From: Prosthecomicrobium pneumaticum
GTDB lineage: Bacteria > Pseudomonadota > Alphaproteobacteria > Rhizobiales > Kaistiaceae
NCBI RefSeq assembly: GCF_014199915.1
Contig: NZ_JACHOO010000001.1
Span: forward strand, 62,001 to 126,000
Length of the DNA: 64,000 nucleotides
Direction: 5' to 3'
Of the stretch, positions 1 to 64,000 are shown piece after piece. Position numbers and translations under genes: made by a program. The notes under the pieces are model-generated. The model ran no database searches. It saw only the letters and a list, made by a program, of their open reading frames with translations, and was not told the DNA's origin. Each line of letters starts with the position of its first letter. The first letter of the stretch is position 1.

Positions 1-672
1 ATCCGGGGATTCACCGGCCGCCGGCGGGCTCTCCCCCGGCTGATCGGAGGGCGGCAGGTCGGTGCGCGCTGCGCGCGCGTCCGGCTCGCCGCCCGAAGGC
101 GGCGTGATGCCGCCGGTCGGCGGCGCGTCGGTGCGTGCCTCGCGGTTCGAGGTCATCTGCCAATAGGAGGGGTCGAACGGGTCGCGATGGGTGTCGCCAT
201 TGCCGTTGCCCGGCGAACCCTGATCGCCGATCGCGGCATCCGGCGAGGTGGCCGTGCCGGGCGCCGCCTCGGCCGCGATTTCGGCGAGCACGGCGTATGG
301 ATCCTGGAACAGCGCGCTCTCGTGCTTGCCCTGCTGAACGTCTTCGCCCGCGCCGGTCTTCTCGCCCGCCGTGTTCTTGAGCGTCGACATCGATTCTCCG
401 TCCGCGGAGGTGCCGGCATCGGAGGTATCCTGCGGGTCGTTGAGCCCCTTGCGCTCACTGATGCTCTCGGCGAGATCGACCGGATTGAAGTAGTTGGCGA
501 TCGCCTTCCGTACATCCTTATCGGTGACGTTGATCAGCCACATGATCAAGAAGAACGCCATCATCGCCGTCATGAAGTCGGCATGCGCCACCTTCCAGGC
601 GCTCGAGTGGTGCTCGTGCTCCTCGTCGTCGTGACGTTTGATGATGATGAGTTCGTGTTCGTGATCGGCCAT
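1..672 (-). CDS. motB: Flagellar stator protein MotB (3' end beyond window)
   Basis: Stator subunit that with MotA forms the proton channel of the flagellar motor and anchors it to peptidoglycan. The frame opens at ATG 672 and runs off the left edge after 224 codons, so the OmpA-like peptidoglycan-binding domain is not visible. A charged, His-rich N-terminus leads into the single membrane segment (about residues 28-48), which carries the invariant proton-binding aspartate in ADFMTAMMAFF (D32). After residue 70 comes a long hydrophilic, Gly/Pro-rich linker typical of rhizobial MotB. A GAGG ribosome site sits just upstream, and the start lies 7 bases after the end of the fliH-like gene, so it is the last visible gene of the fliF operon. 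Confidence 0.9.
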   Translation of the reverse strand, partial: MADHEHELIIIKRHDDEEHEHHSSAWKVAHADFMTAMMAFFLIMWLINVTDKDVRKAIANYFNPVDLAESISERKGLNDPQDTSDAGTSADGESMSTLKNTAGEKTGAGEDVQQGKHESALFQDPYAVLAEIAAEAAPGTATSPDAAIGDQGSPGNGNGDTHRDPFDPSYWQMTSNREARTDAPPTGGITPPSGGEPDARAARTDLPPSDQPGESPPAAGESPD

Positions 673-679
673 CTGATCC

Positions 680-1309
680 TCAGACTTCCTGTTCGCCGAG
701 GCGGGCGAGCCATGCCGCAATGCGTGTTTCGAGCAGGGTCGCCCCCGCCGTGACGGTCACCTCGGCGCCCGAGGCCGGCTCGAAGGTGACCGGCGCGTCG
801 GCCGCGAGCCGGGCGCGCAGCGCATCGATCAGGTCGGGCGCACCGCTGACGCGCAGCAAGGGCATGTTCTCGGCGGCGATCGCCGCGCGGATGAGACCGG
901 CGAGCTCGTCGAGAGCGCGGTTGCGCATTGCCGGCGCCAGGAACGGCTCGACGACACGGGCGAGCCGATCGCAGAGCGTCCGCTCGAGACCGGCGAGGCC
1001 GGCTTCGAGCGCGCGGGCGAGACCGTCGCCTTCCCGTTCGCTCCAGCTCTTGCGTTCCGCGGCAATGCGTTCCTCGAGTCGAGCCTGATCCTCGGCGCGC
1101 TGGCGCTCGAACGCCTGCCGGGCGGCCGCCTCGCCGGCGCGGCGCCCCTCGGCGGCGGCGGCCTCCGCGATCGCCTTCAGGTCGGGCTGCGGGGGCGCGG
1201 AAGGCGCTGCGGCCGGCGCGTGTCCCGACTCGGCCTTGGTCCGCTCCGCGCCGACCAGTTTCGGCAGGGCGTGCGAGAAGTCGGGGAGATGCTCCATCAG
1301 GGCGTGCAT
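680..1309 (-). CDS. fliH: FliH-like flagellar export regulator
   Basis: A 209-residue protein whose ATG overlaps the fliF stop codon (ATGA), implying translational coupling. Residues about 45-120 are rich in Ala, Glu, Arg and Gln and look like a long helix or coiled coil. The C-terminal half has the pattern of the FliH/YscL globular domain that binds FliI. Position directly after fliF fits FliH, the cytoplasmic stator of the export ATPase. Sequence similarity visible by eye is weak, so the call rests on length, coiled-coil character and context. A start nine codons upstream inside fliF is possible, but the ATGA overlap is the better choice. Confidence 0.62.
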   Translation of the reverse strand: MHALMEHLPDFSHALPKLVGAERTKAESGHAPAAAPSAPPQPDLKAIAEAAAAEGRRAGEAAARQAFERQRAEDQARLEERIAAERKSWSEREGDGLARALEAGLAGLERTLCDRLARVVEPFLAPAMRNRALDELAGLIRAAIAAENMPLLRVSGAPDLIDALRARLAADAPVTFEPASGAEVTVTAGATLLETRIAAWLARLGEQEV

Positions 1310-2946
1310 CAGGCGCGCGCCTCCTGTTGCAGCCACTGACGCAGGATCGCCGCGGCCTGCTCCTCATCGAAGTCGACGATCTGTTCCAGCCGCTTCTGCG
1401 GCGAACGGTTCATGCGCGAGGTGAGATCCTCGATCAGGTTGACCTGCTCGGCCGCAGTCAGCCGTTCCGGTCCGTCGGGGGCGGGCAGTTCACCCAAGGG
1501 GGCCGGCGCCGCGATCATCGCCGCCTCGATCGCTTCGGCCTCGTCCGGCCGGGCGACGATCGCCCGCACCGCCGGCTTGAGCCCGAACCAGATCAGGAGA
1601 ACGGCCACGATGAGGATCGTAGCGGCGTTCACCACCGTCCCCATCTGCCGCATCAGCACCTCGGTCCAGGACAGCGGCGGCACCGGCTCCAGCTCGCCAT
1701 TTCCGTCGGCGAACTCGACCGCCGAGACTTTGAGCTTGTCGCCCCGGTCCTTGTCGAACCCGGCGGCGGCGGCGGCGATCTGCTCGATCTCGTAGATCTG
1801 GGTTTCGATCGGTACCGCGTCCTTGGCGTCGGCCGCCGGGGCGAGGCGCGCCCGGTTGACGAGGATGGCGATCGACAGGTTCTCGACCGTGAAGGCGTCG
1901 CGCACCGTTTCGGTGTTGCGCGAGGAGATCTCGAAATTGGTGAGCTCCTCGCGGCGGTTGTTCTCCTCGTTCGAATTGTTGCCGCCATCCGCAGCGGCCT
2001 GCTCCGTCGGGACGTTCTGCTGGATCGACGCGCTCTGCTGCTGCGAGCGGTTCTGCGCGCTGCCGGTCTCGCGGACGACCCGGACGGAGCGCTCGGTCTT
2101 CGAACCGGGATCGTAGGTCGTCTCGCTCGTCGTCACGCGGTCGGTGTTGAGGCGGGCGGCGACGCTGATCTGGAAATTGTCGATACCGAGATAGGGCGTC
2201 AGGGCCCGGCGGATCTTCGCCTCGGTCTCCCGGTTCAACTGGTCCTGGAGAAGCGCCTTGCGTCCGGCCGAGGCATTGGTCGGGTCGTCGCCCGCGGCGA
2301 GCACGTCGCCCTCGGTGTTGAGCACGGTGACACCGTCGATCTTCATGCCCGGCAGGGCGGCGGCGACGAGATGCCGGATCGCGCTGGCGTCCGTGGCGTC
2401 GTTCGGATTGTCGGTGCGGATGACCACAGAGGCGGAGGCCTGCTGCTCTTCCCGGCGGAACGAGCCCCGCTCCGGCAGCACGATGTGAACGCGCGCGGCC
2501 CGGATGCCCTGCATGGTCTGAATGGTGCGGGCGAGCTCGCCCTCGAGCGCCCGGACCTTCGTCACCTCCTGCATGAAGGAGGTGAGGCCGAGCGCGTGCA
2601 CATCGTTGAACAGCTCGTAGCCCGAGCTCGAACTCTGCGGCAGGCCCTTCTCGGCGAGGAGCATGCGGGCGCGCGCCGTATCGGCCGGGGCGACCAGGAC
2701 GGCCGAGCCGTCGGCATTGACGTCGAAGTCGATGCCCGAGTCCTTGAGCGCGCCGCCGATCCGCGTCACGTCCTCGCGGCCGAGATTGGCGTAGAGCACC
2801 TCGCTGGTCGGCTGGCTCAGATAGTAGGCGCCGAGCGCGATGGTGGCGAGCACGGTGAGGCCGATCAGGCCGAGCGCGACGAGCCGCCTGGCGCCGAGCT
2901 GACGCAGATTGCTGAGGAGCAGCGCGAGTTGCTGACGCGCGACCAT
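1309..2946 (-). CDS. fliF: Flagellar MS-ring protein FliF
   Basis: Forms the MS ring in the inner membrane on which the C ring and export gate are built. The 545-residue length is normal. The first membrane segment lies at about residues 22-45, followed by the YscJ/FliF ring-building region, including EKGLPQSSSSGYELF and the helix TSFMQEVTKVRALEGELART. A low-complexity Asn/Glu/Gln stretch sits near residues 300-335, the second membrane segment at about 435-455, and the C-terminal FliG-binding tail ends in WLQQEARA. The gene heads its own short operon (fliF-fliH-motB) after a long non-coding stretch, separated from the flagellin by terminators. Confidence 0.96.
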   Translation of the reverse strand: MVARQQLALLLSNLRQLGARRLVALGLIGLTVLATIALGAYYLSQPTSEVLYANLGREDVTRIGGALKDSGIDFDVNADGSAVLVAPADTARARMLLAEKGLPQSSSSGYELFNDVHALGLTSFMQEVTKVRALEGELARTIQTMQGIRAARVHIVLPERGSFRREEQQASASVVIRTDNPNDATDASAIRHLVAAALPGMKIDGVTVLNTEGDVLAAGDDPTNASAGRKALLQDQLNRETEAKIRRALTPYLGIDNFQISVAARLNTDRVTTSETTYDPGSKTERSVRVVRETGSAQNRSQQQSASIQQNVPTEQAAADGGNNSNEENNRREELTNFEISSRNTETVRDAFTVENLSIAILVNRARLAPAADAKDAVPIETQIYEIEQIAAAAAGFDKDRGDKLKVSAVEFADGNGELEPVPPLSWTEVLMRQMGTVVNAATILIVAVLLIWFGLKPAVRAIVARPDEAEAIEAAMIAAPAPLGELPAPDGPERLTAAEQVNLIEDLTSRMNRSPQKRLEQIVDFDEEQAAAILRQWLQQEARA

Positions 2947-2993
2947 GGCTCATTGGCTCCGTCGAAGGCCCTGCGGGATGGGACCGCCGCCTC

Positions 2994-3066
2994 GGCGCCC
3001 CGGGGTGGGGACCCGGGGCGCCAGTCCGGATGCGCCGAAAGTGGGGGCAAAGCGACGGCATCCGGA
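2994..3066. repeat. Two adjacent perfect inverted repeats upstream of fliF
   Basis: GGCGCCCCGGG at 2994-3004 pairs with CCCGGGGCGCC at 3012-3022 (11-base arms, 7-base loop). TCCGGATGC at 3025-3033 pairs with GCATCCGGA at 3058-3066 (9-base arms). Both lie 48-120 bases upstream of the fliF start, in what would be its leader or promoter. They could be RNA stem-loops or dyad binding sites. No U-run follows either one, so they are not simple terminators. Confidence 0.6.
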
Positions 3067-3187
3067 CGAGAGGCAGGCGGCGATCGAGACATGGGCACCG
3101 CCGGCCGTCTCGACGAACCGAACCTCGCGCGACGAGCTTGCATGGGCATTGCGACGCGACGGAGCGAGGGGGGAGAGCATCCGTTCG

Positions 3188-3219
3188 AAAAAAAAGCCAC
3201 GCTTCCTTCGAAGCGTGGC
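3188..3219 (-). terminator. Intrinsic terminator, leftward
   Basis: GCCACGCTTC (3196-3205) pairs with GAAGCGTGGC (3210-3219) around a 4-base loop. Eight A on the plus strand (3188-3195) become a U-run directly after the stem on a minus-strand transcript. It ends something transcribed leftward between the flagellin terminator and this point, or acts as a second barrier protecting fliF from flagellin read-through. Confidence 0.9.
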
Positions 3220-3516
3220 CAGTTTGCCGGTCGTCGCGGGGAGGAAGGGGCGACGGGCCGGGACTTTCGCAGAGTGCGAAGGACGGTCCGCCGGTGTCGC
3301 GGGCCGTCGAAAAGGGGGCCGCATGCCTCCGAGCGCGCCACGGTGGGGGCCGTGGAGCGCCTTTCCGGCCGCGCGACGCGGGTATGGAGGAATCGCGCAC
3401 GGAACGGAGGCATGCGGTTGGCAGGACGCCGAGCGGGGGGGCCGGCGCCCTGCACAGTTGCATCCTCGCGCGCCTGGCTTGTCCGAGGGTTGCATCCTCG
3501 CGGGTCCGCGTGCCCC
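3188..3516 (-). ncRNA. Candidate structured RNA between two terminators
   Basis: A non-coding segment bounded upstream by the flagellin terminator and downstream by a perfect intrinsic terminator, both facing left. It contains a 13-base perfect closing stem (3319-3331 with 3405-3417) that encloses two smaller hairpins (3338-3343 with 3350-3355, and 3371-3376 with 3393-3398), resembling a three-way junction. Flanking hairpins lie at 3421-3453 (11 bp, one mismatch) and 3266-3280. No promoter was identified, and no known RNA family was recognised. The terminator orientation argues for the minus strand. The RNA interpretation is an inference. Confidence 0.35.
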
Positions 3517-3556
3517 CGAAAACAGAAAGGGCCACGCTTCCGAAGAAGCGTGGCCC
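3517..3556 (-). terminator. Intrinsic terminator of the flagellin gene
   Basis: GGGCCACGCTTC (3529-3540) pairs with GAAGCGTGGCCC (3545-3556) around a 4-base loop. On the minus strand it is followed by TTTCTGTTTT. It lies 32 bases after the flagellin stop codon. Its inner ten-base arms are identical to those of the next terminator at 3188-3219. Confidence 0.92.
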
Positions 3557-3588
3557 GGGCGCCCGGGACTGAGCGGGAGGAGTGCCGC

Positions 3589-4842
3589 TTAGCCTCGGAA
3601 CAGGCTGAGCACGCTCTGGGACGAGGAGTTGGCAATGCCGAGCGACTGGACGGCGAGCTGCTGCTGCGTCTGCAGGGCCTTCAGTCGGGTCGACTCCTCT
3701 TCCATGTTGGCGTCAACGAGCGCACCGATGGCGCGATTGTTGGCGTCCTGGAGGGCCTGCACGAAGTTCGTCTGCGACTCGATGCGGCTGGAAGCCGAGC
3801 CGAGCGTGGTGGAAGCATCGGTCAGGTCGGTCAGAGCCGAGTCGACGATCGAGGTGTAGTTCGCGATCTTGTCGAGATCGGCCTGGCTGGAGGACAGGCC
3901 CGAGATGTCGATATCCTTGATCGAGCTGACGGTCGCCGTGCCGCTGGCGGTCGCGGCGACGCGGGACTTGTCGAGGATGCCGAGATCGTTGGTGCCCGAA
4001 GCGCCCAGCGAGTTCTTCAGCGCGAGAACCGCACCGTCGAGCGCCGTCTTCTTGGCGGCGCCCGCCGTCGCATAGGACGAGTCCCGCGTGTTCTTCGCCG
4101 TCGCATAGGCGGCGTCACGGGTGGCGACCGCCGCCGCGTCCATCGCCGAACCGGCGAAGGTCGTGTCGGCCGCGCCGATCGCGGTGTTATAGGTCGTGTC
4201 CGCGGTCGTCTTGGCGGTGTCGTAGGTGGTGTCGGCCGTGGTCTTCGCCGTGGCGTAGGTGGCCGACGCCGTGGTCACCGCCGCGGCGACCGAGGTATGC
4301 TTCGTCGTGTTCGAGTCATACAGCTTGAACTTCGACGTATCGATGTTGATCGTGTCGACCTGCACCGTGTCACCCGTGCGGGAGAACGACGCCACGATCG
4401 CCTTGTTGGCGTTGTAGTTCGCCTCGCTCGAGTCGACCGACAGCCAGTTCGAGCCGGAGATCACGGTGCTCGCCGCGTTGTTCTTCAACTCGTCGAGCAG
4501 GCTGGTGATCTCGGTCTGGAGCTTGGTCCGGTCCGCGTCGGGCGACGCGGCCGTGATCAGCTTCTCCTTGACCTTCTGCAGCGCGTTCCGGACCGTATCG
4601 AGGCCGGTGTTCACCGTGTCGACGGACGACTTGGCGAGACCGAGCGCATCCTTCACCGCGCCGAGCGCACCGTTGTCGGAGCGGGTCGTCGTGGCGATGG
4701 ACCAATACGCCGCGTTGTCGGCGGCCGAATTGACCTTCAGGCCGGTCGAAACGTGGTTGTTGGTTTCGTCGAGGTTGGAGTTGATCATCCGCAGGGTCTG
4801 CAGCGCGACCATGCTGGACGTGTTGGTCATCAGGCTCGTCAT
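3589..4842 (-). CDS. Flagellin
   Basis: Filament subunit, 417 residues, secreted through the flagellar export system. The N-terminal D0/D1 helix reads MTSLMTNTSSMVALQTLRMI and the C-terminal D0 helix ends in LGIANSSSQSVLSLFRG, both standard for alphaproteobacterial flagellins. The middle (about residues 191-261) is an Ala/Thr-rich variable region with an 11-residue repeat whose Tyr/Phe fall at 196, 207, 218 and 229, then 246 and 257. The start at 4842 is chosen over an ATG 44 codons upstream because the filament N-terminus aligns here and AAGGGA lies 9 bases before it. Only one flagellin is in the window. Its own terminator follows. FlbT and FlaF, encoded near 23.3-24.1 kb, are expected to control its synthesis. 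Confidence 0.95.
   Translation of the reverse strand: MTSLMTNTSSMVALQTLRMINSNLDETNNHVSTGLKVNSAADNAAYWSIATTTRSDNGALGAVKDALGLAKSSVDTVNTGLDTVRNALQKVKEKLITAASPDADRTKLQTEITSLLDELKNNAASTVISGSNWLSVDSSEANYNANKAIVASFSRTGDTVQVDTINIDTSKFKLYDSNTTKHTSVAAAVTTASATYATAKTTADTTYDTAKTTADTTYNTAIGAADTTFAGSAMDAAAVATRDAAYATAKNTRDSSYATAGAAKKTALDGAVLALKNSLGASGTNDLGILDKSRVAATASGTATVSSIKDIDISGLSSSQADLDKIANYTSIVDSALTDLTDASTTLGSASSRIESQTNFVQALQDANNRAIGALVDANMEEESTRLKALQTQQQLAVQSLGIANSSSQSVLSLFRG
4060..4272 (-). repeat. 33-base coding repeats in flagellin variable domain
   Basis: Successive 11-residue units (TASATYATAKT, TADTTYDTAKT, TADTTYNTAIG, AADTTFAGSAM) are followed by two looser copies with Tyr246 and Tyr257. Spacing of 11 is that of a hendecad coiled coil. 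The nucleotide units are also similar, pointing to recent tandem duplication inside the gene. Confidence 0.85.
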
Positions 4843-4848
4843 GATAGA

Positions 4849-4886
4849 ATGTCCCTTGAGGGTTGTATGAAGGTTTCGCGGGACAT
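4849..4886 (-). promoter_or_regulatory. Hairpin over the flagellin ribosome-binding site
   Basis: On the flagellin mRNA, ATGTCCC (plus positions 4886-4880) can pair with GGGACAT (4855-4849) around a 24-base loop. The second arm includes part of the AAGGGA Shine-Dalgarno sequence, which lies 9 bases before the start codon. Such a leader could hold flagellin translation in check and is a plausible target for FlbT. The pairing is seen in the sequence; the regulation is inferred. Confidence 0.55.
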
Positions 4887-5071
4887 ACCGGGCTGAAACC
4901 GGCATGGCAGAGGCGGCGTCATGCCTTTGTTGGGAGACGTCCTTGCGGGGTTCGTCTCTCGTCCGACGGACCATGGTGGCCGGCGGTCAATCTGCCATGT
5001 TTCGAGCTTCGCATCGGAAGCTTGCGCCAGGCTTGCCGCAGCGTCGTCCCGGAAAGGGGAGCTCGAGAGCA

Positions 5072-5109
5072 TTTCGGGCCGCGCCCCAGGGGAGGGACGC
5101 GGCCCGAAA
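5072..5109 (-). terminator. Strong hairpin downstream of fliP
   Basis: TTTCGGGCCGCG (5072-5083) pairs perfectly with CGCGGCCCGAAA (5098-5109), extended by three inner C-G pairs after one mismatch. It lies 31 bases past the fliP stop and separates the long flagellar operon from the flagellin. No U-run follows on the minus strand, so it may be a weak or factor-assisted terminator or an RNA-stabilising hairpin. Confidence 0.6.
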
Positions 5110-5140
5110 GACGCCGGCGGACGCGGAAGGCCGGCGGCGA

Positions 5141-5896
5141 TCAGAGGAAGGAGCGGATCAGCCCGGCTGCGAGCAGGTTCCAGCCGTCGATCAGGATGAA
5201 GAACAGCACCTTGAAGGGCAGGGCGATGACTGCCGGCGGCATCATCATCATGCCCATCGACATGACGAGCGTCGCCACCACCATGTCGATCACGAGGAAG
5301 GGCAGCACGATGAGGAAGCCGATCTCGAAGCCGCGGCGCAATTCGGAGATCATGAAGGCGGGGATCAGGATGCGCAGCTCGATCGTCTCCGGATCGGTGC
5401 TGGCGGTCTGCCCCGTCTCGATGGCGAGGTTGGCGAAGGTGTCGAGATCCTTCGGCCGGACCTGCGACAGCATGAAGGCGCGGAACGGCTCGACGGTGCG
5501 GGCCAGCGCCTCCTGTTCGGTGATCTGGTTTTCCGTGAGCGGCCGGATGCCCTCCTTCCAGGCGCGGTCGAAGGTCGGGCCCATGACGTAGAAGGTCATG
5601 AACAGCGACAGCGAGATGAGCACGAGATTGGCCGGCGTCGATTGCAGGCCGAGTCCGGAGCGCAGGAAGGAGAAGGCCACGACGAAGCGGGTGAAGCTCG
5701 TCACCATGATCAGGAGACCGGGCGCCACGGAGAGCACGGTCAGCAGCGCGATCATCTGTACGATGCGGCCGGTGGCAGCCGCCCCGCCCGCCTGGTCGAG
5801 CAGGTCCGAGAGGCCGGGCACGGTCTGCGCGGTGGCCGGGACGGCGACGAGCGTGGCGGCGACGGCGATCACCGGGCGCACGAGGCTGCGCATCAT
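5141..5896 (-). CDS. fliP: Flagellar export gate protein FliP
   Basis: Core subunit of the FliPQR export gate in the inner membrane. The 251-residue protein has a cleavable-looking signal peptide (residues 1-23, ending PATAQ). The family pattern follows: TSFTRFVVAFSFLRSGLG, then LFMTFYVMGPTFDRAW, then the C-terminal membrane hairpin FLIVLPFLVIDMVVATLVMSMGMMMMPP. Its start overlaps the fliL stop by 4 bases, and it is the last gene of the motA-fliP operon. Confidence 0.97.
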   Translation of the reverse strand: MMRSLVRPVIAVAATLVAVPATAQTVPGLSDLLDQAGGAAATGRIVQMIALLTVLSVAPGLLIMVTSFTRFVVAFSFLRSGLGLQSTPANLVLISLSLFMTFYVMGPTFDRAWKEGIRPLTENQITEQEALARTVEPFRAFMLSQVRPKDLDTFANLAIETGQTASTDPETIELRILIPAFMISELRRGFEIGFLIVLPFLVIDMVVATLVMSMGMMMMPPAVIALPFKVLFFILIDGWNLLAAGLIRSFL

Positions 5897-6393
5897 TGCA
5901 CCACCAGCGTCTGGACGATCAGCTCGTCGACGTGACCTTCGGTCCGTATCTTCGCCCGCTCGTCGAGATCGGCGCGCAGATGGAGCAGGCCGCTCGGACC
6001 CTCGATCTGGCTGAGCGTCAGCGTGCGCAGATAGCTCATCACGTCGTCGCGGATTTCCGCCGCCGCCACCGTCGGGTTGGAGAGGGTGCCGGTCTTGAAT
6101 ACCATCGCGGCCTCGATCCGCACGAAGGTCGAACTCGGCGCGGCGAGATTGGTGACGATCGGCTCGAGCGGCTGGACCGTCGTCTCGCCGAGCGCGTAGC
6201 GCAAGGGCGGCGTATCGGGCTCGGGCGGCTTTTCCTTCTCCCGCTCCGTGACCGTCTGCTCGACATTCGAGGCGACGAGCATGCCGAGGCCGGCGCCGCC
6301 CCCGCCGCCGAGCAGGGTCAGAACCAGGATCGGCAGAAGGAAGCCGAGCTTGCCGCCCGCGCCCTTGCCGCCTTCATTCTCTTCAATGGCCAT
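5893..6393 (-). CDS. fliL: Flagellar basal body protein FliL
   Basis: Single-pass inner-membrane protein associated with the stator around the MS ring. The 166-residue protein has a Gly-rich membrane segment at about residues 17-40, a linker, and the periplasmic FliL domain (PLEPIVTNLAA near residue 75 to the end), finishing with the family motif DELIVQTLVVQ. Overlap with fliP by ATGA shows coupling. A second FliL-like protein is encoded at about 29 kb. Confidence 0.93.
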   Translation of the reverse strand: MAIEENEGGKGAGGKLGFLLPILVLTLLGGGGGAGLGMLVASNVEQTVTEREKEKPPEPDTPPLRYALGETTVQPLEPIVTNLAAPSSTFVRIEAAMVFKTGTLSNPTVAAAEIRDDVMSYLRTLTLSQIEGPSGLLHLRADLDERAKIRTEGHVDELIVQTLVVQ

Positions 6394-6406
6394 GACGATT
6401 CCGGGG

Positions 6407-7123
6407 TCAGAAGGGCGCGGCGACGTCGGCGATGCGCTGGCCCCAGGCCGGCTGCTGAACGTCCATCAACCGGCCGCGGCCGCCATAGGAGATGCGTGCC
6501 TCGGCGATCTTGTCGTAGGCGATCTGGTTGCCCGCCGAGATGTCGAGCGGATTGACCATGCCGGCGATCGTCAGCACCCTGACTTCGTAATTGACGAGCA
6601 CTTCCTGCGAGCCGCGGATCATCAGATTGCCGTTCGGCATCACGTCGGTGACGATCGCGGCGATCGACAGGCGCAGCTTTTCGGAACGGTCGATCGAACC
6701 CTTGCCCTTCGCCTCGGTGTCCGAGTTGAGCGTGAGGTCGCCGGTCGTCGAGCCGGAGGTTCCGAGCCCACCGAAGCCCTCTGCGCCGAAGGAAACGTCG
6801 AAGCCGCCCTTGCGTGCCGAATTGCGCGACCGGCCTGTCGAATTGTCGAACTGCGCCTGGTCGTCGATGGCGATGCTGACGGTCAGAACGTCGCCGACGC
6901 GGCTCGCCCGGATGCTGCGATAGAGGCTCTGGCTGCTCTGGTCCCAGGTCGAGGCGAAGCTGCGGCGCGGCTCCGGCGGGAAGGCGACCGGGATCGGCGC
7001 TGCCGGCGAGGAGACGCCATAGCCGACCGGGCTCAGCGAAGGACCGGTGGCGAGATTGTCGAACTGGTTCGTCTGGCAGCCGGCGAGGGCGAGCCCGGCG
7101 AGCGGGATGAGAAGGCGGCGCAT
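6407..7123 (-). CDS. flgH: Flagellar L-ring protein FlgH
   Basis: Outer-membrane lipoprotein that forms the L ring. The 238-residue protein starts with a lipobox signal (LAGLALAGCQTN, Cys16) and contains the family core SLYRSIRASRVGDVLTVSI and the C-terminal NPLDISAGNQIAYDKIAEARISYGGRG. The start at 7123 overlaps the motE stop (ATGA). A longer frame runs upstream without stops, but its translation is an antisense-type shadow of motE. Confidence 0.95.
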   Translation of the reverse strand: MRRLLIPLAGLALAGCQTNQFDNLATGPSLSPVGYGVSSPAAPIPVAFPPEPRRSFASTWDQSSQSLYRSIRASRVGDVLTVSIAIDDQAQFDNSTGRSRNSARKGGFDVSFGAEGFGGLGTSGSTTGDLTLNSDTEAKGKGSIDRSEKLRLSIAAIVTDVMPNGNLMIRGSQEVLVNYEVRVLTIAGMVNPLDISAGNQIAYDKIAEARISYGGRGRLMDVQQPAWGQRIADVAAPF

Positions 7124-7869
7124 CACGAGGTCCCGTTCGAGCGCGCCCGCTTGGCGATGCCGACCATCACGCCGGTGAGCCGTGCGGCGCGCGCCGGCTC
7201 CATCTCGTTGAGAATCGCGCTCGCAACGCGGGGGTTGAGCCTGGCGAGGATCGCCGCAGCCGGGTCGTCGCCCATGATGGTGAGCTGCGCGGAGGCCGCA
7301 TCGGGCCGCATCTGCGAGAACACGGCGAGCAGGTTTTCGTCGGCCTGTTTCAGGAACTCCTCGCGGCGGCTCAGCCAGGTCTCGTAGTCGGCCCGCTTGG
7401 CCTCGAGCGCGGCGATCCGTTCGTCGATGGTCTTCTGCATCGCCTCCAGCGCGGCCTTCTGGCGGGCGAAGCGCGCGTCCTGCGCCGCCTGCGCGACGCC
7501 CTGGCAATACTGTTCGGCATTGGTGCCGCGCGGCGCCGGAGGGGGCACCGACCGGGCCGTCATCGCCGGCTCGGCGGCGGCCGCCTCTGCGCCGCCGCCA
7601 TGCTCGGCTGCGGGCGCGCTCTCCGCGCGGGCCGGCGGAGGGACGACGAGGGCGGTGAGCAGCGCCGCTGCCGCGGCGAGGCCGAGCATGCGAGGGAACG
7701 CCTTGGCCGGTCGCTCGACGGATTGCGATCCGACGGCTTCGGGCTCGTCCGCACGGTCGTCGAAAGAGCCGAGACCGCGCGCGACCACGAGCAGGCCGGA
7801 TGCCATCAGGCCGACGACGCCGCCGGCCACGAAGGCGAAGGTATGGGACAGAACGACACTCAGGGTCAT
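7123..7869 (-). CDS. motE: Motility protein MotE (FlgI chaperone family)
   Basis: In rhizobia MotE is a periplasmic protein needed for folding and stability of the P-ring protein FlgI. The C-terminal two thirds fit: a Cys-containing start of a coiled coil (about residues 118-170), then an MgtE-N-like helical domain (DPAAAILARLNPRVASAILNEME). The 248-residue frame also has an N-terminal stretch of about 60 residues with its own membrane helix (about 11-31) before a second, signal-peptide-like hydrophobic segment at 61-83. Translation could therefore begin at Met61 (position 7689), giving a more usual MotE length. The gene sits between flgI and flgH exactly as in Sinorhizobium. Confidence 0.82.
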   Translation of the reverse strand: MTLSVVLSHTFAFVAGGVVGLMASGLLVVARGLGSFDDRADEPEAVGSQSVERPAKAFPRMLGLAAAAALLTALVVPPPARAESAPAAEHGGGAEAAAAEPAMTARSVPPPAPRGTNAEQYCQGVAQAAQDARFARQKAALEAMQKTIDERIAALEAKRADYETWLSRREEFLKQADENLLAVFSQMRPDAASAQLTIMGDDPAAAILARLNPRVASAILNEMEPARAARLTGVMVGIAKRARSNGTS

Positions 7870-7912
7870 TGGTCACCTTCACGGCCGCCGATGCGGCCCG
7901 GAAAAGGCGGCG

Positions 7913-9019
7913 TCACTGGATGACGAGATCCGCCTGGAGCGCGCCGGCCGTCTTGATCGCCTGGAGCACGGCGATGATGTCGGTCGGCCTCATGCCCATA
8001 CGGTTCAGACCTTGCACGAGGGTTTCGAGATCGGTGCCGCTCACCACCGCGAGATGTCCGCCGCTGCTCTCGACCGAGACGTCGGTGCGCGGCAGCACGA
8101 CGGTCTCGCCCTCCGAGAAGGGCGCGGGCTGGGAGACGACCGGATTCTCCGTGACCCGCACGGTCAGATTGCCCTGGGTCACGGCGACGGTTGAGATCTG
8201 CACGTTGCGGCCGATCACGACGGTGCCGGAGCGCTGGTCGACGACCACGCGCGCCGCCGTGTCCGGCTCGATCGGCAGTTCGCCGACCATGCCGAGGAAA
8301 CGCGCGGCGTTGAGCCGGGCGGGCCGCCGCACGACCACGGTTCCGAGATCGCGCTCTTCCGCGATCGGCCGCTTGCCTTCGGCGAAACGGGCGTTGATCG
8401 CGTCGGCGATCCGCGACGCCGTCGTGAAGTCGGGGTTGTCGAGGGCGAGAACGAAGCTGTCGAGCGTGTCGAGCCGGCCGGGGGCGGGCCGCTCGACGAG
8501 GGCGCCGTTCGGAATGCGGGCGCCGGTCGGCACCCCTTCGGTCACGCTCTCGGCGGCGCCGGCGGCGGTGAGGCCCGTCACCGCGAGCTGGCCCTGCGCG
8601 ACCGCATAGGTCTTTCCGTCCATGCTGGCGAGGGGGGTGATCAGAAGCGTGCCGCCGCGCAGTGATGTCGCATCGCCGAGCGAGGCGACATTGACGTCGA
8701 TGCGGGCGCCGATGCCGGCGAAGGCCGGCAGGTTCGCCGTCACCGCGACGGCGGCGACGTTGCGCGCCCGCAGCGGCACGCCGCGCGCCGAGATGCCCAT
8801 GCGGTCGAGCATCGACTGCATCGCCTGCTCGGTGAAGGGCGAGTTGCGCAGCGTGTCGCCCGTGCCCTGCAGGCCGATGACGAGGCCGTAGCCGATCAGC
8901 TGGTTGTCGCGCACGCCCTCGACGCTCGAGACGTCCTTGATCCGGGTCGCGGCACCGGCGCCGCCGAGACCGGCGAGCGCGAAGGAGAGGGCGAGGGCGG
9001 CCGAGAGAATGCGCATCAC
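7913..9019 (-). CDS. flgI: Flagellar P-ring protein FlgI
   Basis: Periplasmic P-ring subunit around the rod in the peptidoglycan layer. The 368-residue length is normal. It has a signal peptide (residues 1-23, cut after GAGA), then the family start TRIKDVSSVEGVRDNQLIGYGLVIGLQGTGD (quoted here in two overlapping parts: TRIKDVSSVEGVRDNQ and LIGYGLVIGLQGTGD). It ends with VQGLNRMGMRPTDIIAVLQ. The start overlaps the flgA stop by 4 bases. Confidence 0.97.
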   Translation of the reverse strand: MMRILSAALALSFALAGLGGAGAATRIKDVSSVEGVRDNQLIGYGLVIGLQGTGDTLRNSPFTEQAMQSMLDRMGISARGVPLRARNVAAVAVTANLPAFAGIGARIDVNVASLGDATSLRGGTLLITPLASMDGKTYAVAQGQLAVTGLTAAGAAESVTEGVPTGARIPNGALVERPAPGRLDTLDSFVLALDNPDFTTASRIADAINARFAEGKRPIAEERDLGTVVVRRPARLNAARFLGMVGELPIEPDTAARVVVDQRSGTVVIGRNVQISTVAVTQGNLTVRVTENPVVSQPAPFSEGETVVLPRTDVSVESSGGHLAVVSGTDLETLVQGLNRMGMRPTDIIAVLQAIKTAGALQADLVIQ

Positions 9020-9495
9020 GGGCCCACCTTGACGGTTCCGTCCGACTGGACGACGCCGGACACGATCCGGCCGCTGTCGCTGTTCTTCACGCGCACGACG
9101 CTGCCCAGCGCACCCGATTCGAGTGGCACGCCGAGCGCCGTGATGCGCAACCCGTTCTCCTCGAACACCAGCTCGGTCCCCGTGCCGCGCAGCACGAGCT
9201 GCGCCTCGGCGACGGAGGCGACGAGAATCGCATTGCCCGGCAAGAGCATGCGCCGTGCGATCTTGCCGACCAGCTGGCCGCGGTCGTGCGCGACCGGATA
9301 GCGGGCGACGACCCCCGCGGGGAAGGGGCGGTCGAGCAGCATCGCGTCGGTGATGGTGTCGCCGGGGGTGATCGTCACCGCGGCGACGGGGAGCATCACC
9401 TCGGGCGATGCGGCGGCGGGGAGAGCCTCCTGCGCCTGCGCGCAGGCGAGCGCGAGGGCGAGCGCCACCGCCGCCCCCGACAGCAACCGGATCAT
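9016..9495 (-). CDS. flgA: P-ring assembly chaperone FlgA
   Basis: Periplasmic chaperone for FlgI polymerisation. The 159-residue protein has a signal peptide (residues 1-21, ending ACAQA) and a SAF-type domain with GDTITDAML and the C-terminal VKNSDSGRIVSGVVQSDGTV typical of FlgA. It is shorter than enterobacterial FlgA, as is usual in alphaproteobacteria, because the N-terminal domain is missing. Confidence 0.93.
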   Translation of the reverse strand: MIRLLSGAAVALALALACAQAQEALPAAASPEVMLPVAAVTITPGDTITDAMLLDRPFPAGVVARYPVAHDRGQLVGKIARRMLLPGNAILVASVAEAQLVLRGTGTELVFEENGLRITALGVPLESGALGSVVRVKNSDSGRIVSGVVQSDGTVKVGP

Positions 9496-9509
9496 GATGG
9501 AGAACCTTG

Positions 9510-10298
9510 CTAGCGGATACCCTTCGAGACCGTCGCGGCCATCTCGTCGGCGGCCTGGATGACCTTCGAATTCATCTCATAGGCGCGCTGCGCCGAGATC
9601 AGCTCGGTGATCTCCTTGACGGGATCGACGTTCGAGCTCTCCAGATAGCCCTGATGGATCTTGCCGAAGCCGGGATCGCCGGCAAGGCCCGTCACCGGCG
9701 TTCCCGAGGCGGACGTCTCGCGGTAGAGATTGTTGCCGATCGGCTCGAGGCCGCCGTCATTGGCGAAATTGGCGAGTCCGATCTGGCCGAGCTGGGTCGG
9801 CTCGGCCTGGCCTGGAACCTTGGCGTAGATGGTGCCGCTCTCGTTGACGACGATCTCGGTGGCGTCCGAAGGCACCGTGATCGCCGGGATGACGACATAG
9901 CCGTCATTCGTCACAAGCTGCCCGTCGGGTCCCTTGTTGAAGGAGCCGGCGCGGGTGAACAGCGTCTCGCCGGTGGGGCCGGTGATCTGGAACCAGCCCC
10001 GCCCGTTGATCGCGAGATCGAGCGGGTTGCCGGTCTGGGTGAGCGGCCCCTGGATATGGATGTTGCGCACGCCCACCGTGCGCACGCCGAGGCCGACCAG
10101 CGCGCCGTCCGGAATGGGCAGCCCGCCATCGACATTGGGAACGCCCTGGGCACGCTCGGCCTGATAGAGGAGATCGGCGAACTCGGCACGGGCGCGCTTG
10201 AAGCCCGTCGTGTTGATGTTCGCGATGTTGTTCGCGATCACTTCGAGATTGGTCTGCTGGGCGTTCATGCCGGTCGCGGCGATGGCGAGCGCTCTCAT
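9510..10298 (-). CDS. flgG: Flagellar distal rod protein FlgG
   Basis: Subunit of the distal rod, exported by the flagellar system. At 262 residues it matches the family. The N-terminal rod motif reads [20 protein letters not shown], and the C-terminal helix includes [30 protein letters not shown]. It lies 9 bases after fliE in the same operon. Confidence 0.97.
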
Positions 10299-10307
10299 CT
10301 GCGGTCC

Positions 10308-10628
10308 TCAGATCGAAAGGCGGGAGATTTCCTGATAGGCGGCGACCACCTTGTCGCGCACGGCGAGAGCGGTCTGGAGGGTCTGCTCCGCCGCCATCAC
10401 AGCCTGAACGACGTGCTGCACCGAGGAACGACCCTCGATGCCGGTGATCGCGGTTGCCTCGGCTGTCTTCAGCGTGCCGACGGCCTGGCTCGAGACATCG
10501 GCGAGGACCTCGCCGAAGGGAGTGCCTCCAGCCGGTTTCGCGACAGCCGCGGGCGCGGCCGCGCCAGCGCCTCCGGTGCCCGCGCTCGAGAGGCGGGTGG
10601 TGATCGATCCGACAGCGTCGAGCATCAT
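10308..10628 (-). CDS. fliE: MS ring-rod junction protein FliE
   Basis: Links the MS ring to the rod and is the first exported rod component. The 106-residue length fits. The conserved C-terminus [20 protein letters not shown] and [12 protein letters not shown] match the family. The start overlaps the flgC stop by 4 bases. Confidence 0.94.
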
Positions 10629-11047
10629 CCGCCCCTCAAAAGATCGAGTGTCATCGAGATCATGGAACGCGCCTGTTTCATCATCTGGAGATTGGCCGAA
10701 TAGGAGCGGCCCGCATCGCGCAGGTCCGCCATTTCCACGAGGACGTTGACGTTCGGCAGCTTGACGTCGCCATTCTGGTCGGCGGCCGGGTTGCCCGGAT
10801 CGTGCTCGACCTCGAAGGCGGTCGCCCGGTCTACGCCGATCGAACGAACCGAGACGCCGGTGAAGCCGAGGGCGCGGTCGAGCTCGCTCGCGAATTCGAC
10901 GGTCTTGCGCCGATAGGGATCCGCACCCGGGGTCGCACCGGTCGAACGCGCATTGGCGATGTTCTCGGATGCGATGCGCATGCGCAAGAGCTGCGCTTCC
11001 ATTCCGGAGCCGGCGATCCGGCCGATCGAGAGCAGGGGGTCTGACAT
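10625..11047 (-). CDS. flgC: Proximal rod protein FlgC
   Basis: Proximal rod subunit, 140 residues. The N-terminal helix [20 protein letters not shown] and the C-terminal region [20 protein letters not shown] with [12 protein letters not shown] are diagnostic. The start touches the flgB stop. Confidence 0.96.
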
Positions 11048-11430
11048 CAGCCGCTCCTTACGCTGGCGAGCATCATCCGGTGAAAGGCGCGCGCGATGCT
11101 CGTGTCGAGACTGAAGGCGCGATGGGCCTCGCCGGCCTGCACCATCTGCTGGTCGAGACTGACCGAGTTGCCGGTCGCGGTGACGCTCCAGCTCTCATCG
11201 GCGCCGAGCTTGACGCCGCCGCCGCTACCGGACCCCGCCACCATGTGGCGCGGGTCGGTGCGCATCTGGGTCAGACGCGTGCGGTCGAGCACGGAGGTGA
11301 AGGGCTCGACGTCGGACGCGCGATAGCCGGGGGTGTTGGCGTTGGCGATGTTGGCGGCGATCGTCGCCTGGCGCACCGAAGCCCAATCGGCGTGGCGCGC
11401 GGCGAGATCGAACAACAGGATCTTGTCCAA
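11047..11430 (-). CDS. flgB: Proximal rod protein FlgB
   Basis: Proximal rod subunit, 127 residues. It carries the rod-family N-terminal motif [19 protein letters not shown] and the C-terminal [20 protein letters not shown]. It precedes flgC and fliE as in nearly all flagellar operons. A 67-base gap separates it from the unknown gene upstream. Confidence 0.95.
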
Positions 11431-11497
11431 GGGGCACTCCGAACTCTCGATGGAACCAGATTAGGACGAGAACCTTGCTTGGGGCTGGCGGCGCCGA

Positions 11498-11953
11498 TCA
11501 GTGTCCGGCAAGGCGTGCGGAGGCGAGCGCCGCGGCGAAGCGGGCGAGGCCATCCTCCTCGGGGCCGCCGGATGCGAACTCGATCCGGTCGACATTGACG
11601 CCGATCACCGCCGCCGCGAACACGATCCGGAAGGCCGCCCGGAGCTGGGCGCAGGCGAAGGTCATCTCGATCGAGACATGGGGCGGCGTGCCCCAATCGG
11701 TCTCGATCGTCGCCCTCCGGGCATAGCGCAGGCAGCCCGGCTTCAGGAAAAGCTCCGCCGAGGAGGCGATCAGATCGTCCATGTTCTCGTCGCGGCGATG
11801 GCTGATGTAGGACATCACCACGCCGGCATTGGTGAGACAGAGTTCGGCGAGAAAGCCGCGCAACGTCTCAGCGAGCAGCTTCTCGTAAGGCAGGAGCGCC
11901 AGCGGAGGCAGGGTCCGCCTGTCGAGGCTGCGCGGGCCGTCAGGTCGGGCCAT
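11498..11953 (-). CDS. Uncharacterised protein of the flagellar operon
   Basis: A 151-residue protein of unknown function whose start lies inside the end of flhB (14-base overlap). No signal peptide is evident. The sequence looks like a compact soluble alpha/beta protein with two Cys residues in the middle (PGCLRY and TFACAQ). The start MARPDGPRSLDRR is preferred because a longer version would overlap flhB much more. Location between flhB and flgB suggests a flagellar role, and rhizobial clusters often carry an unannotated gene here. I do not recognise the family. Confidence 0.7.
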   Translation of the reverse strand: MARPDGPRSLDRRTLPPLALLPYEKLLAETLRGFLAELCLTNAGVVMSYISHRRDENMDDLIASSAELFLKPGCLRYARRATIETDWGTPPHVSIEMTFACAQLRAAFRIVFAAAVIGVNVDRIEFASGGPEEDGLARFAAALASARLAGH

Positions 11954-13016
11954 TCTTGTCTCGGCTGTAGACGAAATAGAGAATCTTGGCGATCGGCCGG
12001 TAGAACTCCGGCGGAATCCACTGGTCGACCTCGACCGCGGCATAGAGCGCCCGGGCGAGTTCGCGGTCCTCGACGACGGGCACGTCGTTCTGCTCGGCGA
12101 TCGCGCGGATCTTGAGGGCGATCAGATCGACGCCCTTGGCGAGCACGAGCGGTGCGCCGCCCTTCTGGCGGTCGTATTGCAGGGCGATCGCGTAATGCGT
12201 CGGATTGGCGATCACGACGGAGGCGCGCGGCACGGCGCTCATCATGCGCTGGCGGGCGCGCTGCTGGGCGAGCGAGCGCATCCGGGCCTTGACCATCGGG
12301 TCGCCCTCGGCCTGTTTGAACTCTTCCTTGACCTCCTGCTTCGTCATCCGCAGCTCGGCCCGCCAGCTCAGCCGCGACCAGACGAGATCGATGCTGACGA
12401 GCGCGATCGTCGCGACGCAGACGACGGAGACGAGCCGGACCGCCAGTGTGAGCAGCATCGAAGGGACGAGCACGGGGTCGGTGGTGAGCGCCCCGAGCAG
12501 GTCGTCGCGGCCGGAGAAGAGGAGGATGCCGCAGGCGATGGAGATGGCGAGGAACTTGAAGAGGGACTTGAGGAACTCGATCTGGCCGTGCTTGCCGAAG
12601 ATCCGGTTCCAGCCGGCCATCGGTGAGATTCGCGACCACTGCGGCCGGATCCGCTCGCCGACCAGTCGCGGCGTGTTCTGCAACAGCGCCGCGACGAGGC
12701 CGGCGACGGCGAGCAGCAGCACGACGGGCAGGAGCACCCGGCCGGCGAGCCCGGCAATCATCCAGAGCAGGGCCGTCGCATCCTCGCCCGTGTCGAGCCG
12801 AAGCCCGCCGGGATCGTCGATCAGCCGAGCCAGCCCCTCGGCGAGCATCGTCGTCTGGTTGGCGGCGAAGAAGACGAGGCTGACGAGGATGCCGAGGAGC
12901 GAGGCGAACAGTGTCGCCTCGCGCGAGAAGGGAATGTTGCCCTTCTCCACCGCGTCGGCGATCTTCTTCTCGCTCGCCTCCTCGGTTTTGCTCTCCTTGT
13001 CGCTATCCTCCGACAT
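11940..13016 (-). CDS. flhB: Flagellar export switch protein FlhB
   Basis: Inner-membrane export component that switches specificity from rod-hook to filament substrates after cleaving itself. The 358-residue protein has a charged N-terminus, four membrane helices (about residues 32-52, 88-112, 155-170 and 185-212), and the cytoplasmic domain with the autocleavage site NPTH at residues 271-274 (cleavage after N271). Gene order fliG-flhB matches rhizobia. Confidence 0.97.
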   Translation of the reverse strand: MSEDSDKESKTEEASEKKIADAVEKGNIPFSREATLFASLLGILVSLVFFAANQTTMLAEGLARLIDDPGGLRLDTGEDATALLWMIAGLAGRVLLPVVLLLAVAGLVAALLQNTPRLVGERIRPQWSRISPMAGWNRIFGKHGQIEFLKSLFKFLAISIACGILLFSGRDDLLGALTTDPVLVPSMLLTLAVRLVSVVCVATIALVSIDLVWSRLSWRAELRMTKQEVKEEFKQAEGDPMVKARMRSLAQQRARQRMMSAVPRASVVIANPTHYAIALQYDRQKGGAPLVLAKGVDLIALKIRAIAEQNDVPVVEDRELARALYAAVEVDQWIPPEFYRPIAKILYFVYSRDKNGPT

Positions 13017-13024
13017 GGGCGGCC

Positions 13025-14047
13025 TTAGCGGACATAGGCGTCGTCCTCTCCGCCCGAATTGAGTTCGATCTCGCCGCGCCCGGCCATTTCGAGCGCGAGG
13101 TCGGTGATCGCGCGGCGCGCTTCGGCGACATCGCGCTGCGAGGAAGGTTCGCTGCTCATCAGCTCCTGCTCCACCATGCGGCGCACGCGCGAGCCGAGCG
13201 ATTGCAGGATGATCTCGCGGAATTCGGCATCCGTGCCCTTGAGGGCGATCACGGTGCGGTCGTTCGGCACCTGGTCGAACAGCGAGGTGCGGGCGCGCGC
13301 CGGCAGATTGATGATGTCGTCGAAGGTGAAGAGCAGGCCCTTCAGAATTTCGGCCGATTTCGGCCGCGTGTTGGCGAGGTTGGAGAGCACGTTCTCCATG
13401 TCCTCGCGCTCCATCTTGTTGATGATGTCGGCGATACGGGCGTGGGTGTCGGCGCCGGCATTGCGGGCGAGGTTCACCATGAAGTCTTCGTGGATGGTGT
13501 TCTCGATGATCCGCATCGTCTCGTCGACGATCGGCTTGAAGGCGAGCATGCGGCGCATGACACCGTTGCGCATCTCGAGCGGCAGATGGCTGAGCACCTT
13601 GGCGGCGCAGGCCGGCTTGACCTTGGAGAGAACGAGCGCCGCGATCTGCGGATGCTCCTTCATCACATAGGCGGCGATCGTCCCTTCAGAGACCGCCGAG
13701 ATGCGGTCCCAGATCGAGTGGTTCGCGGCGCCGAGCACCTCCGTCATGATCTCGGCGATCTGTTCGGGCGGCAGCACGCCGTTGAGCAGCCGTTCGACCT
13801 CGCCGGCCGAGCCGACGACATTGGCGCCGGCGACGAACTGGGTGGCGAACTCCTCGATCGCCAGTTCGACCTGCGCGGTGGAAACCGGGCGCATCTCGGC
13901 GATCGCCCGGGTGACGAGCCGGATCTCCTCCGGCTGGAAATGCTTCATCAGACGGGCCGCGGTCGTCTTGCCCATCGTCATCAGGAGCGCCGCGACGCGG
14001 TCAGCGCCCGTCAGGCCGCGCGATCCGCGCGTCGCCACTGCCGCCAT
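13025..14047 (-). CDS. fliG: Flagellar rotor switch protein FliG
   Basis: C-ring protein that transmits torque and binds FliF at one end. At 340 residues it is complete. The N-terminal domain starts LTGADRVAALLMTMGKTTAA, the middle domain has the EHPQ motif in MKEHPQIAALVLSKV, and the C-terminal torque helix reads VPNDRTVIALKGTDAEFREI. It lies 10 bases after fliN and 8 before flhB. Confidence 0.97.
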   Translation of the reverse strand: MAAVATRGSRGLTGADRVAALLMTMGKTTAARLMKHFQPEEIRLVTRAIAEMRPVSTAQVELAIEEFATQFVAGANVVGSAGEVERLLNGVLPPEQIAEIMTEVLGAANHSIWDRISAVSEGTIAAYVMKEHPQIAALVLSKVKPACAAKVLSHLPLEMRNGVMRRMLAFKPIVDETMRIIENTIHEDFMVNLARNAGADTHARIADIINKMEREDMENVLSNLANTRPKSAEILKGLLFTFDDIINLPARARTSLFDQVPNDRTVIALKGTDAEFREIILQSLGSRVRRMVEQELMSSEPSSQRDVAEARRAITDLALEMAGRGEIELNSGGEDDAYVR

Positions 14048-14057
14048 GGCTGCCGCC

Positions 14058-14384
14058 TCAGCGCGTGATTTCGCCGGTCGCGCCGACGATCTCGGTCAGC
14101 GACACGCCGAAGCGGGAATTGTCTTCGTCGACGACGACCACTTCGCCGCGGGCGATGATGCGGCCATTGACCACGATGTCGACCGGCTCGCCGACGCGGC
14201 GGTCGAGCGAGACGATGGCGCCGCGGCCGAGTTTCATCAGCTGGGCGACCGGCAGCTGGGCGGAACCGAGCACCACCTGCAGCGTGACCGGAACGCGCAG
14301 CAGCGAGTCGAGCCCGCGTCCGGCGAAAGTCTCCTCCGGCTCGCGGCCGGGAACGAGGGTCTCGGGGGCGAAACTCTCGCTCAC
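14058..14384 (-). CDS. fliN: Flagellar rotor switch protein FliN
   Basis: C-ring subunit with the SpoA fold. The 108-residue protein carries LDSLLRVPVTLQVVLGSAQL, LGRGAIVSLDRRVGEPVDI and VNGRIIARGEVVVVDEDN with the C-terminal FGVSLTEIV, all typical of FliN. The GTG start at 14384 overlaps the stop of the preceding small gene (GTGA). A longer in-frame start upstream would read through that gene and is rejected. Confidence 0.95.
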   Translation of the reverse strand: MSESFAPETLVPGREPEETFAGRGLDSLLRVPVTLQVVLGSAQLPVAQLMKLGRGAIVSLDRRVGEPVDIVVNGRIIARGEVVVVDEDNSRFGVSLTEIVGATGEITR

Positions 14385-14680
14385 GGGCGAATCTCCGGAT
14401 CGCGGCCGATCGACTTGCCGGCGCGGTCGAGCCGCCAGAGCACCGCCTCGGCCTCTTCGATCTTCCGGCAGAGCTGGACGAGCAGGTCGCGGCTGTCGTC
14501 GTTGACGAGGCCCACGGCGGCCCGGGCCTTGAGGAGCGCCACAGTGCTGTCGTCGAGCGCGGCGCGGTAGCGGCCCTGGTCGACCGCGAGCGCACGCAGC
14601 CGGCGCTGCATGAGCACGACACAAACGCTCGTCATCACCAGGGCGGCGAAGAGGAGGGCTTCAGCGGGGGAGAATATCAT
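14381..14680 (-). CDS. Small membrane protein between fliM and fliN
   Basis: A 99-residue protein that begins inside the 3' end of fliM (20-base overlap) and ends overlapping the fliN start by 4 bases. One membrane helix lies at about residues 5-24 (AEALLFAALVMTSVCVVLM). It is followed by a charged helical, coiled-coil-like segment ending SIGRDPEIRP. I know no characterised family member. Its tight coupling within the C-ring genes suggests a motor or C-ring accessory role, which is inference only. Confidence 0.7.
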   Translation of the reverse strand: MIFSPAEALLFAALVMTSVCVVLMQRRLRALAVDQGRYRAALDDSTVALLKARAAVGLVNDDSRDLLVQLCRKIEEAEAVLWRLDRAGKSIGRDPEIRP

Positions 14681-15605
14681 CGAGAAACTCCTGGTCGAGA
14701 TCGATGGCATCTTCGATGCGCAACACATAACTGCCTTGAGCTTGCCCGAGGCTGCACCAGAACAGCGGCTCCTCTTCGCTTTCGAGGCGTACGCGACTGC
14801 GCGTCGTCGCCTGGAGCGGCAGCAATTGGCCGACGCGCAGCGCTGCCGCATCGCCGAGCGTGACCTCGCGCTCTTCGAGGACGGCGCGCAGCCTTACCTC
14901 GGTGCGGCCGACCTCGCCCCGGATGTGCTTGGTCCAGGTCGGGTCGCGCGGGGAGGATTCGCCCGCCGTGGTGCTCGCGAGCTGCTGGCGCATCGGCGTC
15001 AGCGCGGCCTGGGGGATCAGGACGAACATCTCGCCGCCGCGGTTGATCGCCTGCAGCAGCAGCTTGGCGCAGACGGCGAGATTGTTGCGCCGGCCGATCA
15101 CCGCGAAGTCCATGCGCGTTTCCTGCCGCTGCAGCTTGAACGTCGCCCGGCTGACGAGGGCGAAACAGGCCTGGAGCGCCTTCGCGACCTGTTCGAAGAG
15201 GGCGATGGCGATTCGCGTCTCGATGTTCGAGAACGAGCGCTCGTCATCGATCGGCGGCTCGGTGCCGTCGGCCCCGAACAGCACCTCGACCATGGTGAAG
15301 ATGAAGTCGCGGTCGAAGCCCACGATGACGTGGCTGTCCCACTCCGGCGAATGGAAGACCCCGGCGATGGCGTTGCCTTCATAGCCGTCGAGGATGTCGC
15401 CGATGCGGCCGCTCTCGACATGGCTGAGCGAGTAATAGGCCTGGGAGGCGGCGAGCTGGCGCAGGCTCTCGGCGCAGTTGGTCGCCAGCCGGTCGAAGAT
15501 GACGTGCAGCATCGGCAGCTTGTCGAGCGCCAGACCGGCGGCGTCGAGCAGCAGGTCGCGGATGTCGCGCGAGCCGGCGGCATTCGGAGGAGCGTGCATG
15601 TTCAT
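14661..15605 (-). CDS. fliM: Flagellar motor switch protein FliM
   Basis: C-ring protein that binds phosphorylated CheY. The 314-residue protein has the CheC-like middle domain (MLHVIFDRLATNCAESLRQL, then FTMVEVLFGADGTEPPIDDE) and a C-terminal SpoA domain. The N-terminal CheY-binding peptide common in enterobacteria (DILSQ.EID) is not evident; the protein begins with a different acidic helix, SRDIRDLLLDAAG. It starts 3 bases after motA. Confidence 0.92.
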   Translation of the reverse strand: MNMHAPPNAAGSRDIRDLLLDAAGLALDKLPMLHVIFDRLATNCAESLRQLAASQAYYSLSHVESGRIGDILDGYEGNAIAGVFHSPEWDSHVIVGFDRDFIFTMVEVLFGADGTEPPIDDERSFSNIETRIAIALFEQVAKALQACFALVSRATFKLQRQETRMDFAVIGRRNNLAVCAKLLLQAINRGGEMFVLIPQAALTPMRQQLASTTAGESSPRDPTWTKHIRGEVGRTEVRLRAVLEEREVTLGDAAALRVGQLLPLQATTRSRVRLESEEEPLFWCSLGQAQGSYVLRIEDAIDLDQEFLDDILPR

Positions 15606-15608
15606 GGC

Positions 15609-16493
15609 TCAGGCTGCCTGCTTGACGGCGCCGGCCGGCGGCACGTTCGAGATCGACTCCGCCTCGACCTCGTCGATCGTCGGCCGCTCCCCCGAGGAGA
15701 TGGTCTTGCGGCCGTGCTCGAGCGCGATCTGCGGCAGGGCGCCGTTCATGAAGGCGATCAGCGCCTGCTTCACGATGATGTAGGGCTGGCACTGCTTCTC
15801 GCGCGTCAGCTTGATCTTGTTGGCGAGCGGAGAAAGGATCGCATACGAGCCATAGATGCCGACGAGCGTGCCGATCAGCGCCGAGCCGATGTAATGGCCG
15901 AGGATCTCCGGCGACTGGTCGATGGCACCCATCGCCTTGACGATGCCGAGCACCGCGGCGCAGATGCCGATCGCCGGCATCGCCTCGGCCACCGTGCCGA
16001 TCGCGCTGGCGGGTTTGGTCTTGTGCTTCCGGATGGTCGAGATCTCCTGCTCCATCAGCGCCTCGATCTCGTGCGAGCGGGCATTGCCGATGACGATCAG
16101 GCGGGCATAGTCGCAGATATACTGCGTCAGTTCCTTGTCCTTCAGAATGCCGGGGAAGTGCTGGAAGATGCTCGAGTTCTGCGGATCGTCGATGTGCGCT
16201 TCGACCTCGTTGCGGGGTCGCGTCCGCAACTCACGCATCAGCGCGTAGAGCAGGCCGAGGAGCGCGAGGAAGTCTTTCCGTTTCGGGGCCTTCCCGGAAA
16301 TCGCCTGCATGATGCCGGCGCCGCTGTCCTTGATGGTCGACATCGGGTTGGCGATGATGAAGGTGCCGAGCGCGATGCCGCCGATGATGACGTATTCGAA
16401 GGGTTGCCAGATCACTTCGATATGGCCGCCCATGGCCATGAAGCCGCCGGCCAGCGACGCCATGCCCAGGATGATGCCGATCAGAACGCCCAA
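15609..16493 (-). CDS. motA: Flagellar stator protein MotA
   Basis: Proton-channel stator subunit with four membrane helices. The 294-residue protein aligns from its first residue with rhizobial MotA: a Gly-rich first helix, the motif MAMGGHIEVIWQPFEYVIIG, and the cytoplasmic loop with the conserved charged residues for FliG contact. The start is a TTG codon at 16493. No ATG or GTG lies in frame nearby, and GGAG is found about 10 bases upstream. It heads the leftward operon. Confidence 0.95.
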   Translation of the reverse strand: MGVLIGIILGMASLAGGFMAMGGHIEVIWQPFEYVIIGGIALGTFIIANPMSTIKDSGAGIMQAISGKAPKRKDFLALLGLLYALMRELRTRPRNEVEAHIDDPQNSSIFQHFPGILKDKELTQYICDYARLIVIGNARSHEIEALMEQEISTIRKHKTKPASAIGTVAEAMPAIGICAAVLGIVKAMGAIDQSPEILGHYIGSALIGTLVGIYGSYAILSPLANKIKLTREKQCQPYIIVKQALIAFMNGALPQIALEHGRKTISSGERPTIDEVEAESISNVPPAGAVKQAA

Positions 16494-16630
16494 GGTGATG
16501 CCACTCCGTTGTTGCGGAGCGGTCTAGGCCGACAAGGTTGCGCGAGGCTGGCCGCGATGAGCCGGCGGGGTGGAAAGCCCCGTGCAAGGTTGTCGGGGGA
16601 GGGTGCCGGACGAAGAAGGGCGGCCCGGCC
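16494..16630. promoter_or_regulatory. Divergent promoter region between motA and DUF1217 gene
   Basis: The 137 bases between the two large divergent flagellar operons must hold both promoters. CGACAAGGTTGC at 16530-16541 and GCAAGGTTGTCG at 16584-16595 form an imperfect inverted repeat (GCAA and TTGTCG mirrored, central GG unpaired). CTCCG and CGGAG flank TTGTTG near motA. Core promoter elements could not be assigned. Confidence 0.5.
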
Positions 16631-17401
16631 ATGGACACCACATTCTCCACCTATCGCCTGCTGACCCGCAACCTCGACCGCACGCTGAAGCTCAAGGCGG
16701 CCGAACCCCAGGTCGCGCTCGAGACGAAATACTATCTCGAAAACATCACGAAAGTGAAATCGGTCGACGATTTCCTCAAGAACACCCGGCTCTTCAACTA
16801 TGCGATGAACGCCTTCGGCCTCGGCGACATGGCCTATGCCAAGGCCTATATGCGCAAGGTGCTGAACGAGGGCATCACCGACACCAAGTCCTTCGCCAAC
16901 CGGCTGAACGACGAGCGCTTCGTCGCTTTCGCGAAGGCGTTCGACTTCGACAATTACGGCGCGCTCACGACCTCGCGCAGCCAGGCGCGGCAGGATGTTG
17001 CGGACAAATATGTCCGCCAGGCGCTCGAAGTCGACCAGGGAGTAGAGAACGAGGGCGTGCGCCTCGCCCTCTATTTCCAGCGCGAGGCGCCGAGCGTGAA
17101 GTCGGCCTATGGCCTGCTCGCCGATCCAGCGCTCTGGAAGGTGGTCAAGACCGTCTACGGCTTCCCCGATGCCATGGCGATGGCCGACATCGAGAAGCAG
17201 GCGAATGCCGTGACGAAGCGGCTCGACATCGCCGATCTGAAGGATGCAACGAAGCTCGACCGGCTGATCCGCCGCTTCACGGCACGCTGGGACGCCGATC
17301 AGGGCGTCGCGTCCTCCCCGGCGCTGAGCCTCATCGGCAGGTCTTACAGCACCAGCAGCAACGTCGCGCTGACGCTGCTGGGCTTCAAATACGGGGGCTG
17401 A
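16631..17401 (+). CDS. DUF1217 flagellar-locus protein
   Basis: A 256-residue protein of the DUF1217 family found in rhizobial flagellar clusters, function unknown. It begins MDTTFSTYRLLTRNLDRTL and continues with helical segments such as TKYYLENITKVKSVDDFLKN and ALGLGDMAYAKAYMRKVL-like repeats of the family (here FGLGDMAYAKAYMRKVLNEG). It ends with a serine-rich tail and LLGFKYGG. No signal peptide is present, so it may be exported by the flagellar system or act in the cytoplasm. It is first in the rightward operon and sits 2 bases before flgF. A start 31 codons upstream is rejected because that extension is unlike the family. Confidence 0.88.
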   Translation: MDTTFSTYRLLTRNLDRTLKLKAAEPQVALETKYYLENITKVKSVDDFLKNTRLFNYAMNAFGLGDMAYAKAYMRKVLNEGITDTKSFANRLNDERFVAFAKAFDFDNYGALTTSRSQARQDVADKYVRQALEVDQGVENEGVRLALYFQREAPSVKSAYGLLADPALWKVVKTVYGFPDAMAMADIEKQANAVTKRLDIADLKDATKLDRLIRRFTARWDADQGVASSPALSLIGRSYSTSSNVALTLLGFKYGG

Positions 17402-17403
17402 CC

Positions 17404-18120
17404 ATGACCAGTCTTTATGTCGCGCTCTCCGCCCAGATGGCGACGGAGCGGCGTATGGCGACGATCGCCAACAATGTCGCGAACATGAACACGCCCGGGT
17501 TCCGGGCGGAAGAGATCCGCTTCGAGGACGTGCTGTCGGGTGCCGGCGACGGCACGCGCTTCGTCTCCTCCGGGCAGACCTATACCTCGCTGCGCGCCGG
17601 TCCCGTCGTCCAGACCGGAAATGCCTTCGACGTCGCGCCGCAGGGCGACGCCTGGTTCGGCATCCAGACGCCGGCCGGTACCGCCTATACCCGCGATGGC
17701 CGCTTCCATCTTTCCGAGACCGGCCAGCTGCTGACGGTCGAGAACCATCCGGTGCTCGATGCGGGAGGGACCGAGCTGATGCTCGACCCGGGCGCCGGCG
17801 AGGTTCACATCGCGGCCGATGGCGCCATCAGCCAGGGCGGCAACCGACTCGGCTCGCTCGGCCTCTTCACGCTCGCAGCCGATGCCAAGCTCAGCCGTTA
17901 CGGCGGCGCGGTGATCCCGGACAAGCCGGCGGAGCCGGTGCAGGATTTCACCAGCCTCGGCGTCCGCCAAGGCTATATCGAGGGCTCGAACGTCGACCCG
18001 GTGACGGAGATGACGCGGCTGATCAACGTCCAGCGCGCCTTCGAGATGGCGAGCCAGGCGGTGCAGCAGGGCGAGGACTCGACCGCCGAGGCGATCCGCA
18101 CGCTCGCCCCCTCCTCCTGA
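17404..18120 (+). CDS. flgF: Flagellar proximal rod protein FlgF
   Basis: Rod subunit, 238 residues. The N-terminal motif ATERRMATIANNVANMNTPG and the C-terminal helix VDPVTEMTRLINVQRAFEMA are those of the FlgF/FlgG rod family. Gene position before fliI is as in Sinorhizobium. A much longer upstream frame is only a shadow of the DUF1217 gene. Confidence 0.94.
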   Translation: MTSLYVALSAQMATERRMATIANNVANMNTPGFRAEEIRFEDVLSGAGDGTRFVSSGQTYTSLRAGPVVQTGNAFDVAPQGDAWFGIQTPAGTAYTRDGRFHLSETGQLLTVENHPVLDAGGTELMLDPGAGEVHIAADGAISQGGNRLGSLGLFTLAADAKLSRYGGAVIPDKPAEPVQDFTSLGVRQGYIEGSNVDPVTEMTRLINVQRAFEMASQAVQQGEDSTAEAIRTLAPSS

Positions 18121-18135
18121 GCCTGAGCGCGCGCC

Positions 18136-19458
18136 ATGAACCGTCTCGCCCGGCTCGAAGCCGCCATCCAGTCCGGCCTCGACGAAGAGCCTTTCGTGCG
18201 CGTGCGCGGCGCGGTGCGCGAGGTGGCGCCCACCCACTTCGTGGTGAGCGGTCTTTCGAGCCATTTGCGGCTCGGCGATTCCGTGACGGTCGACGCGGGC
18301 GGGCGCGCGGTCGTCGGCGAGGTCGTTCGCCTCGACCATGCCGCGGCGATCATCAAGCCCTTCGACGAGCGCATCGCGATCGGCATCGGGGCGGCGGCGC
18401 ACAGGGCGGGGCCGCTCGCCTTTCGGCCGGCGGCCGACTGGAAGGGCAGGGTAATCAATGCGCTCGGCCGGCCGCTCGACGGATTGGGACCCCTGACGGT
18501 GGGGCCTCGCGCCATGCCGCTCGACGCCGATCCGCCCGAGGCGATGAGCCGGTCGCGGATTCACAAGCCGCTGCGCACCGGCGTGCGCGTCATCGATCTG
18601 TTCACGCCGCTCTGCGAGGGGCAGCGCATCGGCATCTTCGCCGGCTCGGGAGTCGGCAAGTCGACGCTCCTCTCGATGCTCGCCCGCTGCCAGGGTTTCG
18701 ACACCGTGGTCGTCGCGCTGGTCGGCGAGCGCGGCCGCGAGGTGCGCGAGTTCCTCGAGGGTCCGCTCGCCTCGAACCGTCATCGCGCTGTGGTGGTCGT
18801 CGCGACGAGCGACGAGAGCGCGATGATGCGGCGGCTGGCGCCCCGCGCCGGCTTCGCCGTCGCCGAGTATTTCCGCGATCTCGGCGAATCGGTGCTGCTG
18901 ATCGTCGACAGCGTGACGCGCTATGCCCATGCCGCCCGCGACGTCGCGCTCGCCGCGGGCGAGCCGGCGGTGACGCGCGGCTATGCGCCGAGCGTCTTCT
19001 CGACGCTGCCGCGCCTGCTCGAGCGGGCGGGACCCGGCGCCGAGGGCAGCGGCTCGATCTCCGCCGTTTTCTCGGTCCTCGTCGACGGCGACGACCACAA
19101 CGATCCGGTCGCCGACGCCATCCGCGGCACGCTCGACGGCCATATCGTTCTCGACCGGGCGATCGCCGATCAGGGCCGATTCCCGGCGGTCAACGTGCTC
19201 GGTTCCGTGTCGCGGCTCGCCGATCTCGTCTGGACGCCCGAGGAGCGCACCCTGATCCGCCGATTGCGCGGTCTCGTCGCCCGCTACGAGGATACGCGCG
19301 ACCTTCGCCTGATGGGCGGCTACCAGGCGGGTTCGGATGCCGAACTCGATCAGGCCGTCGGCGTCGTGCCGCGCATCTACGACGCGCTCCGCCAGTTCGC
19401 CGACGCGCCGCCGAGCCGCGATCCCTTCGGCGAACTCGCCCAGGCGATCCGGGGCTGA
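18136..19458 (+). CDS. fliI: Flagellum-specific export ATPase FliI
   Basis: Hexameric ATPase of the export apparatus, homologous to F1 beta. The 440-residue protein has Walker A AGSGVGKST at residues 169-177, Walker B VLLIVDS with D258, and the arm ALVGERGREVREF. The N-terminal beta barrel is short, as usual. It is oriented away from the fliH-like gene near 1 kb, and the fliJ-like gene lies 8 kb downstream in the same direction. Confidence 0.97.
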   Translation: MNRLARLEAAIQSGLDEEPFVRVRGAVREVAPTHFVVSGLSSHLRLGDSVTVDAGGRAVVGEVVRLDHAAAIIKPFDERIAIGIGAAAHRAGPLAFRPAADWKGRVINALGRPLDGLGPLTVGPRAMPLDADPPEAMSRSRIHKPLRTGVRVIDLFTPLCEGQRIGIFAGSGVGKSTLLSMLARCQGFDTVVVALVGERGREVREFLEGPLASNRHRAVVVVATSDESAMMRRLAPRAGFAVAEYFRDLGESVLLIVDSVTRYAHAARDVALAAGEPAVTRGYAPSVFSTLPRLLERAGPGAEGSGSISAVFSVLVDGDDHNDPVADAIRGTLDGHIVLDRAIADQGRFPAVNVLGSVSRLADLVWTPEERTLIRRLRGLVARYEDTRDLRLMGGYQAGSDAELDQAVGVVPRIYDALRQFADAPPSRDPFGELAQAIRG

Positions 19459-19536
19459 CCGCTCCGGGCGGGGCGCCAGTCTCGCGCAAGCATCGCGCTG
19501 TTCTCTAGCGGCGGCAGGCCAGTCAGGAGTGATGAG

Positions 19537-20793
19537 ATGAGCCTTTACGGCATGATGCGCACCGGCGTGACCGGTATGGCGGTGCAGTCGAACAAGCTCG
19601 GGGCGATCTCCGACAACATCGCCAATTCCGGCACCGCCGGCTACAAGCGCGCCTCGACGGAGTTCTCGACCCTGCTGCTGCAGAGCGGCCCCGGCGAGTA
19701 TAATTCCGGCGCGGTCAATTCGAGCACGCGCTACGCGATCAGCCAGCAGGGCGCGCTCAACTACACCACTTCGGCGACCGATCTCGCGGTCCAGGGCAGC
19801 GGCTTCTTTCTCGTCTCGGGCACCGATGGCCTGCCCTATCTGACCCGTGCCGGCTCCTTCGCGGTCGATGCCTCGACCGGATACCTGACCAACACCGCCG
19901 GCTTCCGCCTGATGGGCTACGACATCTCGGGCGGCGATCCGAACATCGTGCTGAATGGCGCGGGCGGCCTGCAGCCGCTGCGGATCGCCGATGTGCGGCT
20001 CGCCGCGATCCCGACCCGCACCGGCGCATTCGCCGCCAACCTCCCGGCCAATGATGCGGTGGTGACGGGATCGACCCCGGCCGACAACATCGCCGGAGCG
20101 AAGTTCTCTCAGAAGTCCTCCCTCGTCACCTTCGACAATCTCGGCAAGGAGGTCACGCTCGACATCTATCTGACCAAGACCTCGGACTCGCCGATCGCCT
20201 GGGAAATGACCGCCTTCAACCGCGCCGATGCGGGCCTCGGCGGCGGCTTCCCCTATGCGACCGCGCCCCTCGCGAGCCAGAGCCTGACCTTCGACGCGCT
20301 CGGCAATCTCTCCTCGACGCCGTCGATGATGCTGACGGTGCCGAACGGTCAGGATCTGACGCTCGACCTGACCGGCATGACCCAGCTCGCCGACGACTAC
20401 ACGCCGCTCAAGGCGACCGTCGACGGCAATGCGCCGAGCTCGGTGTCGGGCGTCATCATCGGACCGGACGGCATCGTCTCGGCGCTCGACAGCAGTGGCC
20501 GCAAATCGCCGATGTACCGGATTCCGCTCGCCACCGTGACGAGCCCGGACAATCTCAATCCGAAGCCCGGCAATGTCTACGAGACGACGCGCGAATCCGG
20601 CGCCCTGCAGATCGGCTTCCCGACCGAGAACGCGCTCGGCACCATGGTGTCGGGTGCGACCGAGCGCTCGAACGTCGACATGGCGTCCGAGCTCACCGAG
20701 ATGATCAGCGCGCAGCGCGATTACACGGCCAATTCGAAGGTCTTCCAGACCGGGTCGGAACTGCTCGACGTCCTCATGAACCTGAAGCGGTGA
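19537..20793 (+). CDS. flgE: Flagellar hook protein FlgE
   Basis: Hook subunit, 418 residues. The rod-hook N-terminal motif is SNKLGAISDNIANSGTAGYK, the central hook domains include FDNLGKEVTLDIYLTKT, and the C-terminal helix has VDMASELTEMISAQRDYTAN. The gene follows fliI after a 78-base gap in which an extra promoter is possible but not identified. Confidence 0.97.
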   Translation: MSLYGMMRTGVTGMAVQSNKLGAISDNIANSGTAGYKRASTEFSTLLLQSGPGEYNSGAVNSSTRYAISQQGALNYTTSATDLAVQGSGFFLVSGTDGLPYLTRAGSFAVDASTGYLTNTAGFRLMGYDISGGDPNIVLNGAGGLQPLRIADVRLAAIPTRTGAFAANLPANDAVVTGSTPADNIAGAKFSQKSSLVTFDNLGKEVTLDIYLTKTSDSPIAWEMTAFNRADAGLGGGFPYATAPLASQSLTFDALGNLSSTPSMMLTVPNGQDLTLDLTGMTQLADDYTPLKATVDGNAPSSVSGVIIGPDGIVSALDSSGRKSPMYRIPLATVTSPDNLNPKPGNVYETTRESGALQIGFPTENALGTMVSGATERSNVDMASELTEMISAQRDYTANSKVFQTGSELLDVLMNLKR

Positions 20794-20800
20794 GGCCGCG

Positions 20801-22252
20801 ATGAGCCTCTCGCTCGCCCTCAACACGGCGCGCTCCTCACTCTTCGCGACGGCGAGCCAGATCGAGACGACGGCGCGCAACATCGCCAATGCGGGGCAGG
20901 CCGGCACGTCGCGCAAGATCGCGGTCACGGCGACCGCGCCGGGCGGCGGGGCCTATGTCGTCACCGTGTCGCGGGCGGCGGACAGCGCGCTCTATACGCG
21001 CATGCTCGCGGCGACCTCTTCCTCGGCCGCCGGTGCCGCGCGGCTCGAGGGGCTCGACCGGATGCAGGCGACGATCGGCGATCCGGAAAGCGACGCCTCG
21101 CCTGCCGCCAAGCTCGGGGCTCTGGGCGATGCCCTCGCGCAATATGCCAATGCGCCCGACGAGCCCTCGCTCGGCGCGGCCGTGGTAACCTCGGCAAAGG
21201 ATCTCGCCCGCACGCTCAACGCCGCCGCCGCCGCCGTCCAGAGCGTCCGCGAGGACGCCGATGCGGGCATGGTGCGCTCGGTCGCCCGGGTCAACGATCT
21301 GCTGCGCCAGTTCGCCGTCGAGAACGCGACGGTGATCAAGGGCTCGGCCGCGGGCACCGATGTGAGCGACGCGATGGACCGTCGCGACACGCTCCTCGCC
21401 AGCCTCTCCGAGGAGATGGGCGTTACCGCCATCACGCGGTCGAACAACGACATGCTGATCTACACCGATGGCGGCGCGACGCTCTTCGAGAGTTCGCCCC
21501 GGACCGTCGCGCTCGCCGCGACGCCGGTGCTGGCGGCGGGCCAGTCCGGCGCGGCGGTGACGGTGGACGGCGTTGGCGTCACCGGTGCCGATGCCGCCAT
21601 GCCGCTGCGCTCCGGGCGGATCGCCGGCCTCGCGGCGCTGCGCGACAGCCTCGCCCCGACCATGGAGAAACAGCTCGATTCGGTGGCGCACGGTCTGATC
21701 GCCGTCTTCGCCGAGACCGACCGGACCGGCGGCGGCGCACCGGCGCCCGGCCTGTTCACCGCGGGCGGGACCACCGTTCCGGCCGATCCGACCGGACTCG
21801 CGCGCCGCATCGGCGTCGTCGCGGCCGTCGACACGGATCGCGGCGGTTCGCCGGCGCTGCTGCGCGACGGCGGCATCAATGGCCCGTCCTACCGGGCCGG
21901 CACCACCGGCTATGCCGGTTTCGCCGACAATCTGCGGGCGATGGGCGACCGCCTCGATGCCGTGCGCGGCTTCGACAGCGCGGCCGCCCTCGATCCGCAG
22001 GCGAGCCTCGGCGATTTCGCGAGCGCCTCGGTCGGCTGGCTGGCGCGGCAGCGACAGAACACGGCGGTGACCGCCGACAGCGAGAAGGCCCTGCTCGCGC
22101 ATGCTTCCGGTGCGCTCTCCAATGCGACGGGGATCAACATGGACGACGAATACGCCCGCCAGCTCGAACTCGAGCGCAGCTATCAGGCCTCCTCAAAGCT
22201 GATCGCGGTGATCAGCGGCCTGTTCGACGTGCTGCTCCAGGCGACGCGGTGA
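20801..22252 (+). CDS. flgK: Hook-filament junction protein FlgK
   Basis: First hook-associated protein, 483 residues. It begins LALNTARSSLFATASQIETT with NIANAGQAGTSRK, has the long coiled region DDTLLASLSEEMGVTAI-like of the family (here DRRDTLLASLSEEMGVTAIT), and ends with the diagnostic GINMDDEYARQLELERSYQA. It lies 7 bases after flgE. Confidence 0.95.
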   Translation: MSLSLALNTARSSLFATASQIETTARNIANAGQAGTSRKIAVTATAPGGGAYVVTVSRAADSALYTRMLAATSSSAAGAARLEGLDRMQATIGDPESDASPAAKLGALGDALAQYANAPDEPSLGAAVVTSAKDLARTLNAAAAAVQSVREDADAGMVRSVARVNDLLRQFAVENATVIKGSAAGTDVSDAMDRRDTLLASLSEEMGVTAITRSNNDMLIYTDGGATLFESSPRTVALAATPVLAAGQSGAAVTVDGVGVTGADAAMPLRSGRIAGLAALRDSLAPTMEKQLDSVAHGLIAVFAETDRTGGGAPAPGLFTAGGTTVPADPTGLARRIGVVAAVDTDRGGSPALLRDGGINGPSYRAGTTGYAGFADNLRAMGDRLDAVRGFDSAAALDPQASLGDFASASVGWLARQRQNTAVTADSEKALLAHASGALSNATGINMDDEYARQLELERSYQASSKLIAVISGLFDVLLQATR

Positions 22253-22256
22253 TCCG

Positions 22257-23306
22257 ATGCGCACGAGCTTCATCTCGACTCTCAGCCTGACCGGGGCGCC
22301 GCGCAGTGCGCTCTTCAAGCTGCAGACCGACCTCGCCAATGCGAGCAAGGAGCTGACCACCGGACGGCGCGCCGATCTCGGTCTCGCGCTGGGTGTCAGG
22401 CTCGGCGAGAGCGTCGGCTTGCGGCGGGAACACGCCGCCTTGCAGAGCTATATGGACGGCAATGCCGCGGCCCGCTCCAACATCGAGCGCACACAGACCG
22501 CGCTCGACGACATCCGTGGCGGCGCCGACCGTTTCCTGCAGATGACGGTCACGGCGCTGCAGGCGGACGCCGCGTCGCCGTCCTTCGCCCAGCAGGCGCG
22601 CGGCGCGCTCGACGCGCTCACCTCGACCCTCAACGTCACGGACGGCCGGCGCTATCTTTTCGGCGGCGTCAACAGCGGCGAGAAACCGGTCGCGGGATTC
22701 GAAGAGGGACCCGAGGCGGCCATCCGCGCGGCCTTCGCGGCGCGCTTCGGCCTCGACCCCACCGATCCGCAGCGCGACCCCGCCATTGCCGGCATCCCGG
22801 CGGCCGATCTCGCCGATTTCATCGATACGCAACTCGCCGGCTTCTTCGATGAGACCGGGTGGAGCGCCACCTGGTCGAAAGCCTCCTCGCAGAACCGCGA
22901 GAGCACGATTTCCGCGACCGAGCGGATCGGGACCGGGGCGAGCGCCAACGAGCCAGCCATGCGCAAGCTCGCCATGGCATACACGATCGTGGGTGCACTG
23001 GGTGGCGCCGCGCTGAAGGGCGATGCCTCGCGACTCATCTTCGACAAGGCGCGCGATCTCGCCGGTGCGGCGATCGGCGAGCTCACCACGATCGGAACGC
23101 GCCTCGGCGCGGCGCAGAACCGCATCGACGCCGCCGACGAGATGATGCGGCGCGCGCTCGACGTGACCGACCGGCGTGTTTCCGTACTGGAAGCCGTCGA
23201 TCCCGCCGAGGCGAAGACGCGGCTCGACATGCTGTCGACGCAGATCGAGATGTCGTTTTCGCTGACGTCTCGAATACTGAAGATGTCCATATTGGACTAC
23301 GTCTAG
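22257..23306 (+). CDS. flgL: Hook-filament junction protein FlgL
   Basis: Second junction protein between hook and filament, 349 residues, flagellin-like at both ends. The N-terminus includes LFKLQTDLANASKELTTGRR, and the C-terminus SVLEAVDPAEAKTRLDMLST with MSFSLTSRILKMSILDYV. It lies 4 bases after flgK. Confidence 0.94.
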   Translation: MRTSFISTLSLTGAPRSALFKLQTDLANASKELTTGRRADLGLALGVRLGESVGLRREHAALQSYMDGNAAARSNIERTQTALDDIRGGADRFLQMTVTALQADAASPSFAQQARGALDALTSTLNVTDGRRYLFGGVNSGEKPVAGFEEGPEAAIRAAFAARFGLDPTDPQRDPAIAGIPAADLADFIDTQLAGFFDETGWSATWSKASSQNRESTISATERIGTGASANEPAMRKLAMAYTIVGALGGAALKGDASRLIFDKARDLAGAAIGELTTIGTRLGAAQNRIDAADEMMRRALDVTDRRVSVLEAVDPAEAKTRLDMLSTQIEMSFSLTSRILKMSILDYV

Positions 23307-23322
23307 ACGGAAGGAGTCTAAG

Positions 23323-23670
23323 ATGTATTGCTTCTCTTATGCGGAAATCCTGGGCGATTCCGGCGCCGAGGGGCGGCAGGAAGAGCGTCTGGCGCTCGAT
23401 CACGCGCTCGAACTCCTTTCGACCGCGCGCGAAAAGGGGCCGACCTCGCCCGAGGCCGCCCAGGCCGTGCTCTACCTTCAGAAGCTCTGGGGCTTCCTGA
23501 TCCGCGATCTGTCGGACCCCAACAACGAGCTCGCCGATGCCCTGCGCGCCAATCTGATCTCGATCGGTCTTTGGGTGATCAAGGAGGCCGACGAGATCGT
23601 GCAGGCCCGCTCGACGAATTTCGCCGGTCTCATCGACGTCAACAAGACCATCCGTGACGGCTTGGCGTAA
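23323..23670 (+). CDS. flaF: Flagellar biosynthesis regulator FlaF
   Basis: Alphaproteobacterial regulator needed for flagellin synthesis or secretion, known from Caulobacter, where it acts with FlbT. The 115-residue protein matches the family in LYLQKLWGFLIRDLSDPNNE and SIGLWVIKEADEIVQ. It is cytoplasmic, and flbT follows 12 bases later. Confidence 0.94.
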   Translation: MYCFSYAEILGDSGAEGRQEERLALDHALELLSTAREKGPTSPEAAQAVLYLQKLWGFLIRDLSDPNNELADALRANLISIGLWVIKEADEIVQARSTNFAGLIDVNKTIRDGLA

Positions 23671-23682
23671 GGCGTTCCCGAC

Positions 23683-24078
23683 ATGCTGATTTCGCTGAAG
23701 CCCGGCGAGCGGATCTTCCTCAACGGCGCGGTCATCCGGGTCGACAGGAAGGTCACCATCGAGCTCCTCAACGACGTCTCCTTCCTGCTCGAGAGCCATG
23801 TGCTGCAGATCGAGGATACGACGACGCCGCTGCGGCAGCTCTACTTCGTCGTCCAGACCATGCTGATCGAGCCGACGAAGGCAATGCAGGCGCGGCGCGT
23901 GTTCCGCGACCAACTCGCCGGGCTGATGGTGACGTTCAGCGACGAATCGATGGTCGCGGCGCTCGCCCAGATCGGCAGCCTCGTCGATGCCGAGCGGCTG
24001 TTCGAGGCGCTCAGAGTGATCCGCAGGCTGTTCCTGGTCGAGACGACCATCCTCGGCGGCACGCCGAAAGCGGCATAG
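23683..24078 (+). CDS. flbT: Flagellin post-transcriptional regulator FlbT
   Basis: In Caulobacter FlbT binds the flagellin mRNA leader and limits its translation and stability until the hook is complete. The 131-residue protein shows the family start SLKPGERIFLNGAVIRVDRK and the segment VVQTMLIEPTKAMQARRVF. Its likely target in this window is the flagellin mRNA at 3.6-4.9 kb, which has a stem over its ribosome site. Confidence 0.95.
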   Translation: MLISLKPGERIFLNGAVIRVDRKVTIELLNDVSFLLESHVLQIEDTTTPLRQLYFVVQTMLIEPTKAMQARRVFRDQLAGLMVTFSDESMVAALAQIGSLVDAERLFEALRVIRRLFLVETTILGGTPKAA

Positions 24079-24513
24079 ATGCCCATGATGACCGACATCT
24101 CCGCGCTCTCGGGCGCCAAGGCCGGTACGGCGGCCGGCGCCGCGCCGGCCTCCTCGACTTCCCGTAGCACCAGCGGCACGGGGACGCTCGATTACTCGGC
24201 CTTCCTGAAACTGCTCATCGCTCAGATGAAGAACCAGGATCCGACCGAGCCGATGGATACGGCGCAGTACATGGGCCAGCTCGCCTCCTTCTCGCAGGTG
24301 GAACAGAGCGTTTCGACCAATGCGAAGCTCGATTCGCTGCTCACCGCCTCGTCGCTGCAGGTTGCCGACGCCGCGATCGGCCGCACGCTGACGAGCGCCG
24401 ACGGTACCGTGTCGGGGCGGGTCGCCTCCGTGCGGATCAATGCGGACGGCGTCGTCGCGACGCTCGCCGACGGTCGTGAGGTCGCGCTCGGCGCCGGCGT
24501 CCGGATCGCCTGA
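24079..24513 (+). CDS. flgD: Hook cap scaffold protein FlgD
   Basis: Caps the growing hook. This 144-residue form is short: it has the conserved N-terminal domain (FLKLLIAQMKNQDPTEPMDT with QYMGQLASFSQVEQS) and a C-terminal beta segment (ASVRINADGVVATLADGREV), but lacks the larger FlgD tudor and fn3 domains. The short type is common in rhizobia. It begins immediately after flbT. Confidence 0.93.
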   Translation: MPMMTDISALSGAKAGTAAGAAPASSTSRSTSGTGTLDYSAFLKLLIAQMKNQDPTEPMDTAQYMGQLASFSQVEQSVSTNAKLDSLLTASSLQVADAAIGRTLTSADGTVSGRVASVRINADGVVATLADGREVALGAGVRIA

Positions 24514-24515
24514 GC

Positions 24516-24782
24516 ATGAACGAGGTCGACGCCCTCGACATCGTCCAGTCGGCGATCTGGACCGTCATCGTCGCGGCCGGACCGGCCGTGGTGGCGGCGA
24601 TGCTCGTGGGCATCCTGATCGCCCTCCTGCAGGCGCTGACGCAGATCCAGGAGGTGACCCTGACCTTCATCCCCAAGATCATCGCCGTGCTCGTCGTCAC
24701 CGCCTTGAGTGCCACCTTCGTCGGCCAGCAGGTCCTCGCTTTCACGCAGGAAATCTACGGCCGCATCGCGACCGGGTTCTGA
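24516..24782 (+). CDS. fliQ: Flagellar export gate protein FliQ
   Basis: Small export-gate subunit of 88 residues with two membrane helices (about residues 13-38 and 50-75). It shows the family motif LIALLQALTQIQEVTLTFIP with KIIAVLVV. It lies 2 bases after flgD and 6 before flhA. Confidence 0.96.
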   Translation: MNEVDALDIVQSAIWTVIVAAGPAVVAAMLVGILIALLQALTQIQEVTLTFIPKIIAVLVVTALSATFVGQQVLAFTQEIYGRIATGF

Positions 24783-24788
24783 TCGATC

Positions 24789-26873
24789 ATGAGTGAGGCG
24801 AGCCTCAGCGCCGCGCCGGAGCGCGCATCCCGCCGCGATATCGGCTTCGCCGCCGGTATCGTCGCGATCCTCGCCGTCCTTTTCCTGCCGATCCCGCCCG
24901 CGCTCATCGATATCGGCCTCGCGCTCTCGATCGCCTTGTCGGTGCTGATCCTGATGGTGGCGCTGTGGATCCAGAAGCCGCTCGAATTCTCCGCCTTTCC
25001 AACCGTGCTGCTGATCGCGACGATGCTGCGCCTGGCGCTCGGCATCGGCACGACGCGGCTGATCCTCGCCCATGGCGGCGACGGCGTGCACGCCGCCGGT
25101 CACATCATCAGCGGCTTCTCCCAGCTGGTGATGAGCGGCGATTTCGTGATCGGCATCGTGGTCTTCGTCATCCTGATCACGGTCAACTTCCTCGTGATCA
25201 CCAAAGGTGCCACCCGTATCGCCGAGGTCGGCGCCCGCTTCACGCTCGATGCCATACCGGGCAAGCAGATGGCGATCGACGCCGACCTGAATGCCGGCCT
25301 GATCGACGACAAGGAGGCGCAGCGCCGCCGCCAGGAGCTCGAGGAGGAGAGTTCCTTCTTCGGCTCGATGGACGGCGCATCGAAATTCGTCCGCGGCGAG
25401 GCGGTGGCGAGCCTCATCATCATCGCCGTCAACATTTTCGGCGGCATCATCATCGGCGTGACCCGGCACGGCCTGCCGCTCGCCGAGGCGGCCGACATCT
25501 TCACCCGCCTGTCCGTCGGCGACGGCCTCGTCTCGCAGATACCGGCCCTCATCGTTTCGCTCGCGGCCGGCCTGCTCGTCTCGAAGGGTGGCACGCGCGG
25601 CTCCACCGACAAGGCGGTGCTCGGCCAGCTCGGCGCTTATCCCCGGGCCCTCTACGTCGCCTCCTTCCTCCTCTTCGCCCTCGCGCTCGTGCCCGGCCTG
25701 CCGCTGATCCCGTTCGCCGCGCTCGGGGGCGTAATGGCCTTTGTCGCCTATCGCATCCCGCAGCACGTCGCCCGCCAGAAGGAGGCGGAGGCGGCCCGGC
25801 TGCGCGAGCAGCAGCAGATCGCCGCGGCGGAGGCGAAGGACTCCGTCAAGGAGTCGCTCCGCACACCCGAGATCGAGGTCGCCGTCGGCAAGCAGCTCGC
25901 CACGGTGGCGCTGCGCAACCCCGCCGAGCTGGCGCACCGGATCGGCAAGATGCGGAGGAAGTTCGCCGAGCGCTACGGCTTCGTCGTGCCCGAGATCAAG
26001 GTGAGCGAAAGCCTGTCGGTGCCGGCGAAGGGCTACCAGATCAAGATGCACGGCACCACCGTCGCCGCCTTCGACGTCCGCATCGGCGAGATGCTCGTCG
26101 TGGTGGGCGAGGGGCCGCGGCCGGACGTGCCCGGCGACGATGTGCGCGAGCCGGCTTTCGGCATGAAGGCGCTCTGGGTCTCGGAGGCCTATGCGGCGGA
26201 AGTGAAGCGCGAGGGTTTCGCCCCGGTCGATTCGCTTTCGGTCATTCTCACCCATGTCAGCGAGGTCGTTTCGAACAATCTCGCCCAGCTCCTCTCCTAC
26301 AAGGACATGCGGGCGCTGCTCGACCGGCTCGACCCGGAATACAAGCGCCTGATCGAGGACATCTGCCCGTCGCAGATCTCCTATTCGGGGCTGCAGGCGG
26401 TGCTGAAACTCCTGCTTGCCGAACGGGTGTCGATCCGCAACCTGCATCTGATGCTGGAGGCGATCGCCGAGATCGTGCCGCATGCGCGCCGTTCGGAACA
26501 GGTGGTCGAGCACGTCCGCATGCGGATGGCGCAGCAGATCTGCGGCGATCTCTCGGACGGCGGCGTCGTCAATGTGCTGCGGCTCGGCGGCAAGTGGGAC
26601 CTCACCTTCCATGAAGGCTTGAAGCGCGACGCCAAGGGCGAGGTGATCGAGTTCGACATCGATCCGCGACTCGTCGAACAGTTCGGCGCCGATGCCTCGA
26701 CCGCAATCCGCGAGCGCATGAAGACTGTCGGCAGTTTCGTTCTGGTCACCGCGCCGGACGCCCGGCCCTATGTCCGTATGATCATCGAGCGGATGTTCCC
26801 CTCGCTGCCCGTGCTCTCCCATGTGGAGATCGCCCGCGGCGTCGAGATCCGCTCGCTCGGGGCGATTTCGTGA
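24789..26873 (+). CDS. flhA: Flagellar export gate protein FlhA
   Basis: Largest export-gate component, 694 residues. The membrane half has eight helices with the FHIPEP signature region ([20 protein letters not shown], then [18 protein letters not shown] and [20 protein letters not shown]). The cytoplasmic half begins near residue 345 and contains DIRVAVGK-like and [17 protein letters not shown]-type sequences (here [20 protein letters not shown]). Its stop overlaps the GTG start of fliR. Confidence 0.97.
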
Positions 26874-27622
26874 GCCCGGTCGAGGGGCTGATTCTGCCGG
26901 CCTTCCTCGTCTTCTGCCGGGTCGGCGCCTGTTTCATGCTCATGCCGGGCCTGTCGAGCGCCCGGATACCGTCACAGATCCGGCTCTTCCTGGCGCTCGG
27001 CGTCTCGCTCGCGCTGACACCGCTCGTCGCCCCGCAGATCGTCCCGGCGATCGCCGGCAAGCCGATCGCCGAGCTGCTGCTCGCGATCGGCGGCGAACTC
27101 GCCGCCGGCGGCATCATCGGCCTGCTCGCCCGCATCTTCATCCTGGCCCTGCAGGCGCTCGCCACCGCGGCGGCGCAATCGGTAGGTCTCGCGACGCCGG
27201 CCGGGATGGTGATCGAGGAGGAAGGCCAACTGCCCGAGATCACCACGCTGATCTCGCTCTCGGCCGTGACGCTGCTCTTCGCGACGGGTCAGCACATCGA
27301 GATGATTCGGGCCCTCGTTGAATCCTACGGTCGCATTCCGCCCGGCGCACCGCTCGAATCGGGCGCTGCGCTCGGGCTTGCGCTCGATCGGCTGGGCGAG
27401 ACCTTCCTTCTGGCTCTGCGGCTGGCGAGCCCGTTCCTCATCTATTCGGCCATCGTCAATTTCGCTGTCGGCCTCACCAACAAGCTGACGCCGACGATTC
27501 CCGTCTTCTTCATCGCCATGCCCTTCGTCACGTTCGGCGGGCTGCTTCTGCTCTACGCGACGATCGGCGACATGCTGTCGGCCTTCGTCGATGCGTTCTC
27601 GAGCTGGCTGGCGACCGGATGA
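26870..27622 (+). CDS. fliR: Flagellar export gate protein FliR
   Basis: Third FliPQR gate subunit, 250 residues, with about six membrane helices. It contains [20 protein letters not shown] near the start and [20 protein letters not shown] near the end. The GTG start overlaps flhA by 4 bases, and its stop overlaps the next gene. Confidence 0.95.
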
Positions 27623-28026
27623 GTGCCGCCGACCGGCTCGGCAAGGCGCGGCGGGTCGAGGCGGTGCAGCGGCGGCTGCGTCAACGCGCCGATCACGTCC
27701 TGATCCAGCTGGAGCGCGACGAAGCCGCGGCCGCCGCGGAACGCGCGGCCGTGCTCGCCGTCCTCAACGACGAATGTCTCTCGCCCGTCGTCGTGGGCTT
27801 CGCGGCCCGCCGGCTGAAGACCATCGATGCCGAAATCGTCCGTCTCGCCGGCGCCGTTGCGGCCCAAAAGGCAAAGGCGCTCGAGGAGGCGATGCGCCTC
27901 GAGCGCGCCGAACGCTCCACCAGCCGCGTCGCCGCGGCGAGCCGGGCGGAAGCGGAGCGCCGCGCCCTCGACGAGACGCTCGAGGCCCTGATCGCCCGGT
28001 GTGACGCAAGCTTCCCACCAGCCTGA
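27619..28026 (+). CDS. FliJ-like coiled-coil protein
   Basis: A 135-residue, strongly charged, almost wholly helical protein (Arg/Ala/Glu-rich, two predicted long helices around a break near residues 52-58, CLSPVVVGFAARR). The size, coiled-coil hairpin form and place behind fliR in an export operon suggest FliJ, the central stalk of the FliI ATPase. Sequence identity is too low to be sure. The start ATG overlaps the fliR stop. Confidence 0.6.
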   Translation: MSAADRLGKARRVEAVQRRLRQRADHVLIQLERDEAAAAAERAAVLAVLNDECLSPVVVGFAARRLKTIDAEIVRLAGAVAAQKAKALEEAMRLERAERSTSRVAAASRAEAERRALDETLEALIARCDASFPPA

Positions 28027-28068
28027 CGGTTCAGGTTGCAGCGTCGACTACCACATGGTGCATGGGAC

Positions 28069-28596
28069 ATGAGCATCCAACCTCCGTCGGACCTGCTTCT
28101 CGACGTCGTCCGGGCCGCCGACCCCCGCAAGGCGCAGGCGATCGCGGCCCGGCTGCAGCAGGCCTCTTCGGCAAATCCCGCGGCCGATCCGCTCGCCTTC
28201 GATCGCGTGATGGCGGATTCAGCCGCCCTGCTCGACGGCGCCGGCGACGCCCCGGCCGCGGCAGGGGAGGCCGATGCGGGGTCCGCCGGTTTCGAGCCTG
28301 CGAGCCCGCTCGCCATGACCTCGTCGACCGCACTCCTCAACGCCACCGTGCTGTCGACGCGCGGGCCGTCGGCAACGCCCGACGCCTATCGCCGCTTCGA
28401 GGCGATGGTGCTCGGCCAGTTCGTCGAGCAGATGCTGCCCCGCTCCAGCGCCGTCATGTACGGCGAGGGCACGGCGGGCCAGGTCTGGCGCTCGATGCTC
28501 GCGGAGCGGATCGCCAATGAGATCGCCAAGGCGGGCGGGGTCGGCATCGCCGCCCGCGTCGCGGAACGCGAAGCGCTGGTCGGGGGTGCGTCGTGA
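28069..28596 (+). CDS. flgJ: FlgJ-like rod-binding protein (no muramidase domain)
   Basis: A 175-residue protein whose C-terminal half matches the rod-binding domain of FlgJ: FEAMVLGQFVEQMLPRSSAV, then YGEGTAGQVWRSMLAERIAN and EIAKAGGVGIA. The peptidoglycan hydrolase domain of enterobacterial FlgJ is absent, as in most alphaproteobacteria. The start MSIQPPSDLLLDVV is preferred over a TTG eleven codons upstream. Its stop overlaps the GTG of the next gene. Confidence 0.85.
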   Translation: MSIQPPSDLLLDVVRAADPRKAQAIAARLQQASSANPAADPLAFDRVMADSAALLDGAGDAPAAAGEADAGSAGFEPASPLAMTSSTALLNATVLSTRGPSATPDAYRRFEAMVLGQFVEQMLPRSSAVMYGEGTAGQVWRSMLAERIANEIAKAGGVGIAARVAEREALVGGAS

Positions 28597-28994
28597 GCTT
28601 TGCAGGAGACTGGACCGACGCGACGCACGTTCTGCCCGCCGGGTCGGCCGGCGGGCTCAAGGGCCTGCTCGACCGGCTCGAAGAGGTGATCGACGCCGAG
28701 AACGCGGCGTTGCGCAGCCGCGATGCCATCGATCTCGTCGAGACCAACCGGCGCAAGAGCCGCAGCCTGCTCGAACTGAGCCGCGCCGCGCGCAGCCTGC
28801 AGGCGAGCCCCGACCATGCGATCCGCAATCAGCTTCAGCGCGTCCGGGTGAAGCTGCAGCAGAACTACGACCTGCTCGGCCTCTATCTCGCCGCCGCTCA
28901 GGAGGTCACCGACATTCTCGGCGATGCGCTGCGCGACGCGGAGTCGGACGGCACCTACAGCGCGGCGCTCGGTTCGGGGCATGGCTCCCGATGA
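28593..28994 (+). CDS. FlgN-like flagellar chaperone
   Basis: A 133-residue helical protein with a GTG start overlapping the flgJ-like gene by 4 bases. LLDRLEEVIDAENAALRSRD followed by NRRKSRSLLELSRAARSL has the pattern of FlgN/FlaG-type export chaperones for the hook-junction proteins FlgK and FlgL. Context (after flgJ, in a flagellar operon) supports this, but the assignment is by pattern only. Confidence 0.65.
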   Translation: MSFAGDWTDATHVLPAGSAGGLKGLLDRLEEVIDAENAALRSRDAIDLVETNRRKSRSLLELSRAARSLQASPDHAIRNQLQRVRVKLQQNYDLLGLYLAAAQEVTDILGDALRDAESDGTYSAALGSGHGSR

Positions 28995-29509
28995 TCAAAC
29001 CGCTCGTCATCGGTCTGTGGGCCTGCCTCGTGACCCTGGCGGCGAGCTATGCCGGCGCCTATTGGGCCGCCGGTCTGCCGCCGAAGGCGAAGGAGGAGCC
29101 GTTTCTCGCGGGCCTCGAATATCGCAGGGTCGACCCGATCAACATTCCCATGATCCTCGACGGACAGATCCGCGGCTACGTCATCGCCAAGCTCGTTTTC
29201 ACCGCCGATGCCGCAACGCTTCGCAAACTGCCGATCGAGCCGCAAATCTTCGTCACCGACGCCGCCTTCTCCGAGATCTACACCAACGGGCGCGTCGAGT
29301 TCGGCAAGCTGTCTAAGTACAATCTTGCCGAGATCATGAGCAATATCAAGAACAACGTGAATGCGAAGCTCAACGCGCCGGTGATCCAGGAGGTCCTCGT
29401 CGACGGCCTGAACTACATCGACCGCACCGAGATCCGGGCTCTCGCGAACCGGATGACCCAGCCCGCGGAGCCGCGGGCGGTCCGGCAGATCGAGCCTTCG
29501 ACCCATTAG
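28991..29509 (+). CDS. Membrane-anchored FliL-like protein
   Basis: A 172-residue protein with an N-terminal membrane anchor (about residues 3-26) and a periplasmic domain. The layout of strand (GYVIAKLVFTADAATLRKLP), helix (LAEIMSNIKNNVNAKLNAPV) and final strand (IQEVLVDGLNYIDRTEIRAL) resembles the single-domain fold of FliL, though motif identity is low. It overlaps the flgN-like gene by ATGA and closes the rightward flagellar operon. A function near the stator is possible, not shown. Confidence 0.62.
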   Translation: MIKPLVIGLWACLVTLAASYAGAYWAAGLPPKAKEEPFLAGLEYRRVDPINIPMILDGQIRGYVIAKLVFTADAATLRKLPIEPQIFVTDAAFSEIYTNGRVEFGKLSKYNLAEIMSNIKNNVNAKLNAPVIQEVLVDGLNYIDRTEIRALANRMTQPAEPRAVRQIEPSTH

Positions 29510-29533
29510 GACGCCTTCCGGGGAACCTCCGCC

Positions 29534-31204
29534 ATGAAGATAACCACCAAGATCTACGCCATCGCCGCCGTCACGGGCTTCGCCACGCTGTGCGTCGGCG
29601 GGCTCGGGCTCTACACGCTCAGCGAACAGACCGATCTCGCCCGTCGGCTCGACCATCAGGCGCAGCGCGCCTTCATCGCCGAGCGGATGAACGGGCTCGT
29701 CAGCGCGGTGGTGATGGATGCGCGCGGCGTCTACATGTCGCCCGACATCGAGAAGGCGAAGCCCTTCGCCGAAGGCATGACGCGCTCGCTGCGGGTGATC
29801 GCCGAGGTGCTAGAGGAAGCGAAGGCGCTCGAGCCGGCCGGCAGTGCCGATCTCGACCAGCTCTCCGCCGATGTCGGACGATTCATCCAGTTCCGCTCGG
29901 AGACGGTGCGGCTCGCCACCGAGGTCAACCCGCAGGCGGCGAACGCCCAGGGCAACAACGAAGCCAACCGGACCAACCGTAAAGCCCTGCAGGCCTCGCT
30001 CAAGGACCATGTCGAGCGGATCCGCCAGCAGCTCGACCCGCTCCGCGACCAGGCGGCGGCGCGTGCCGACGCGGCCGAGATGCTGATCGCCCTGACGACC
30101 ATCGTCGGCGTCCTCGTCGGCGTAGGCATCGCGCTCTTCATTGGCGTCTTCGCGGTGAGCCGGCCGATCCGGCGCGTCATCGATACGGTGACGGCGGTCG
30201 CCGGGGGCAAGCTCGACGTCACCATCGAGACGAGCTCCGGCAAGGACGAGATCGGCGCGCTGTGGAGCGCGACCGGCCATCTCCTCTCGACGCTGCGCGA
30301 AGCGTCCGAGCTCCGCGCCGAGCAGGAGCGCAGCGCGGCGCGCGCCGCTTCGGAGCGCCGCGCGGCCATGCAGGACCTCGCCAACCGCTTCGACAGCGAG
30401 GTGTCCGGCGTCGTGCGGACCGTCGCCGCGGCGGTGTCGCAGCTCGAACATTCGGCGGCGAGCATGAGCTCGTCGGCCGACGAGACGAGCCGCCAGTCGC
30501 AGGCCGTGAGTGCCGCGGCCGACCAGGCGACGAGCAATGTGCAGATCGCCGCCTCGGCCGCCGAAGAACTCGCCGCCTCGGTGCGCGAGATCGGCCAACA
30601 GGTGTCGACTGCGGCGAAGATCGCCGGGGAGGCGACCGACCAGGCGTCGAGCACCGCCGAGGTGGTGCGTGGCCTCGCCACCAGCGCGCAGCGCATCGGC
30701 CAGGTCGTGAACCTCATCACCGACATCGCCTCGCAGACCAACCTCCTCGCCCTCAATGCCACGATCGAGGCGGCGCGGGCGGGCGAGGCGGGTCGGGGCT
30801 TCGCCGTCGTGGCGATGGAGGTCAAGACGCTGGCCGAGCAGACCTCGAAGGCGACCGACGAGATCTCGTCGCAGATCGCCGCCGTCCAGGGCGCGACCAA
30901 CGACGTCGTCCGGGCGATCGAGGGCATCAGCGGCACGATCAAGCGGATCGACGAGATCTCCTCTTCCATCGCCACGGCGATCGAAGAACAGGGTGCTGCG
31001 ACCGGCGAGATCGCCCAGAACGTCCATCAGGCCGCCCAGGGCACCCAGGACGTTTCGTCGAGCATCACCACCGTCAACGCCGCCGCGGCCGACACCGGCC
31101 GTGTCTCGGCCGAGATCGTGCGCTCGGCCGCCGATCTCTCCGCCCAGGCGATGCACTTGCGCCGCCAGGTGGATGCCTTCGTCGAGCGGGTTCGCGCCGC
31201 CTGA
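29534..31204 (+). CDS. Methyl-accepting chemotaxis protein
   Basis: Transmembrane chemoreceptor of 556 residues. The first membrane helix lies at about 8-28, the periplasmic sensor at 29-182 (helical, four-helix-bundle type), the second membrane helix at 183-207, HAMP at 208-260, and the long cytoplasmic signalling hairpin after that. The tip carries the invariant [20 protein letters not shown] and [19 protein letters not shown]. No C-terminal CheR-docking pentapeptide is present. It is the first gene of the chemotaxis group, and its ligand cannot be told. Confidence 0.95.
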
Positions 31205-31276
31205 TGTCACGCCGCCCGACGCCGTCTTACGCCGGGTCTTTCACCCCTTCCTTTCCGCATTCTCAGAGTTGGCGCC

Positions 31277-33952
31277 ATGGATGACCTGCTGCGAGAGTTC
31301 CTGACCGAGACCAATGAGAGCCTCGACGTTGCCGATACCGAACTTGTGAAGTTCGAGACCGACCCCGGCAACCGCGAGATCCTGAACAACATCTTCCGGC
31401 TCGTGCACACCATCAAGGGCACATGTGGCTTCATCGGCCTCAGCCGGCTCGCCGGTCTCGCTCACGCGGCCGAGACGCTGATGGACGAGTTCCGCAACGG
31501 CCGGCCGATCACGTCGGGCTCTGTCGGGCTGATCCTCTCCACGATCGACCGGATCAAGACCCTGCTCGCCGAGATCGAGCAGCGCGACGGCACCGAGCCC
31601 GAGGGTTCGGACGCGGATCTGATCGCCGCGCTGGAGGCGGAGGTCGCCCGCGTTCCTGAGCCGGTTGCCGTTCCGGCCGCAGCGCCCGCTCCGGCGCCGG
31701 CGCCCGCGGCGACGTCGATCGGGGCCGTCATCGAACGGCTGGAGCGCGAGTTGCTGCCCGGTGAGGTGCCGCTCGCCGAACTCGACCGCGTCTTCCGCGA
31801 GACGGACGTCGAGGTTCGGGCGCCCAAGCCCGCCGCCTCGGCGGCGCGGCCGGTCGCCGCCGAAGCGCCCGCCGCGGCCGCCTCGCACGACTCGGTCTCG
31901 GCGCAGACGATCCGTGTCAATCTCGGCACGCTCGAGCAGCTGATGACCATGGTCTCGGAACTGGTGCTCACCCGCAACCAGCTGCTCGAAATCTCCCGCC
32001 GCAACGAGGACAGCGAATACAAGGTCTCGCTGCAGCGGCTCTCCAACGTCACCGGCGAGCTGCAGGACATCGTCATGCGGACCCGGATGCAGCCGATCGG
32101 CAATGCCTGGCAGAAGCTGCCGCGCATCGTCCGCGATCTGGCGCAGGATCTCGGCAAGCAGATCGAGCTGGAACAGCACGGCGCCGAGACCGAACTCGAC
32201 CGCCAGGTGCTCGACCAGATCAAGGATCCGCTCACCCATATGGTGCGCAATTCCGCCGATCACGGGCTCGAGACACCGGAAGCGCGGCGCGCCGCGGGCA
32301 AGCCGGAGCGGGGCACCATCCGTCTCTCGGCCTATCACGAAGGCGGCCACGTCATCCTCGAGATCGCCGATGATGGCCGCGGCCTCGATGTCGCCCGGAT
32401 CCGGGCGAAAGCGATCGAGAACGGGCTCTGCACCGAGGCCGAGGCGGGGCGGATGCCGGACGCTCAGCTCTACCGCTTCATCTTCCACGCCGGCTTCTCG
32501 ACCGCGAAGGCGGTGACGAGCGTATCGGGCCGCGGCGTCGGCATGGATGTGGTGCGCAACAACATCGAGGCGATCGGCGGCACGGTCGACGTGCGGTCGA
32601 AGCCCGGCAAGGGCACCACCTTCGTCATCAAGATCCCGCTCACCCTCGCCATCGTCCCGGCGCTGATCGTCCGCGCCGGCGAGGAACGCTTCGCCCTGCC
32701 GCAGACGGTGGTGCTCGAACTGGTGCGGGTCCGCGAGGGCTCGGAGCACTCGATCCGCCGCATCAACGGCACGCCGGTCCTGTCGCTGCGCGAGCAGCTG
32801 CTGCCGATCGTCGATCTCGGTGCGGCGCTCGGCGTCCGCCGCCGCGAGGCCGAACTCGTCGGCAACGGCCGCGAGGACGCGCTGATCGCTGTGATGAATG
32901 TCGGCGCGCAGCAGTTCGGCGTGGTGGTCGACGCGGTGTCCCATACCGAAGAGATCGTCGTGAAGCCCCTCGCTTCGATGTTGCGGCACGTCTCGATGGT
33001 CTCCGGCAGCACGATCCTCGGCGACGGCCGCGTCATCATGATCGTCGACCCGAACGGCCTCGCCCAGCTCGCGGCTGCCCGTGCCGAGAAGACCGCCGAC
33101 ATGGACACGGTCACTGCGGCCGAACACGGTGCGGAAAAGAACGCGCTCACTTCGCTCCTGCTCTTCCGGGCCGGCGCACAAGGCATCAAGGCCGTGCCTC
33201 TCTCGCTCGTCACCCGGCTCGAGGAGCTCGACGCCAGCAATCTCGAGGAGCTCGACGGCCGTCCCGTCGTCCAGTATCGCGGTACGCTCATCCCGGTGCT
33301 CTACGCCAATGCCGAGGTCGAGCGGCGCACCAGCGGCCGTCAGCCGCTCCTCATCTTCTCGGAGGGGACACAGACGATCGGCCTCGTCGTCGACGAGATC
33401 GTCGACATCGTGGAGACCGAGCTGCGCCTGCAGCTCTCGCCGGCGACGCCGGAACTCATCGGCGGCGCGATCATCAACGGCATCGCCACCGAAGTCTACG
33501 ATGTCGGCCACTTCATGGGCGCGGCCTTCGGCGGCGATCTCCAGGTGACGCCGCACTTCGAGGGGCGGGCGCACCGGCTTCTGCTCGTGGACGAGAACGC
33601 CTTCCTGCGGGCGCTCCTCGAGCCGCTGCTGCGCGGCCACGGCTACCGCGTCATCACCTGCCGCACGGCCCGCGAGGCGCTCGACCGGCTGTCCGCCGAT
33701 CGTGACTTCGCCGCCGTCGTCAGCGGGGTCGGTGCGGACGATGTCGACGGGTTCCACCTCGCCGAGGCGATCCGCAACGAGCTCGGCCTCGAGGATCTGC
33801 CGATCATCGGCGTCGCCTCGACCAGCCGTCCCGAACTCATCGAGCGCGGCCGCGAGGCCGGCTTCACCGATTATGTCGCGAAGTTCGACCGGCCGGGCCT
33901 GATGGCGGCGCTGCGCGAATTCGCCTCGAACGAGCACCTGGAGGCCGCATGA
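31277..33952 (+). CDS. cheA: Hybrid chemotaxis histidine kinase CheA
   Basis: Kinase that couples receptors to CheY and CheB. The 891-residue protein is longer than classical CheA. The HPt domain has the phospho-accepting His44 (RLVHTIKGTCGF). A long Ala/Pro linker follows, with no clear P2 domain. Dimerisation helices lie at about 205-270, the HATPase at 300-455 (N box HMVRNSADHG, G boxes DDGRGLD and GRGVGMDVV), and a first CheW domain at 456-600. A second CheW-like domain spans 622-755 and a receiver domain 766-885. In the receiver the acidic pair D772/E773 and K869 are kept, but the phospho-acceptor aspartate is replaced by Gly817. Its stop overlaps cheW. Confidence 0.95.
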   Translation: MDDLLREFLTETNESLDVADTELVKFETDPGNREILNNIFRLVHTIKGTCGFIGLSRLAGLAHAAETLMDEFRNGRPITSGSVGLILSTIDRIKTLLAEIEQRDGTEPEGSDADLIAALEAEVARVPEPVAVPAAAPAPAPAPAATSIGAVIERLERELLPGEVPLAELDRVFRETDVEVRAPKPAASAARPVAAEAPAAAASHDSVSAQTIRVNLGTLEQLMTMVSELVLTRNQLLEISRRNEDSEYKVSLQRLSNVTGELQDIVMRTRMQPIGNAWQKLPRIVRDLAQDLGKQIELEQHGAETELDRQVLDQIKDPLTHMVRNSADHGLETPEARRAAGKPERGTIRLSAYHEGGHVILEIADDGRGLDVARIRAKAIENGLCTEAEAGRMPDAQLYRFIFHAGFSTAKAVTSVSGRGVGMDVVRNNIEAIGGTVDVRSKPGKGTTFVIKIPLTLAIVPALIVRAGEERFALPQTVVLELVRVREGSEHSIRRINGTPVLSLREQLLPIVDLGAALGVRRREAELVGNGREDALIAVMNVGAQQFGVVVDAVSHTEEIVVKPLASMLRHVSMVSGSTILGDGRVIMIVDPNGLAQLAAARAEKTADMDTVTAAEHGAEKNALTSLLLFRAGAQGIKAVPLSLVTRLEELDASNLEELDGRPVVQYRGTLIPVLYANAEVERRTSGRQPLLIFSEGTQTIGLVVDEIVDIVETELRLQLSPATPELIGGAIINGIATEVYDVGHFMGAAFGGDLQVTPHFEGRAHRLLLVDENAFLRALLEPLLRGHGYRVITCRTAREALDRLSADRDFAAVVSGVGADDVDGFHLAEAIRNELGLEDLPIIGVASTSRPELIERGREAGFTDYVAKFDRPGLMAALREFASNEHLEAA

Positions 33953-34416
33953 CCACGCATTCCACGACCGTCGATCGCGGCGAGGCCCGCCAGTATGTGA
34001 CGGTGCGCATCGGGGGCCAGCTCTTCGGCCTGCCGATCGATACGGTGAACGAGGTTTTCTCGCCCGACCGCATCACCGCGGTGCCGCTGTCGGCGACGGA
34101 GATCGCCGGCGTCCTGAACCTGCGCGGCCGGATCGTGACCATGCTCGACATGCGGCGGTTGCTCGGCGTCGCCCCGGCGACCGGCCCCTCGATGGCGGTC
34201 GGTATCGAGAGCGCGGGCGAGGCCTTCGGCCTGATGATCGACGAGGTCGGCGACGTGCTTCTGCTCGAGGATGTCCGCAAGGATCCCAACCCCTCGAACA
34301 TCGATCCCCACTGGGCACCGCTCGTCGACGGCGTCTACCGCCTGCCGGGCGAACTGATGCTGGTGCTCGACGTCCAATCCATGCTCGCGCGCGTCACTCC
34401 CGCGCGAGCGGCCTGA
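33949..34416 (+). CDS. cheW: Chemotaxis coupling protein CheW
   Basis: Scaffold linking receptors to CheA, 155 residues. The pattern is canonical: VTVRIGGQLFGLPIDTVNEV near the start, then NLRGRIVTMLDMRRLLG and GLMIDEVGDVLLL. The ATG overlaps the cheA stop by 4 bases, so its dose is probably tied to CheA. Confidence 0.96.
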   Translation: MTTHSTTVDRGEARQYVTVRIGGQLFGLPIDTVNEVFSPDRITAVPLSATEIAGVLNLRGRIVTMLDMRRLLGVAPATGPSMAVGIESAGEAFGLMIDEVGDVLLLEDVRKDPNPSNIDPHWAPLVDGVYRLPGELMLVLDVQSMLARVTPARAA

Positions 34417-34437
34417 ACCCACGATCGGATGCACGCA

Positions 34438-34818
34438 ATGAAGACTGTGCTTGTCGTCGACGATTCGGGGGTGGTGCGAAAGGTCGCCCGCCGCATGCTG
34501 GAGGGCTGGCTGTTCCGGGTCGAGGAGGCGGAGAACGGCGAGAGCGCGCTCGCCCGCTGCGACCTCGCGATGCCCGACGGCATCCTCCTCGACTGGAACA
34601 TGCCGGTCATGACCGGTCCTGAATTCCTCGCCCAGCTGCGCCGGCGCGCCGATGGCGCGCGGCCGAAGGTGGTGTTCTGCACGACCCTCAACGACGTTCA
34701 TCACATCAGCCAGGCGCTCGCCGCCGGGGCGGACGAATACATCATGAAGCCCTTCGACGAGGACATCCTGCGGGAGAAGCTCGTCGAGGTGGGCCTGCTG
34801 GACGATATCGAGCAATGA
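34438..34818 (+). CDS. cheY: Chemotaxis response regulator CheY
   Basis: Single-domain receiver (126 residues) that, when phosphorylated, binds FliM. The acidic pair D8/D9, phospho-acceptor D52 (LLDWNMPVMTG), Thr82 and Lys104 (MKPF) are all present. The ATG at 34438 is preferred. An ATG three codons upstream (34429) is also possible. Its stop overlaps cheB. Confidence 0.95.
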   Translation: MKTVLVVDDSGVVRKVARRMLEGWLFRVEEAENGESALARCDLAMPDGILLDWNMPVMTGPEFLAQLRRRADGARPKVVFCTTLNDVHHISQALAAGADEYIMKPFDEDILREKLVEVGLLDDIEQ

Positions 34819-35978
34819 GCGCTGCCCCTTCATCCACCGCACCCGGAGCGGCGCAGGGCGGCGGAATCCGCGTGATGATCGTCGATGATTCGGTGTTCAT
34901 CCGCGGGGTCCTGTCGCGCTGGTTCAACGGCGCCGGCGAGTTCCAGGTCGTCGCCACCCATGCCAACGGCCGCAAGGCCGCCGACGACGTGCAGCGCACG
35001 CAGCCCGATGTGGTCGTGCTCGACCTCGAAATGCCCGACATGGACGGACTGACCGCGCTGCCTCTGATCCTCGAGCGCAAGCCCGGCACCGCGGTGCTCG
35101 TCGCCTCGGCGCTGTCGCGGCGCGGCGCGGAAATCAGTCTGCGGGCGCTGACGCTCGGCGCGTCCGACTACATCCCGAAGCCCGACGCGGGCAACGGCAT
35201 GGCCTCGGCCGACGAATTCCGGGATGAGCTGCTCGCCAAGGTGAGGAGCCTCGGTCAGCGGGTCCGCCGGCGCAGCGTGCGCGGGGCGGCACCGGTCCAG
35301 AGCGGCGCATCCGTGTCCGTCGGCACGGCGACGGGTTCCGCTGCCGCCCCGGCCGCGGGGAAACTGCCGCAGAAGCTGCGTTCCTACTCGATGCTGCCCG
35401 TCGGCATCCTGGCGATCGGCAGTTCGACCGGCGGACCCCAGGCGCTCACCAAGGTGTTCGCCGAGATCGGTCCGCAGATCGGCAATATCCCTGTTGTGAT
35501 CGCCCAGCACATGCCGCCGACCTTCACCGCGATCCTCGCCGAGCACATCGCGCGGGCCGCCAACCGGCCCTGCGCCGAGGGGCGCGACGGGGAGGAGCTG
35601 CGGCCCGGCCGCATCTATGTCGCCCCCGGCGGACTCCACATGGTGATCGGCCGGGACGGCGACACGCGCATCCGCCTCAAGGATTCCCCGCCGATCAATT
35701 TCTGCAAGCCGGCCGTCGATCCGCTCTTCGAAGCGGTCGCGACCCTTTACGGTCCCGCCGCGCTCGCCATCGTGTTGACCGGTATGGGCAGCGACGGGGC
35801 ACGCGGTGCGCTGCGGATCGCCGAGGTGGGGGGCAGCGTCATCGCCCAGGACGAAGAGACGAGCGTCGTCTGGGGCATGCCCGGGGCGACCGCCAATATC
35901 GGCGCCTGCGCCGGCATCCTGCCGATCGGTGAGATCGGCCGCAAGATCAACAGGCTGATCGCCGGAGGGCGGGAATGA
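34815..35978 (+). CDS. cheB: Chemotaxis methylesterase/deamidase CheB
   Basis: Removes methyl groups from receptors when activated by CheA. The 387-residue protein has a receiver with D70 (VLDLEMPDMDG) and a C-terminal methylesterase with the triad S204 (GSSTGG), H232 (AQHMPP) and D327 (GMGSDG). The linker between them (about residues 150-195) is Ala/Gly-rich and longer than usual. ATGA overlaps join it to cheY and cheR. Confidence 0.96.
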   Translation: MSAAPSSTAPGAAQGGGIRVMIVDDSVFIRGVLSRWFNGAGEFQVVATHANGRKAADDVQRTQPDVVVLDLEMPDMDGLTALPLILERKPGTAVLVASALSRRGAEISLRALTLGASDYIPKPDAGNGMASADEFRDELLAKVRSLGQRVRRRSVRGAAPVQSGASVSVGTATGSAAAPAAGKLPQKLRSYSMLPVGILAIGSSTGGPQALTKVFAEIGPQIGNIPVVIAQHMPPTFTAILAEHIARAANRPCAEGRDGEELRPGRIYVAPGGLHMVIGRDGDTRIRLKDSPPINFCKPAVDPLFEAVATLYGPAALAIVLTGMGSDGARGALRIAEVGGSVIAQDEETSVVWGMPGATANIGACAGILPIGEIGRKINRLIAGGRE

Positions 35979-36793
35979 TCGCGGCATCCGACTACGAGTT
36001 CCTGCGCCGCTTCCTGAAGACGCGCTCCGGCCTCGTGCTCAGCGACGACAAGCAGTATCTGCTCGAATCGCGGCTCGACCCGGTGATGCAGAAGGCGGGT
36101 ATCGCCGATATGGCGCGGCTCGTGCTCGCGCTCCGCGACGGCTTCAAGCCCGGTCTCGCCGACGCCGTCGTCGACGCGATGACGACGAACGAGTCGCTGT
36201 TCTTCCGCGACAAGAATCCGTTCGAGCTGCTGTCCTCGCTGGTGCTGCCCGAACTCCTGCAGCGGCGGGCGCCGGGCCAGACGGTGCGGATCTGGTGCGC
36301 CGCCGCCTCCACCGGGCAGGAGCCCTATTCGATCGCCATGCTGCTGCGCGAAAACGAGCGCCTGCTCGGCGGACGCAGGGTGGAGATCGTCGCCACCGAT
36401 ATCTCGAGCGAGGTGCTCGCCCGGGCCGAGGAGGGGATCTACAACCAGTTCGAAGTCCAACGCGGTCTGCCGGTGAACTATCTGCTACGCTATTTCGCAA
36501 AGACTGGCGACATGTGGCAGATTTCGCAGGAAATCCGCTCTATGGTGCGCTTCTCCCGGCTCAATCTGCTGCAGCCCTTCAATCATCTCGGTACGTTCGA
36601 CATCGTCTTCTGCCGCAACGTGCTGATCTATTTCGATGCGCCGACAAAAAGCGACGTTCTCGCCCGGATCTCCGGCGTGCTCGCCAAGGATGGTTATCTG
36701 TTCCTCGGCGGCGCCGAAACCGTGCTTGGTCTGTCGCTCGACTTCGTCGCCGGCAGCAAGCGCGGCTACTATGTCCGGAAGCCCGCCGCCTGA
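35975..36793 (+). CDS. cheR: Chemotaxis receptor methyltransferase CheR
   Basis: SAM-dependent methylation of receptor glutamates. The 272-residue protein contains MTTNESLFFRDKNPFELL, the SAM site RIWCAAASTGQEPYSIAM and FDIVFCRNVLIYFD. It closes the operon. No cheD or second cheY is present here. Confidence 0.96.
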   Translation: MIAASDYEFLRRFLKTRSGLVLSDDKQYLLESRLDPVMQKAGIADMARLVLALRDGFKPGLADAVVDAMTTNESLFFRDKNPFELLSSLVLPELLQRRAPGQTVRIWCAAASTGQEPYSIAMLLRENERLLGGRRVEIVATDISSEVLARAEEGIYNQFEVQRGLPVNYLLRYFAKTGDMWQISQEIRSMVRFSRLNLLQPFNHLGTFDIVFCRNVLIYFDAPTKSDVLARISGVLAKDGYLFLGGAETVLGLSLDFVAGSKRGYYVRKPAA

Positions 36794-36833
36794 CGGCGGC
36801 GCGCGGCTCCGGTGGGCGCGGCCCCGCTCCGTG

Positions 36834-37163
36834 TCAGCGGCGCCGGCGCATCACCAGACCGGCATGGTGCAGCCGGTCGCCCTCGATCGTTCCGTCGGCC
36901 TCGAACCCGCTGTCGTCGAGATAGAGGATGCGGCGACCGTCGACCCAATAACGGCCGCGATAGGCGGCCCGGCGGCGATCGCGCGTCTCGATATAGCGGC
37001 CATTGGGCAGCAATTCGTGCCGGATCGCGCCGTCTTCCGTCATCCACAGCCCGGCGAAGCCGTGCGGGGCGGCCGCATCCGGCTTCGTGCCGCCCCGCCG
37101 CTCAAAGGCGGTCGCGATGATCGATCCGCCGGCGGCGAGGCACAGTTCGCGCAAGGTGATCAT
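36834..37163 (-). CDS. Atu4866-like small beta protein
   Basis: A 109-residue protein whose second half closely follows the Agrobacterium Atu4866 fold: [20 protein letters not shown], then [20 protein letters not shown] and [19 protein letters not shown]. The function of this family is unknown. Its single compact beta barrel suggests ligand binding. An N-terminal 35-residue segment ([20 protein letters not shown]) is extra. A start five codons upstream (37178) is also possible. It is convergent with cheR and divergent from clpS. Confidence 0.8.
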
Positions 37164-37468
37164 GGCCGCGGCCTCCATTTCGGCCGCGACGGCGACCGGC
37201 TGAGGCGTATATGGGACGAGGGGTGGCCGACGCCTGTTCCGATCCTCGCGAAGCCTTGCCCGATCCTCTCGCGCGGGCCCGCAGAGGCCGGCCTCTTCCG
37301 GTCGGGCGCCATTCCGGGGGTTTCATCGGCCCGGGTGCCGCCCTACATAGCGCTCACCCCACCGGCCGCCGCCTTTTCCGCGATGCGGCGAAAAAACCGC
37401 GCGGACGGATTGCGCGGATCACGACTTCCGGGCAGGATTCCCAAGGTTCGATGCTTTTCGATCGGGTC

Positions 37469-37816
37469 ATGAGCAAAGAGACACGTCGTTCCGACGAAGG
37501 CGACAACGGCACCGGGACCGGAACAGGCACCGGCGTGATCGCCAAGGTGCGGCCGAAAACCAAGCGGCCGAATCTCTACCGCGTGTTGCTGCTCAATGAC
37601 GATTACACGCCGATGGAATTCGTCGTCCATGTGCTCGAACGGTTCTTCGGCAAGGACCGCGAGGCGGCGACGCGCATCATGATGCACGTGCACCAACACG
37701 GGGTGGGGGAGTGCGGCGTCTACACCTATGAAGTGGCCGAGACCAAGGTCACGCAGGTGATGGACTTCGCCAGGAAACACCAGCATCCGCTTCAATGCGT
37801 GATGGAAAGGAAGTGA
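37469..37816 (+). CDS. clpS: ClpA/ClpP adaptor ClpS
   Basis: Adaptor delivering N-end-rule substrates to ClpAP. The core is textbook: [20 protein letters not shown] with the N-degron pocket residues, then [20 protein letters not shown] and a C-terminal [11 protein letters not shown] Gly/Thr repeat (GTGTGTGTG) precedes the core. Translation could start six codons earlier (37451, preceded by AAGG); [11 protein letters not shown] is taken as the start because it resembles other rhizobial ClpS N-termini. clpA follows after 9 bases. Confidence 0.95.
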
Positions 37817-37825
37817 GGTCCCGCC

Positions 37826-40264
37826 GTGCCGTCCTTCTCTCGTAGTCTCGAAAAGGCGCTGCATCAGGCGCTCGCTTTCGCCAATGAGCGTCATCAGGAA
37901 TATGCCACGCTCGAACACCTTCTGCTCGCCCTGATCGAGGATCAGGACGCGGCCGCCGTGATGCGCGCCTGCAATGTCGATCTCGATGTGCTGCGCCGCA
38001 ATCTCGTCGACTATATCGACACTGAACTCGCCAATCTGACCGGCGTCGGCGAAGACGACTCGAAGCCGACCGCCGGCTTCCAGCGCGTCATCCAGCGCGC
38101 CGTCATCCATGTGCAGTCCTCGGGCCGCGAGGAAGTGACGGGCGCCAATGTGCTCGTCGCCATTTTTGCCGAGCGCGAGAGCCATGCGGCGTATTTCCTG
38201 CAAGAGCAGGACATGACGCGCTATGATGCGGTCAACTACATCTCGCACGGGATCGCCAAGCGTGCGGGCATGTCCGAGAGCCGGCCGGTGAGGGGCGTCG
38301 ATGACGACGCAGCGACCGTGGAAGGACGCGAGGACCCGAAGAAGAAGGCCGACGCGCTCGACGCCTATTGCGTCAACCTCAATGACAAGGCGAAGAAGGG
38401 CAAGATCGATCCGCTGATCGGTCGTGACACCGAGATCAGCCGGACCATTCAGGTTCTCTGCCGCCGGCAGAAGAACAACCCGCTGCTCGTCGGCGACCCC
38501 GGCGTCGGCAAGACGGCGATCGCCGAAGGCCTCGCGAAGCGCATCGTCGAGGGCGACGTGCCCGACGTGCTGCGCGCCTCGACCATCTTCTCGCTCGACA
38601 TGGGCACGCTGCTCGCGGGCACCCGCTATCGCGGCGATTTCGAGGAGCGGCTGAAGCAGGTCGTCAAGGAGATCGAGGAGTTCCCCGGCGCGATCATGTT
38701 CATCGACGAGATCCATACGGTGATCGGCGCCGGTGCGACGTCGGGCGGTGCGATGGATGCGTCGAACCTCCTGAAGCCGGCGCTCGCCGCCGGCACGATT
38801 CGCTGCATCGGCTCGACCACCTATAAGGAATACCGCCAGTTCTTCGAGAAGGACCGGGCGCTCGTCCGCCGCTTCCAGAAGATCGATGTGAACGAGCCGA
38901 CCGTGCCGGACGCGATCGAGATCCTGAAGGGCCTGAAGCCCTATTTCGAGGATTTCCACGGCGTCCGCTACACGAACGACGCGATCAAGAGCGCCGTCGA
39001 ACTGTCGGCCCGCTACATCCATGACCGCAAACTCCCCGACAAGGCGATCGACGTGATCGACGAGACGGGGGCGTCGCAGATGCTGCTGCCGGAGAGTCGG
39101 CGCAAGAAGACGATCGGCGTCAAGGAGATCGAGGACACCATCGCCACTATGGCGCGGATCCCGCCGAAGACCGTGTCGAAGGACGACGCCGAGGTGCTGA
39201 AGAATCTCGAGACGACGCTGAAGCGCGTGGTCTACGGCCAGGAAGCGGCCATCGAGAAGCTCTCTTCGGCGATCAAGCTCGCCCGCGCAGGTCTGCGCGA
39301 GCCCGAGAAGCCGATCGGCAACTATCTGTTCTCCGGTCCGACCGGCGTCGGCAAGACCGAGGTCGCCAAGCAACTCGCCGCGACCCTCGGCGTGGAGCTG
39401 CTGCGTTTCGACATGTCGGAATATATGGAGCGCCACACGGTCAGCCGGCTGATCGGCGCGCCTCCGGGCTATGTCGGCTTCGATCAGGGCGGCCTGTTGA
39501 CCGACGGCGTCGACCAGCACCCGCATTGCGTGCTCCTGCTCGACGAGATCGAGAAGGCGCATCCGGACCTGTTCAACATCCTGTTGCAGGTGATGGATCA
39601 CGGCAAGCTGACCGATCACAACGGCAAGCAGGTCGATTTCCGCAACGTCATCCTGATCATGACGACCAATGCGGGCGCCTCCGATCTTGCCAAGCCGGCA
39701 ATCGGCTTCCGCAATTCGGTGCGCGAGAAGGACGACCAGGAGGCGATCAACCGCCTGTTCACGCCGGAATTCCGCAATCGTCTCGACGCGATCATCCCGT
39801 TCGGCAATCTGCCGATCGAGGTGGTGTATCAGGTGGTGCAGAAGTTCGTGCTGCAGCTCGAGGCCCAGCTCGCCGATCGCGGCGTGACCTTCGAGCTGTC
39901 GCCCGAGGCGGTCGACTGGCTCGCCACGCGCGGTTACGACCCGCAGATGGGCGCCCGTCCGCTCGGCCGGGTGATCCAGGAGCACATCAAGCAGCCGCTC
40001 GCGGAAGAGGTCCTGTTCGGCAAGCTGAAGAGCGGCGGCACGGTGAAGGTGACGGTCGGCGAGAAGGCAGACGGCGAGACGGGCCTGCTGCTCGAGGCGA
40101 TCGAGGACGGCCCGGTGAAGCCGAAGCCCGAACCGACGCCGAAGCCCGCCCGCGCCAAGCGCAGCAAGCCGGCGGCGAAGGCCGCGGCGGCGAAGAAGAC
40201 ACCGCCGCAGAAGGAGCCGCCGAAGCGCGGCCTCGTGCCGAAGGTGCCGCTGAAGGCCGATTGA
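37826..40264 (+). CDS. clpA: ATP-dependent Clp protease ATPase ClpA
   Basis: Unfoldase that feeds ClpP. The 812-residue protein has the Clp N domain (residues 1-150), a first AAA module with Walker [10 protein letters not shown] and a second with GPTGVGKTE. The GTG start lies 9 bases after clpS, with AGGT before it. After the usual C-terminus comes an unusual tail of about 48 residues (765-812) made mainly of Lys, Pro and Ala, similar in composition to histone-H1-like tails. The gene is followed by a clear terminator. Confidence 0.96.
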
Positions 40265-40312
40265 GGCCGAGCACCGCGCCGGTTCGGGCGACCGGTGCCG
40301 GAGACCAGGTCG

Positions 40313-40360
40313 AAAGGGCCGTTCCCGCCTCGCCGCGGGGACGGCCCTTTCCCTTTCTGT
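40313..40360 (+). terminator. Intrinsic terminator after clpA
   Basis: AAAGGGCCGTTCCCGC (40313-40328) pairs with GCGGGGACGGCCCTTT (40335-40350) around a 6-base loop, with a pyrimidine-rich CCCTTTCTGTT tail. It lies 48 bases past the clpA stop. The further 190 bases up to the next gene hold nothing recognisable. Confidence 0.85.
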
Positions 40361-40552
40361 TCCGGTCGGCACGCGCGAGGCACGAGCGCCGGATCGGGGC
40401 AGCATCCTGCTTCCGATCGAGGCAGCGACGATCGGCTGCGCAGGGCCGCGGCGCGCCGATGCCGAGAGCTTCGGGCCGGACCGACCCGCGCACCCGCTTC
40501 TGGCACGGCATTTGTTACGGCCGGCTCCGGCGCGTGGAGACGGACGGGACGG

Positions 40553-41245
40553 ATGCTGAGACAGGTGAACGGGCTCTATCCCTGGCCCTATGACGGACGT
40601 TGGTCGGCCGCCGATACGGCGCTTCTCGTCGTCGACATGCAGCGCGACCTTCTCGATCCCGAGGGCTGGTTCGCGCTCACCGGGGGCGATACGGCGCCGC
40701 TCGTGGCGATCGTGCCGGCCGTCGCGCGGGCGCTCGCGCTCGCCCGGGCTGCACGCCTCGCCGTGATCTTCACCATCGAATCGCACCGGCCGGACCTTTC
40801 CGACCTGCCGGCGAACAAGCTCTGGCGGTCGCGAAGGCTCGGCGCCGCGATCGGCGAGGCGGGGCCGCTCGGCCGCCATCTCGTCCGCGGCGCGGCGGGC
40901 ACGGCGGTGGTCGCCGCGCTCGCCCCAGAGCCCGGCGAGCCGGTGGTCGACAAGCCCGGCAAGAGCGCCTTCATCGGCTGCGATCTCGATCAGATCCTGC
41001 GCCGCCGCGGCGTCCGCAATCTGGTGTTTTCAGGCGTCACGACGGATGGCGCGGTGCAGTGCACGCTGCGCGACGCCAATGATCGCGGTTATGAATGCCT
41101 GCTGCTCGAGGATGCGACCGCCTCCGACGTCGCCCGCGACCACGCCGATCAGGTCCACACGCTCTCGCTCGCCGGCGGCCATTACGGCTCGATCGCCACC
41201 GTCGCCGCGCTCGCCGAGGCGCTTCAGCCGGAGACCGTCCGATGA
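40553..41245 (+). CDS. Isochorismatase-like protein lacking catalytic Cys
   Basis: A 230-residue member of the isochorismatase-like (cysteine hydrolase) superfamily. It keeps the catalytic Asp28 (LLVVDMQRD) and Lys134 (VVDKPGKSAF). At the nucleophile position it reads TDGAV, with Ala167 where active members, including its neighbour (SDCCV), have Cys. It is therefore expected to be catalytically dead or altered. It overlaps the active paralogue downstream by ATGA, so the two are co-made and may form a mixed oligomer. The start MLRQVNGLYPW is chosen because the paralogue aligns from here. No substrate can be inferred. Confidence 0.88.
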   Translation: MLRQVNGLYPWPYDGRWSAADTALLVVDMQRDLLDPEGWFALTGGDTAPLVAIVPAVARALALARAARLAVIFTIESHRPDLSDLPANKLWRSRRLGAAIGEAGPLGRHLVRGAAGTAVVAALAPEPGEPVVDKPGKSAFIGCDLDQILRRRGVRNLVFSGVTTDGAVQCTLRDANDRGYECLLLEDATASDVARDHADQVHTLSLAGGHYGSIATVAALAEALQPETVR

Positions 41246-41925
41246 GCCTGCCGCCCGTCGACGCCGAACCCTACCTCTGGCCCTTCGACGGCGCGTGGTC
41301 GCCCGCCGACACCGCGCTCGTCATCATCGATATGCAGACCGATTTCCTGAAGGCCGACGGCTATTGCGACCTGATGGGCCTCGACATCGGCCTTACGTCG
41401 GCCTCGATCGAGCCGACGCGGCGCCTCCTCGAGCGGATGCGGGCGCTCGGCTTCACGATCATCCACACCCGTGAGGGGCACCGTCCCGATCTCACCGACC
41501 TCAATGACAACAAGCGCTGGCGCTCGGCCCGCATCGGCGCGGAGATCGGCACGCCCGGTCCCTGCGGCCGCGTGCTGACGCGCGGCGAGCCGGGATGGGA
41601 CATCGTGCCGGAACTCTATCCGGTTGCCGGCGAGCCTGTCGTCGACAAACCGGGCAAGGGCAGTTTCCACGCCACCGATTTCGAGCAGGTGCTGACGAGC
41701 CGCGGCATCCGCAGGCTGATCTTCGCGGGCGTGACGAGCGATTGCTGCGTGCACACCACCATGACCAATGCGAACGACAAGGGCTATGAGTGCCTGCTGC
41801 TCGGCGACGCCTCCGCCGCGCTCGACAGCCGCAACCACGCGATGATCGTCGCAATCACAGCGAAGCGCGGCGGCCAGTTCGGCGCGGTGGCAAAGGTCGA
41901 TCAGGTGCTCGCGGCGCTCGCCTGA
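41242..41925 (+). CDS. Isochorismatase-like amidohydrolase (biuret/ureidoacrylate type)
   Basis: A 227-residue cysteine hydrolase with the full triad Asp30 (VIIDMQTD), Lys136 (VVDKPGKGSF) and Cys169 (SDCCVHTT). The N-terminal WPFDG and long mid-region resemble biuret hydrolase and ureidoacrylate amidohydrolase (RutB) relatives, which release ammonia from ureido compounds. No pyrimidine or triazine genes are nearby, so the substrate stays open. It starts within the last codons of its inactive-looking paralogue. Confidence 0.88.
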   Translation: MSLPPVDAEPYLWPFDGAWSPADTALVIIDMQTDFLKADGYCDLMGLDIGLTSASIEPTRRLLERMRALGFTIIHTREGHRPDLTDLNDNKRWRSARIGAEIGTPGPCGRVLTRGEPGWDIVPELYPVAGEPVVDKPGKGSFHATDFEQVLTSRGIRRLIFAGVTSDCCVHTTMTNANDKGYECLLLGDASAALDSRNHAMIVAITAKRGGQFGAVAKVDQVLAALA

Positions 41926-41935
41926 GAGGCCGCCG

Positions 41936-42370
41936 TCAGAGCGCCGCGAGCGCTGCCCGCACCTTCGCGGCGTTTTCGGCGAGCACCTCCGGCTTCTCCA
42001 TCGCGCCGGAATGCGCGACGAGCGGCACGCCCTCGTGCCGCGGAATGACGTGGATGTGGAGGTGGAACACGGTCTGCCCGGCCGCGCCTTCGTTGAACTG
42101 CAGGACGGTCACCCCGTCGGCGGCGAAGGCGGCCTTCGCCGCGCGGGCGAGCTTCTGGACGACGGGCAGGAGACCGGCGAGCACCGCCGGATCGGCATCG
42201 AGCAGGTTGCGCGAGGCCGCCTTCGGCACGACGAGCAGATGGCCCGGCCCCTGCGGCATCACGTCCATGAAGGCGACGGTCGCCTCGTCCTCATAGACCC
42301 GGTGGGAGGGGATCTCGCCGCGCAGGATCCGGGCGAAGATGTTGCCGTCGTCATAGGCGGGGGCGGTCAT
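41936..42370 (-). CDS. HIT family protein
   Basis: Histidine-triad nucleotide hydrolase/transferase, 144 residues. The triad HLHIHV (His103, His105, His107) and NIFARILRGEIPSHRVYEDE with FMDVMPQGPGHLLVVPK are typical of Hint/HinT relatives that cleave nucleoside phosphoramidates. The ATG at 42370 overlaps the sulfatase stop by 4 bases, with AAGGA 8 bases before it. An ATG two codons earlier is too close to that site. Confidence 0.93.
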   Translation of the reverse strand: MTAPAYDDGNIFARILRGEIPSHRVYEDEATVAFMDVMPQGPGHLLVVPKAASRNLLDADPAVLAGLLPVVQKLARAAKAAFAADGVTVLQFNEGAAGQTVFHLHIHVIPRHEGVPLVAHSGAMEKPEVLAENAAKVRAALAAL

Positions 42371-43911
42371 CGGCATCGTCCTTCGGAAAGCCTCTCCGCC
42401 TCGCCTCTTACGGGAGCGGGTGCCGTCGCCGCAAGGGCCTCGCCCGGCGCACCGAGACGGACATGGCCGAGCTCGATCATCGCCCGGTGGAAGCGGCCGC
42501 GCGCCGTCGAGGGGGTGCCGACATAGTCGGCGCCGATCTCGTCCATGAGCGCGAGCCGCGCCCGCGCGATCGGGTCGAGCGGCAGCCGGCCATAGGCGAG
42601 CGCCGCCGTGCCGAGAAAGGCGACGTCGAGCGGGCGGGGCAGGGCGACCGGCCGCGGCGTGAAGCCGATCGCCTCGATCGCGAAGGGTGTCGTGAAGCGG
42701 AGCGCCTCGTGGTCGCGGCCGGTCCGCGCCGCGATCTCGCGGGTGAGCGCGGGCTGATGGTCGCCATAGCGCAGGATGAGGAGCGGCCGCCCTGCGCGGC
42801 GCTCGGCGAGCCGCGCGCGAAACGCCGCATAGGCGGCGGCCGTCTCGGTCAGCCGCGCGTAATATTCGCCATAGGCCGGCAGGTCGAGGGCGCGAAGGGC
42901 GAAGGCACGGGACGCTTCCGCGGCACCGTGTGGAACGAGCCGCCGCTCGTGCGGGCCATGATTGTAATTGGTGAGCAGCACGGCGAAGAGCGGCGCCGTG
43001 CGCGGCCGGTCGAACAGCGCGGCTTCGGCCGCGGCGAAGAAGGTCGCGTCGTGATAGTCGGCCTGCAGACGCTGGCGGTCGAAGGGCGCGGGAAAATCGT
43101 CGGCGAAACGTCGTTCATCGACGCCCGCCGCGGCGTAGAAGCCGTCATAATTCATGAAGCCCTTCTCGAAGCTCGAGGCGAGCGCCGTCTCGTAGCCGAG
43201 CGCCTTCAGGGCGAGCGGCAGGGTGTGCCGGAAGCGGCCGGCCCCTTTCCTGAAGATCGCCCAGGTGTCGGCACCGAAGCTCGAGGCCGGGAAGCCCGTG
43301 AGGATCGAGAACTCGGTCTGCCACGATCCGCCGCCGAACACGTCGACATTGAGCGGCCCGTAAAGCCCGCCCTCGGGTTCGAGGAAGGCGGCGACGTCCG
43401 GCGTGACCGGCAGGCCGTAGAGCCGGGGGTCGAACACCGACTCCTGGTGCAGGACGACGATGTCGGGACGCTGCGCATCCGGCTCGCAGCGCGTCGCCGG
43501 CAGCGGCATCGCCGTCGCGGCGACGTCGGTCATGTCGAGCCAGTGCCTGCGCCGCCAGCGGCGCGGGTCGAGGCAGGCGGCGACGAAGGCCGAGAAATGG
43601 CGCGATCCGTCCGTCGTGAAACGCACGAAGGCCTCGGCGCCGCCGGCCCGGCGCCAGACGAGGATGGCGAAGGCGAGCGCGATCAGCGGCAGGCCGAGGC
43701 GCAGCGGCCAGCCGACCGGCTCGCGCCCGATGCCGAACACGATCGCCGCCGTCGCTGCGAAGGCGGCCGCCGACCAGGCGAACGCGCCCCGCGAGAGGCC
43801 GCGATAATCGCGCAGCAGCACCCGCGCGCCGCCGTCCGCGAGCGTCGCCAGATCGTCCGGCAACAGGTTGAGGCCGACATGGCGATGTTTCACGGCCGAA
43901 AGCCCGGTCAC
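42367..43911 (-). CDS. LTA synthase-type sulfatase/phosphoglycerol transferase
   Basis: A membrane-bound alkaline-phosphatase-superfamily enzyme. The catalytic domain has LHQESVFDPRLYGLPVTPD, the nucleophile region GGGSWQTEFSILTG, SSFEKGFMNYDGFYAAAGVD and RYGDHQPALT. Relatives transfer phosphoglycerol or phosphoethanolamine to envelope glycans. From the GTG start at 43911 the protein is 514 residues with two membrane helices (about 45-85). The same frame stays open upstream to a TAG at 44140-44142 and encodes two more convincing membrane helices (from 44109), yet contains no ATG, GTG or TTG. The true start may be a rare codon such as ATT at 44109, adding 66 residues. Confidence 0.82.
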   Translation of the reverse strand: MTGLSAVKHRHVGLNLLPDDLATLADGGARVLLRDYRGLSRGAFAWSAAAFAATAAIVFGIGREPVGWPLRLGLPLIALAFAILVWRRAGGAEAFVRFTTDGSRHFSAFVAACLDPRRWRRRHWLDMTDVAATAMPLPATRCEPDAQRPDIVVLHQESVFDPRLYGLPVTPDVAAFLEPEGGLYGPLNVDVFGGGSWQTEFSILTGFPASSFGADTWAIFRKGAGRFRHTLPLALKALGYETALASSFEKGFMNYDGFYAAAGVDERRFADDFPAPFDRQRLQADYHDATFFAAAEAALFDRPRTAPLFAVLLTNYNHGPHERRLVPHGAAEASRAFALRALDLPAYGEYYARLTETAAAYAAFRARLAERRAGRPLLILRYGDHQPALTREIAARTGRDHEALRFTTPFAIEAIGFTPRPVALPRPLDVAFLGTAALAYGRLPLDPIARARLALMDEIGADYVGTPSTARGRFHRAMIELGHVRLGAPGEALAATAPAPVRGEAERLSEGRCR

Positions 43912-44164
43912 CGCGCCGGCGAAGAGCGCCGCGAAGAGCGGCGCGCGCAGGGCATCGCCGTCGACCGCCAGGAAGAGGCCGGCGGTGAGCAGGAAGGCGG
44001 CCGCCGGGAAGAGAAGGGGGAAGGGGTGGCGCCGCCACGGCTTTTCGAGCGCGTAAAGCGCCGCGAGGAGGGCGAGCCAGACGACGGCCGTGATGAGATC
44101 GATCGGAATGGAAGCGCGCCCCGCTGCGATTGGCCCGTTCTACGCCGCCTTGCGGCGCCGCGGA

Positions 44165-45451
44165 TCACTCCGCGTCGGGCCGCCCTGCCGGTTCATGCCG
44201 GAAGGGCAGATGCTCTTCCAGGATTTCCTGCTCCTCGGCGACATGCGCCCGCTCGCGGCGGAGATAGTCGGCGACGGCACGGCGGAAGCCGGGATCGAGG
44301 ATCAGATGCGCCGAATGGGTGGTCTGCGGGCGGTAGCCGCGGGCGAGCTTGTGCTCGCCTTGAGCCCCTGCCTCGACCCGCGGCAGGCCGCGGGCGATCG
44401 CCCATTCGATCGCCTGATAGTAGCACAATTCGAAATGGAGGAAGGGCACGTCCTCGGTCGCGCCCCAGTTGCGGCCGTAGAGCGCGTGCGAGCCGATGAA
44501 ATTGAGCGCGCCGGCGATCGGCCGGCCGTGCCGCCTGGCGACCACGAGCAGGATGCGGTCGGCCATCGCCGCGCCGATGCGCGAGAAGAACTCGCGGTTG
44601 AGATAGGGGCGGCCCCATTTTCGGGCGCCGGTATCCATGTAGAAGGCGAAGAAGGCGTCCCAGGCGCTCTCGGTCAGCGCGGCGCCGGTGAGGTGCTCGA
44701 CGGTGATGCCACTCGAAAGCGCCTCGCGCCGCTCTTTGCGAATCGCCTTCCGCTTCCGCGAGGCGAGGGCATCGAGGAAATCGTCGAAATCGCGATAGCC
44801 GGGATTGTCGAAATGGAATTGCTGGTCGGTGCGCGGCAGGAAGCCGGCGCCTTCGAGCACCGCCGCGTCCTCGGGTTCGAGGAAGGTGGCGTGCACCGAG
44901 GAGGCGCCGTTTCGCCGCGCCAGCTCCGTGGCCCCGGCGGCGAGCGCGGCGCGCGCGTGATCGTCGGCCCGGTCGCGGACGAGCAGGCGCGGCCCGGTCG
45001 CCGGCGTGAAGGGCACCGAGACCTGCAGCTTGGGGTAATAGCGCCCGCCGGCGCGCTCATAGGCGTCGGCCCAGCCATGGTCGAAGACGTATTCGCCCAT
45101 CGAATGGCTCTTCATATAGGCCGGCATGACCGCGGCGGGCGCCTCCTCGGATCCGCCGAGCGCGAGATGGACGGGCTGCCAGCCGGTCTCCGCCGCGACG
45201 CAGCCGGAGGCTTCGAGCGCCGAGAGAAAATCGAACGAAACGAACGGGTTGTATTCGGATCTGGAACCGGCTCGGGAGCCGCCGGCGGCATGGAGCGCGC
45301 GCAGGCCCGCATCGACGTCTGCGCCGAAGGGCCGGGCCGGCCAGCCGGGATTGGCACAATCGTCCCAGGCCGCGCGGCCGATGCCGGCGATCGCGGTGTG
45401 GACGGAGAGACGCGCTTCGGATCGGGAGGAGGACGGCAAGGAGCGGCTCAC
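44165..45451 (-). CDS. GNAT/FemAB-like acyltransferase (DUF482)
   Basis: A 428-residue protein of the DUF482 family, distantly related to FemAB peptidyl transferases and GNAT acetyltransferases. It shows the family blocks YNPFVSFDFLSALEASGCV, TGWQPVHLAL, KSHSMGEYVFDHGWADAYER and RYYPKLQVSVPFTPATGPRL. Near the C-terminus are WGATEDVPFLHFELCYYQAI and AQGEHKLARGYRPQTTHSAH. An insertion of about 28 residues (36-64) precedes YNPF, where relatives run almost directly from the helix into this motif. The precise substrate is unknown. It ends just before the sulfatase region. Confidence 0.88.
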   Translation of the reverse strand: MSRSLPSSSRSEARLSVHTAIAGIGRAAWDDCANPGWPARPFGADVDAGLRALHAAGGSRAGSRSEYNPFVSFDFLSALEASGCVAAETGWQPVHLALGGSEEAPAAVMPAYMKSHSMGEYVFDHGWADAYERAGGRYYPKLQVSVPFTPATGPRLLVRDRADDHARAALAAGATELARRNGASSVHATFLEPEDAAVLEGAGFLPRTDQQFHFDNPGYRDFDDFLDALASRKRKAIRKERREALSSGITVEHLTGAALTESAWDAFFAFYMDTGARKWGRPYLNREFFSRIGAAMADRILLVVARRHGRPIAGALNFIGSHALYGRNWGATEDVPFLHFELCYYQAIEWAIARGLPRVEAGAQGEHKLARGYRPQTTHSAHLILDPGFRRAVADYLRRERAHVAEEQEILEEHLPFRHEPAGRPDAE

Positions 45452-45533
45452 GCTTTCTGAGTGCTGATGTTAGGGTTTGGAGAGGCGAGTTCAAGCCGTG
45501 CGGGGCGCGGCGGCTCGGCGCGGGGGGGGTGGG

Positions 45534-46331
45534 ATGATGAGGCGGATCGCAGGCGCGGCGCTCGGCGTCGCGATGATGCTGTCGGGGGCGACGGCGCAGG
45601 AGGTGCCGATGTTCACCGGCGTCGCGGTCTACGAGGCGTCGCTGCCGCCGGACAAGACGCCGCCCGGTTTCGTCTTGCGGGGGCAGGTCACGGAGACGAC
45701 CACGTTCAACTGCGAGGAGGTCGTGACTATGACCGGAATCGACCTGGTCGGCCAACAGGAGGGAGCGTCCGAGTTTCGCATGTCGCTCAGCGCCGACATC
45801 CGCGAGAGGCCGGAAGGCGCCAGCTTTCGTGCCGAGACCATGCTCGGCGGGCTTCTCTCGGAGCAGGTCGTGGGCGAGGCACATCGGGACGGCGATGACC
45901 TGGTCGTGACCCGGACCCTGCCCGAGCGGGTGACATTCCGAAGGCCCGGCGTGGCGCTGACCGGCACCGTGCTGACCCGGCGTCTGGTCGAGACCCTCGG
46001 GCGCGGGGCGCTCGAACTGTCCGTCCCCACCGTCGACTATACAGCGCAACCGGACGTGGACCCCTGGACGACCGTCGTGGCGAGACCGGAGGTCCCGGCG
46101 GTGCCGGCCGCACTGGTTCCGCTCGGCTTCGAGAGACTGAAGCGGTGGTCGGTGACCGCAACCTATACCAATGGGCCCTTTTCGCCGACTGCGGAGATCA
46201 TCGGCACCGAGGAAGGCACGTTTTACGAGAACGGCTTCTTCGAGAGGTCACGCCTCAACTTTGCCCTCGCGGAGATCGCGCTCACTCCCAAGGCCGTCAC
46301 GCCCATCCCGCCGACACCCTGCGCGGACTGA
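45534..46331 (+). CDS. EipB-like periplasmic protein (divergent DUF1849)
   Basis: A 265-residue secreted protein with a signal peptide (MMRRIAGAALGVAMMLSGAT, cut before QEV). It has the layout of EipB: VAVYEASL at the start of the mature part, a Gly then Cys in a strand (TTTFNCEEV), a late WSVTATYTNG with YENGFFERSRLNF, and a final Cys three residues from the end. The two cysteines correspond to the EipB disulfide. Identity to the second EipB gene at 50.6 kb is low, so this is a divergent paralogue or cousin. The start at 45534 is chosen because a signal peptide begins there; a GGGGTGGG stretch precedes it. It faces away from the DUF482 gene. Confidence 0.7.
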   Translation: MMRRIAGAALGVAMMLSGATAQEVPMFTGVAVYEASLPPDKTPPGFVLRGQVTETTTFNCEEVVTMTGIDLVGQQEGASEFRMSLSADIRERPEGASFRAETMLGGLLSEQVVGEAHRDGDDLVVTRTLPERVTFRRPGVALTGTVLTRRLVETLGRGALELSVPTVDYTAQPDVDPWTTVVARPEVPAVPAALVPLGFERLKRWSVTATYTNGPFSPTAEIIGTEEGTFYENGFFERSRLNFALAEIALTPKAVTPIPPTPCAD

Positions 46332-46335
46332 GGCG

Positions 46336-48633
46336 TCACGGCGCCGGCCGAGGCGCTCGAGCCCGCGTCGGATCGAAGCGCAGCAGGCGCAGCGCGTTGG
46401 CGGTGACGAGGACCGTGGCGCCCGTATCGGCGAGGATCGCCGGCCAGAGGCCGGTGACGCCGACCAGCGTGGTGACGAGAAACACCGCCTTCAGCCCGAG
46501 CGCGATCGTGATGTTCTGGCGCACATTGGCGAGCGTCCGGCGCGACAGCGCGATCATCGCGGCGAGATCGGTCAGCCGGCCGTGCAGCACCGTGGCATCG
46601 GCGGTTTCGAGTGCCACATCCGTGCCGCCGCCCATTGCGATGCCGATATCGGCCGCGGCGAGCGCCGGCGCGTCATTGATGCCGTCGCCCACCTTGGCGA
46701 CGCGGCGGCCGGCCTGCTGCAGTTCCTTGACGACCGCCTGCTTGTCCTGCGGCAGCATCTCGGCGCGATATTCGAGGCCGAGGTCGCCGGCGATCGCCGC
46801 CGCCGTGCGGCGGTTGTCGCCGGTGAGCATCAGTGTCTCGATGCCGGCGCGCTTCAGCGCGGCGAGGCCGGCCTTCGCGTCGGCCCGCGGCTCGTCGCGC
46901 ATCGCGATGATGCCCGCGAGCCGGCCGTCGGCGACGACGAGCGAGACCGACTTGCCCCCGTCGTGCAGGGCGGCGATGCGAGCGCTGTCCTCCTCGGAGA
47001 GCGGCGCCCGCTCCGCGGCGGCGCCCGCCGAGCCGACGAAGACCGACTTGCCGCCGACCCGGCCGACGACACCCTTGCCGGCGATCGCCGCGGCGTCCGC
47101 CGCCGGCGGCACCGGCGCCTTGCGGGCCTCCGCCGCGGCGAGGATGGCGAGGGCGAGCGGATGGCTGGAGCCGTTCTCGAGCGCGGCGGCGAGCGACAGC
47201 GTCTCGCGCTCCGAAAGGCCGATGGCGATCAGGTCGGTGACCACCGGACGCCCTTCGGTCAGCGTGCCGGTCTTGTCGAGCGCCATCACGTCGATCGTGC
47301 CGAGCCCTTCGAGCACCGCCCCGCCCTTGATCAGCAGGCCGCGCCGCGCCCCGGCCGACAGCGCCGCGGCGATCGCGGCGGGCGTCGAGATGACGAGCGC
47401 GCAGGGGCAGCCGATCAGGAGCACGGCGAGGCCCTTGTAGATCCAGGCGCCCCAGTCTGCGCCGAAGGCGAGCGGCGGAACGATCGCGACGAGCGCACCG
47501 AGCGCCAGCACGGCGGGGGTATAAGCGGTCGCGAAACGGTCGATCAGCCGCTCGGTCGGGGCCTTCGCCTCCTGCGCCTCCTCGACGAGCCGCACCACCC
47601 GCGCGATCGTGTTGTCCTCGGCCGCGGCCGTCACCCGGACGCGCAGCACCGCATCGGTGGCGATCGTGCCGGCAAAGACCGCGGCGCCCGGCCCTTTGCG
47701 GACGGGCACGCTCTCGCCGGTGACCGGCGCCTCGTCGATCGCACCCGTCCCTTCGACGATCTCGCCATCGGCGGCGATCCGGTCGCCGGGACGCACGAGG
47801 ATGACCGCGCCGACGGCGAGGTTCGCGGCGGGCACCTCGCGGGTGCCGCTCGCCTCTTCGAGGAGCGCGGTCTTCGGGACGAGGGCGGCGAGCGCCTTGA
47901 TGCTCGCCCGCGCCCGGTCGGCGGCGATGCCTTCGAGCAGCTCGCCGACGAGGAACAGCAGCACGACCGCGGCCGCCTCCTCGGTGGCGTCGATCAGCAC
48001 GGCGCCGACCGCGGCGATCGTCATCAGCGTCTCGATCGAGAACGGCGTGCCGTTGAGGCCGGCGACGACGGCGCGCCGTGCGATCGGCACGAGCCCGATC
48101 AGCAGCGCGACGAGGAAGGCGGGCATCTGCCAGGCCGGCACGACGAGGCCGATGCCATAGGCGGCGGCGAGCGCCGCGCCGCAGAGAAGGGTCAGGACGA
48201 CGCGGCGGTTCCGCCACCAGGGGCCGTCGCCGACGGGGTGCGCATGGGCATGGCCGTGCGCGCCGCCGGAAGCGTGCTCATGGCCGGGCTCGTGGCCGTG
48301 GCCATGGTCGTGAGGAGCGGCATGAGGGTGATCGTGATGGTCGTGGCCGTGATCGTGCGCCGCATGGTCGGGTCCGTGTCCGGGGCTGCCCGATCGGGGC
48401 GCCGGCTTTGCGGTGCCGGCTCCGGGCTCGATGCCGTAGCCGAGCCTGCGCACCCGGCTTTCGATCGCAGCGGCAGGGAGGGCGTCGGCGTGGCGGAGCG
48501 TCAGCGTGCCGGCCGTCGCGGACACCGAGACATCGGAAATGCCGGGGATGCGACGCACCGCGTTCTCGATCTTCACCGCGCAGGCGGCGCAATCCATGCC
48601 GGAGATGCGATAGCGGGTGAGATTCTCGGCCAT
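46336..48633 (-). CDS. zntA: Zn/Cd/Pb-type heavy-metal P-type ATPase
   Basis: Exports divalent soft metals across the inner membrane. The 765-residue protein has an N-terminal HMA domain with MDCAACAVKIENAV (Cys15, Cys18). A linker with 19 His between residues 86 and 132 follows, then eight membrane helices with the ion-binding CPC motif (IGCPCALVIS). The phosphorylation site DKTGTLTEG, TGDN and GDGINDAPAL complete the pump. The CPC motif and Zn-type MerR neighbour suggest Zn2+, Cd2+ and Pb2+ rather than Cu+. It is transcribed from a MerR-type promoter overlapping the regulator gene. Confidence 0.93.
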   Translation of the reverse strand: MAENLTRYRISGMDCAACAVKIENAVRRIPGISDVSVSATAGTLTLRHADALPAAAIESRVRRLGYGIEPGAGTAKPAPRSGSPGHGPDHAAHDHGHDHHDHPHAAPHDHGHGHEPGHEHASGGAHGHAHAHPVGDGPWWRNRRVVLTLLCGAALAAAYGIGLVVPAWQMPAFLVALLIGLVPIARRAVVAGLNGTPFSIETLMTIAAVGAVLIDATEEAAAVVLLFLVGELLEGIAADRARASIKALAALVPKTALLEEASGTREVPAANLAVGAVILVRPGDRIAADGEIVEGTGAIDEAPVTGESVPVRKGPGAAVFAGTIATDAVLRVRVTAAAEDNTIARVVRLVEEAQEAKAPTERLIDRFATAYTPAVLALGALVAIVPPLAFGADWGAWIYKGLAVLLIGCPCALVISTPAAIAAALSAGARRGLLIKGGAVLEGLGTIDVMALDKTGTLTEGRPVVTDLIAIGLSERETLSLAAALENGSSHPLALAILAAAEARKAPVPPAADAAAIAGKGVVGRVGGKSVFVGSAGAAAERAPLSEEDSARIAALHDGGKSVSLVVADGRLAGIIAMRDEPRADAKAGLAALKRAGIETLMLTGDNRRTAAAIAGDLGLEYRAEMLPQDKQAVVKELQQAGRRVAKVGDGINDAPALAAADIGIAMGGGTDVALETADATVLHGRLTDLAAMIALSRRTLANVRQNITIALGLKAVFLVTTLVGVTGLWPAILADTGATVLVTANALRLLRFDPTRARAPRPAP

Positions 48634-48662
48634 GGCCGCGGCTCCTTGTCGGTTCGCTGCGG

Positions 48663-48693
48663 ATGCTGCATCCTCTAGTCACTAGAGGAGCAA
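48663..48693 (-). promoter_or_regulatory. MerR-type promoter of the metal ATPase gene
   Basis: On the minus strand TTGCTC (48693-48688) and CAGCAT (48668-48663) can serve as -35 and -10 boxes with a 19-base spacer. Such a long spacer is characteristic of MerR-family activation by DNA distortion. The spacer contains the dyad CCTCTAGT-C-ACTAGAGG (48672-48688). Confidence 0.7.
48672..48688. promoter_or_regulatory. Operator dyad for the MerR regulator
   Basis: CCTCTAGT (48672-48679) and ACTAGAGG (48681-48688) are perfect 8-base arms around one base. The right arm runs into AGAGGAG, the probable ribosome site of the merR-type gene, so binding could also affect that gene's expression. Confidence 0.8.
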
Positions 48694-48698
48694 GCACA

Positions 48699-49136
48699 AT
48701 GTTGGACGATCTTCCGATCGGCCGGGCGGCCGCCCTTTCGGGCGTGAAGGTACCGACCATCCGCTATTACGAGCAGATCGGCCTCTTGCGGCCGGCACCA
48801 CGGAACGAGGGCAACCGGCGGCGCTATGGCGCGGATGACCTCAGCCGGCTCGGCTTCATCCGGCACGCGCGCCAGCTCGGTTTCGAGCTCGATCAGATCC
48901 GCGAGCTGATCGCGTTGAGCGAGGAGCCGGAGAGCCCCTGTGGCCGGGCCGATGCGATCGCGCGCCGCCAGCTCGCCGACATCGACGACCGTGTGCGGCG
49001 CCTGCTCGCGCTGCGGGCCGAACTCGCCCGGATGACCGAGGGCGGCTGCCATGGCACGATCGCCGAGTGCCGGGTCATCGAGGTGCTCGCCGATCACGGC
49101 AAGTGCGCCCATCATGGCGTCGATGAGGCGGCGTGA
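48699..49136 (+). CDS. MerR family metal-responsive regulator (ZntR/CadR type)
   Basis: A 145-residue regulator with the MerR helix-turn-helix (IGRAAALSGVKVPTIRYYEQ, then IGLLRPAPRNEGNRRRY), a dimerisation helix at about 83-115 and a metal-binding tail. Cys81, Cys117, Cys124 and Cys136 with several His (GGCHGTIAECRVIEV, GKCAHHG) suggest a Zn2+, Cd2+ or Pb2+ sensor. It is divergent from the ATPase gene and shares its operator. The start at 48699 has AGGAG 8 bases upstream. The gene is convergent with the GDPD gene, 12 bases away. Confidence 0.93.
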   Translation: MLDDLPIGRAAALSGVKVPTIRYYEQIGLLRPAPRNEGNRRRYGADDLSRLGFIRHARQLGFELDQIRELIALSEEPESPCGRADAIARRQLADIDDRVRRLLALRAELARMTEGGCHGTIAECRVIEVLADHGKCAHHGVDEAA

Positions 49137-49148
49137 ACCGAAGGCGCC

Positions 49149-49904
49149 TCAGGCGGCGTCGGGGTCGAAGCCCTCGAAGGTGATCTGCGCGCCGACCGCC
49201 TTCGCCTTCTCCCTCTGCGCGCGCGTCCGCACCGTCCAGGTGATCAGGCCGACGCCGAACCATGCCTCGAGGAGCCGCGTCTCGAAGGTCGGCAGATCGT
49301 CGATCGCGTAGGAGACGAAGGCGGGCTGGACGGCGGGCGCGGCGAGCAGATGACGGAGAGCGAAGCGGCGCGGCGGGGAGAGGAAGTCCCAGTCGGGCCC
49401 CTTCCGGTAGGCATCGGCGACGAGGCCACGGGGAATGCCCGGCAGAAGCCGCTTCATCGCCCTCATGGAGTCGGGATCGAACGACATCACGACGGCCGGC
49501 CCGCGATAGGCGGCGAGGATCGGTGCCACCGCGGCCTCGAGCCGGCGGTCGCCGTCGAACAGGCTCTTCAGTTCGAGAACGAGCGGCACCGCCCCGGCGA
49601 CGAGGGCGAAGAGCTCGGCGAGGGTCGGGATGCGCTCGACGCCGTCGCGGAAGCGGAGCGCCCGCAACTCGGCGAGCGTCATGGTGTCGACGCGGCCGCT
49701 GCCGTGCATCAGCCGGTCGACGGTGTCGTCGTGGAAGACCACCACCTCGCCGTCGGCCGTCCGCTGCAGGTCGACCTCGATCGAAAAGCCGCGTTCGGCG
49801 GCCGCCGCCGCGGCGCCGAGCGTGTTCTCGACCCGCCCCGCCGCGGCGTCGTGATAGCCGCGATGGGCGATCGGCCGCGCGGTCAGCCAGTCGGGCGCGC
49901 GCAT
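49149..49904 (-). CDS. ugpQ: Glycerophosphodiester phosphodiesterase
   Basis: Cleaves glycerophosphodiesters to glycerol-3-phosphate and alcohol. The 251-residue cytoplasmic protein has the GDPD site residues His14-Arg15 (AHRGYHDA), Glu26-Asn27-Thr28, Glu43 and Asp45 (IEVDLQRTADG) and His58 (VVFHDDTVDRL). It is complete and has no signal peptide. It follows the Rid protein gene by 4 bases in the same direction. Confidence 0.93.
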   Translation of the reverse strand: MRAPDWLTARPIAHRGYHDAAAGRVENTLGAAAAAAERGFSIEVDLQRTADGEVVVFHDDTVDRLMHGSGRVDTMTLAELRALRFRDGVERIPTLAELFALVAGAVPLVLELKSLFDGDRRLEAAVAPILAAYRGPAVVMSFDPDSMRAMKRLLPGIPRGLVADAYRKGPDWDFLSPPRRFALRHLLAAPAVQPAFVSYAIDDLPTFETRLLEAWFGVGLITWTVRTRAQREKAKAVGAQITFEGFDPDAA

Positions 49905-49908
49905 CGCA

Positions 49909-50373
49909 TCACGCGATTTCGAGGACCGCTTCGACCTCGACCGCGACGTTGAACGGCAGTCCGGCGACGCCGACGGCCGATCGGGCGTGGCGGCCGTGCT
50001 CGCCGAGCACCTCGACGAGGAAGTCCGATGCGCCGTTCACCACCTTCGGCTGATCGCCGAAATCGCCGAAGGAATTGACGAAGCCGACGAGTTTCACCAC
50101 CCGCTTGATCCGCTCGAGATCGCCGAGCGCAGCTTTCGCCTGGGCGAGGATGTTGATCGCGCAGAGCCGCGCCGCGGCCCGGCCCGAGTCGAGCTCGACA
50201 TCGCGGCCGAGCTTGCCGATGAATTCCGGGCCGTTCGGCCCCATCGGCACCTGGCCCGAGATCCACAGCCAGCCGCCGCTCTCGACGGCCGGCACGTAAT
50301 TGGCGACGGGCGGGGTCGGCGTGGGCAGGACGACGCCGAGCGCCGCGAGGCGCTCTTCGATCGGGCTGGTCAT
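49909..50373 (-). CDS. Rid (YjgF/UK114) family protein
   Basis: A 154-residue member of the Rid superfamily of the longer type, seen in many alphaproteobacteria. It shows VPAVESGGWLWISGQVPMGP, a middle helix RAAARLCAINILAQAKAALG and the C-terminal HARSAVGVAGLPFNVAVEVE, whose Arg-Ser is placed like the catalytic Arg of RidA. RidA proteins hydrolyse reactive enamine/imine intermediates. The substrate preference of this subgroup is unclear. The start at 50373 follows a GGAGCCTCC purine-containing stretch. Confidence 0.88.
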   Translation of the reverse strand: MTSPIEERLAALGVVLPTPTPPVANYVPAVESGGWLWISGQVPMGPNGPEFIGKLGRDVELDSGRAAARLCAINILAQAKAALGDLERIKRVVKLVGFVNSFGDFGDQPKVVNGASDFLVEVLGEHGRHARSAVGVAGLPFNVAVEVEAVLEIA

Positions 50374-50573
50374 CGGGAGGCTCCTCGGACGGGACAGGGG
50401 ACCGATGTCGCCCAAAACGCCGCATGCCGCAAGGCTCTTCCGCCGCCGTTCGGCCATTTTTGCCGAGGCTCATCGGCAAAGAGGCAACCCGTTTCGGCGG
50501 GTGGACGGCAGGGGCTGTTGTGGTTCAATTTGGTGGCGCCGGCATCCTCCGGCGGGAAACGGCCTCGGCAATA

Positions 50574-51431
50574 ATGAAGAAGCGCAACACCCACCTTCTG
50601 GCGGCGACCCTCCTCGCCGGTGCCACGATCGCCGCCGACGGGTCGGCGGCGGCCGCGACGGCCGATCTCGCGCTTCACCGCGCCGTCTACGACCTGTCGC
50701 TCGCCGACAGCACCGACGATTCGGCGATCGGCGGCGCGGCGGGCCGCATGGTCTACGACGTGTCTGGCTCGGCCTGCGACGGCTACACCACCAATCTGCG
50801 CTTCGTCACCCAGATCAGCGACACGGAGGGCAATGGCCGCGTCACCGACGTGCACACCTCGACCTTCGAGGATGGCGCCGGAAAGCGTTTCCGCTTCGCC
50901 ACGCGCACCTATGTCGACGGCAATCTTTCAGAGGATACGGTCGGCTCCGCCGACCGGTCCTCAGGTTCGGTCCGGGTCCAGTTGAGCAAGCCGGAAAAGA
51001 AGAGCTTCGACCTGCCCGCCGCAGTCCTTTTCCCGACCCAGCACCTCGCGGCCCTTCTCCAAGCGGCCGAAGCGGGCCGGCACTTCGTGCAGATCGATCT
51101 CTTCGACGGGTCGGACAAGGGCGACAAGCCCTATGCCACGTCGGCCGTGATCGGCGCGGCGCTGACCGGGCCGGATGCGCTCGCCGATGGCGGCGCGGCG
51201 ACCAAGGCCGGGATCGACGCGGTGGCCCGCTGGCCGGTGACGCTCTCCTATTTCGACGGCAAGGCGGCAGCGAACGGCGAGGAGACACCGGTCTACGAAC
51301 TGTCCTTCCTGCTCTACGAGAACGGCATCACCCGGCGCATGAAGCTCGACTATGGCGGCTTCGCGCTCGAAGGCCGGTTGGTGAATCTCGAAATCCGGCC
51401 GCAGGAAGAGGCTTCCTGCGGCGAGCGCTAA
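50574..51431 (+). CDS. eipB: Cell envelope integrity protein EipB (DUF1849)
   Basis: Periplasmic protein known in Brucella to protect the envelope and to adopt a beta-spiral fold. The 285-residue protein has a signal peptide (about residues 1-28) and then LALHRAVYDLSLADSTDDSA. The first disulfide cysteine sits in SGSACDGYTTNLRF, and the partner near the end in EEASCGER. WPVTLSYFDG and LYENGITRRMKLDYGGFALE are further family blocks. The start MKKRNTH is chosen because the signal peptide begins there. It is the closer EipB homologue of the two in this window and is convergent with the deaminase gene. Confidence 0.9.
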   Translation: MKKRNTHLLAATLLAGATIAADGSAAAATADLALHRAVYDLSLADSTDDSAIGGAAGRMVYDVSGSACDGYTTNLRFVTQISDTEGNGRVTDVHTSTFEDGAGKRFRFATRTYVDGNLSEDTVGSADRSSGSVRVQLSKPEKKSFDLPAAVLFPTQHLAALLQAAEAGRHFVQIDLFDGSDKGDKPYATSAVIGAALTGPDALADGGAATKAGIDAVARWPVTLSYFDGKAAANGEETPVYELSFLLYENGITRRMKLDYGGFALEGRLVNLEIRPQEEASCGER

Positions 51432-51435
51432 AAGG

Positions 51436-52800
51436 TCAGCGAACCCGCACGACGGGAGAACGCTCCGGCAGGGTGATGCCGGCCCGCTTCGCGATCAGGG
51501 CGGAGCGGGCGGCGATCTCGCCCAGCAGGGCGTCCTCGTCGATGCCGAGCACGCGCCTGCCGCGCATGATCCACCGGCCTGCGACCATCGAATCGGTCAC
51601 CGCCCGCGAGTGCATGGCGTAGACGAGCGTCGAGACGAGGTCGTGCACCGGCAGGACGCCGATGTCGCGCGGGTCGATCACGATGAGGTCGGCCGCCTTG
51701 CCGACCTCGAGACTGCCGATCTCATCGTCCCAGCGCATTGCCCGCGCGCCGGACACCGTCGCCATTTCGAGCACGCGCTCGGCGGGCAGGACCAGCGGAT
51801 CGGCGCGGTGTCCCTTGTGGATCAACGCCGCGAGATAGATCTCGTCGATCATATCGGACCGGTTGCAGCAGGGCGGGCTGTCCGTGCCGATGCCGACCGG
51901 CACGCCGGCCGCGACGAGATCGGGAATCGGCGCGAAGCCGAGGATGCGCATGTTGGAGGAGGGGCAGTGCACGGCCGGCATGCGATGCTCGGCGAACAGC
52001 TCGACCTCGCGCGGCGTCAGCCACACGCAGTGAATGCCCATCAGATTGGGCCCCATCACGCCGAGCCGGGCGAGATGTTCGATCGTCGAGGCGCCGCGCG
52101 TTTCCTGCGCATAGGCGTTCTCGGCCGGCACTTCGGCGACGTGCATCTGGATCGAGGTGCCGCGCGAATCAGCAATTTCCTTCGTCTTCAGAATCAGTTC
52201 GTCGGAGCAGTTGAAGATCGTTCTGAGGCCGAAGAAGTGGCGGATCCGACCGTCGGCCGCGCCGTGCCAGCGGTCGTGCTCGTCGATCTGGCGGCCGAGC
52301 ACCGTCTCGGTCGGCTGCACCCAGCCGGCCGGCAGGCCTTCGCCCGTATCCATCGAGGAACGGCAGAGCGCGGCGCGCAGCCCGAGCTGGATCACCGCCC
52401 GGCCCATCGCGTCGACGTGCTGGCCGCCCGCTTCCGAGAATGTGGTGACGCCGGAGCGGATCATCTCGACGCCGAGGGCGAGCGTCGACAAGTGCTGGTC
52501 GTCCTCGGTCAGATGGCTCTCGAAGGGCCAGATCCGGTCGCGCAGCCAGGTGAGCAAATCGACATCGTCGGCGATGCCGCGGCCGAGCTGCTGCGAGGTG
52601 TGGACATGAGCGTCGACGAGGCCCGGCAGAACGATGCGGCCGGAGAGATCGACGATCTCGGTGCCCGGCGGCAGTTCCGCATCGGAGAGCGCCCCGATCG
52701 CCGCGATACGCCCGCGCTCGACGAGGAGATCGGCATCCGCAAAGATCTCGCGGCGGCCATTCATGCTGACGATGGTCGCGTTCCGCAGCAGCACGCTCAT
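51436..52800 (-). CDS. Amidohydrolase, SAH/MTA or related deaminase
   Basis: A 454-residue metal-dependent deaminase of the TRZ/ATZ family. Metal ligands are His65 and His67 (VDAHVHTSQ), the His of MHVAEVPAEN, the His of GIHCVWLT and the Asp of GIGTDSPP. Overall similarity is to S-adenosylhomocysteine/5-methylthioadenosine deaminases and 8-oxoguanine deaminase. The ATG at 52800 overlaps the phosphatase stop by 4 bases. The open frame extends far upstream, but only as a shadow of the phosphatase gene. Confidence 0.88.
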   Translation of the reverse strand: MSVLLRNATIVSMNGRREIFADADLLVERGRIAAIGALSDAELPPGTEIVDLSGRIVLPGLVDAHVHTSQQLGRGIADDVDLLTWLRDRIWPFESHLTEDDQHLSTLALGVEMIRSGVTTFSEAGGQHVDAMGRAVIQLGLRAALCRSSMDTGEGLPAGWVQPTETVLGRQIDEHDRWHGAADGRIRHFFGLRTIFNCSDELILKTKEIADSRGTSIQMHVAEVPAENAYAQETRGASTIEHLARLGVMGPNLMGIHCVWLTPREVELFAEHRMPAVHCPSSNMRILGFAPIPDLVAAGVPVGIGTDSPPCCNRSDMIDEIYLAALIHKGHRADPLVLPAERVLEMATVSGARAMRWDDEIGSLEVGKAADLIVIDPRDIGVLPVHDLVSTLVYAMHSRAVTDSMVAGRWIMRGRRVLGIDEDALLGEIAARSALIAKRAGITLPERSPVVRVR

Positions 52801-53465
52801 GCGAGCACCTTCGCGACGGCGTCGTCGAGCGCGTCGTAATGGCTGATCACCACGTCGGGCGAAAGTTCGGTGACGGGGACCGGCGTGTAGCCGAAATCGA
52901 CGGCGACGACCGGGATGCCGGCGGCACGCGCCGTGTCGATATCGGTCGCCGAGTCGCCGATCATCACCGCCCGGGCCGCGTCGCCGCCGGCCCGACGGAT
53001 CGTCTCGGTCAGCATCAGCGGGTCGGGCTTGCGCACCGCGAAGGTGTCGGCGCCGCAGATCGCGGCGAAGCGGGGAGAAAGCCCGAGCGCATCGAGCAGG
53101 CGGAGCGACAGGTGTTCGAGCTTGTTGGTGCAGACCGCGAGCGCGAAGCCGCGCGCCGAAAAGCGGTCGAGCGCCGCCTCGACGCCGGGAAACGGCCGGC
53201 TCGCGACCGCGATGTTGGCGCCATAGTGTTTGATATAACGGGCGAGCAGCGCATCCACCTCGTCGGGCGCGCGCTCCGCCCCCTTCGCGGCCAACGCCCG
53301 CTCGATCAGGACGCGCGCGCCGTGCCCGACCATCGCGCGCGTCTGCGCCCCCGTCACCCCGCCGAGCCCCGCCTCCTCGAGCACGACATTGAGCGTCGCG
53401 ACGAGATCGTCCGCGGTGTCGACGAGCGTGCCGTCGAGATCGAATACGAGAATGGGGGAGGTCAT
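52797..53465 (-). CDS. gph: HAD phosphatase, phosphoglycolate phosphatase-like
   Basis: A 222-residue HAD-superfamily phosphatase. Motif I is VFDLDGTLVDTADDL, motif II CTNKLEHL, and the late motifs MLTETIRR and MIGDSATDIDTARAAG are intact. Length and cap type fit Gph, which removes 2-phosphoglycolate. rpiA nearby is also the usual neighbour in rhizobia. The start at 53465 is chosen over one 19 codons upstream because the fold begins with SPILVFDLDG. Confidence 0.9.
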   Translation of the reverse strand: MTSPILVFDLDGTLVDTADDLVATLNVVLEEAGLGGVTGAQTRAMVGHGARVLIERALAAKGAERAPDEVDALLARYIKHYGANIAVASRPFPGVEAALDRFSARGFALAVCTNKLEHLSLRLLDALGLSPRFAAICGADTFAVRKPDPLMLTETIRRAGGDAARAVMIGDSATDIDTARAAGIPVVAVDFGYTPVPVTELSPDVVISHYDALDDAVAKVLA

Positions 53466-53620
53466 CGGAGTGCCATTGAGAGGGGAGATGCGCGCAGACT
53501 GCCGCCATCCGGCAGAGCTCACAATGGGATTTCCGTAGCCGACCTACTCGACGAGGCCGGGGCGATGGCCGCTCACCGGCTCCGCTCCATCGTCATCCGG
53601 GCTGTCCATAACCCGCACCC

Positions 53621-54311
53621 TCAGGGCAGAAAGCGGTCGAAGAAGGTCGGCGTCTTGGTCCGGATCAGGTGGCAACCCCAGCTCGCCTCGAGGAGCCGGC
53701 GTTCCTGCGAGAAGGGATTCGCTGCCACCTTGAGGTAGTAGGATGCCCGATAGCGCCGCGAGGTCGACCAGGTGTGCCAGCCCCGCCCGGACACGAAATA
53801 GGTCAGGATCGGCGCGAAATTCCATCGCTGATCGATCTCGTGGACGCGCTTCCTCCTCCACGCGACGGCATTGAGCGCGCCCTGATCGGCGATTCCCCAT
53901 ACGCTCGGATCATCCCCGGTCTCGTACGCCTCGAGAAGCAGATCGGCACCGTTCGGGCCCACCACGACGAAGCCCGTGTTCCCCGTCCATTCGACCGCGG
54001 CATTGTGCGTATTGGTCTGGACCGCGTCCCGGGCGAGACCGATCTCGCCTTCCGGTATCGCCGGCAGTGGCGGGGCCTTGCCGCTCACAAGCAGGTCATC
54101 GTCGACGATGGCGTAGACATCGAAGTCCCGGAACCGCTGGGGCACCATCAGCTTGCCGTAATGCGGCAGCCGTCCGGGCTCGTGAAGCGGCTCCTTGATC
54201 AGGACGCAGGAATAGTCGTTCCGGCTCGCCCAGCGCGCGAGCCGCGGGAACGAGAATGTCCGTCAGATGATCCCGTCTCCCGGCCGAGAGCATCGCTACG
54301 AGTGTCCGCAC
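53621..54311 (-). pseudogene. Frameshifted glycosyltransferase-like gene
   Basis: Two reading frames give one convincing protein if joined. The first (GTG at 54311) encodes [20 protein letters not shown]. The second is open from a TGA at about 54264 and encodes [20 protein letters not shown] and then [20 protein letters not shown], followed without break by the 175-residue part from 54148. That part has an acidic DDD motif ([12 protein letters not shown]), [20 protein letters not shown] and [10 protein letters not shown], resembling GT-A glycosyltransferases. The frames meet at about 54251, where one extra base would explain the break. It is either a real pseudogene or a sequence error. Confidence 0.72.
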
Positions 54312-54460
54312 CTGGGTCCCCCGGGGTCCTTCGATCGCAAGGCCGCGCCGACAATAGGCAGAGGAACGCGCGGAGCAAGGGGAGCGATGTCCTCCCGGCA
54401 AGCGGCGGTTGGCGGGGCGTCGCGCGGCATGCTAAGGAGGCCGCGCTCCGGGGAGGTGCC

Positions 54461-55195
54461 GTGACGACATCGAGCGAAGATCTGAAGCGCAGCGCCGCGC
54501 TCGCGGCGCTCGATCATGTCGGCGAGGGCATGGCGCTCGGCATCGGCACCGGCTCGACCGCGGCGCACTTCGTCCGCGCCCTGGGTGCACGCGTGCGCGA
54601 CGGGCTCGGCATTGTCGGCGTGCCGACGTCCGAGGAAACGGCGCGGCTCTGCGCCGCCGAAGGGATTCCGCTCACCACCCTCGACGACACCCCGCATCTC
54701 CATCTGACGGTCGACGGCGCGGACGAGATCGACCCGGCCCTCCGGCTCATCAAGGGCGGCGGCGGCGCGCTGCTGCGCGAGAAGATCGTCGCTGCGGCCT
54801 CCGACCGGATGATCGTCATCGCCGACGGCTCGAAGGCGGTTCCGGTGCTCGGCACCTTCCCGCTGCCGATCGAGGTCAATCTCTTCGGTCTCGGCGCGAC
54901 CTTGCGCGAAATCGGGCTGCTCTCCGCCGAACTCGGCCTCGAAGGCCCGATCCGCCGCAGGCTCGGCCGCGACGGCGAGCCCTTCGTCACCGATGGCGGA
55001 CATGCCATACTCGATGCATGTTTTGGCCGCATTCCCGATCCAGAAGCCTTGGCCGCCACGCTCAACACGATCCCCGGCGTCGTCGAGCACGGCCTGTTCA
55101 TCGGCCTTGCCACGCAAGCCGCGATCGCCCGCACGGACGGGGTCGAATGGCTTCCGGCGCGAGAAGCAAACCGTCCACACGGAGCCCGTCCATGA
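54461..55195 (+). CDS. rpiA: Ribose-5-phosphate isomerase A
   Basis: Interconverts ribose-5-phosphate and ribulose-5-phosphate. The 244-residue protein has the family sites [37 protein letters not shown] and [21 protein letters not shown] (split here: [15 protein letters not shown] and MIVIADGSK). The GTG start at 54461 has GGGAGG 5 bases upstream. Its stop overlaps the DUF2059 gene by 4 bases, a typical rhizobial arrangement. Confidence 0.95.
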
Positions 55196-55698
55196 CCTTG
55201 TTCAGATCCACCCTCCGCGCGGCCGTTCTCGCCGCCGCGCTTTCGACCGGGGCGGTCTTCTCCGCCCATGCGCAGGAGGTGACGCAGAGCCATCTCGACG
55301 CTGCGCTCGATGCCGTGACCTCGGCGAAGACCTCGCGCGGCTTCGACAACGTGCTTCCGCTCCTGTCGCAGCAGACGCAGAACCGGCTGATCCGGCTCCG
55401 GCCCGACCAGCACACGGTGATCGCGGACGTCGTCGAGGCCCAGGTGCTGACGCTCGTCGCCCGCCGCCGCGATCTCGACAACGATGTCGCCCGCATCTGG
55501 GCGAAGCACTTCACCGAGCAGGAACTGAAGGACATTGCCGCCTTCTACAAGAGCGAAGCCGGCAAGAAGCTCGCCGATATCGGCCCGCGCGTGGTCGGCG
55601 AGACGCTGCAGTCGGTCAAGGGCTGGTCCGACCGCGTCGGCGAGGAGCTCTATGAGAAGTCGCTCGCCGCACTGAAGGAAAAGGGCGTCGAGTTCTGA
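55192..55698 (+). CDS. DUF2059 periplasmic protein
   Basis: A 168-residue secreted protein with a signal peptide (residues 1-28, ending SAHAQ) and a DUF2059 helical domain ([38 protein letters not shown]). The family has no assigned function. It is coupled to rpiA by ATGA and lies before the glutathione reductase gene, a grouping conserved in rhizobia. Confidence 0.9.
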
Positions 55699-55845
55699 GC
55701 CGAACGCCGGCTGGAGTGGCGCGCCACGCATGGCCGCCATGCGCGGCGGCTGTGGACGCGGGCAGGCGCGCCGCCTACATGGCGCGGAGCGATGGTCCGT
55801 TCCGCGTGTCGCGGCGGCGGTGATCATTCCGCGGGGCGAGGGGCC

Positions 55846-57222
55846 ATGAGCGAATTCGACGTCGATCTCTTCGTCATCGGGGCGGGCTCGGGCGGTGTGC
55901 GGGCGGCGCGGATCGCGGCGCAGCACGGCGCGCGGGTGATGGTCGCCGAGGAGGACCGGGTCGGCGGCACCTGCGTCATCCGCGGCTGCGTGCCCAAGAA
56001 GCTCCTCGTCTACGCGTCGCAGTTCTCCGAGCATTTCGAGGACGCCGCCGGCTATGGCTGGACGGTCGGCGAGACGGACTTCGACTGGCCGACGCTGATC
56101 GCCGCCAAGGATCGCGAGATCGACCGTCTCTCCGAAATCTATATCCGCAATCTGGAGCGGTCGGGCGCCACCCTGATCCGGCAGCGCGCCGAGTTCGAGG
56201 ACGCGCACACCGTCCGGCTCGCCGATGGCCGTTCCGTGCGGGCGCGGGTCGTGCTGATCGCCACCGGCGCGCGGGCCTATCGCGATCCGGCGCTGCCCGG
56301 CGCCGAGCACGCCATCACCTCCAACGAGGCATTCCATCTCGCCGAACTGCCGAAGCGCATCGTGATCGTCGGCGGCGGCTACATCGCGGTCGAGTTCGCC
56401 GGGATATTCAACGGCCTCGGCGCCGAAGTGACGCTCGTCCATCGCGGTGCGTCGATCCTGCGCGGCTTCGACGGCGAGGTGGCGCGGATGCTCGCCGACG
56501 AGATGGCGGCGAAGGGCGTCCGCTTCCTCCTCGGCGAGACGCCGGCGAAGATCGAGAAGACCGCCGAGGGCCTGACGCTCGTCACCGACAAGGGCAGCGT
56601 GTGCGCCGTCGACCAGGTGATGCTCGCCACCGGCCGACGGCCGAACACCGACGGGCTCGGCCTCGACAAGGCGGGCGTCGCGCTCGATGGTGCCGGCGCG
56701 GTGATCGTCGACGCGGCCTCGCAATCGAACGTGCCGTCGATCTATGCCGTCGGCGACGTCACCAACCGGATCAACCTGACGCCGGTCGCCATCCGCGAGG
56801 GCCACGCCTTCGCCGACACGGTCTTCGGCGGCCGGCCGGTCACCGTCGACCACAGCGACGTGCCGACCGCCGTTTTCTCGCAGCCGGAGATCGGCACGGT
56901 CGGCCTCACCGAGGAGAAGGCGCTCGCGCTTTACGATTCGGTCGACGTCTACCGCACCCGCTTCCGGCCGATGAAGCACATCCTTGCCGGCCGCGACGAG
57001 CGGATGCTGATGAAGCTCGTCGTCGACGCCGAAACCGATCGTGTGCTCGGCGCCCACATCCTCGGCCCCGATGCCGGCGAGATGGCGCAGCTCCTCGGCA
57101 TCGCGGTGAAGATGCGGGCGAAGAAGGCCGACTTCGACGCCACCATGGCGGTGCATCCGACGGCGGCCGAGGAACTCGTGACGCTGCGCGAGCCGAGCGA
57201 ACGGCACCGGAAGAGGGCGTAG
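55846..57222 (+). CDS. gor: Glutathione reductase
   Basis: Flavoprotein that keeps glutathione reduced, using NADPH. The 458-residue protein has the FAD site IGAGSGGVRAARIAA, redox cysteines C43 and C48 (GGTCVIRGCVPKK), the NAD(P) site VGGGYIAVEFAGIFNGLG and the C-terminal catalytic His in HPTAAEELVTLR. GCVPKK rather than GCIPSK marks glutathione reductase over lipoamide dehydrogenase. The start at 55846 fits the family N-terminus. Confidence 0.94.
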   Translation: MSEFDVDLFVIGAGSGGVRAARIAAQHGARVMVAEEDRVGGTCVIRGCVPKKLLVYASQFSEHFEDAAGYGWTVGETDFDWPTLIAAKDREIDRLSEIYIRNLERSGATLIRQRAEFEDAHTVRLADGRSVRARVVLIATGARAYRDPALPGAEHAITSNEAFHLAELPKRIVIVGGGYIAVEFAGIFNGLGAEVTLVHRGASILRGFDGEVARMLADEMAAKGVRFLLGETPAKIEKTAEGLTLVTDKGSVCAVDQVMLATGRRPNTDGLGLDKAGVALDGAGAVIVDAASQSNVPSIYAVGDVTNRINLTPVAIREGHAFADTVFGGRPVTVDHSDVPTAVFSQPEIGTVGLTEEKALALYDSVDVYRTRFRPMKHILAGRDERMLMKLVVDAETDRVLGAHILGPDAGEMAQLLGIAVKMRAKKADFDATMAVHPTAAEELVTLREPSERHRKRA

Positions 57223-57719
57223 CCGCCTCAGGAGACTGCGCGGCCCACGCTCCGCGATCGCCCGGAACGGTGGGATCGGTCCTCGCCGCCCCCGAACACC
57301 CGCCACCCCGGCCTCTGTGCCGGGGTCCACCGCCGCCACCGCGCACACCCGTCATCCCCGGCGCGCCGCAATGAGCCGGCGTACGCCGGGGGAGACGACC
57401 GCGCCCGGCACATCGACCCGCGCGCTTATGGATGCCGGCACGGAGGCCGGCATGACGGGTGGAGCAGGCCGTTCTCAGACACCGGACGTCCGCATGACGG
57501 CGAAGGCGGATCGTGCCGCGCACCGGCGACCACGGTTCGTCCGACCCTCCGATAACTGCGCGGCCAACCGGCGGCCACCGTCAACCGGACAGAGGTTCGG
57601 CTTTCGAGGTGGCGCCGTCCGCCCCGCGCGTGTATATGCCTGCCTTTCTGGCCCAAGGGAGGCGGCGTCGTGCCTGGAGCGCAGGCATGGAGGCGCCGCC
57701 GGGCATTGGAGTGACGACG
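57223..57719. repeat. Intergenic region with REP-like palindromes
   Basis: No gene was recognised in these 497 bases. Three GC-rich palindromes cluster at 57305-57326 (ACCCCGGC-CTCTGT-GCCGGGGT), about 57356-57393 (TCCCCGGCG and CGCCGGGGGA), and 57432-57453 (ATGCCGGC-ACGGAG-GCCGGCAT). They resemble the repetitive palindromes common between rhizobial genes (GTCAT/ATGAC-flanked GCCGG stems). The DAHP synthase promoter should lie in the right-hand part but could not be placed. Confidence 0.65.
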
Positions 57720-59108
57720 ATGGTCAAGCACTGGAGACCCGACAGCTGGCGCGCCAAGCCGATCCAGCAGGTGCCCGCTTATGCCGATACGGCCGCCCTC
57801 GAGGCGGTCGAGGCCCGGCTCTCCAGCTATCCCCCCCTGGTTTTTGCAGGTGAGGCGCGCAAGCTCAAGAAGGGCCTCGCGGCGGTGGCGCGCGGCGAGG
57901 CGTTCCTGCTGCAGGGCGGGGATTGCGCCGAGAGCTTCGCCGAGCACCATCCCGACAACATCCGCGACTTCTTCCGCGTCTTCCTGCAGATGGCGGTGGT
58001 GCTGACCTTTGCCGGCGCCATGCCGGTGGTGAAGGTCGGCCGCATCGCCGGCCAGTTTGCCAAGCCCCGTTCGGCGCCGAACGAGACGATCGACGGGGTG
58101 GAGCTGCCGAGCTATCGCGGCGACATCATCAACGACATCGCCTTCACGCCCGAGGGCCGTCATCCCGATCCGAACCGGCTGGAGATGGCCTACCGGCAGT
58201 CGGCGGCGACGCTCAACCTGCTGCGCGCCTTCGCGCAGGGCGGCTATGCCAATCTCGAGCATGTGCATCAGTGGATGCTCGGCTTCGTGAAGGACAGCCC
58301 GCAGGGCCATCACTATCAGGAGATCGCCGACCGCATCTCCGAATCGATGGCCTTCATGCGCGCCTGCGGCATCGATCCGGACACCACGCCGTCGCTGCGG
58401 ACGACCGATTTCTTCACCTCGCACGAGGCGCTGCTGCTCGGCTTCGAGCAGGCGATGACGCGCGTCGATTCGACGACCGGCGACTGGTACGCCACCTCCG
58501 GCCACATGCTGTGGATCGGCGACCGTACCCGCCAGCCGGACCATGCGCATGTCGAATACATGCGCGGCGTGAAGAACCCGATCGGGCTGAAATGCGGTCC
58601 GTCGCTGACGCCGGACGGCCTGATCGAACTGATCGACCTCCTGAACCCCGACAATGAGCCGGGCCGGCTGACGCTGATCTGCCGCTTCGGCGCCAACAAG
58701 GTGTTCGACCATCTGCCGCAGCTGATCCGCGCGGTGGAGCGGGAAGGGCGTTCGGTGGTCTGGTCGTCCGACCCGATGCACGGCAACACGATCAAGGCGG
58801 CGACCGGCTACAAGACCCGGCCGTTCGATCTGATCCTGCGCGAGGTGAAGAACTTCTTCGACGTGCACAAGGCCGAGGGGACGCATCCGGGCGGCATCCA
58901 TATCGAGATGACCGGCAAGAACGTCACCGAATGCACGGGCGGTGCGCGGGCGATCACCGACGAGGACCTGTCGGATCGCTACCACACGCATTGCGACCCG
59001 CGGCTCAACGCCGATCAGGCGCTCGAACTGGCGTTCCTCGTCGCTCAGCTGCTGAAGGCGAGCCGGGTCGGCGAGGTGCGGAAGATCGCGGCCGTCGCCG
59101 GTCTCTGA
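57720..59108 (+). CDS. 3-deoxy-7-phosphoheptulonate synthase, class II
   Basis: First enzyme of the shikimate pathway, joining PEP and erythrose-4-phosphate. The 462-residue protein is a class II (plant-like) enzyme: [60 protein letters not shown] and [16 protein letters not shown]. The C-terminus has [19 protein letters not shown] with the metal-binding Glu. The start ATG has GGAG 8 bases before it. A GTG three codons upstream is possible. A terminator follows directly. Confidence 0.95.
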
Positions 59109-59132
59109 CCGCCGGCCGGACGTCACAAGAAG

Positions 59133-59165
59133 GGCGCGGGCCGATCGGTCCGCGCCTTTTTTCTT
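59133..59165 (+). terminator. Intrinsic terminator after DAHP synthase
   Basis: GGCGCGGGCCGA (59133-59144) pairs with TCGGTCCGCGCC (59145-59156), with one G-T pair, and is followed by TTTTTTCTTT. It lies 24 bases past the stop codon. Confidence 0.92.
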
Positions 59166-59201
59166 TGGTCGATCGTCGCCCCCCGAGGGCGCCCTGTCGC
59201 A

Positions 59202-61031
59202 TCAGGCCGCCGGTGCGGCGCCGTCCTTCGTCACGCCATCGGCTCCCGGGCCGGTCGCCGGGGCGGATGCCCCCGCGGCTTCCTCGCGCTGGCGCCGGCA
59301 GGCGACGCACTGGTCGAGCATGCCGCGCGCGATCTCGTGCTCGCCGGTGATCGCGTTGTCGGCGCCGAGCCCAAGCAGATGTTCCGCTTCCGGGGTGGAT
59401 CGGGCGCGTGCAACGATCGTCAAGCCGGGATTGCCGGCGCGGGCGCGGCGGATGAGATTGCCGGCCTCGAACACGTCCGGAATGGCGACGAAGAGATCGG
59501 CCGCCCCCTCGATGTCGGCGGCCTCGAGGGTCTCCGGATCGGTCGCATTGCCGATGATCGGCTCGAAGCCGTCCTGCCGGGCGCGTGCCACCGTGTCGTC
59601 CCGGTCGGCGATCAGCGCGATGTCGCGGCCGGCATTCCTGAGCCCCGCGGCGATCAGCGCACCGACCTTGCCGTAGCCGACCAGAATGGCGTGATCCTTC
59701 CGCGGCAGCGCGGCGGCGTCGGGCGCCTGGTCGGCGTCGGTCACCACGCCGGTCGCGGCCTCGGGCGGTGTCGCGCCGAGCGATCGCGCCGGCGCCGCGG
59801 CGGGCTTCTCGGCCGGCACGGCGGGCCGCGGCACGGCCGCCGGTGCAATGAGGCGTTCGACTACCGAGAAGGCGACGGGGTTGAAGAGGATCGAGAGGAT
59901 CGCGCTGGCGAGGATCAGGTCGCGCCCTTCCGGCGGCAGGACGCCGAGCGCGACGCCGAGGCCTGCGAGGATGAAGGAGAACTCGCCGATCTGCGCGAGG
60001 CTCGCCGAGATCGTCAGCGCCGTCGCCCGTGAGCGGCCGAAGGCGACGACGATCAGATAGGCGGCGATCGATTTGCCGACGACGATGATCGCGACGGTGG
60101 CGATGACGAGCAGGGTCTGCTCGGTCAGGATCGCCGGGTTGAACAGCATGCCCACCGAGACGAAGAACAGCACCGCAAAGGCGTCGCGGAGCGGCAGCGT
60201 CTCCTCGGCCGCCCGCTGGCTGAGCGGCGATTCGCTCAGAACCATGCCGGCGAAGAACGCGCCGAGCGCGAAGGACACGTCGAAGAGCATCGCCGAGCCG
60301 TAGGCGACGCCGAGCGCAATGGCGAGCACGGCGAGGCGGAAGAGCTCGCGCGAGCCGGTGTGGACGACCCTGTGCAGCAGCCAGGGGATGAGGCGCCGGC
60401 CGACGATCACCATCAGCGCCATGAAGGCGGCGATCTTGCCGAGGGTGAGCGCGACGATCTCGGCGACCTGCGTCATGCCGGGTGCCGGCGCCTCGCCATT
60501 GCCGCCCGTCGCGCTGGCGAGCGCCGGCAGGAGAACGAGGGCCACCACCATCACGAGGTCCTCGACCACCAGCCAGCCGACCGCTATGCGGCCGCGCTCG
60601 GTCTCGACCAGCCTTCGTTCCTGGAGGGCCCGCAGGAGCACGACCGTACTCGCAACCGACAGCGACAGGCCGAACACGACGCCGCCGGTGACGCTCCAGC
60701 CGAGCAGGGTGGCGAGGCCGAGACCGAGCGCCGTCGCCACCGCGATCTGCACGACGGCGCCGGGGATGGCGATCGCTTTGACCGAAAGAAGGTCGCTGAG
60801 CGAGAAATGCAGACCAACGCCGAACATCAGCAGGATCACGCCGATCTCGGCGAGCTCCATCGCGAGCGCCGTATCCGCTACGAAACCGGGCGTGAAGGGG
60901 CCGACGACAACGCCCGCGAGGAGATAGCCGACCAGCGGGGAGAGGCGGAAGCGCTGCGCCAGCGCGCCGAGCAGGAAGGCGACGACCAGACCCACGACGA
61001 TCGTCCCGATGAGCGGGGTGTGGTGCGGCAT
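59202..61031 (-). CDS. CPA2 family K+/H+ antiporter with TrkA-N domain (YbaL/KefB-like)
   Basis: A 609-residue inner-membrane monovalent-cation:proton antiporter. About twelve membrane helices (residues 8-385) carry the family blocks FRLSPLVGYLLAGVVVGPFT, AEIGVILLMFGVGLHFSLSD and SLAQIGEFSFILAGLG. An Ala/Pro linker follows, then an RCK/TrkA-N nucleotide-binding domain (HAILVGYGKVGALIAAGLRN) that ends near residue 580. A short Cys pair (DQCVACRRQ) lies at the end. Such proteins export K+ or Na+ and are gated by NAD(H) or glutathione adducts. Confidence 0.9.
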   Translation of the reverse strand: MPHHTPLIGTIVVGLVVAFLLGALAQRFRLSPLVGYLLAGVVVGPFTPGFVADTALAMELAEIGVILLMFGVGLHFSLSDLLSVKAIAIPGAVVQIAVATALGLGLATLLGWSVTGGVVFGLSLSVASTVVLLRALQERRLVETERGRIAVGWLVVEDLVMVVALVLLPALASATGGNGEAPAPGMTQVAEIVALTLGKIAAFMALMVIVGRRLIPWLLHRVVHTGSRELFRLAVLAIALGVAYGSAMLFDVSFALGAFFAGMVLSESPLSQRAAEETLPLRDAFAVLFFVSVGMLFNPAILTEQTLLVIATVAIIVVGKSIAAYLIVVAFGRSRATALTISASLAQIGEFSFILAGLGVALGVLPPEGRDLILASAILSILFNPVAFSVVERLIAPAAVPRPAVPAEKPAAAPARSLGATPPEAATGVVTDADQAPDAAALPRKDHAILVGYGKVGALIAAGLRNAGRDIALIADRDDTVARARQDGFEPIIGNATDPETLEAADIEGAADLFVAIPDVFEAGNLIRRARAGNPGLTIVARARSTPEAEHLLGLGADNAITGEHEIARGMLDQCVACRRQREEAAGASAPATGPGADGVTKDGAAPAA

Positions 61032-61103
61032 GAACCTCCGGGCGGCCGTTCGAGTTTGGGAACCTCTTGAACTTGGGGACTTGCTCCCCCAGAATCAACC
61101 ATT

Positions 61104-61394
61104 ATGGCCAAGATCGAGAGCACTTTTTTGGGCTCATCCCCCCTGCTTCCCTGCCAGTGCCGCGCCGCACGCGGCCTTCTGGACTGGACACAGGAGGAAC
61201 TCGCAGACCGGGCCGGTCTTTCCCGCAGCACCGTCCGCGAGTTCGAACATGGCCGGCATGCCCTCCAGAGCGGTTCGGCGGAGCGGATCATTGCCGCGTT
61301 CACCTCTGCCGGTGTCGAATTGACGGGGGGAGGGGGCTCGGGTGCGGGGGTACGATTCCGCACTGCGGTGGCGCCGCCCGGCCAAACGGGCTAG
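61104..61394 (+). CDS. Small Xre-type helix-turn-helix protein
   Basis: A 96-residue protein with one helix-turn-helix of the Xre family at about residues 20-72 (RAARGLLDWTQEELADRAGL, SRSTVREFEHGRH), followed by IIAAFTSAGVELTGGGGSGA, the usual ending of this small type. It has a short Cys-containing N-terminus (PCQCR). It sits 10 bases before nadE in the same direction and may be co-transcribed. Target unknown. Confidence 0.85.
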   Translation: MAKIESTFLGSSPLLPCQCRAARGLLDWTQEELADRAGLSRSTVREFEHGRHALQSGSAERIIAAFTSAGVELTGGGGSGAGVRFRTAVAPPGQTG

Positions 61395-61404
61395 AGGATC
61401 GAGG

Positions 61405-63078
61405 ATGACCCGTCCGGACACGCTGAAGATCGCCCTCGCCCAGTTGAACCCGGTGGTCGGCGACGTGACCGGGAATCTCGAACGGGCGCGAAGGGCACGG
61501 ATCGCCGCCGCCCGTCTCGGCGCGGATGCCGTGATGTTCTCCGAGCTCTTTCTCTCCGCCTATCCGCCCGAAGATCTCGTGCTGCGGCCGGCCTTTCAGG
61601 CGGCCTGCCGCCAGGCGGTCGAGTTGCTCGCCGCCGAGACGGCGGATGGCGGGCCGGCCGTGCTGATCGGCACGCCCTGGCTCGAGGAGGGAAGGCTCTA
61701 CAACGCCTTCCTGCTGCTCGATGGCGGCCGGATTGTCGCGGTCCGACACAAGGTCGATCTGCCGAACTATGGCGTGTTCGACGAGAAGCGGCTGTTCGTG
61801 GCGGGCGCGGAGCCCGGGCCGGTGACGCTGCGCGGCGTGCGCGTCGGCCTACCGATCTGCGAGGATATCTGGGGTCCCGATGTCGTCGAGACGCTCGCCG
61901 AGACGGGCGCCGAAGTGCTCCTCGTCCCGAACGGCTCGCCATACTCGCAGGCGAAGGACGATCTTCGCCTCAACATCGCGGTCGCCCGGGTGGCCGAGAG
62001 CGGCCTGCCGCTCGTCTATCTGAACCAGCTCGGCGGCCAGGACGAGCTCGTCTTTGACGGTGGTTCCTTCGGCCTCCAGGCGGATTGCGCGCTCGCTTTC
62101 CAGATGCCGCAGTTCGAGGAACAGGTCGCTCTCGTCGAGCTGCGCCGCGAGGAGGAGGGCTGGCGGATCGCGTCCGGTCCGCTCGCTGCATGCCCCGAGG
62201 ACGACGAGGCGCATTGGCGTGCCTGCGTGCTCGGCCTGTCCGACTATGTCGGCAAGAACGGCTTTCCGACCGTCGTGCTCGGCCTCTCGGGCGGCATCGA
62301 TTCCGCTCTCGTCGCGGCGCTCGCCGTGGATGCGCTGGGGGCCGACCGTGTCCACGCGGTGATGCTGCCCTATCGCTACACGTCGTCGGAGAGCCTCGCC
62401 GCGGCCGCCGCCTGCGCGGCGACGCTCGGCCTGCGCTACGACGTGCTGCCGATCGCCGAGCCCGTCGAGGCGCTCAATCGCGCGCTCGCGCCGCTGTTCG
62501 CCGACCGGGCCGAGGACGTCACCGAAGAAAACCTTCAGTCGCGCGTGCGCGGCACGATGCTGATGGCGGTGTCGAACAAGTTCGGCGCTCTGCTCCTCAC
62601 AACCGGCAACAAGTCCGAGATGTCGGTCGGCTATGCGACTCTCTATGGCGACATGAACGGCGGGTTCAATCCGATCAAGGACCTCTACAAGACCGACGTC
62701 TATCGCCTCGCGGCCTGGCGGAACGTCCATCGGCCGGCGGGCATGCTCGGGCCGGAGGGCGTCGTCATCCCGCCCGAGATCATCGCCCGCGCGCCGTCGG
62801 CCGAACTGCGCGAGAACCAGACCGACCAGGATGCGCTGCCGCCCTATGAGGTGCTCGACGACATTCTGCGCTGCCTCGTCGAAGGCGAGATGCGGGTGCA
62901 GGACGTCGTCGCCCGCGGCCACGATCCCGCGACGGTGGCGCGCGTCGAGCATCTCCTGGCGGGCGCGGAATACAAGCGCCGGCAGGCGGCGCCGGGTATC
63001 AAGATCAGTGACCGCAATTTCGGCCGCGACCGGCGCTATCCGATCACCAACCGTTTCCGCGATCGTCCCATCGCCTGA
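61405..63078 (+). CDS. nadE: Glutamine-dependent NAD+ synthetase
   Basis: Last step of NAD biosynthesis. The 557-residue protein fuses a nitrilase-type glutaminase domain with a synthetase domain. The glutaminase triad is Glu47 (FSELFLSAYPP), Lys116 (RHKVDLPNYG) and Cys152 (GLPICEDIWGP). The synthetase has the PP-loop LGLSGGIDSALVAALA and TTGNKSEMSVGYATLYGDMN. The start at 61405 is preceded by GAGGATCGAGG. A terminator lies 28 bases after the stop. Confidence 0.96.
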   Translation: MTRPDTLKIALAQLNPVVGDVTGNLERARRARIAAARLGADAVMFSELFLSAYPPEDLVLRPAFQAACRQAVELLAAETADGGPAVLIGTPWLEEGRLYNAFLLLDGGRIVAVRHKVDLPNYGVFDEKRLFVAGAEPGPVTLRGVRVGLPICEDIWGPDVVETLAETGAEVLLVPNGSPYSQAKDDLRLNIAVARVAESGLPLVYLNQLGGQDELVFDGGSFGLQADCALAFQMPQFEEQVALVELRREEEGWRIASGPLAACPEDDEAHWRACVLGLSDYVGKNGFPTVVLGLSGGIDSALVAALAVDALGADRVHAVMLPYRYTSSESLAAAAACAATLGLRYDVLPIAEPVEALNRALAPLFADRAEDVTEENLQSRVRGTMLMAVSNKFGALLLTTGNKSEMSVGYATLYGDMNGGFNPIKDLYKTDVYRLAAWRNVHRPAGMLGPEGVVIPPEIIARAPSAELRENQTDQDALPPYEVLDDILRCLVEGEMRVQDVVARGHDPATVARVEHLLAGAEYKRRQAAPGIKISDRNFGRDRRYPITNRFRDRPIA

Positions 63079-63106
63079 GCGCGGTCATCTGAACGATCGA
63101 AAAGGA

Positions 63107-63130
63107 AAAGGCGGCCCTCCGGCCGCCTTT
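63107..63130. terminator. Bidirectional terminator between nadE and the transpeptidase gene
   Basis: AAAGGCGGCC (63107-63116) pairs with GGCCGCCTTT (63121-63130) around CTCC. T-rich sequence follows on the plus strand and A-rich sequence (AAAAGGAAAAG) precedes, so it can end both convergent genes. Confidence 0.85.
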
Positions 63131-63156
63131 CCTATCCCACGTCCCGTGTGGCGCGA

Positions 63157-63957
63157 TCAGCCGTGCACGTCGGCCGGAGGAACCGGCGCCGTGGCCGTGT
63201 TGGCACGGCCGTCATCGGCCGGCGCTCCGGAATTCCCGTAAACCGCCTGCGGGTCCGGCTGGACATTGCCGATCACGGTCACCTTCGTGCCGAGCGGCAC
63301 GCGGCCGTAGAGATCGATGATGTCGTGGTTGAGCAGGCGGATGCAGCCGGAAGACAACGACTTGCCGATCGACCACGGCTGATTGGTGCCGTGCAGGCGG
63401 TAGAGCGTGTCCTTCTTGCCCTGGAAGAGGTAGAGCGCGCGCGCGCCGAGCGGGTTGCGCGGGCCGCCGGGCATGCCGTCGGGCCACTTCGCCGCTTCGG
63501 GGTCGCGCGCCTGCATCTCTTTCGGCGGATGCCAGCGCGGCCACTCGCGTTTCGCCTGGATCGCCGCGTCGCCCGACCAGGCGAAGCCATCGCGGCCGAC
63601 GCCGACGCCGTAGCGGATCGCCTGGCCTCCCTCGAGGATCAGATAAAGGTAGTGTGCCGGGGGATCGACGACGATCGTGCCGGGCTCGTTCGGAATATCG
63701 AACGGCACCGAGACGACGCGTCGGTAAAATTTCGGGTCGATCCGGGTGAGATCGATCGCCGCGATCGGGAACGGCTCGGTGTCGATCGGGCCGTACATGC
63801 TCGCATATTCGGAATCGACGATCGGCCCCGGCGCTGCCGCCATCGGCCGCCGGGTGGCGGTCGACTGGCAGGCCGCCAGAACGAAGGGGATGCCGATCAC
63901 GAAACTGCGGCGGCTCAGGCCGCCGGTCTTCCTGGAAGTTGGCTTCGTCTCGCTCAA
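63157..63957 (-). CDS. L,D-transpeptidase (ErfK/YbiS family)
   Basis: Envelope enzyme that makes 3-3 peptidoglycan cross-links or attaches proteins to peptidoglycan. The 266-residue protein has a twin-arginine-like, lipoprotein-like signal (SRRSFVIGIPFVLAACQ, Cys30). The YkuD domain spans about residues 93-232 with the active-site block around His189 and Cys205 (RLHGTNQPWSIGKSLSSGCI, then RLLNHD). PGGPRNPLGARALYL is also typical. It is convergent with nadE. Confidence 0.93.
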   Translation of the reverse strand: MSETKPTSRKTGGLSRRSFVIGIPFVLAACQSTATRRPMAAAPGPIVDSEYASMYGPIDTEPFPIAAIDLTRIDPKFYRRVVSVPFDIPNEPGTIVVDPPAHYLYLILEGGQAIRYGVGVGRDGFAWSGDAAIQAKREWPRWHPPKEMQARDPEAAKWPDGMPGGPRNPLGARALYLFQGKKDTLYRLHGTNQPWSIGKSLSSGCIRLLNHDIIDLYGRVPLGTKVTVIGNVQPDPQAVYGNSGAPADDGRANTATAPVPPADVHG

Positions 63958-64000
63958 AGCCGGCCCTTTCGCCCTAGTCCCAACGATGCGGTTGTCAACC

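Follow-up and report, generated by a model that had tools for sequence, protein, structure and literature searches.

A noncoding segment between a flagellin gene and fliF

The DNA analyzed here (the window) is a 64,000-nucleotide stretch of the 4.65-Mb genome of Prosthecomicrobium pneumaticum. On its minus strand, a flagellin gene and fliF are separated by a segment that we call copy A. In the direction of transcription, the order is flagellin gene, T1, segment, T2, box 2, fliF leader, and fliF. The genes and terminators are placed as follows.

3589-4842, minus strand: flagellin gene, with Flagellin_N and Flagellin_C domains and its stop at 3589
3529-3556, minus strand: T1, intrinsic terminator (12 pairs plus a T-run) that lies behind the flagellin gene and opens copy A
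3195-3220, minus strand: T2, intrinsic terminator (11 pairs plus a T-run), a paralogue of T1 that ends the predicted RNA
1309-2946, minus strand: fliF, whose product matches FliF of six Ancylobacter-type loci at 78-80% identity along almost its entire length

An initial annotation of this DNA described two look-alike minus-strand terminators that bracket the segment, and this description holds. The stems of T1 (3556-3529) and T2 (3220-3195) are nearly identical, and these are the sole minus-strand stem-loops with T-runs detected in 2000-5000. Shuffled sequences lead one to expect 1.5 ± 1.2 such terminators, so the presence of two is not significant by itself. T2 is near-perfect and, judged by its sequence, a good terminator. 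When a simple pattern is applied to 30 relative loci, one terminator is found in 25, two are found in 2, and none is found in 3; the window has two.

Of the 51 loci retrieved with FliF, those of the Ancylobacter type are the nearest (FliF 78-80%, flagellin 87-88%). For FliF, the flagellin, and an 891-aa open reading frame (ORF) at 31277-33952, which together span 1309-33952 of the window, the nearest counterparts among the genomes compared are those of Ancylobacter, where the spacing of approximately 28.3 kb is equal. FliF is present in 3 of 28 genomes of the host's own family, the host included. The Ancylobacter likeness of these three proteins may reflect horizontal transfer, loss within the family, or an odd placement of the host.

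Two fliF-type promoter boxes

A promoter box of the type found upstream of fliF occurs twice in this region, each time with a -10-like element after it.

3478-3493, minus strand: box 1, fliF-type promoter box of copy A (GCAACCCTCGGACAAG), with zero mismatches to the consensus of the relatives
3462-3467, minus strand: GAGGAT, putative -10 element of copy A
3137-3152, minus strand: box 2, fliF promoter box (GCAATGCCCATGCAAG), matching both consensus and matrix
3121-3126, minus strand: GAGGTT, -10-like element of the fliF copy and counterpart of GAGGAT

The consensus GCAAYSYYCRBRCAAG, which was written with box 1 in view and whose columns follow equally from the relatives alone, fits all 30 relative loci upstream of fliF. 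Its two zero-mismatch matches in the window are box 1 and box 2. Even when position 11 is loosened to N, these are the two matches in the entire genome, and the reversed control gives none. Each of the 30 relatives carries exactly one box. The window carries two, in the order terminator-box-terminator-box.

We also derived a 40-column promoter matrix from 26 distinct relative promoters, which are the 30 relative loci minus 4 duplicate 40-mers; among these loci, L074 and L085 have an identical gap sequence, and in L104 fliF is not preceded by a flagellin gene. In the alignment of these promoters, the box is accompanied by an invariant T that follows CAAGN and by a -10-like element whose A and T are invariant. 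The top five matches in the window are at 3152 (fliF), 16573, 3493 (box 1), 11489, and 5036 (flagellin). The candidate promoter of copy A, which ranks third, has a box and a -10-like element, yet it is weaker than the promoters of all 26 relatives. Its score is 11.7, compared with 21.6 for the lowest relative (leave-one-out) and 37.1 for the fliF promoter, and it is alone among the top five in lacking the T that is fixed after CAAGN in 26 of 26 relatives.

Weaker fliF-type boxes are located at 16573 (plus strand) before flgF/fliI genes, at 11489 (minus strand) before a small ORF that we take from its position to be flgB-like, and at 5036 (minus strand) before the flagellin gene. Perhaps these mark a common flagellar activator site. 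The flagellin match is weak because the sixth match, at 4877, scores nearly as high (5.35 vs 5.41). An exact 14-base direct repeat, GTTGCATCCTCGCG, at 3457-3470 and 3489-3502 overlaps box 1 and its -10-like element.

The fliF-type box is itself a direct repeat with an 11-bp period. OmpR-type proteins often bind direct repeats of such a period. FtcR of Brucella is reported to bind the region ahead of fliF, with TGTGGGCA as its ChIP motif (PMC9456535), and in Azorhizobium the loss of the FtcR-like protein ActR is reported to lower fliF expression (PMC8639532). As described in these sources, fliF is a target in the FtcR and ActR systems. The Brucella motif has zero matches in the window.

Fold of the segment and the predicted RNA

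The segment contains the following structural features.

3195-3455, minus strand: predicted noncoding transcript of approximately 261 nt, with its probable start about 7 nt past the -10-like element
3421-3453, minus strand: predicted 5′-terminal hairpin of this transcript
3319-3417, minus strand: three-way junction of copy A, formed by an outer stem (3405-3417 with 3319-3331) and hairpins 1 and 2
3221-3295, minus strand: 75-nt stretch between the leader copy and T2

The perfect 13-base stem reported in the initial annotation (3319-3331 with 3405-3417) is indeed exact and has two hairpins inside. Hairpin 1 carries a pyrimidine-rich loop in which CTCCATACCC is unpaired, and the loop of hairpin 2 is CCCCCA. 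Such a stem is less unusual than had been claimed, given that the 64-kb window holds three exact 13-mer inverted pairs within approximately 150 bases, this one among them. Likewise, 41 of 1052 tiles qualify as three-way junctions under a common criterion, which copy A passes and copy B, the fliF leader, fails. The adjacent hairpin at 3421-3453, described as having 11 bases, is present, but the DNA is complementary at 10 of 11 positions. In RNA, the odd position would be a G-U pair if the minus strand is transcribed and an A-C mismatch if the plus strand is. Because this position pairs in minus-strand RNA alone, the minus strand is favored.

Comparison with shuffled sequences, which had been put forward as a check on the fold, gives a clear result. 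For 3195-3528, the folding energy has a z score of -5.5 on the minus strand and -2.9 on the plus strand (100 shuffles each), and the corresponding values for the 99-nt core are -5.8 and -5.0. The 100 control tiles, each 199 nt long, come from both strands of the first 20 kb and include two that overlap the segment; their z scores have a mean of -0.4, a standard deviation of 1.2, and a minimum of -3.4. The predicted transcript from 3455 to 3195, with the T2 hairpin included, folds with an energy of -148.2 compared with -111.9 ± 4.6 for shuffles, of which 0 of 150 are as low. Thus, the whole fold is exceptional, whereas the 13-base stem or the three-way junction by itself is not rare.

The unpaired bases of the predicted transcript are 58% C, compared with 49.5 ± 2.8% in shuffles, and 0 of 150 shuffles reach this value. 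These C-rich loops suggest that the RNA might engage in anti-Shine-Dalgarno pairing. No significant similarity links 3221-3300 with the end of the flagellin gene, the fliF start, or the flagellin leader.

Because no frame that begins with ATG, GTG, or TTG reaches a stop within the predicted transcript, the RNA is probably noncoding, and 3295-3221 has no such start codon. A hidden protein was also considered and gained no support, since none of six ORFs that overlap the segment, on both strands, matches a Pfam family. A mobile element or repeat was set aside as well, since a DNA search of 61 genomes gives no second long copy in the host genome among the matches listed. Rfam release 15 has no match in the window at gathering score. 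When 2900-3700 is searched at E values up to 1, three weak matches appear, the best of which is BSnc119 at T2 (22.7 bits, compared with a gathering score of 115).

Copy A as a paralogue of the fliF leader

The segment is best read as a diverged tandem duplicate of the fliF terminator, promoter box, and leader. The counterpart of its structured part lies within the following features.

2947-3114, minus strand: copy B, the fliF 5′ leader, with a matching three-way junction (from the joint fold and a covariance model)
2994-3022, minus strand: hairpin 2 of this leader, conserved, with pairs changed on both sides, in Ancylobacter loci that have long leaders

The offsets from A to B are constant, at 335-336 for the terminators, 341 for the boxes, 337 for the start of the junction, and 335 for the leader end. 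The outer stem and three-way junction are found in both copies. Copy B is the one directly upstream of fliF; copy A is followed by T2. Although it lacks an Rfam match, the fliF leader is itself structured (z of -3.85 for 2947-3110), and copy A is on par with it over a comparable length (z of -4.1).

Sequence similarity between the copies is significant but modest. The 89 identities of the alignment are reached by 1 of 250 shuffles and 0 of 296 window segments, and the score from sequence alone is reached, depending on the scoring scheme, by 0-1 of 650 window segments and 0-8 of 500 dinucleotide shuffles. We call this similarity modest because 0-1 of 38 C-rich window segments also reach the score, and we therefore turned to structural tests. 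When a covariance model is built solely from the fliF leader, entered as two rows that differ in length by one base and given the predicted fold of this leader, copy A, which the model has not seen, is the best other match in the window at 20.1 bits (E 0.0043). This match spans the whole junction, and the next-best match has 14.5 bits. Furthermore, the consensus energy of A and B together is -43.9 kcal/mol, a value reached by none of 200 column shuffles (-23.1 ± 3.8), 250 shuffles of B (-20.1 ± 5.4), or 296 other window segments (-18.0 ± 5.9).

The joint fold contains 35 pairs, of which 25 are unchanged between the copies, 2 have one-sided changes, 8 have two-sided changes, and 0 are broken, in a structure predicted from the same alignment that was used for counting. 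When only the 27 junction pairs are considered, the corresponding numbers are 20 unchanged, 2 one-sided, and 5 two-sided. For the joint fold as a whole, 1 of 500 shuffles does as well, and slid alignments come to at most 1. When the outer stem and hairpin 2 are aligned by hand, three of 22 pairs have two-sided changes, and one outer pair is lost in copy B.

Several alternatives must be weighed against this relationship. The structure could have arisen by chance in a GC-rich spacer between two terminators, and the occurrence of 13-mer inverted pairs and three-way junctions elsewhere in the window speaks for this view. However, minus-strand energy z scores of approximately -5.5 to -8 across tests, the box match, the paralogy at constant offset, and the two-sided changes make chance an explanation that we give almost no weight.

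It is also conceivable that the segment is the scar of a second flagellin gene, a paralogue whose promoter, leader, and terminator stayed behind when it was deleted. In favor of this view, some loci have two flagellin-like matches upstream of fliF (e.g., L068, L076, L077, L081, and L082). Copy A is nearer to the fliF leader than to the flagellin leader, however, with scores of 66 (0 of 300 shuffles) and 36 (9 of 300), respectively, and it contains no convincing flagellin remnant (best tblastn E value of 0.40). A flagellin relic is accordingly disfavored and seems highly improbable.

A third alternative is that the segment acts in cis on fliF: transcription from box 1 through copy A would continue into a longer fliF message, with T2 as an attenuator on the way. 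Every part points in the fliF direction directly upstream of fliF, and T2 precedes box 2. Nevertheless, the sequence of T2 is that of a good terminator, and past it fliF has a better promoter of its own. We consider a cis-acting role to be improbable.

Conservation in other genomes

Compensatory base changes in relatives had been named as a check on the structure, and the outcome is mixed. Such changes are evident between copies A and B and in hairpin 2 of relatives, but the full structure was not found in the other genomes searched. Specifically, the two copies of the host have E values below 1e-28 in a search of 24 genomes for the full junction, which was not found in the 23 others; matches to the junction model, which was built from the host's own two copies, occur in four other genomes with a best E value of 0.065.

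Copy A, the fliF leader, and four Ancylobacter leaders can be aligned over hairpin 2, several pairs of which show two-sided changes. Models place this hairpin at the corresponding site in L037, L119, and L089 (E 0.0097), and another model finds it in L037 and L119 (E 0.0008). Other Ancylobacter loci carry a short fliF leader. In shared-fold tests with 16 of the 30 leaders, copy B shares a fold with L089, L090, and L091 (0 of 60 shuffles each), and copy A shares fold energy with L090, L091, and L124. Copy B with L124 and copy A with L089 have no shared fold above shuffles. The 12 shorter leaders yield no clear shared fold, the best being copy A with L095 (z of -2.0) and copy B with L122 (z of -2.1). 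A model made from copy B and three Ancylobacter leaders fails to identify copy A convincingly, with a partial match at 3317-3366 (10.3 bits, E 0.63, rank 6). A DNA search of 60 other genomes gives no homologue of the segment among the matches listed, all of which are shorter than 60 bases (best E 2.6e-4).

Because the promoter of copy A has weakened, the segment might be a functionless, decaying duplicate that is transcribed weakly or not at all and that owes its stable fold to its descent from the fliF leader. Its box scores below all 26 relatives and has lost the fixed T, and the lack of a homologue in the 60 or 23 other genomes fits the same view. Against this, the junction pairs have been kept through five two-sided changes (in the structure predicted on that same alignment), copy A, when compared with shuffles, folds as well as the fliF leader at comparable length, and T2 is near-perfect. 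We view decay as a serious alternative, if an unlikely one.

A proposed second fliF leader unit and its possible function

We lean toward the conclusion that the fliF leader unit is present a second time in the segment, as a free-standing tandem duplicate that would give rise to a noncoding RNA of approximately 260 nt made together with fliF. The segment looks like an sRNA produced by tandem duplication because it is a leader copy with its own flagellar-type promoter and terminator, and copy A would give a noncoding RNA because no fliF start lies behind it and it runs into T2. The initial annotation had proposed a structured minus-strand RNA in the flagellar regulon. That remains the best reading, and box 1 now links the segment to the fliF promoter; what had gone unnoticed is that the segment duplicates in tandem the fliF terminator and promoter as well as the leader.

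If this leader-unit interpretation is correct, a tandem duplication of approximately 340 bp would have copied the series of terminator, fliF-type promoter, and leader RNA between the flagellin gene and fliF. Box 1 would recruit the flagellar activator and polymerase used by the fliF promoter. Transcription of copy A, which we infer, would begin near 3455, the RNA would fold into its 5′ hairpin and three-way junction, and T2 would end it at approximately 260 nt.

The function of such an RNA is more speculative. As a sibling or decoy, copy A might compete with the fliF leader for a factor that binds or cleaves that leader, or perhaps its C-rich loops pair with G-rich translation starts. A more specific proposal is a trans-acting flagellar sRNA that arose from a tandem-duplicated promoter and structured leader and that, with the fold still in common, titrates a fliF-leader factor. 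We offer this proposal as tentative and doubtful.

Campylobacter jejuni belongs to another phylum. There, sRNAs are reported to regulate flagellar gene expression (PMC11187230); copy A would have the flagellar link in common with them, and the regulators differ. Among the E. coli sRNAs derived from untranslated regions of the flagellar regulon are UhpU, MotR, FliX, and FlgO (PMC10578931). Copy A would resemble these RNAs, as that source describes them, in being noncoding, linked to flagellar regulation, and of untranslated-region origin. In contrast to those RNAs, which are UTR-derived and controlled by sigma-28, it would be a separate tandem leader copy with its own terminator and another promoter type. 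Sibling sRNAs (PMC4211561) are similar in that related RNA copies reside in one genome, but in this genome the siblings would be an mRNA leader and a free-standing RNA. Among the titles listed in the literature on flagellar sRNAs and leader RNAs, there is no fliF leader RNA or duplicate.

In our judgment, the origin of new sRNAs is poorly known. At this locus, the parent leader and its putative offspring adjoin, and leader, duplicate, promoter, and terminator are all open to comparison. A further indication from this work is that fliF, an early flagellar gene, has a structured leader, one hairpin of which covaries in some Ancylobacter.
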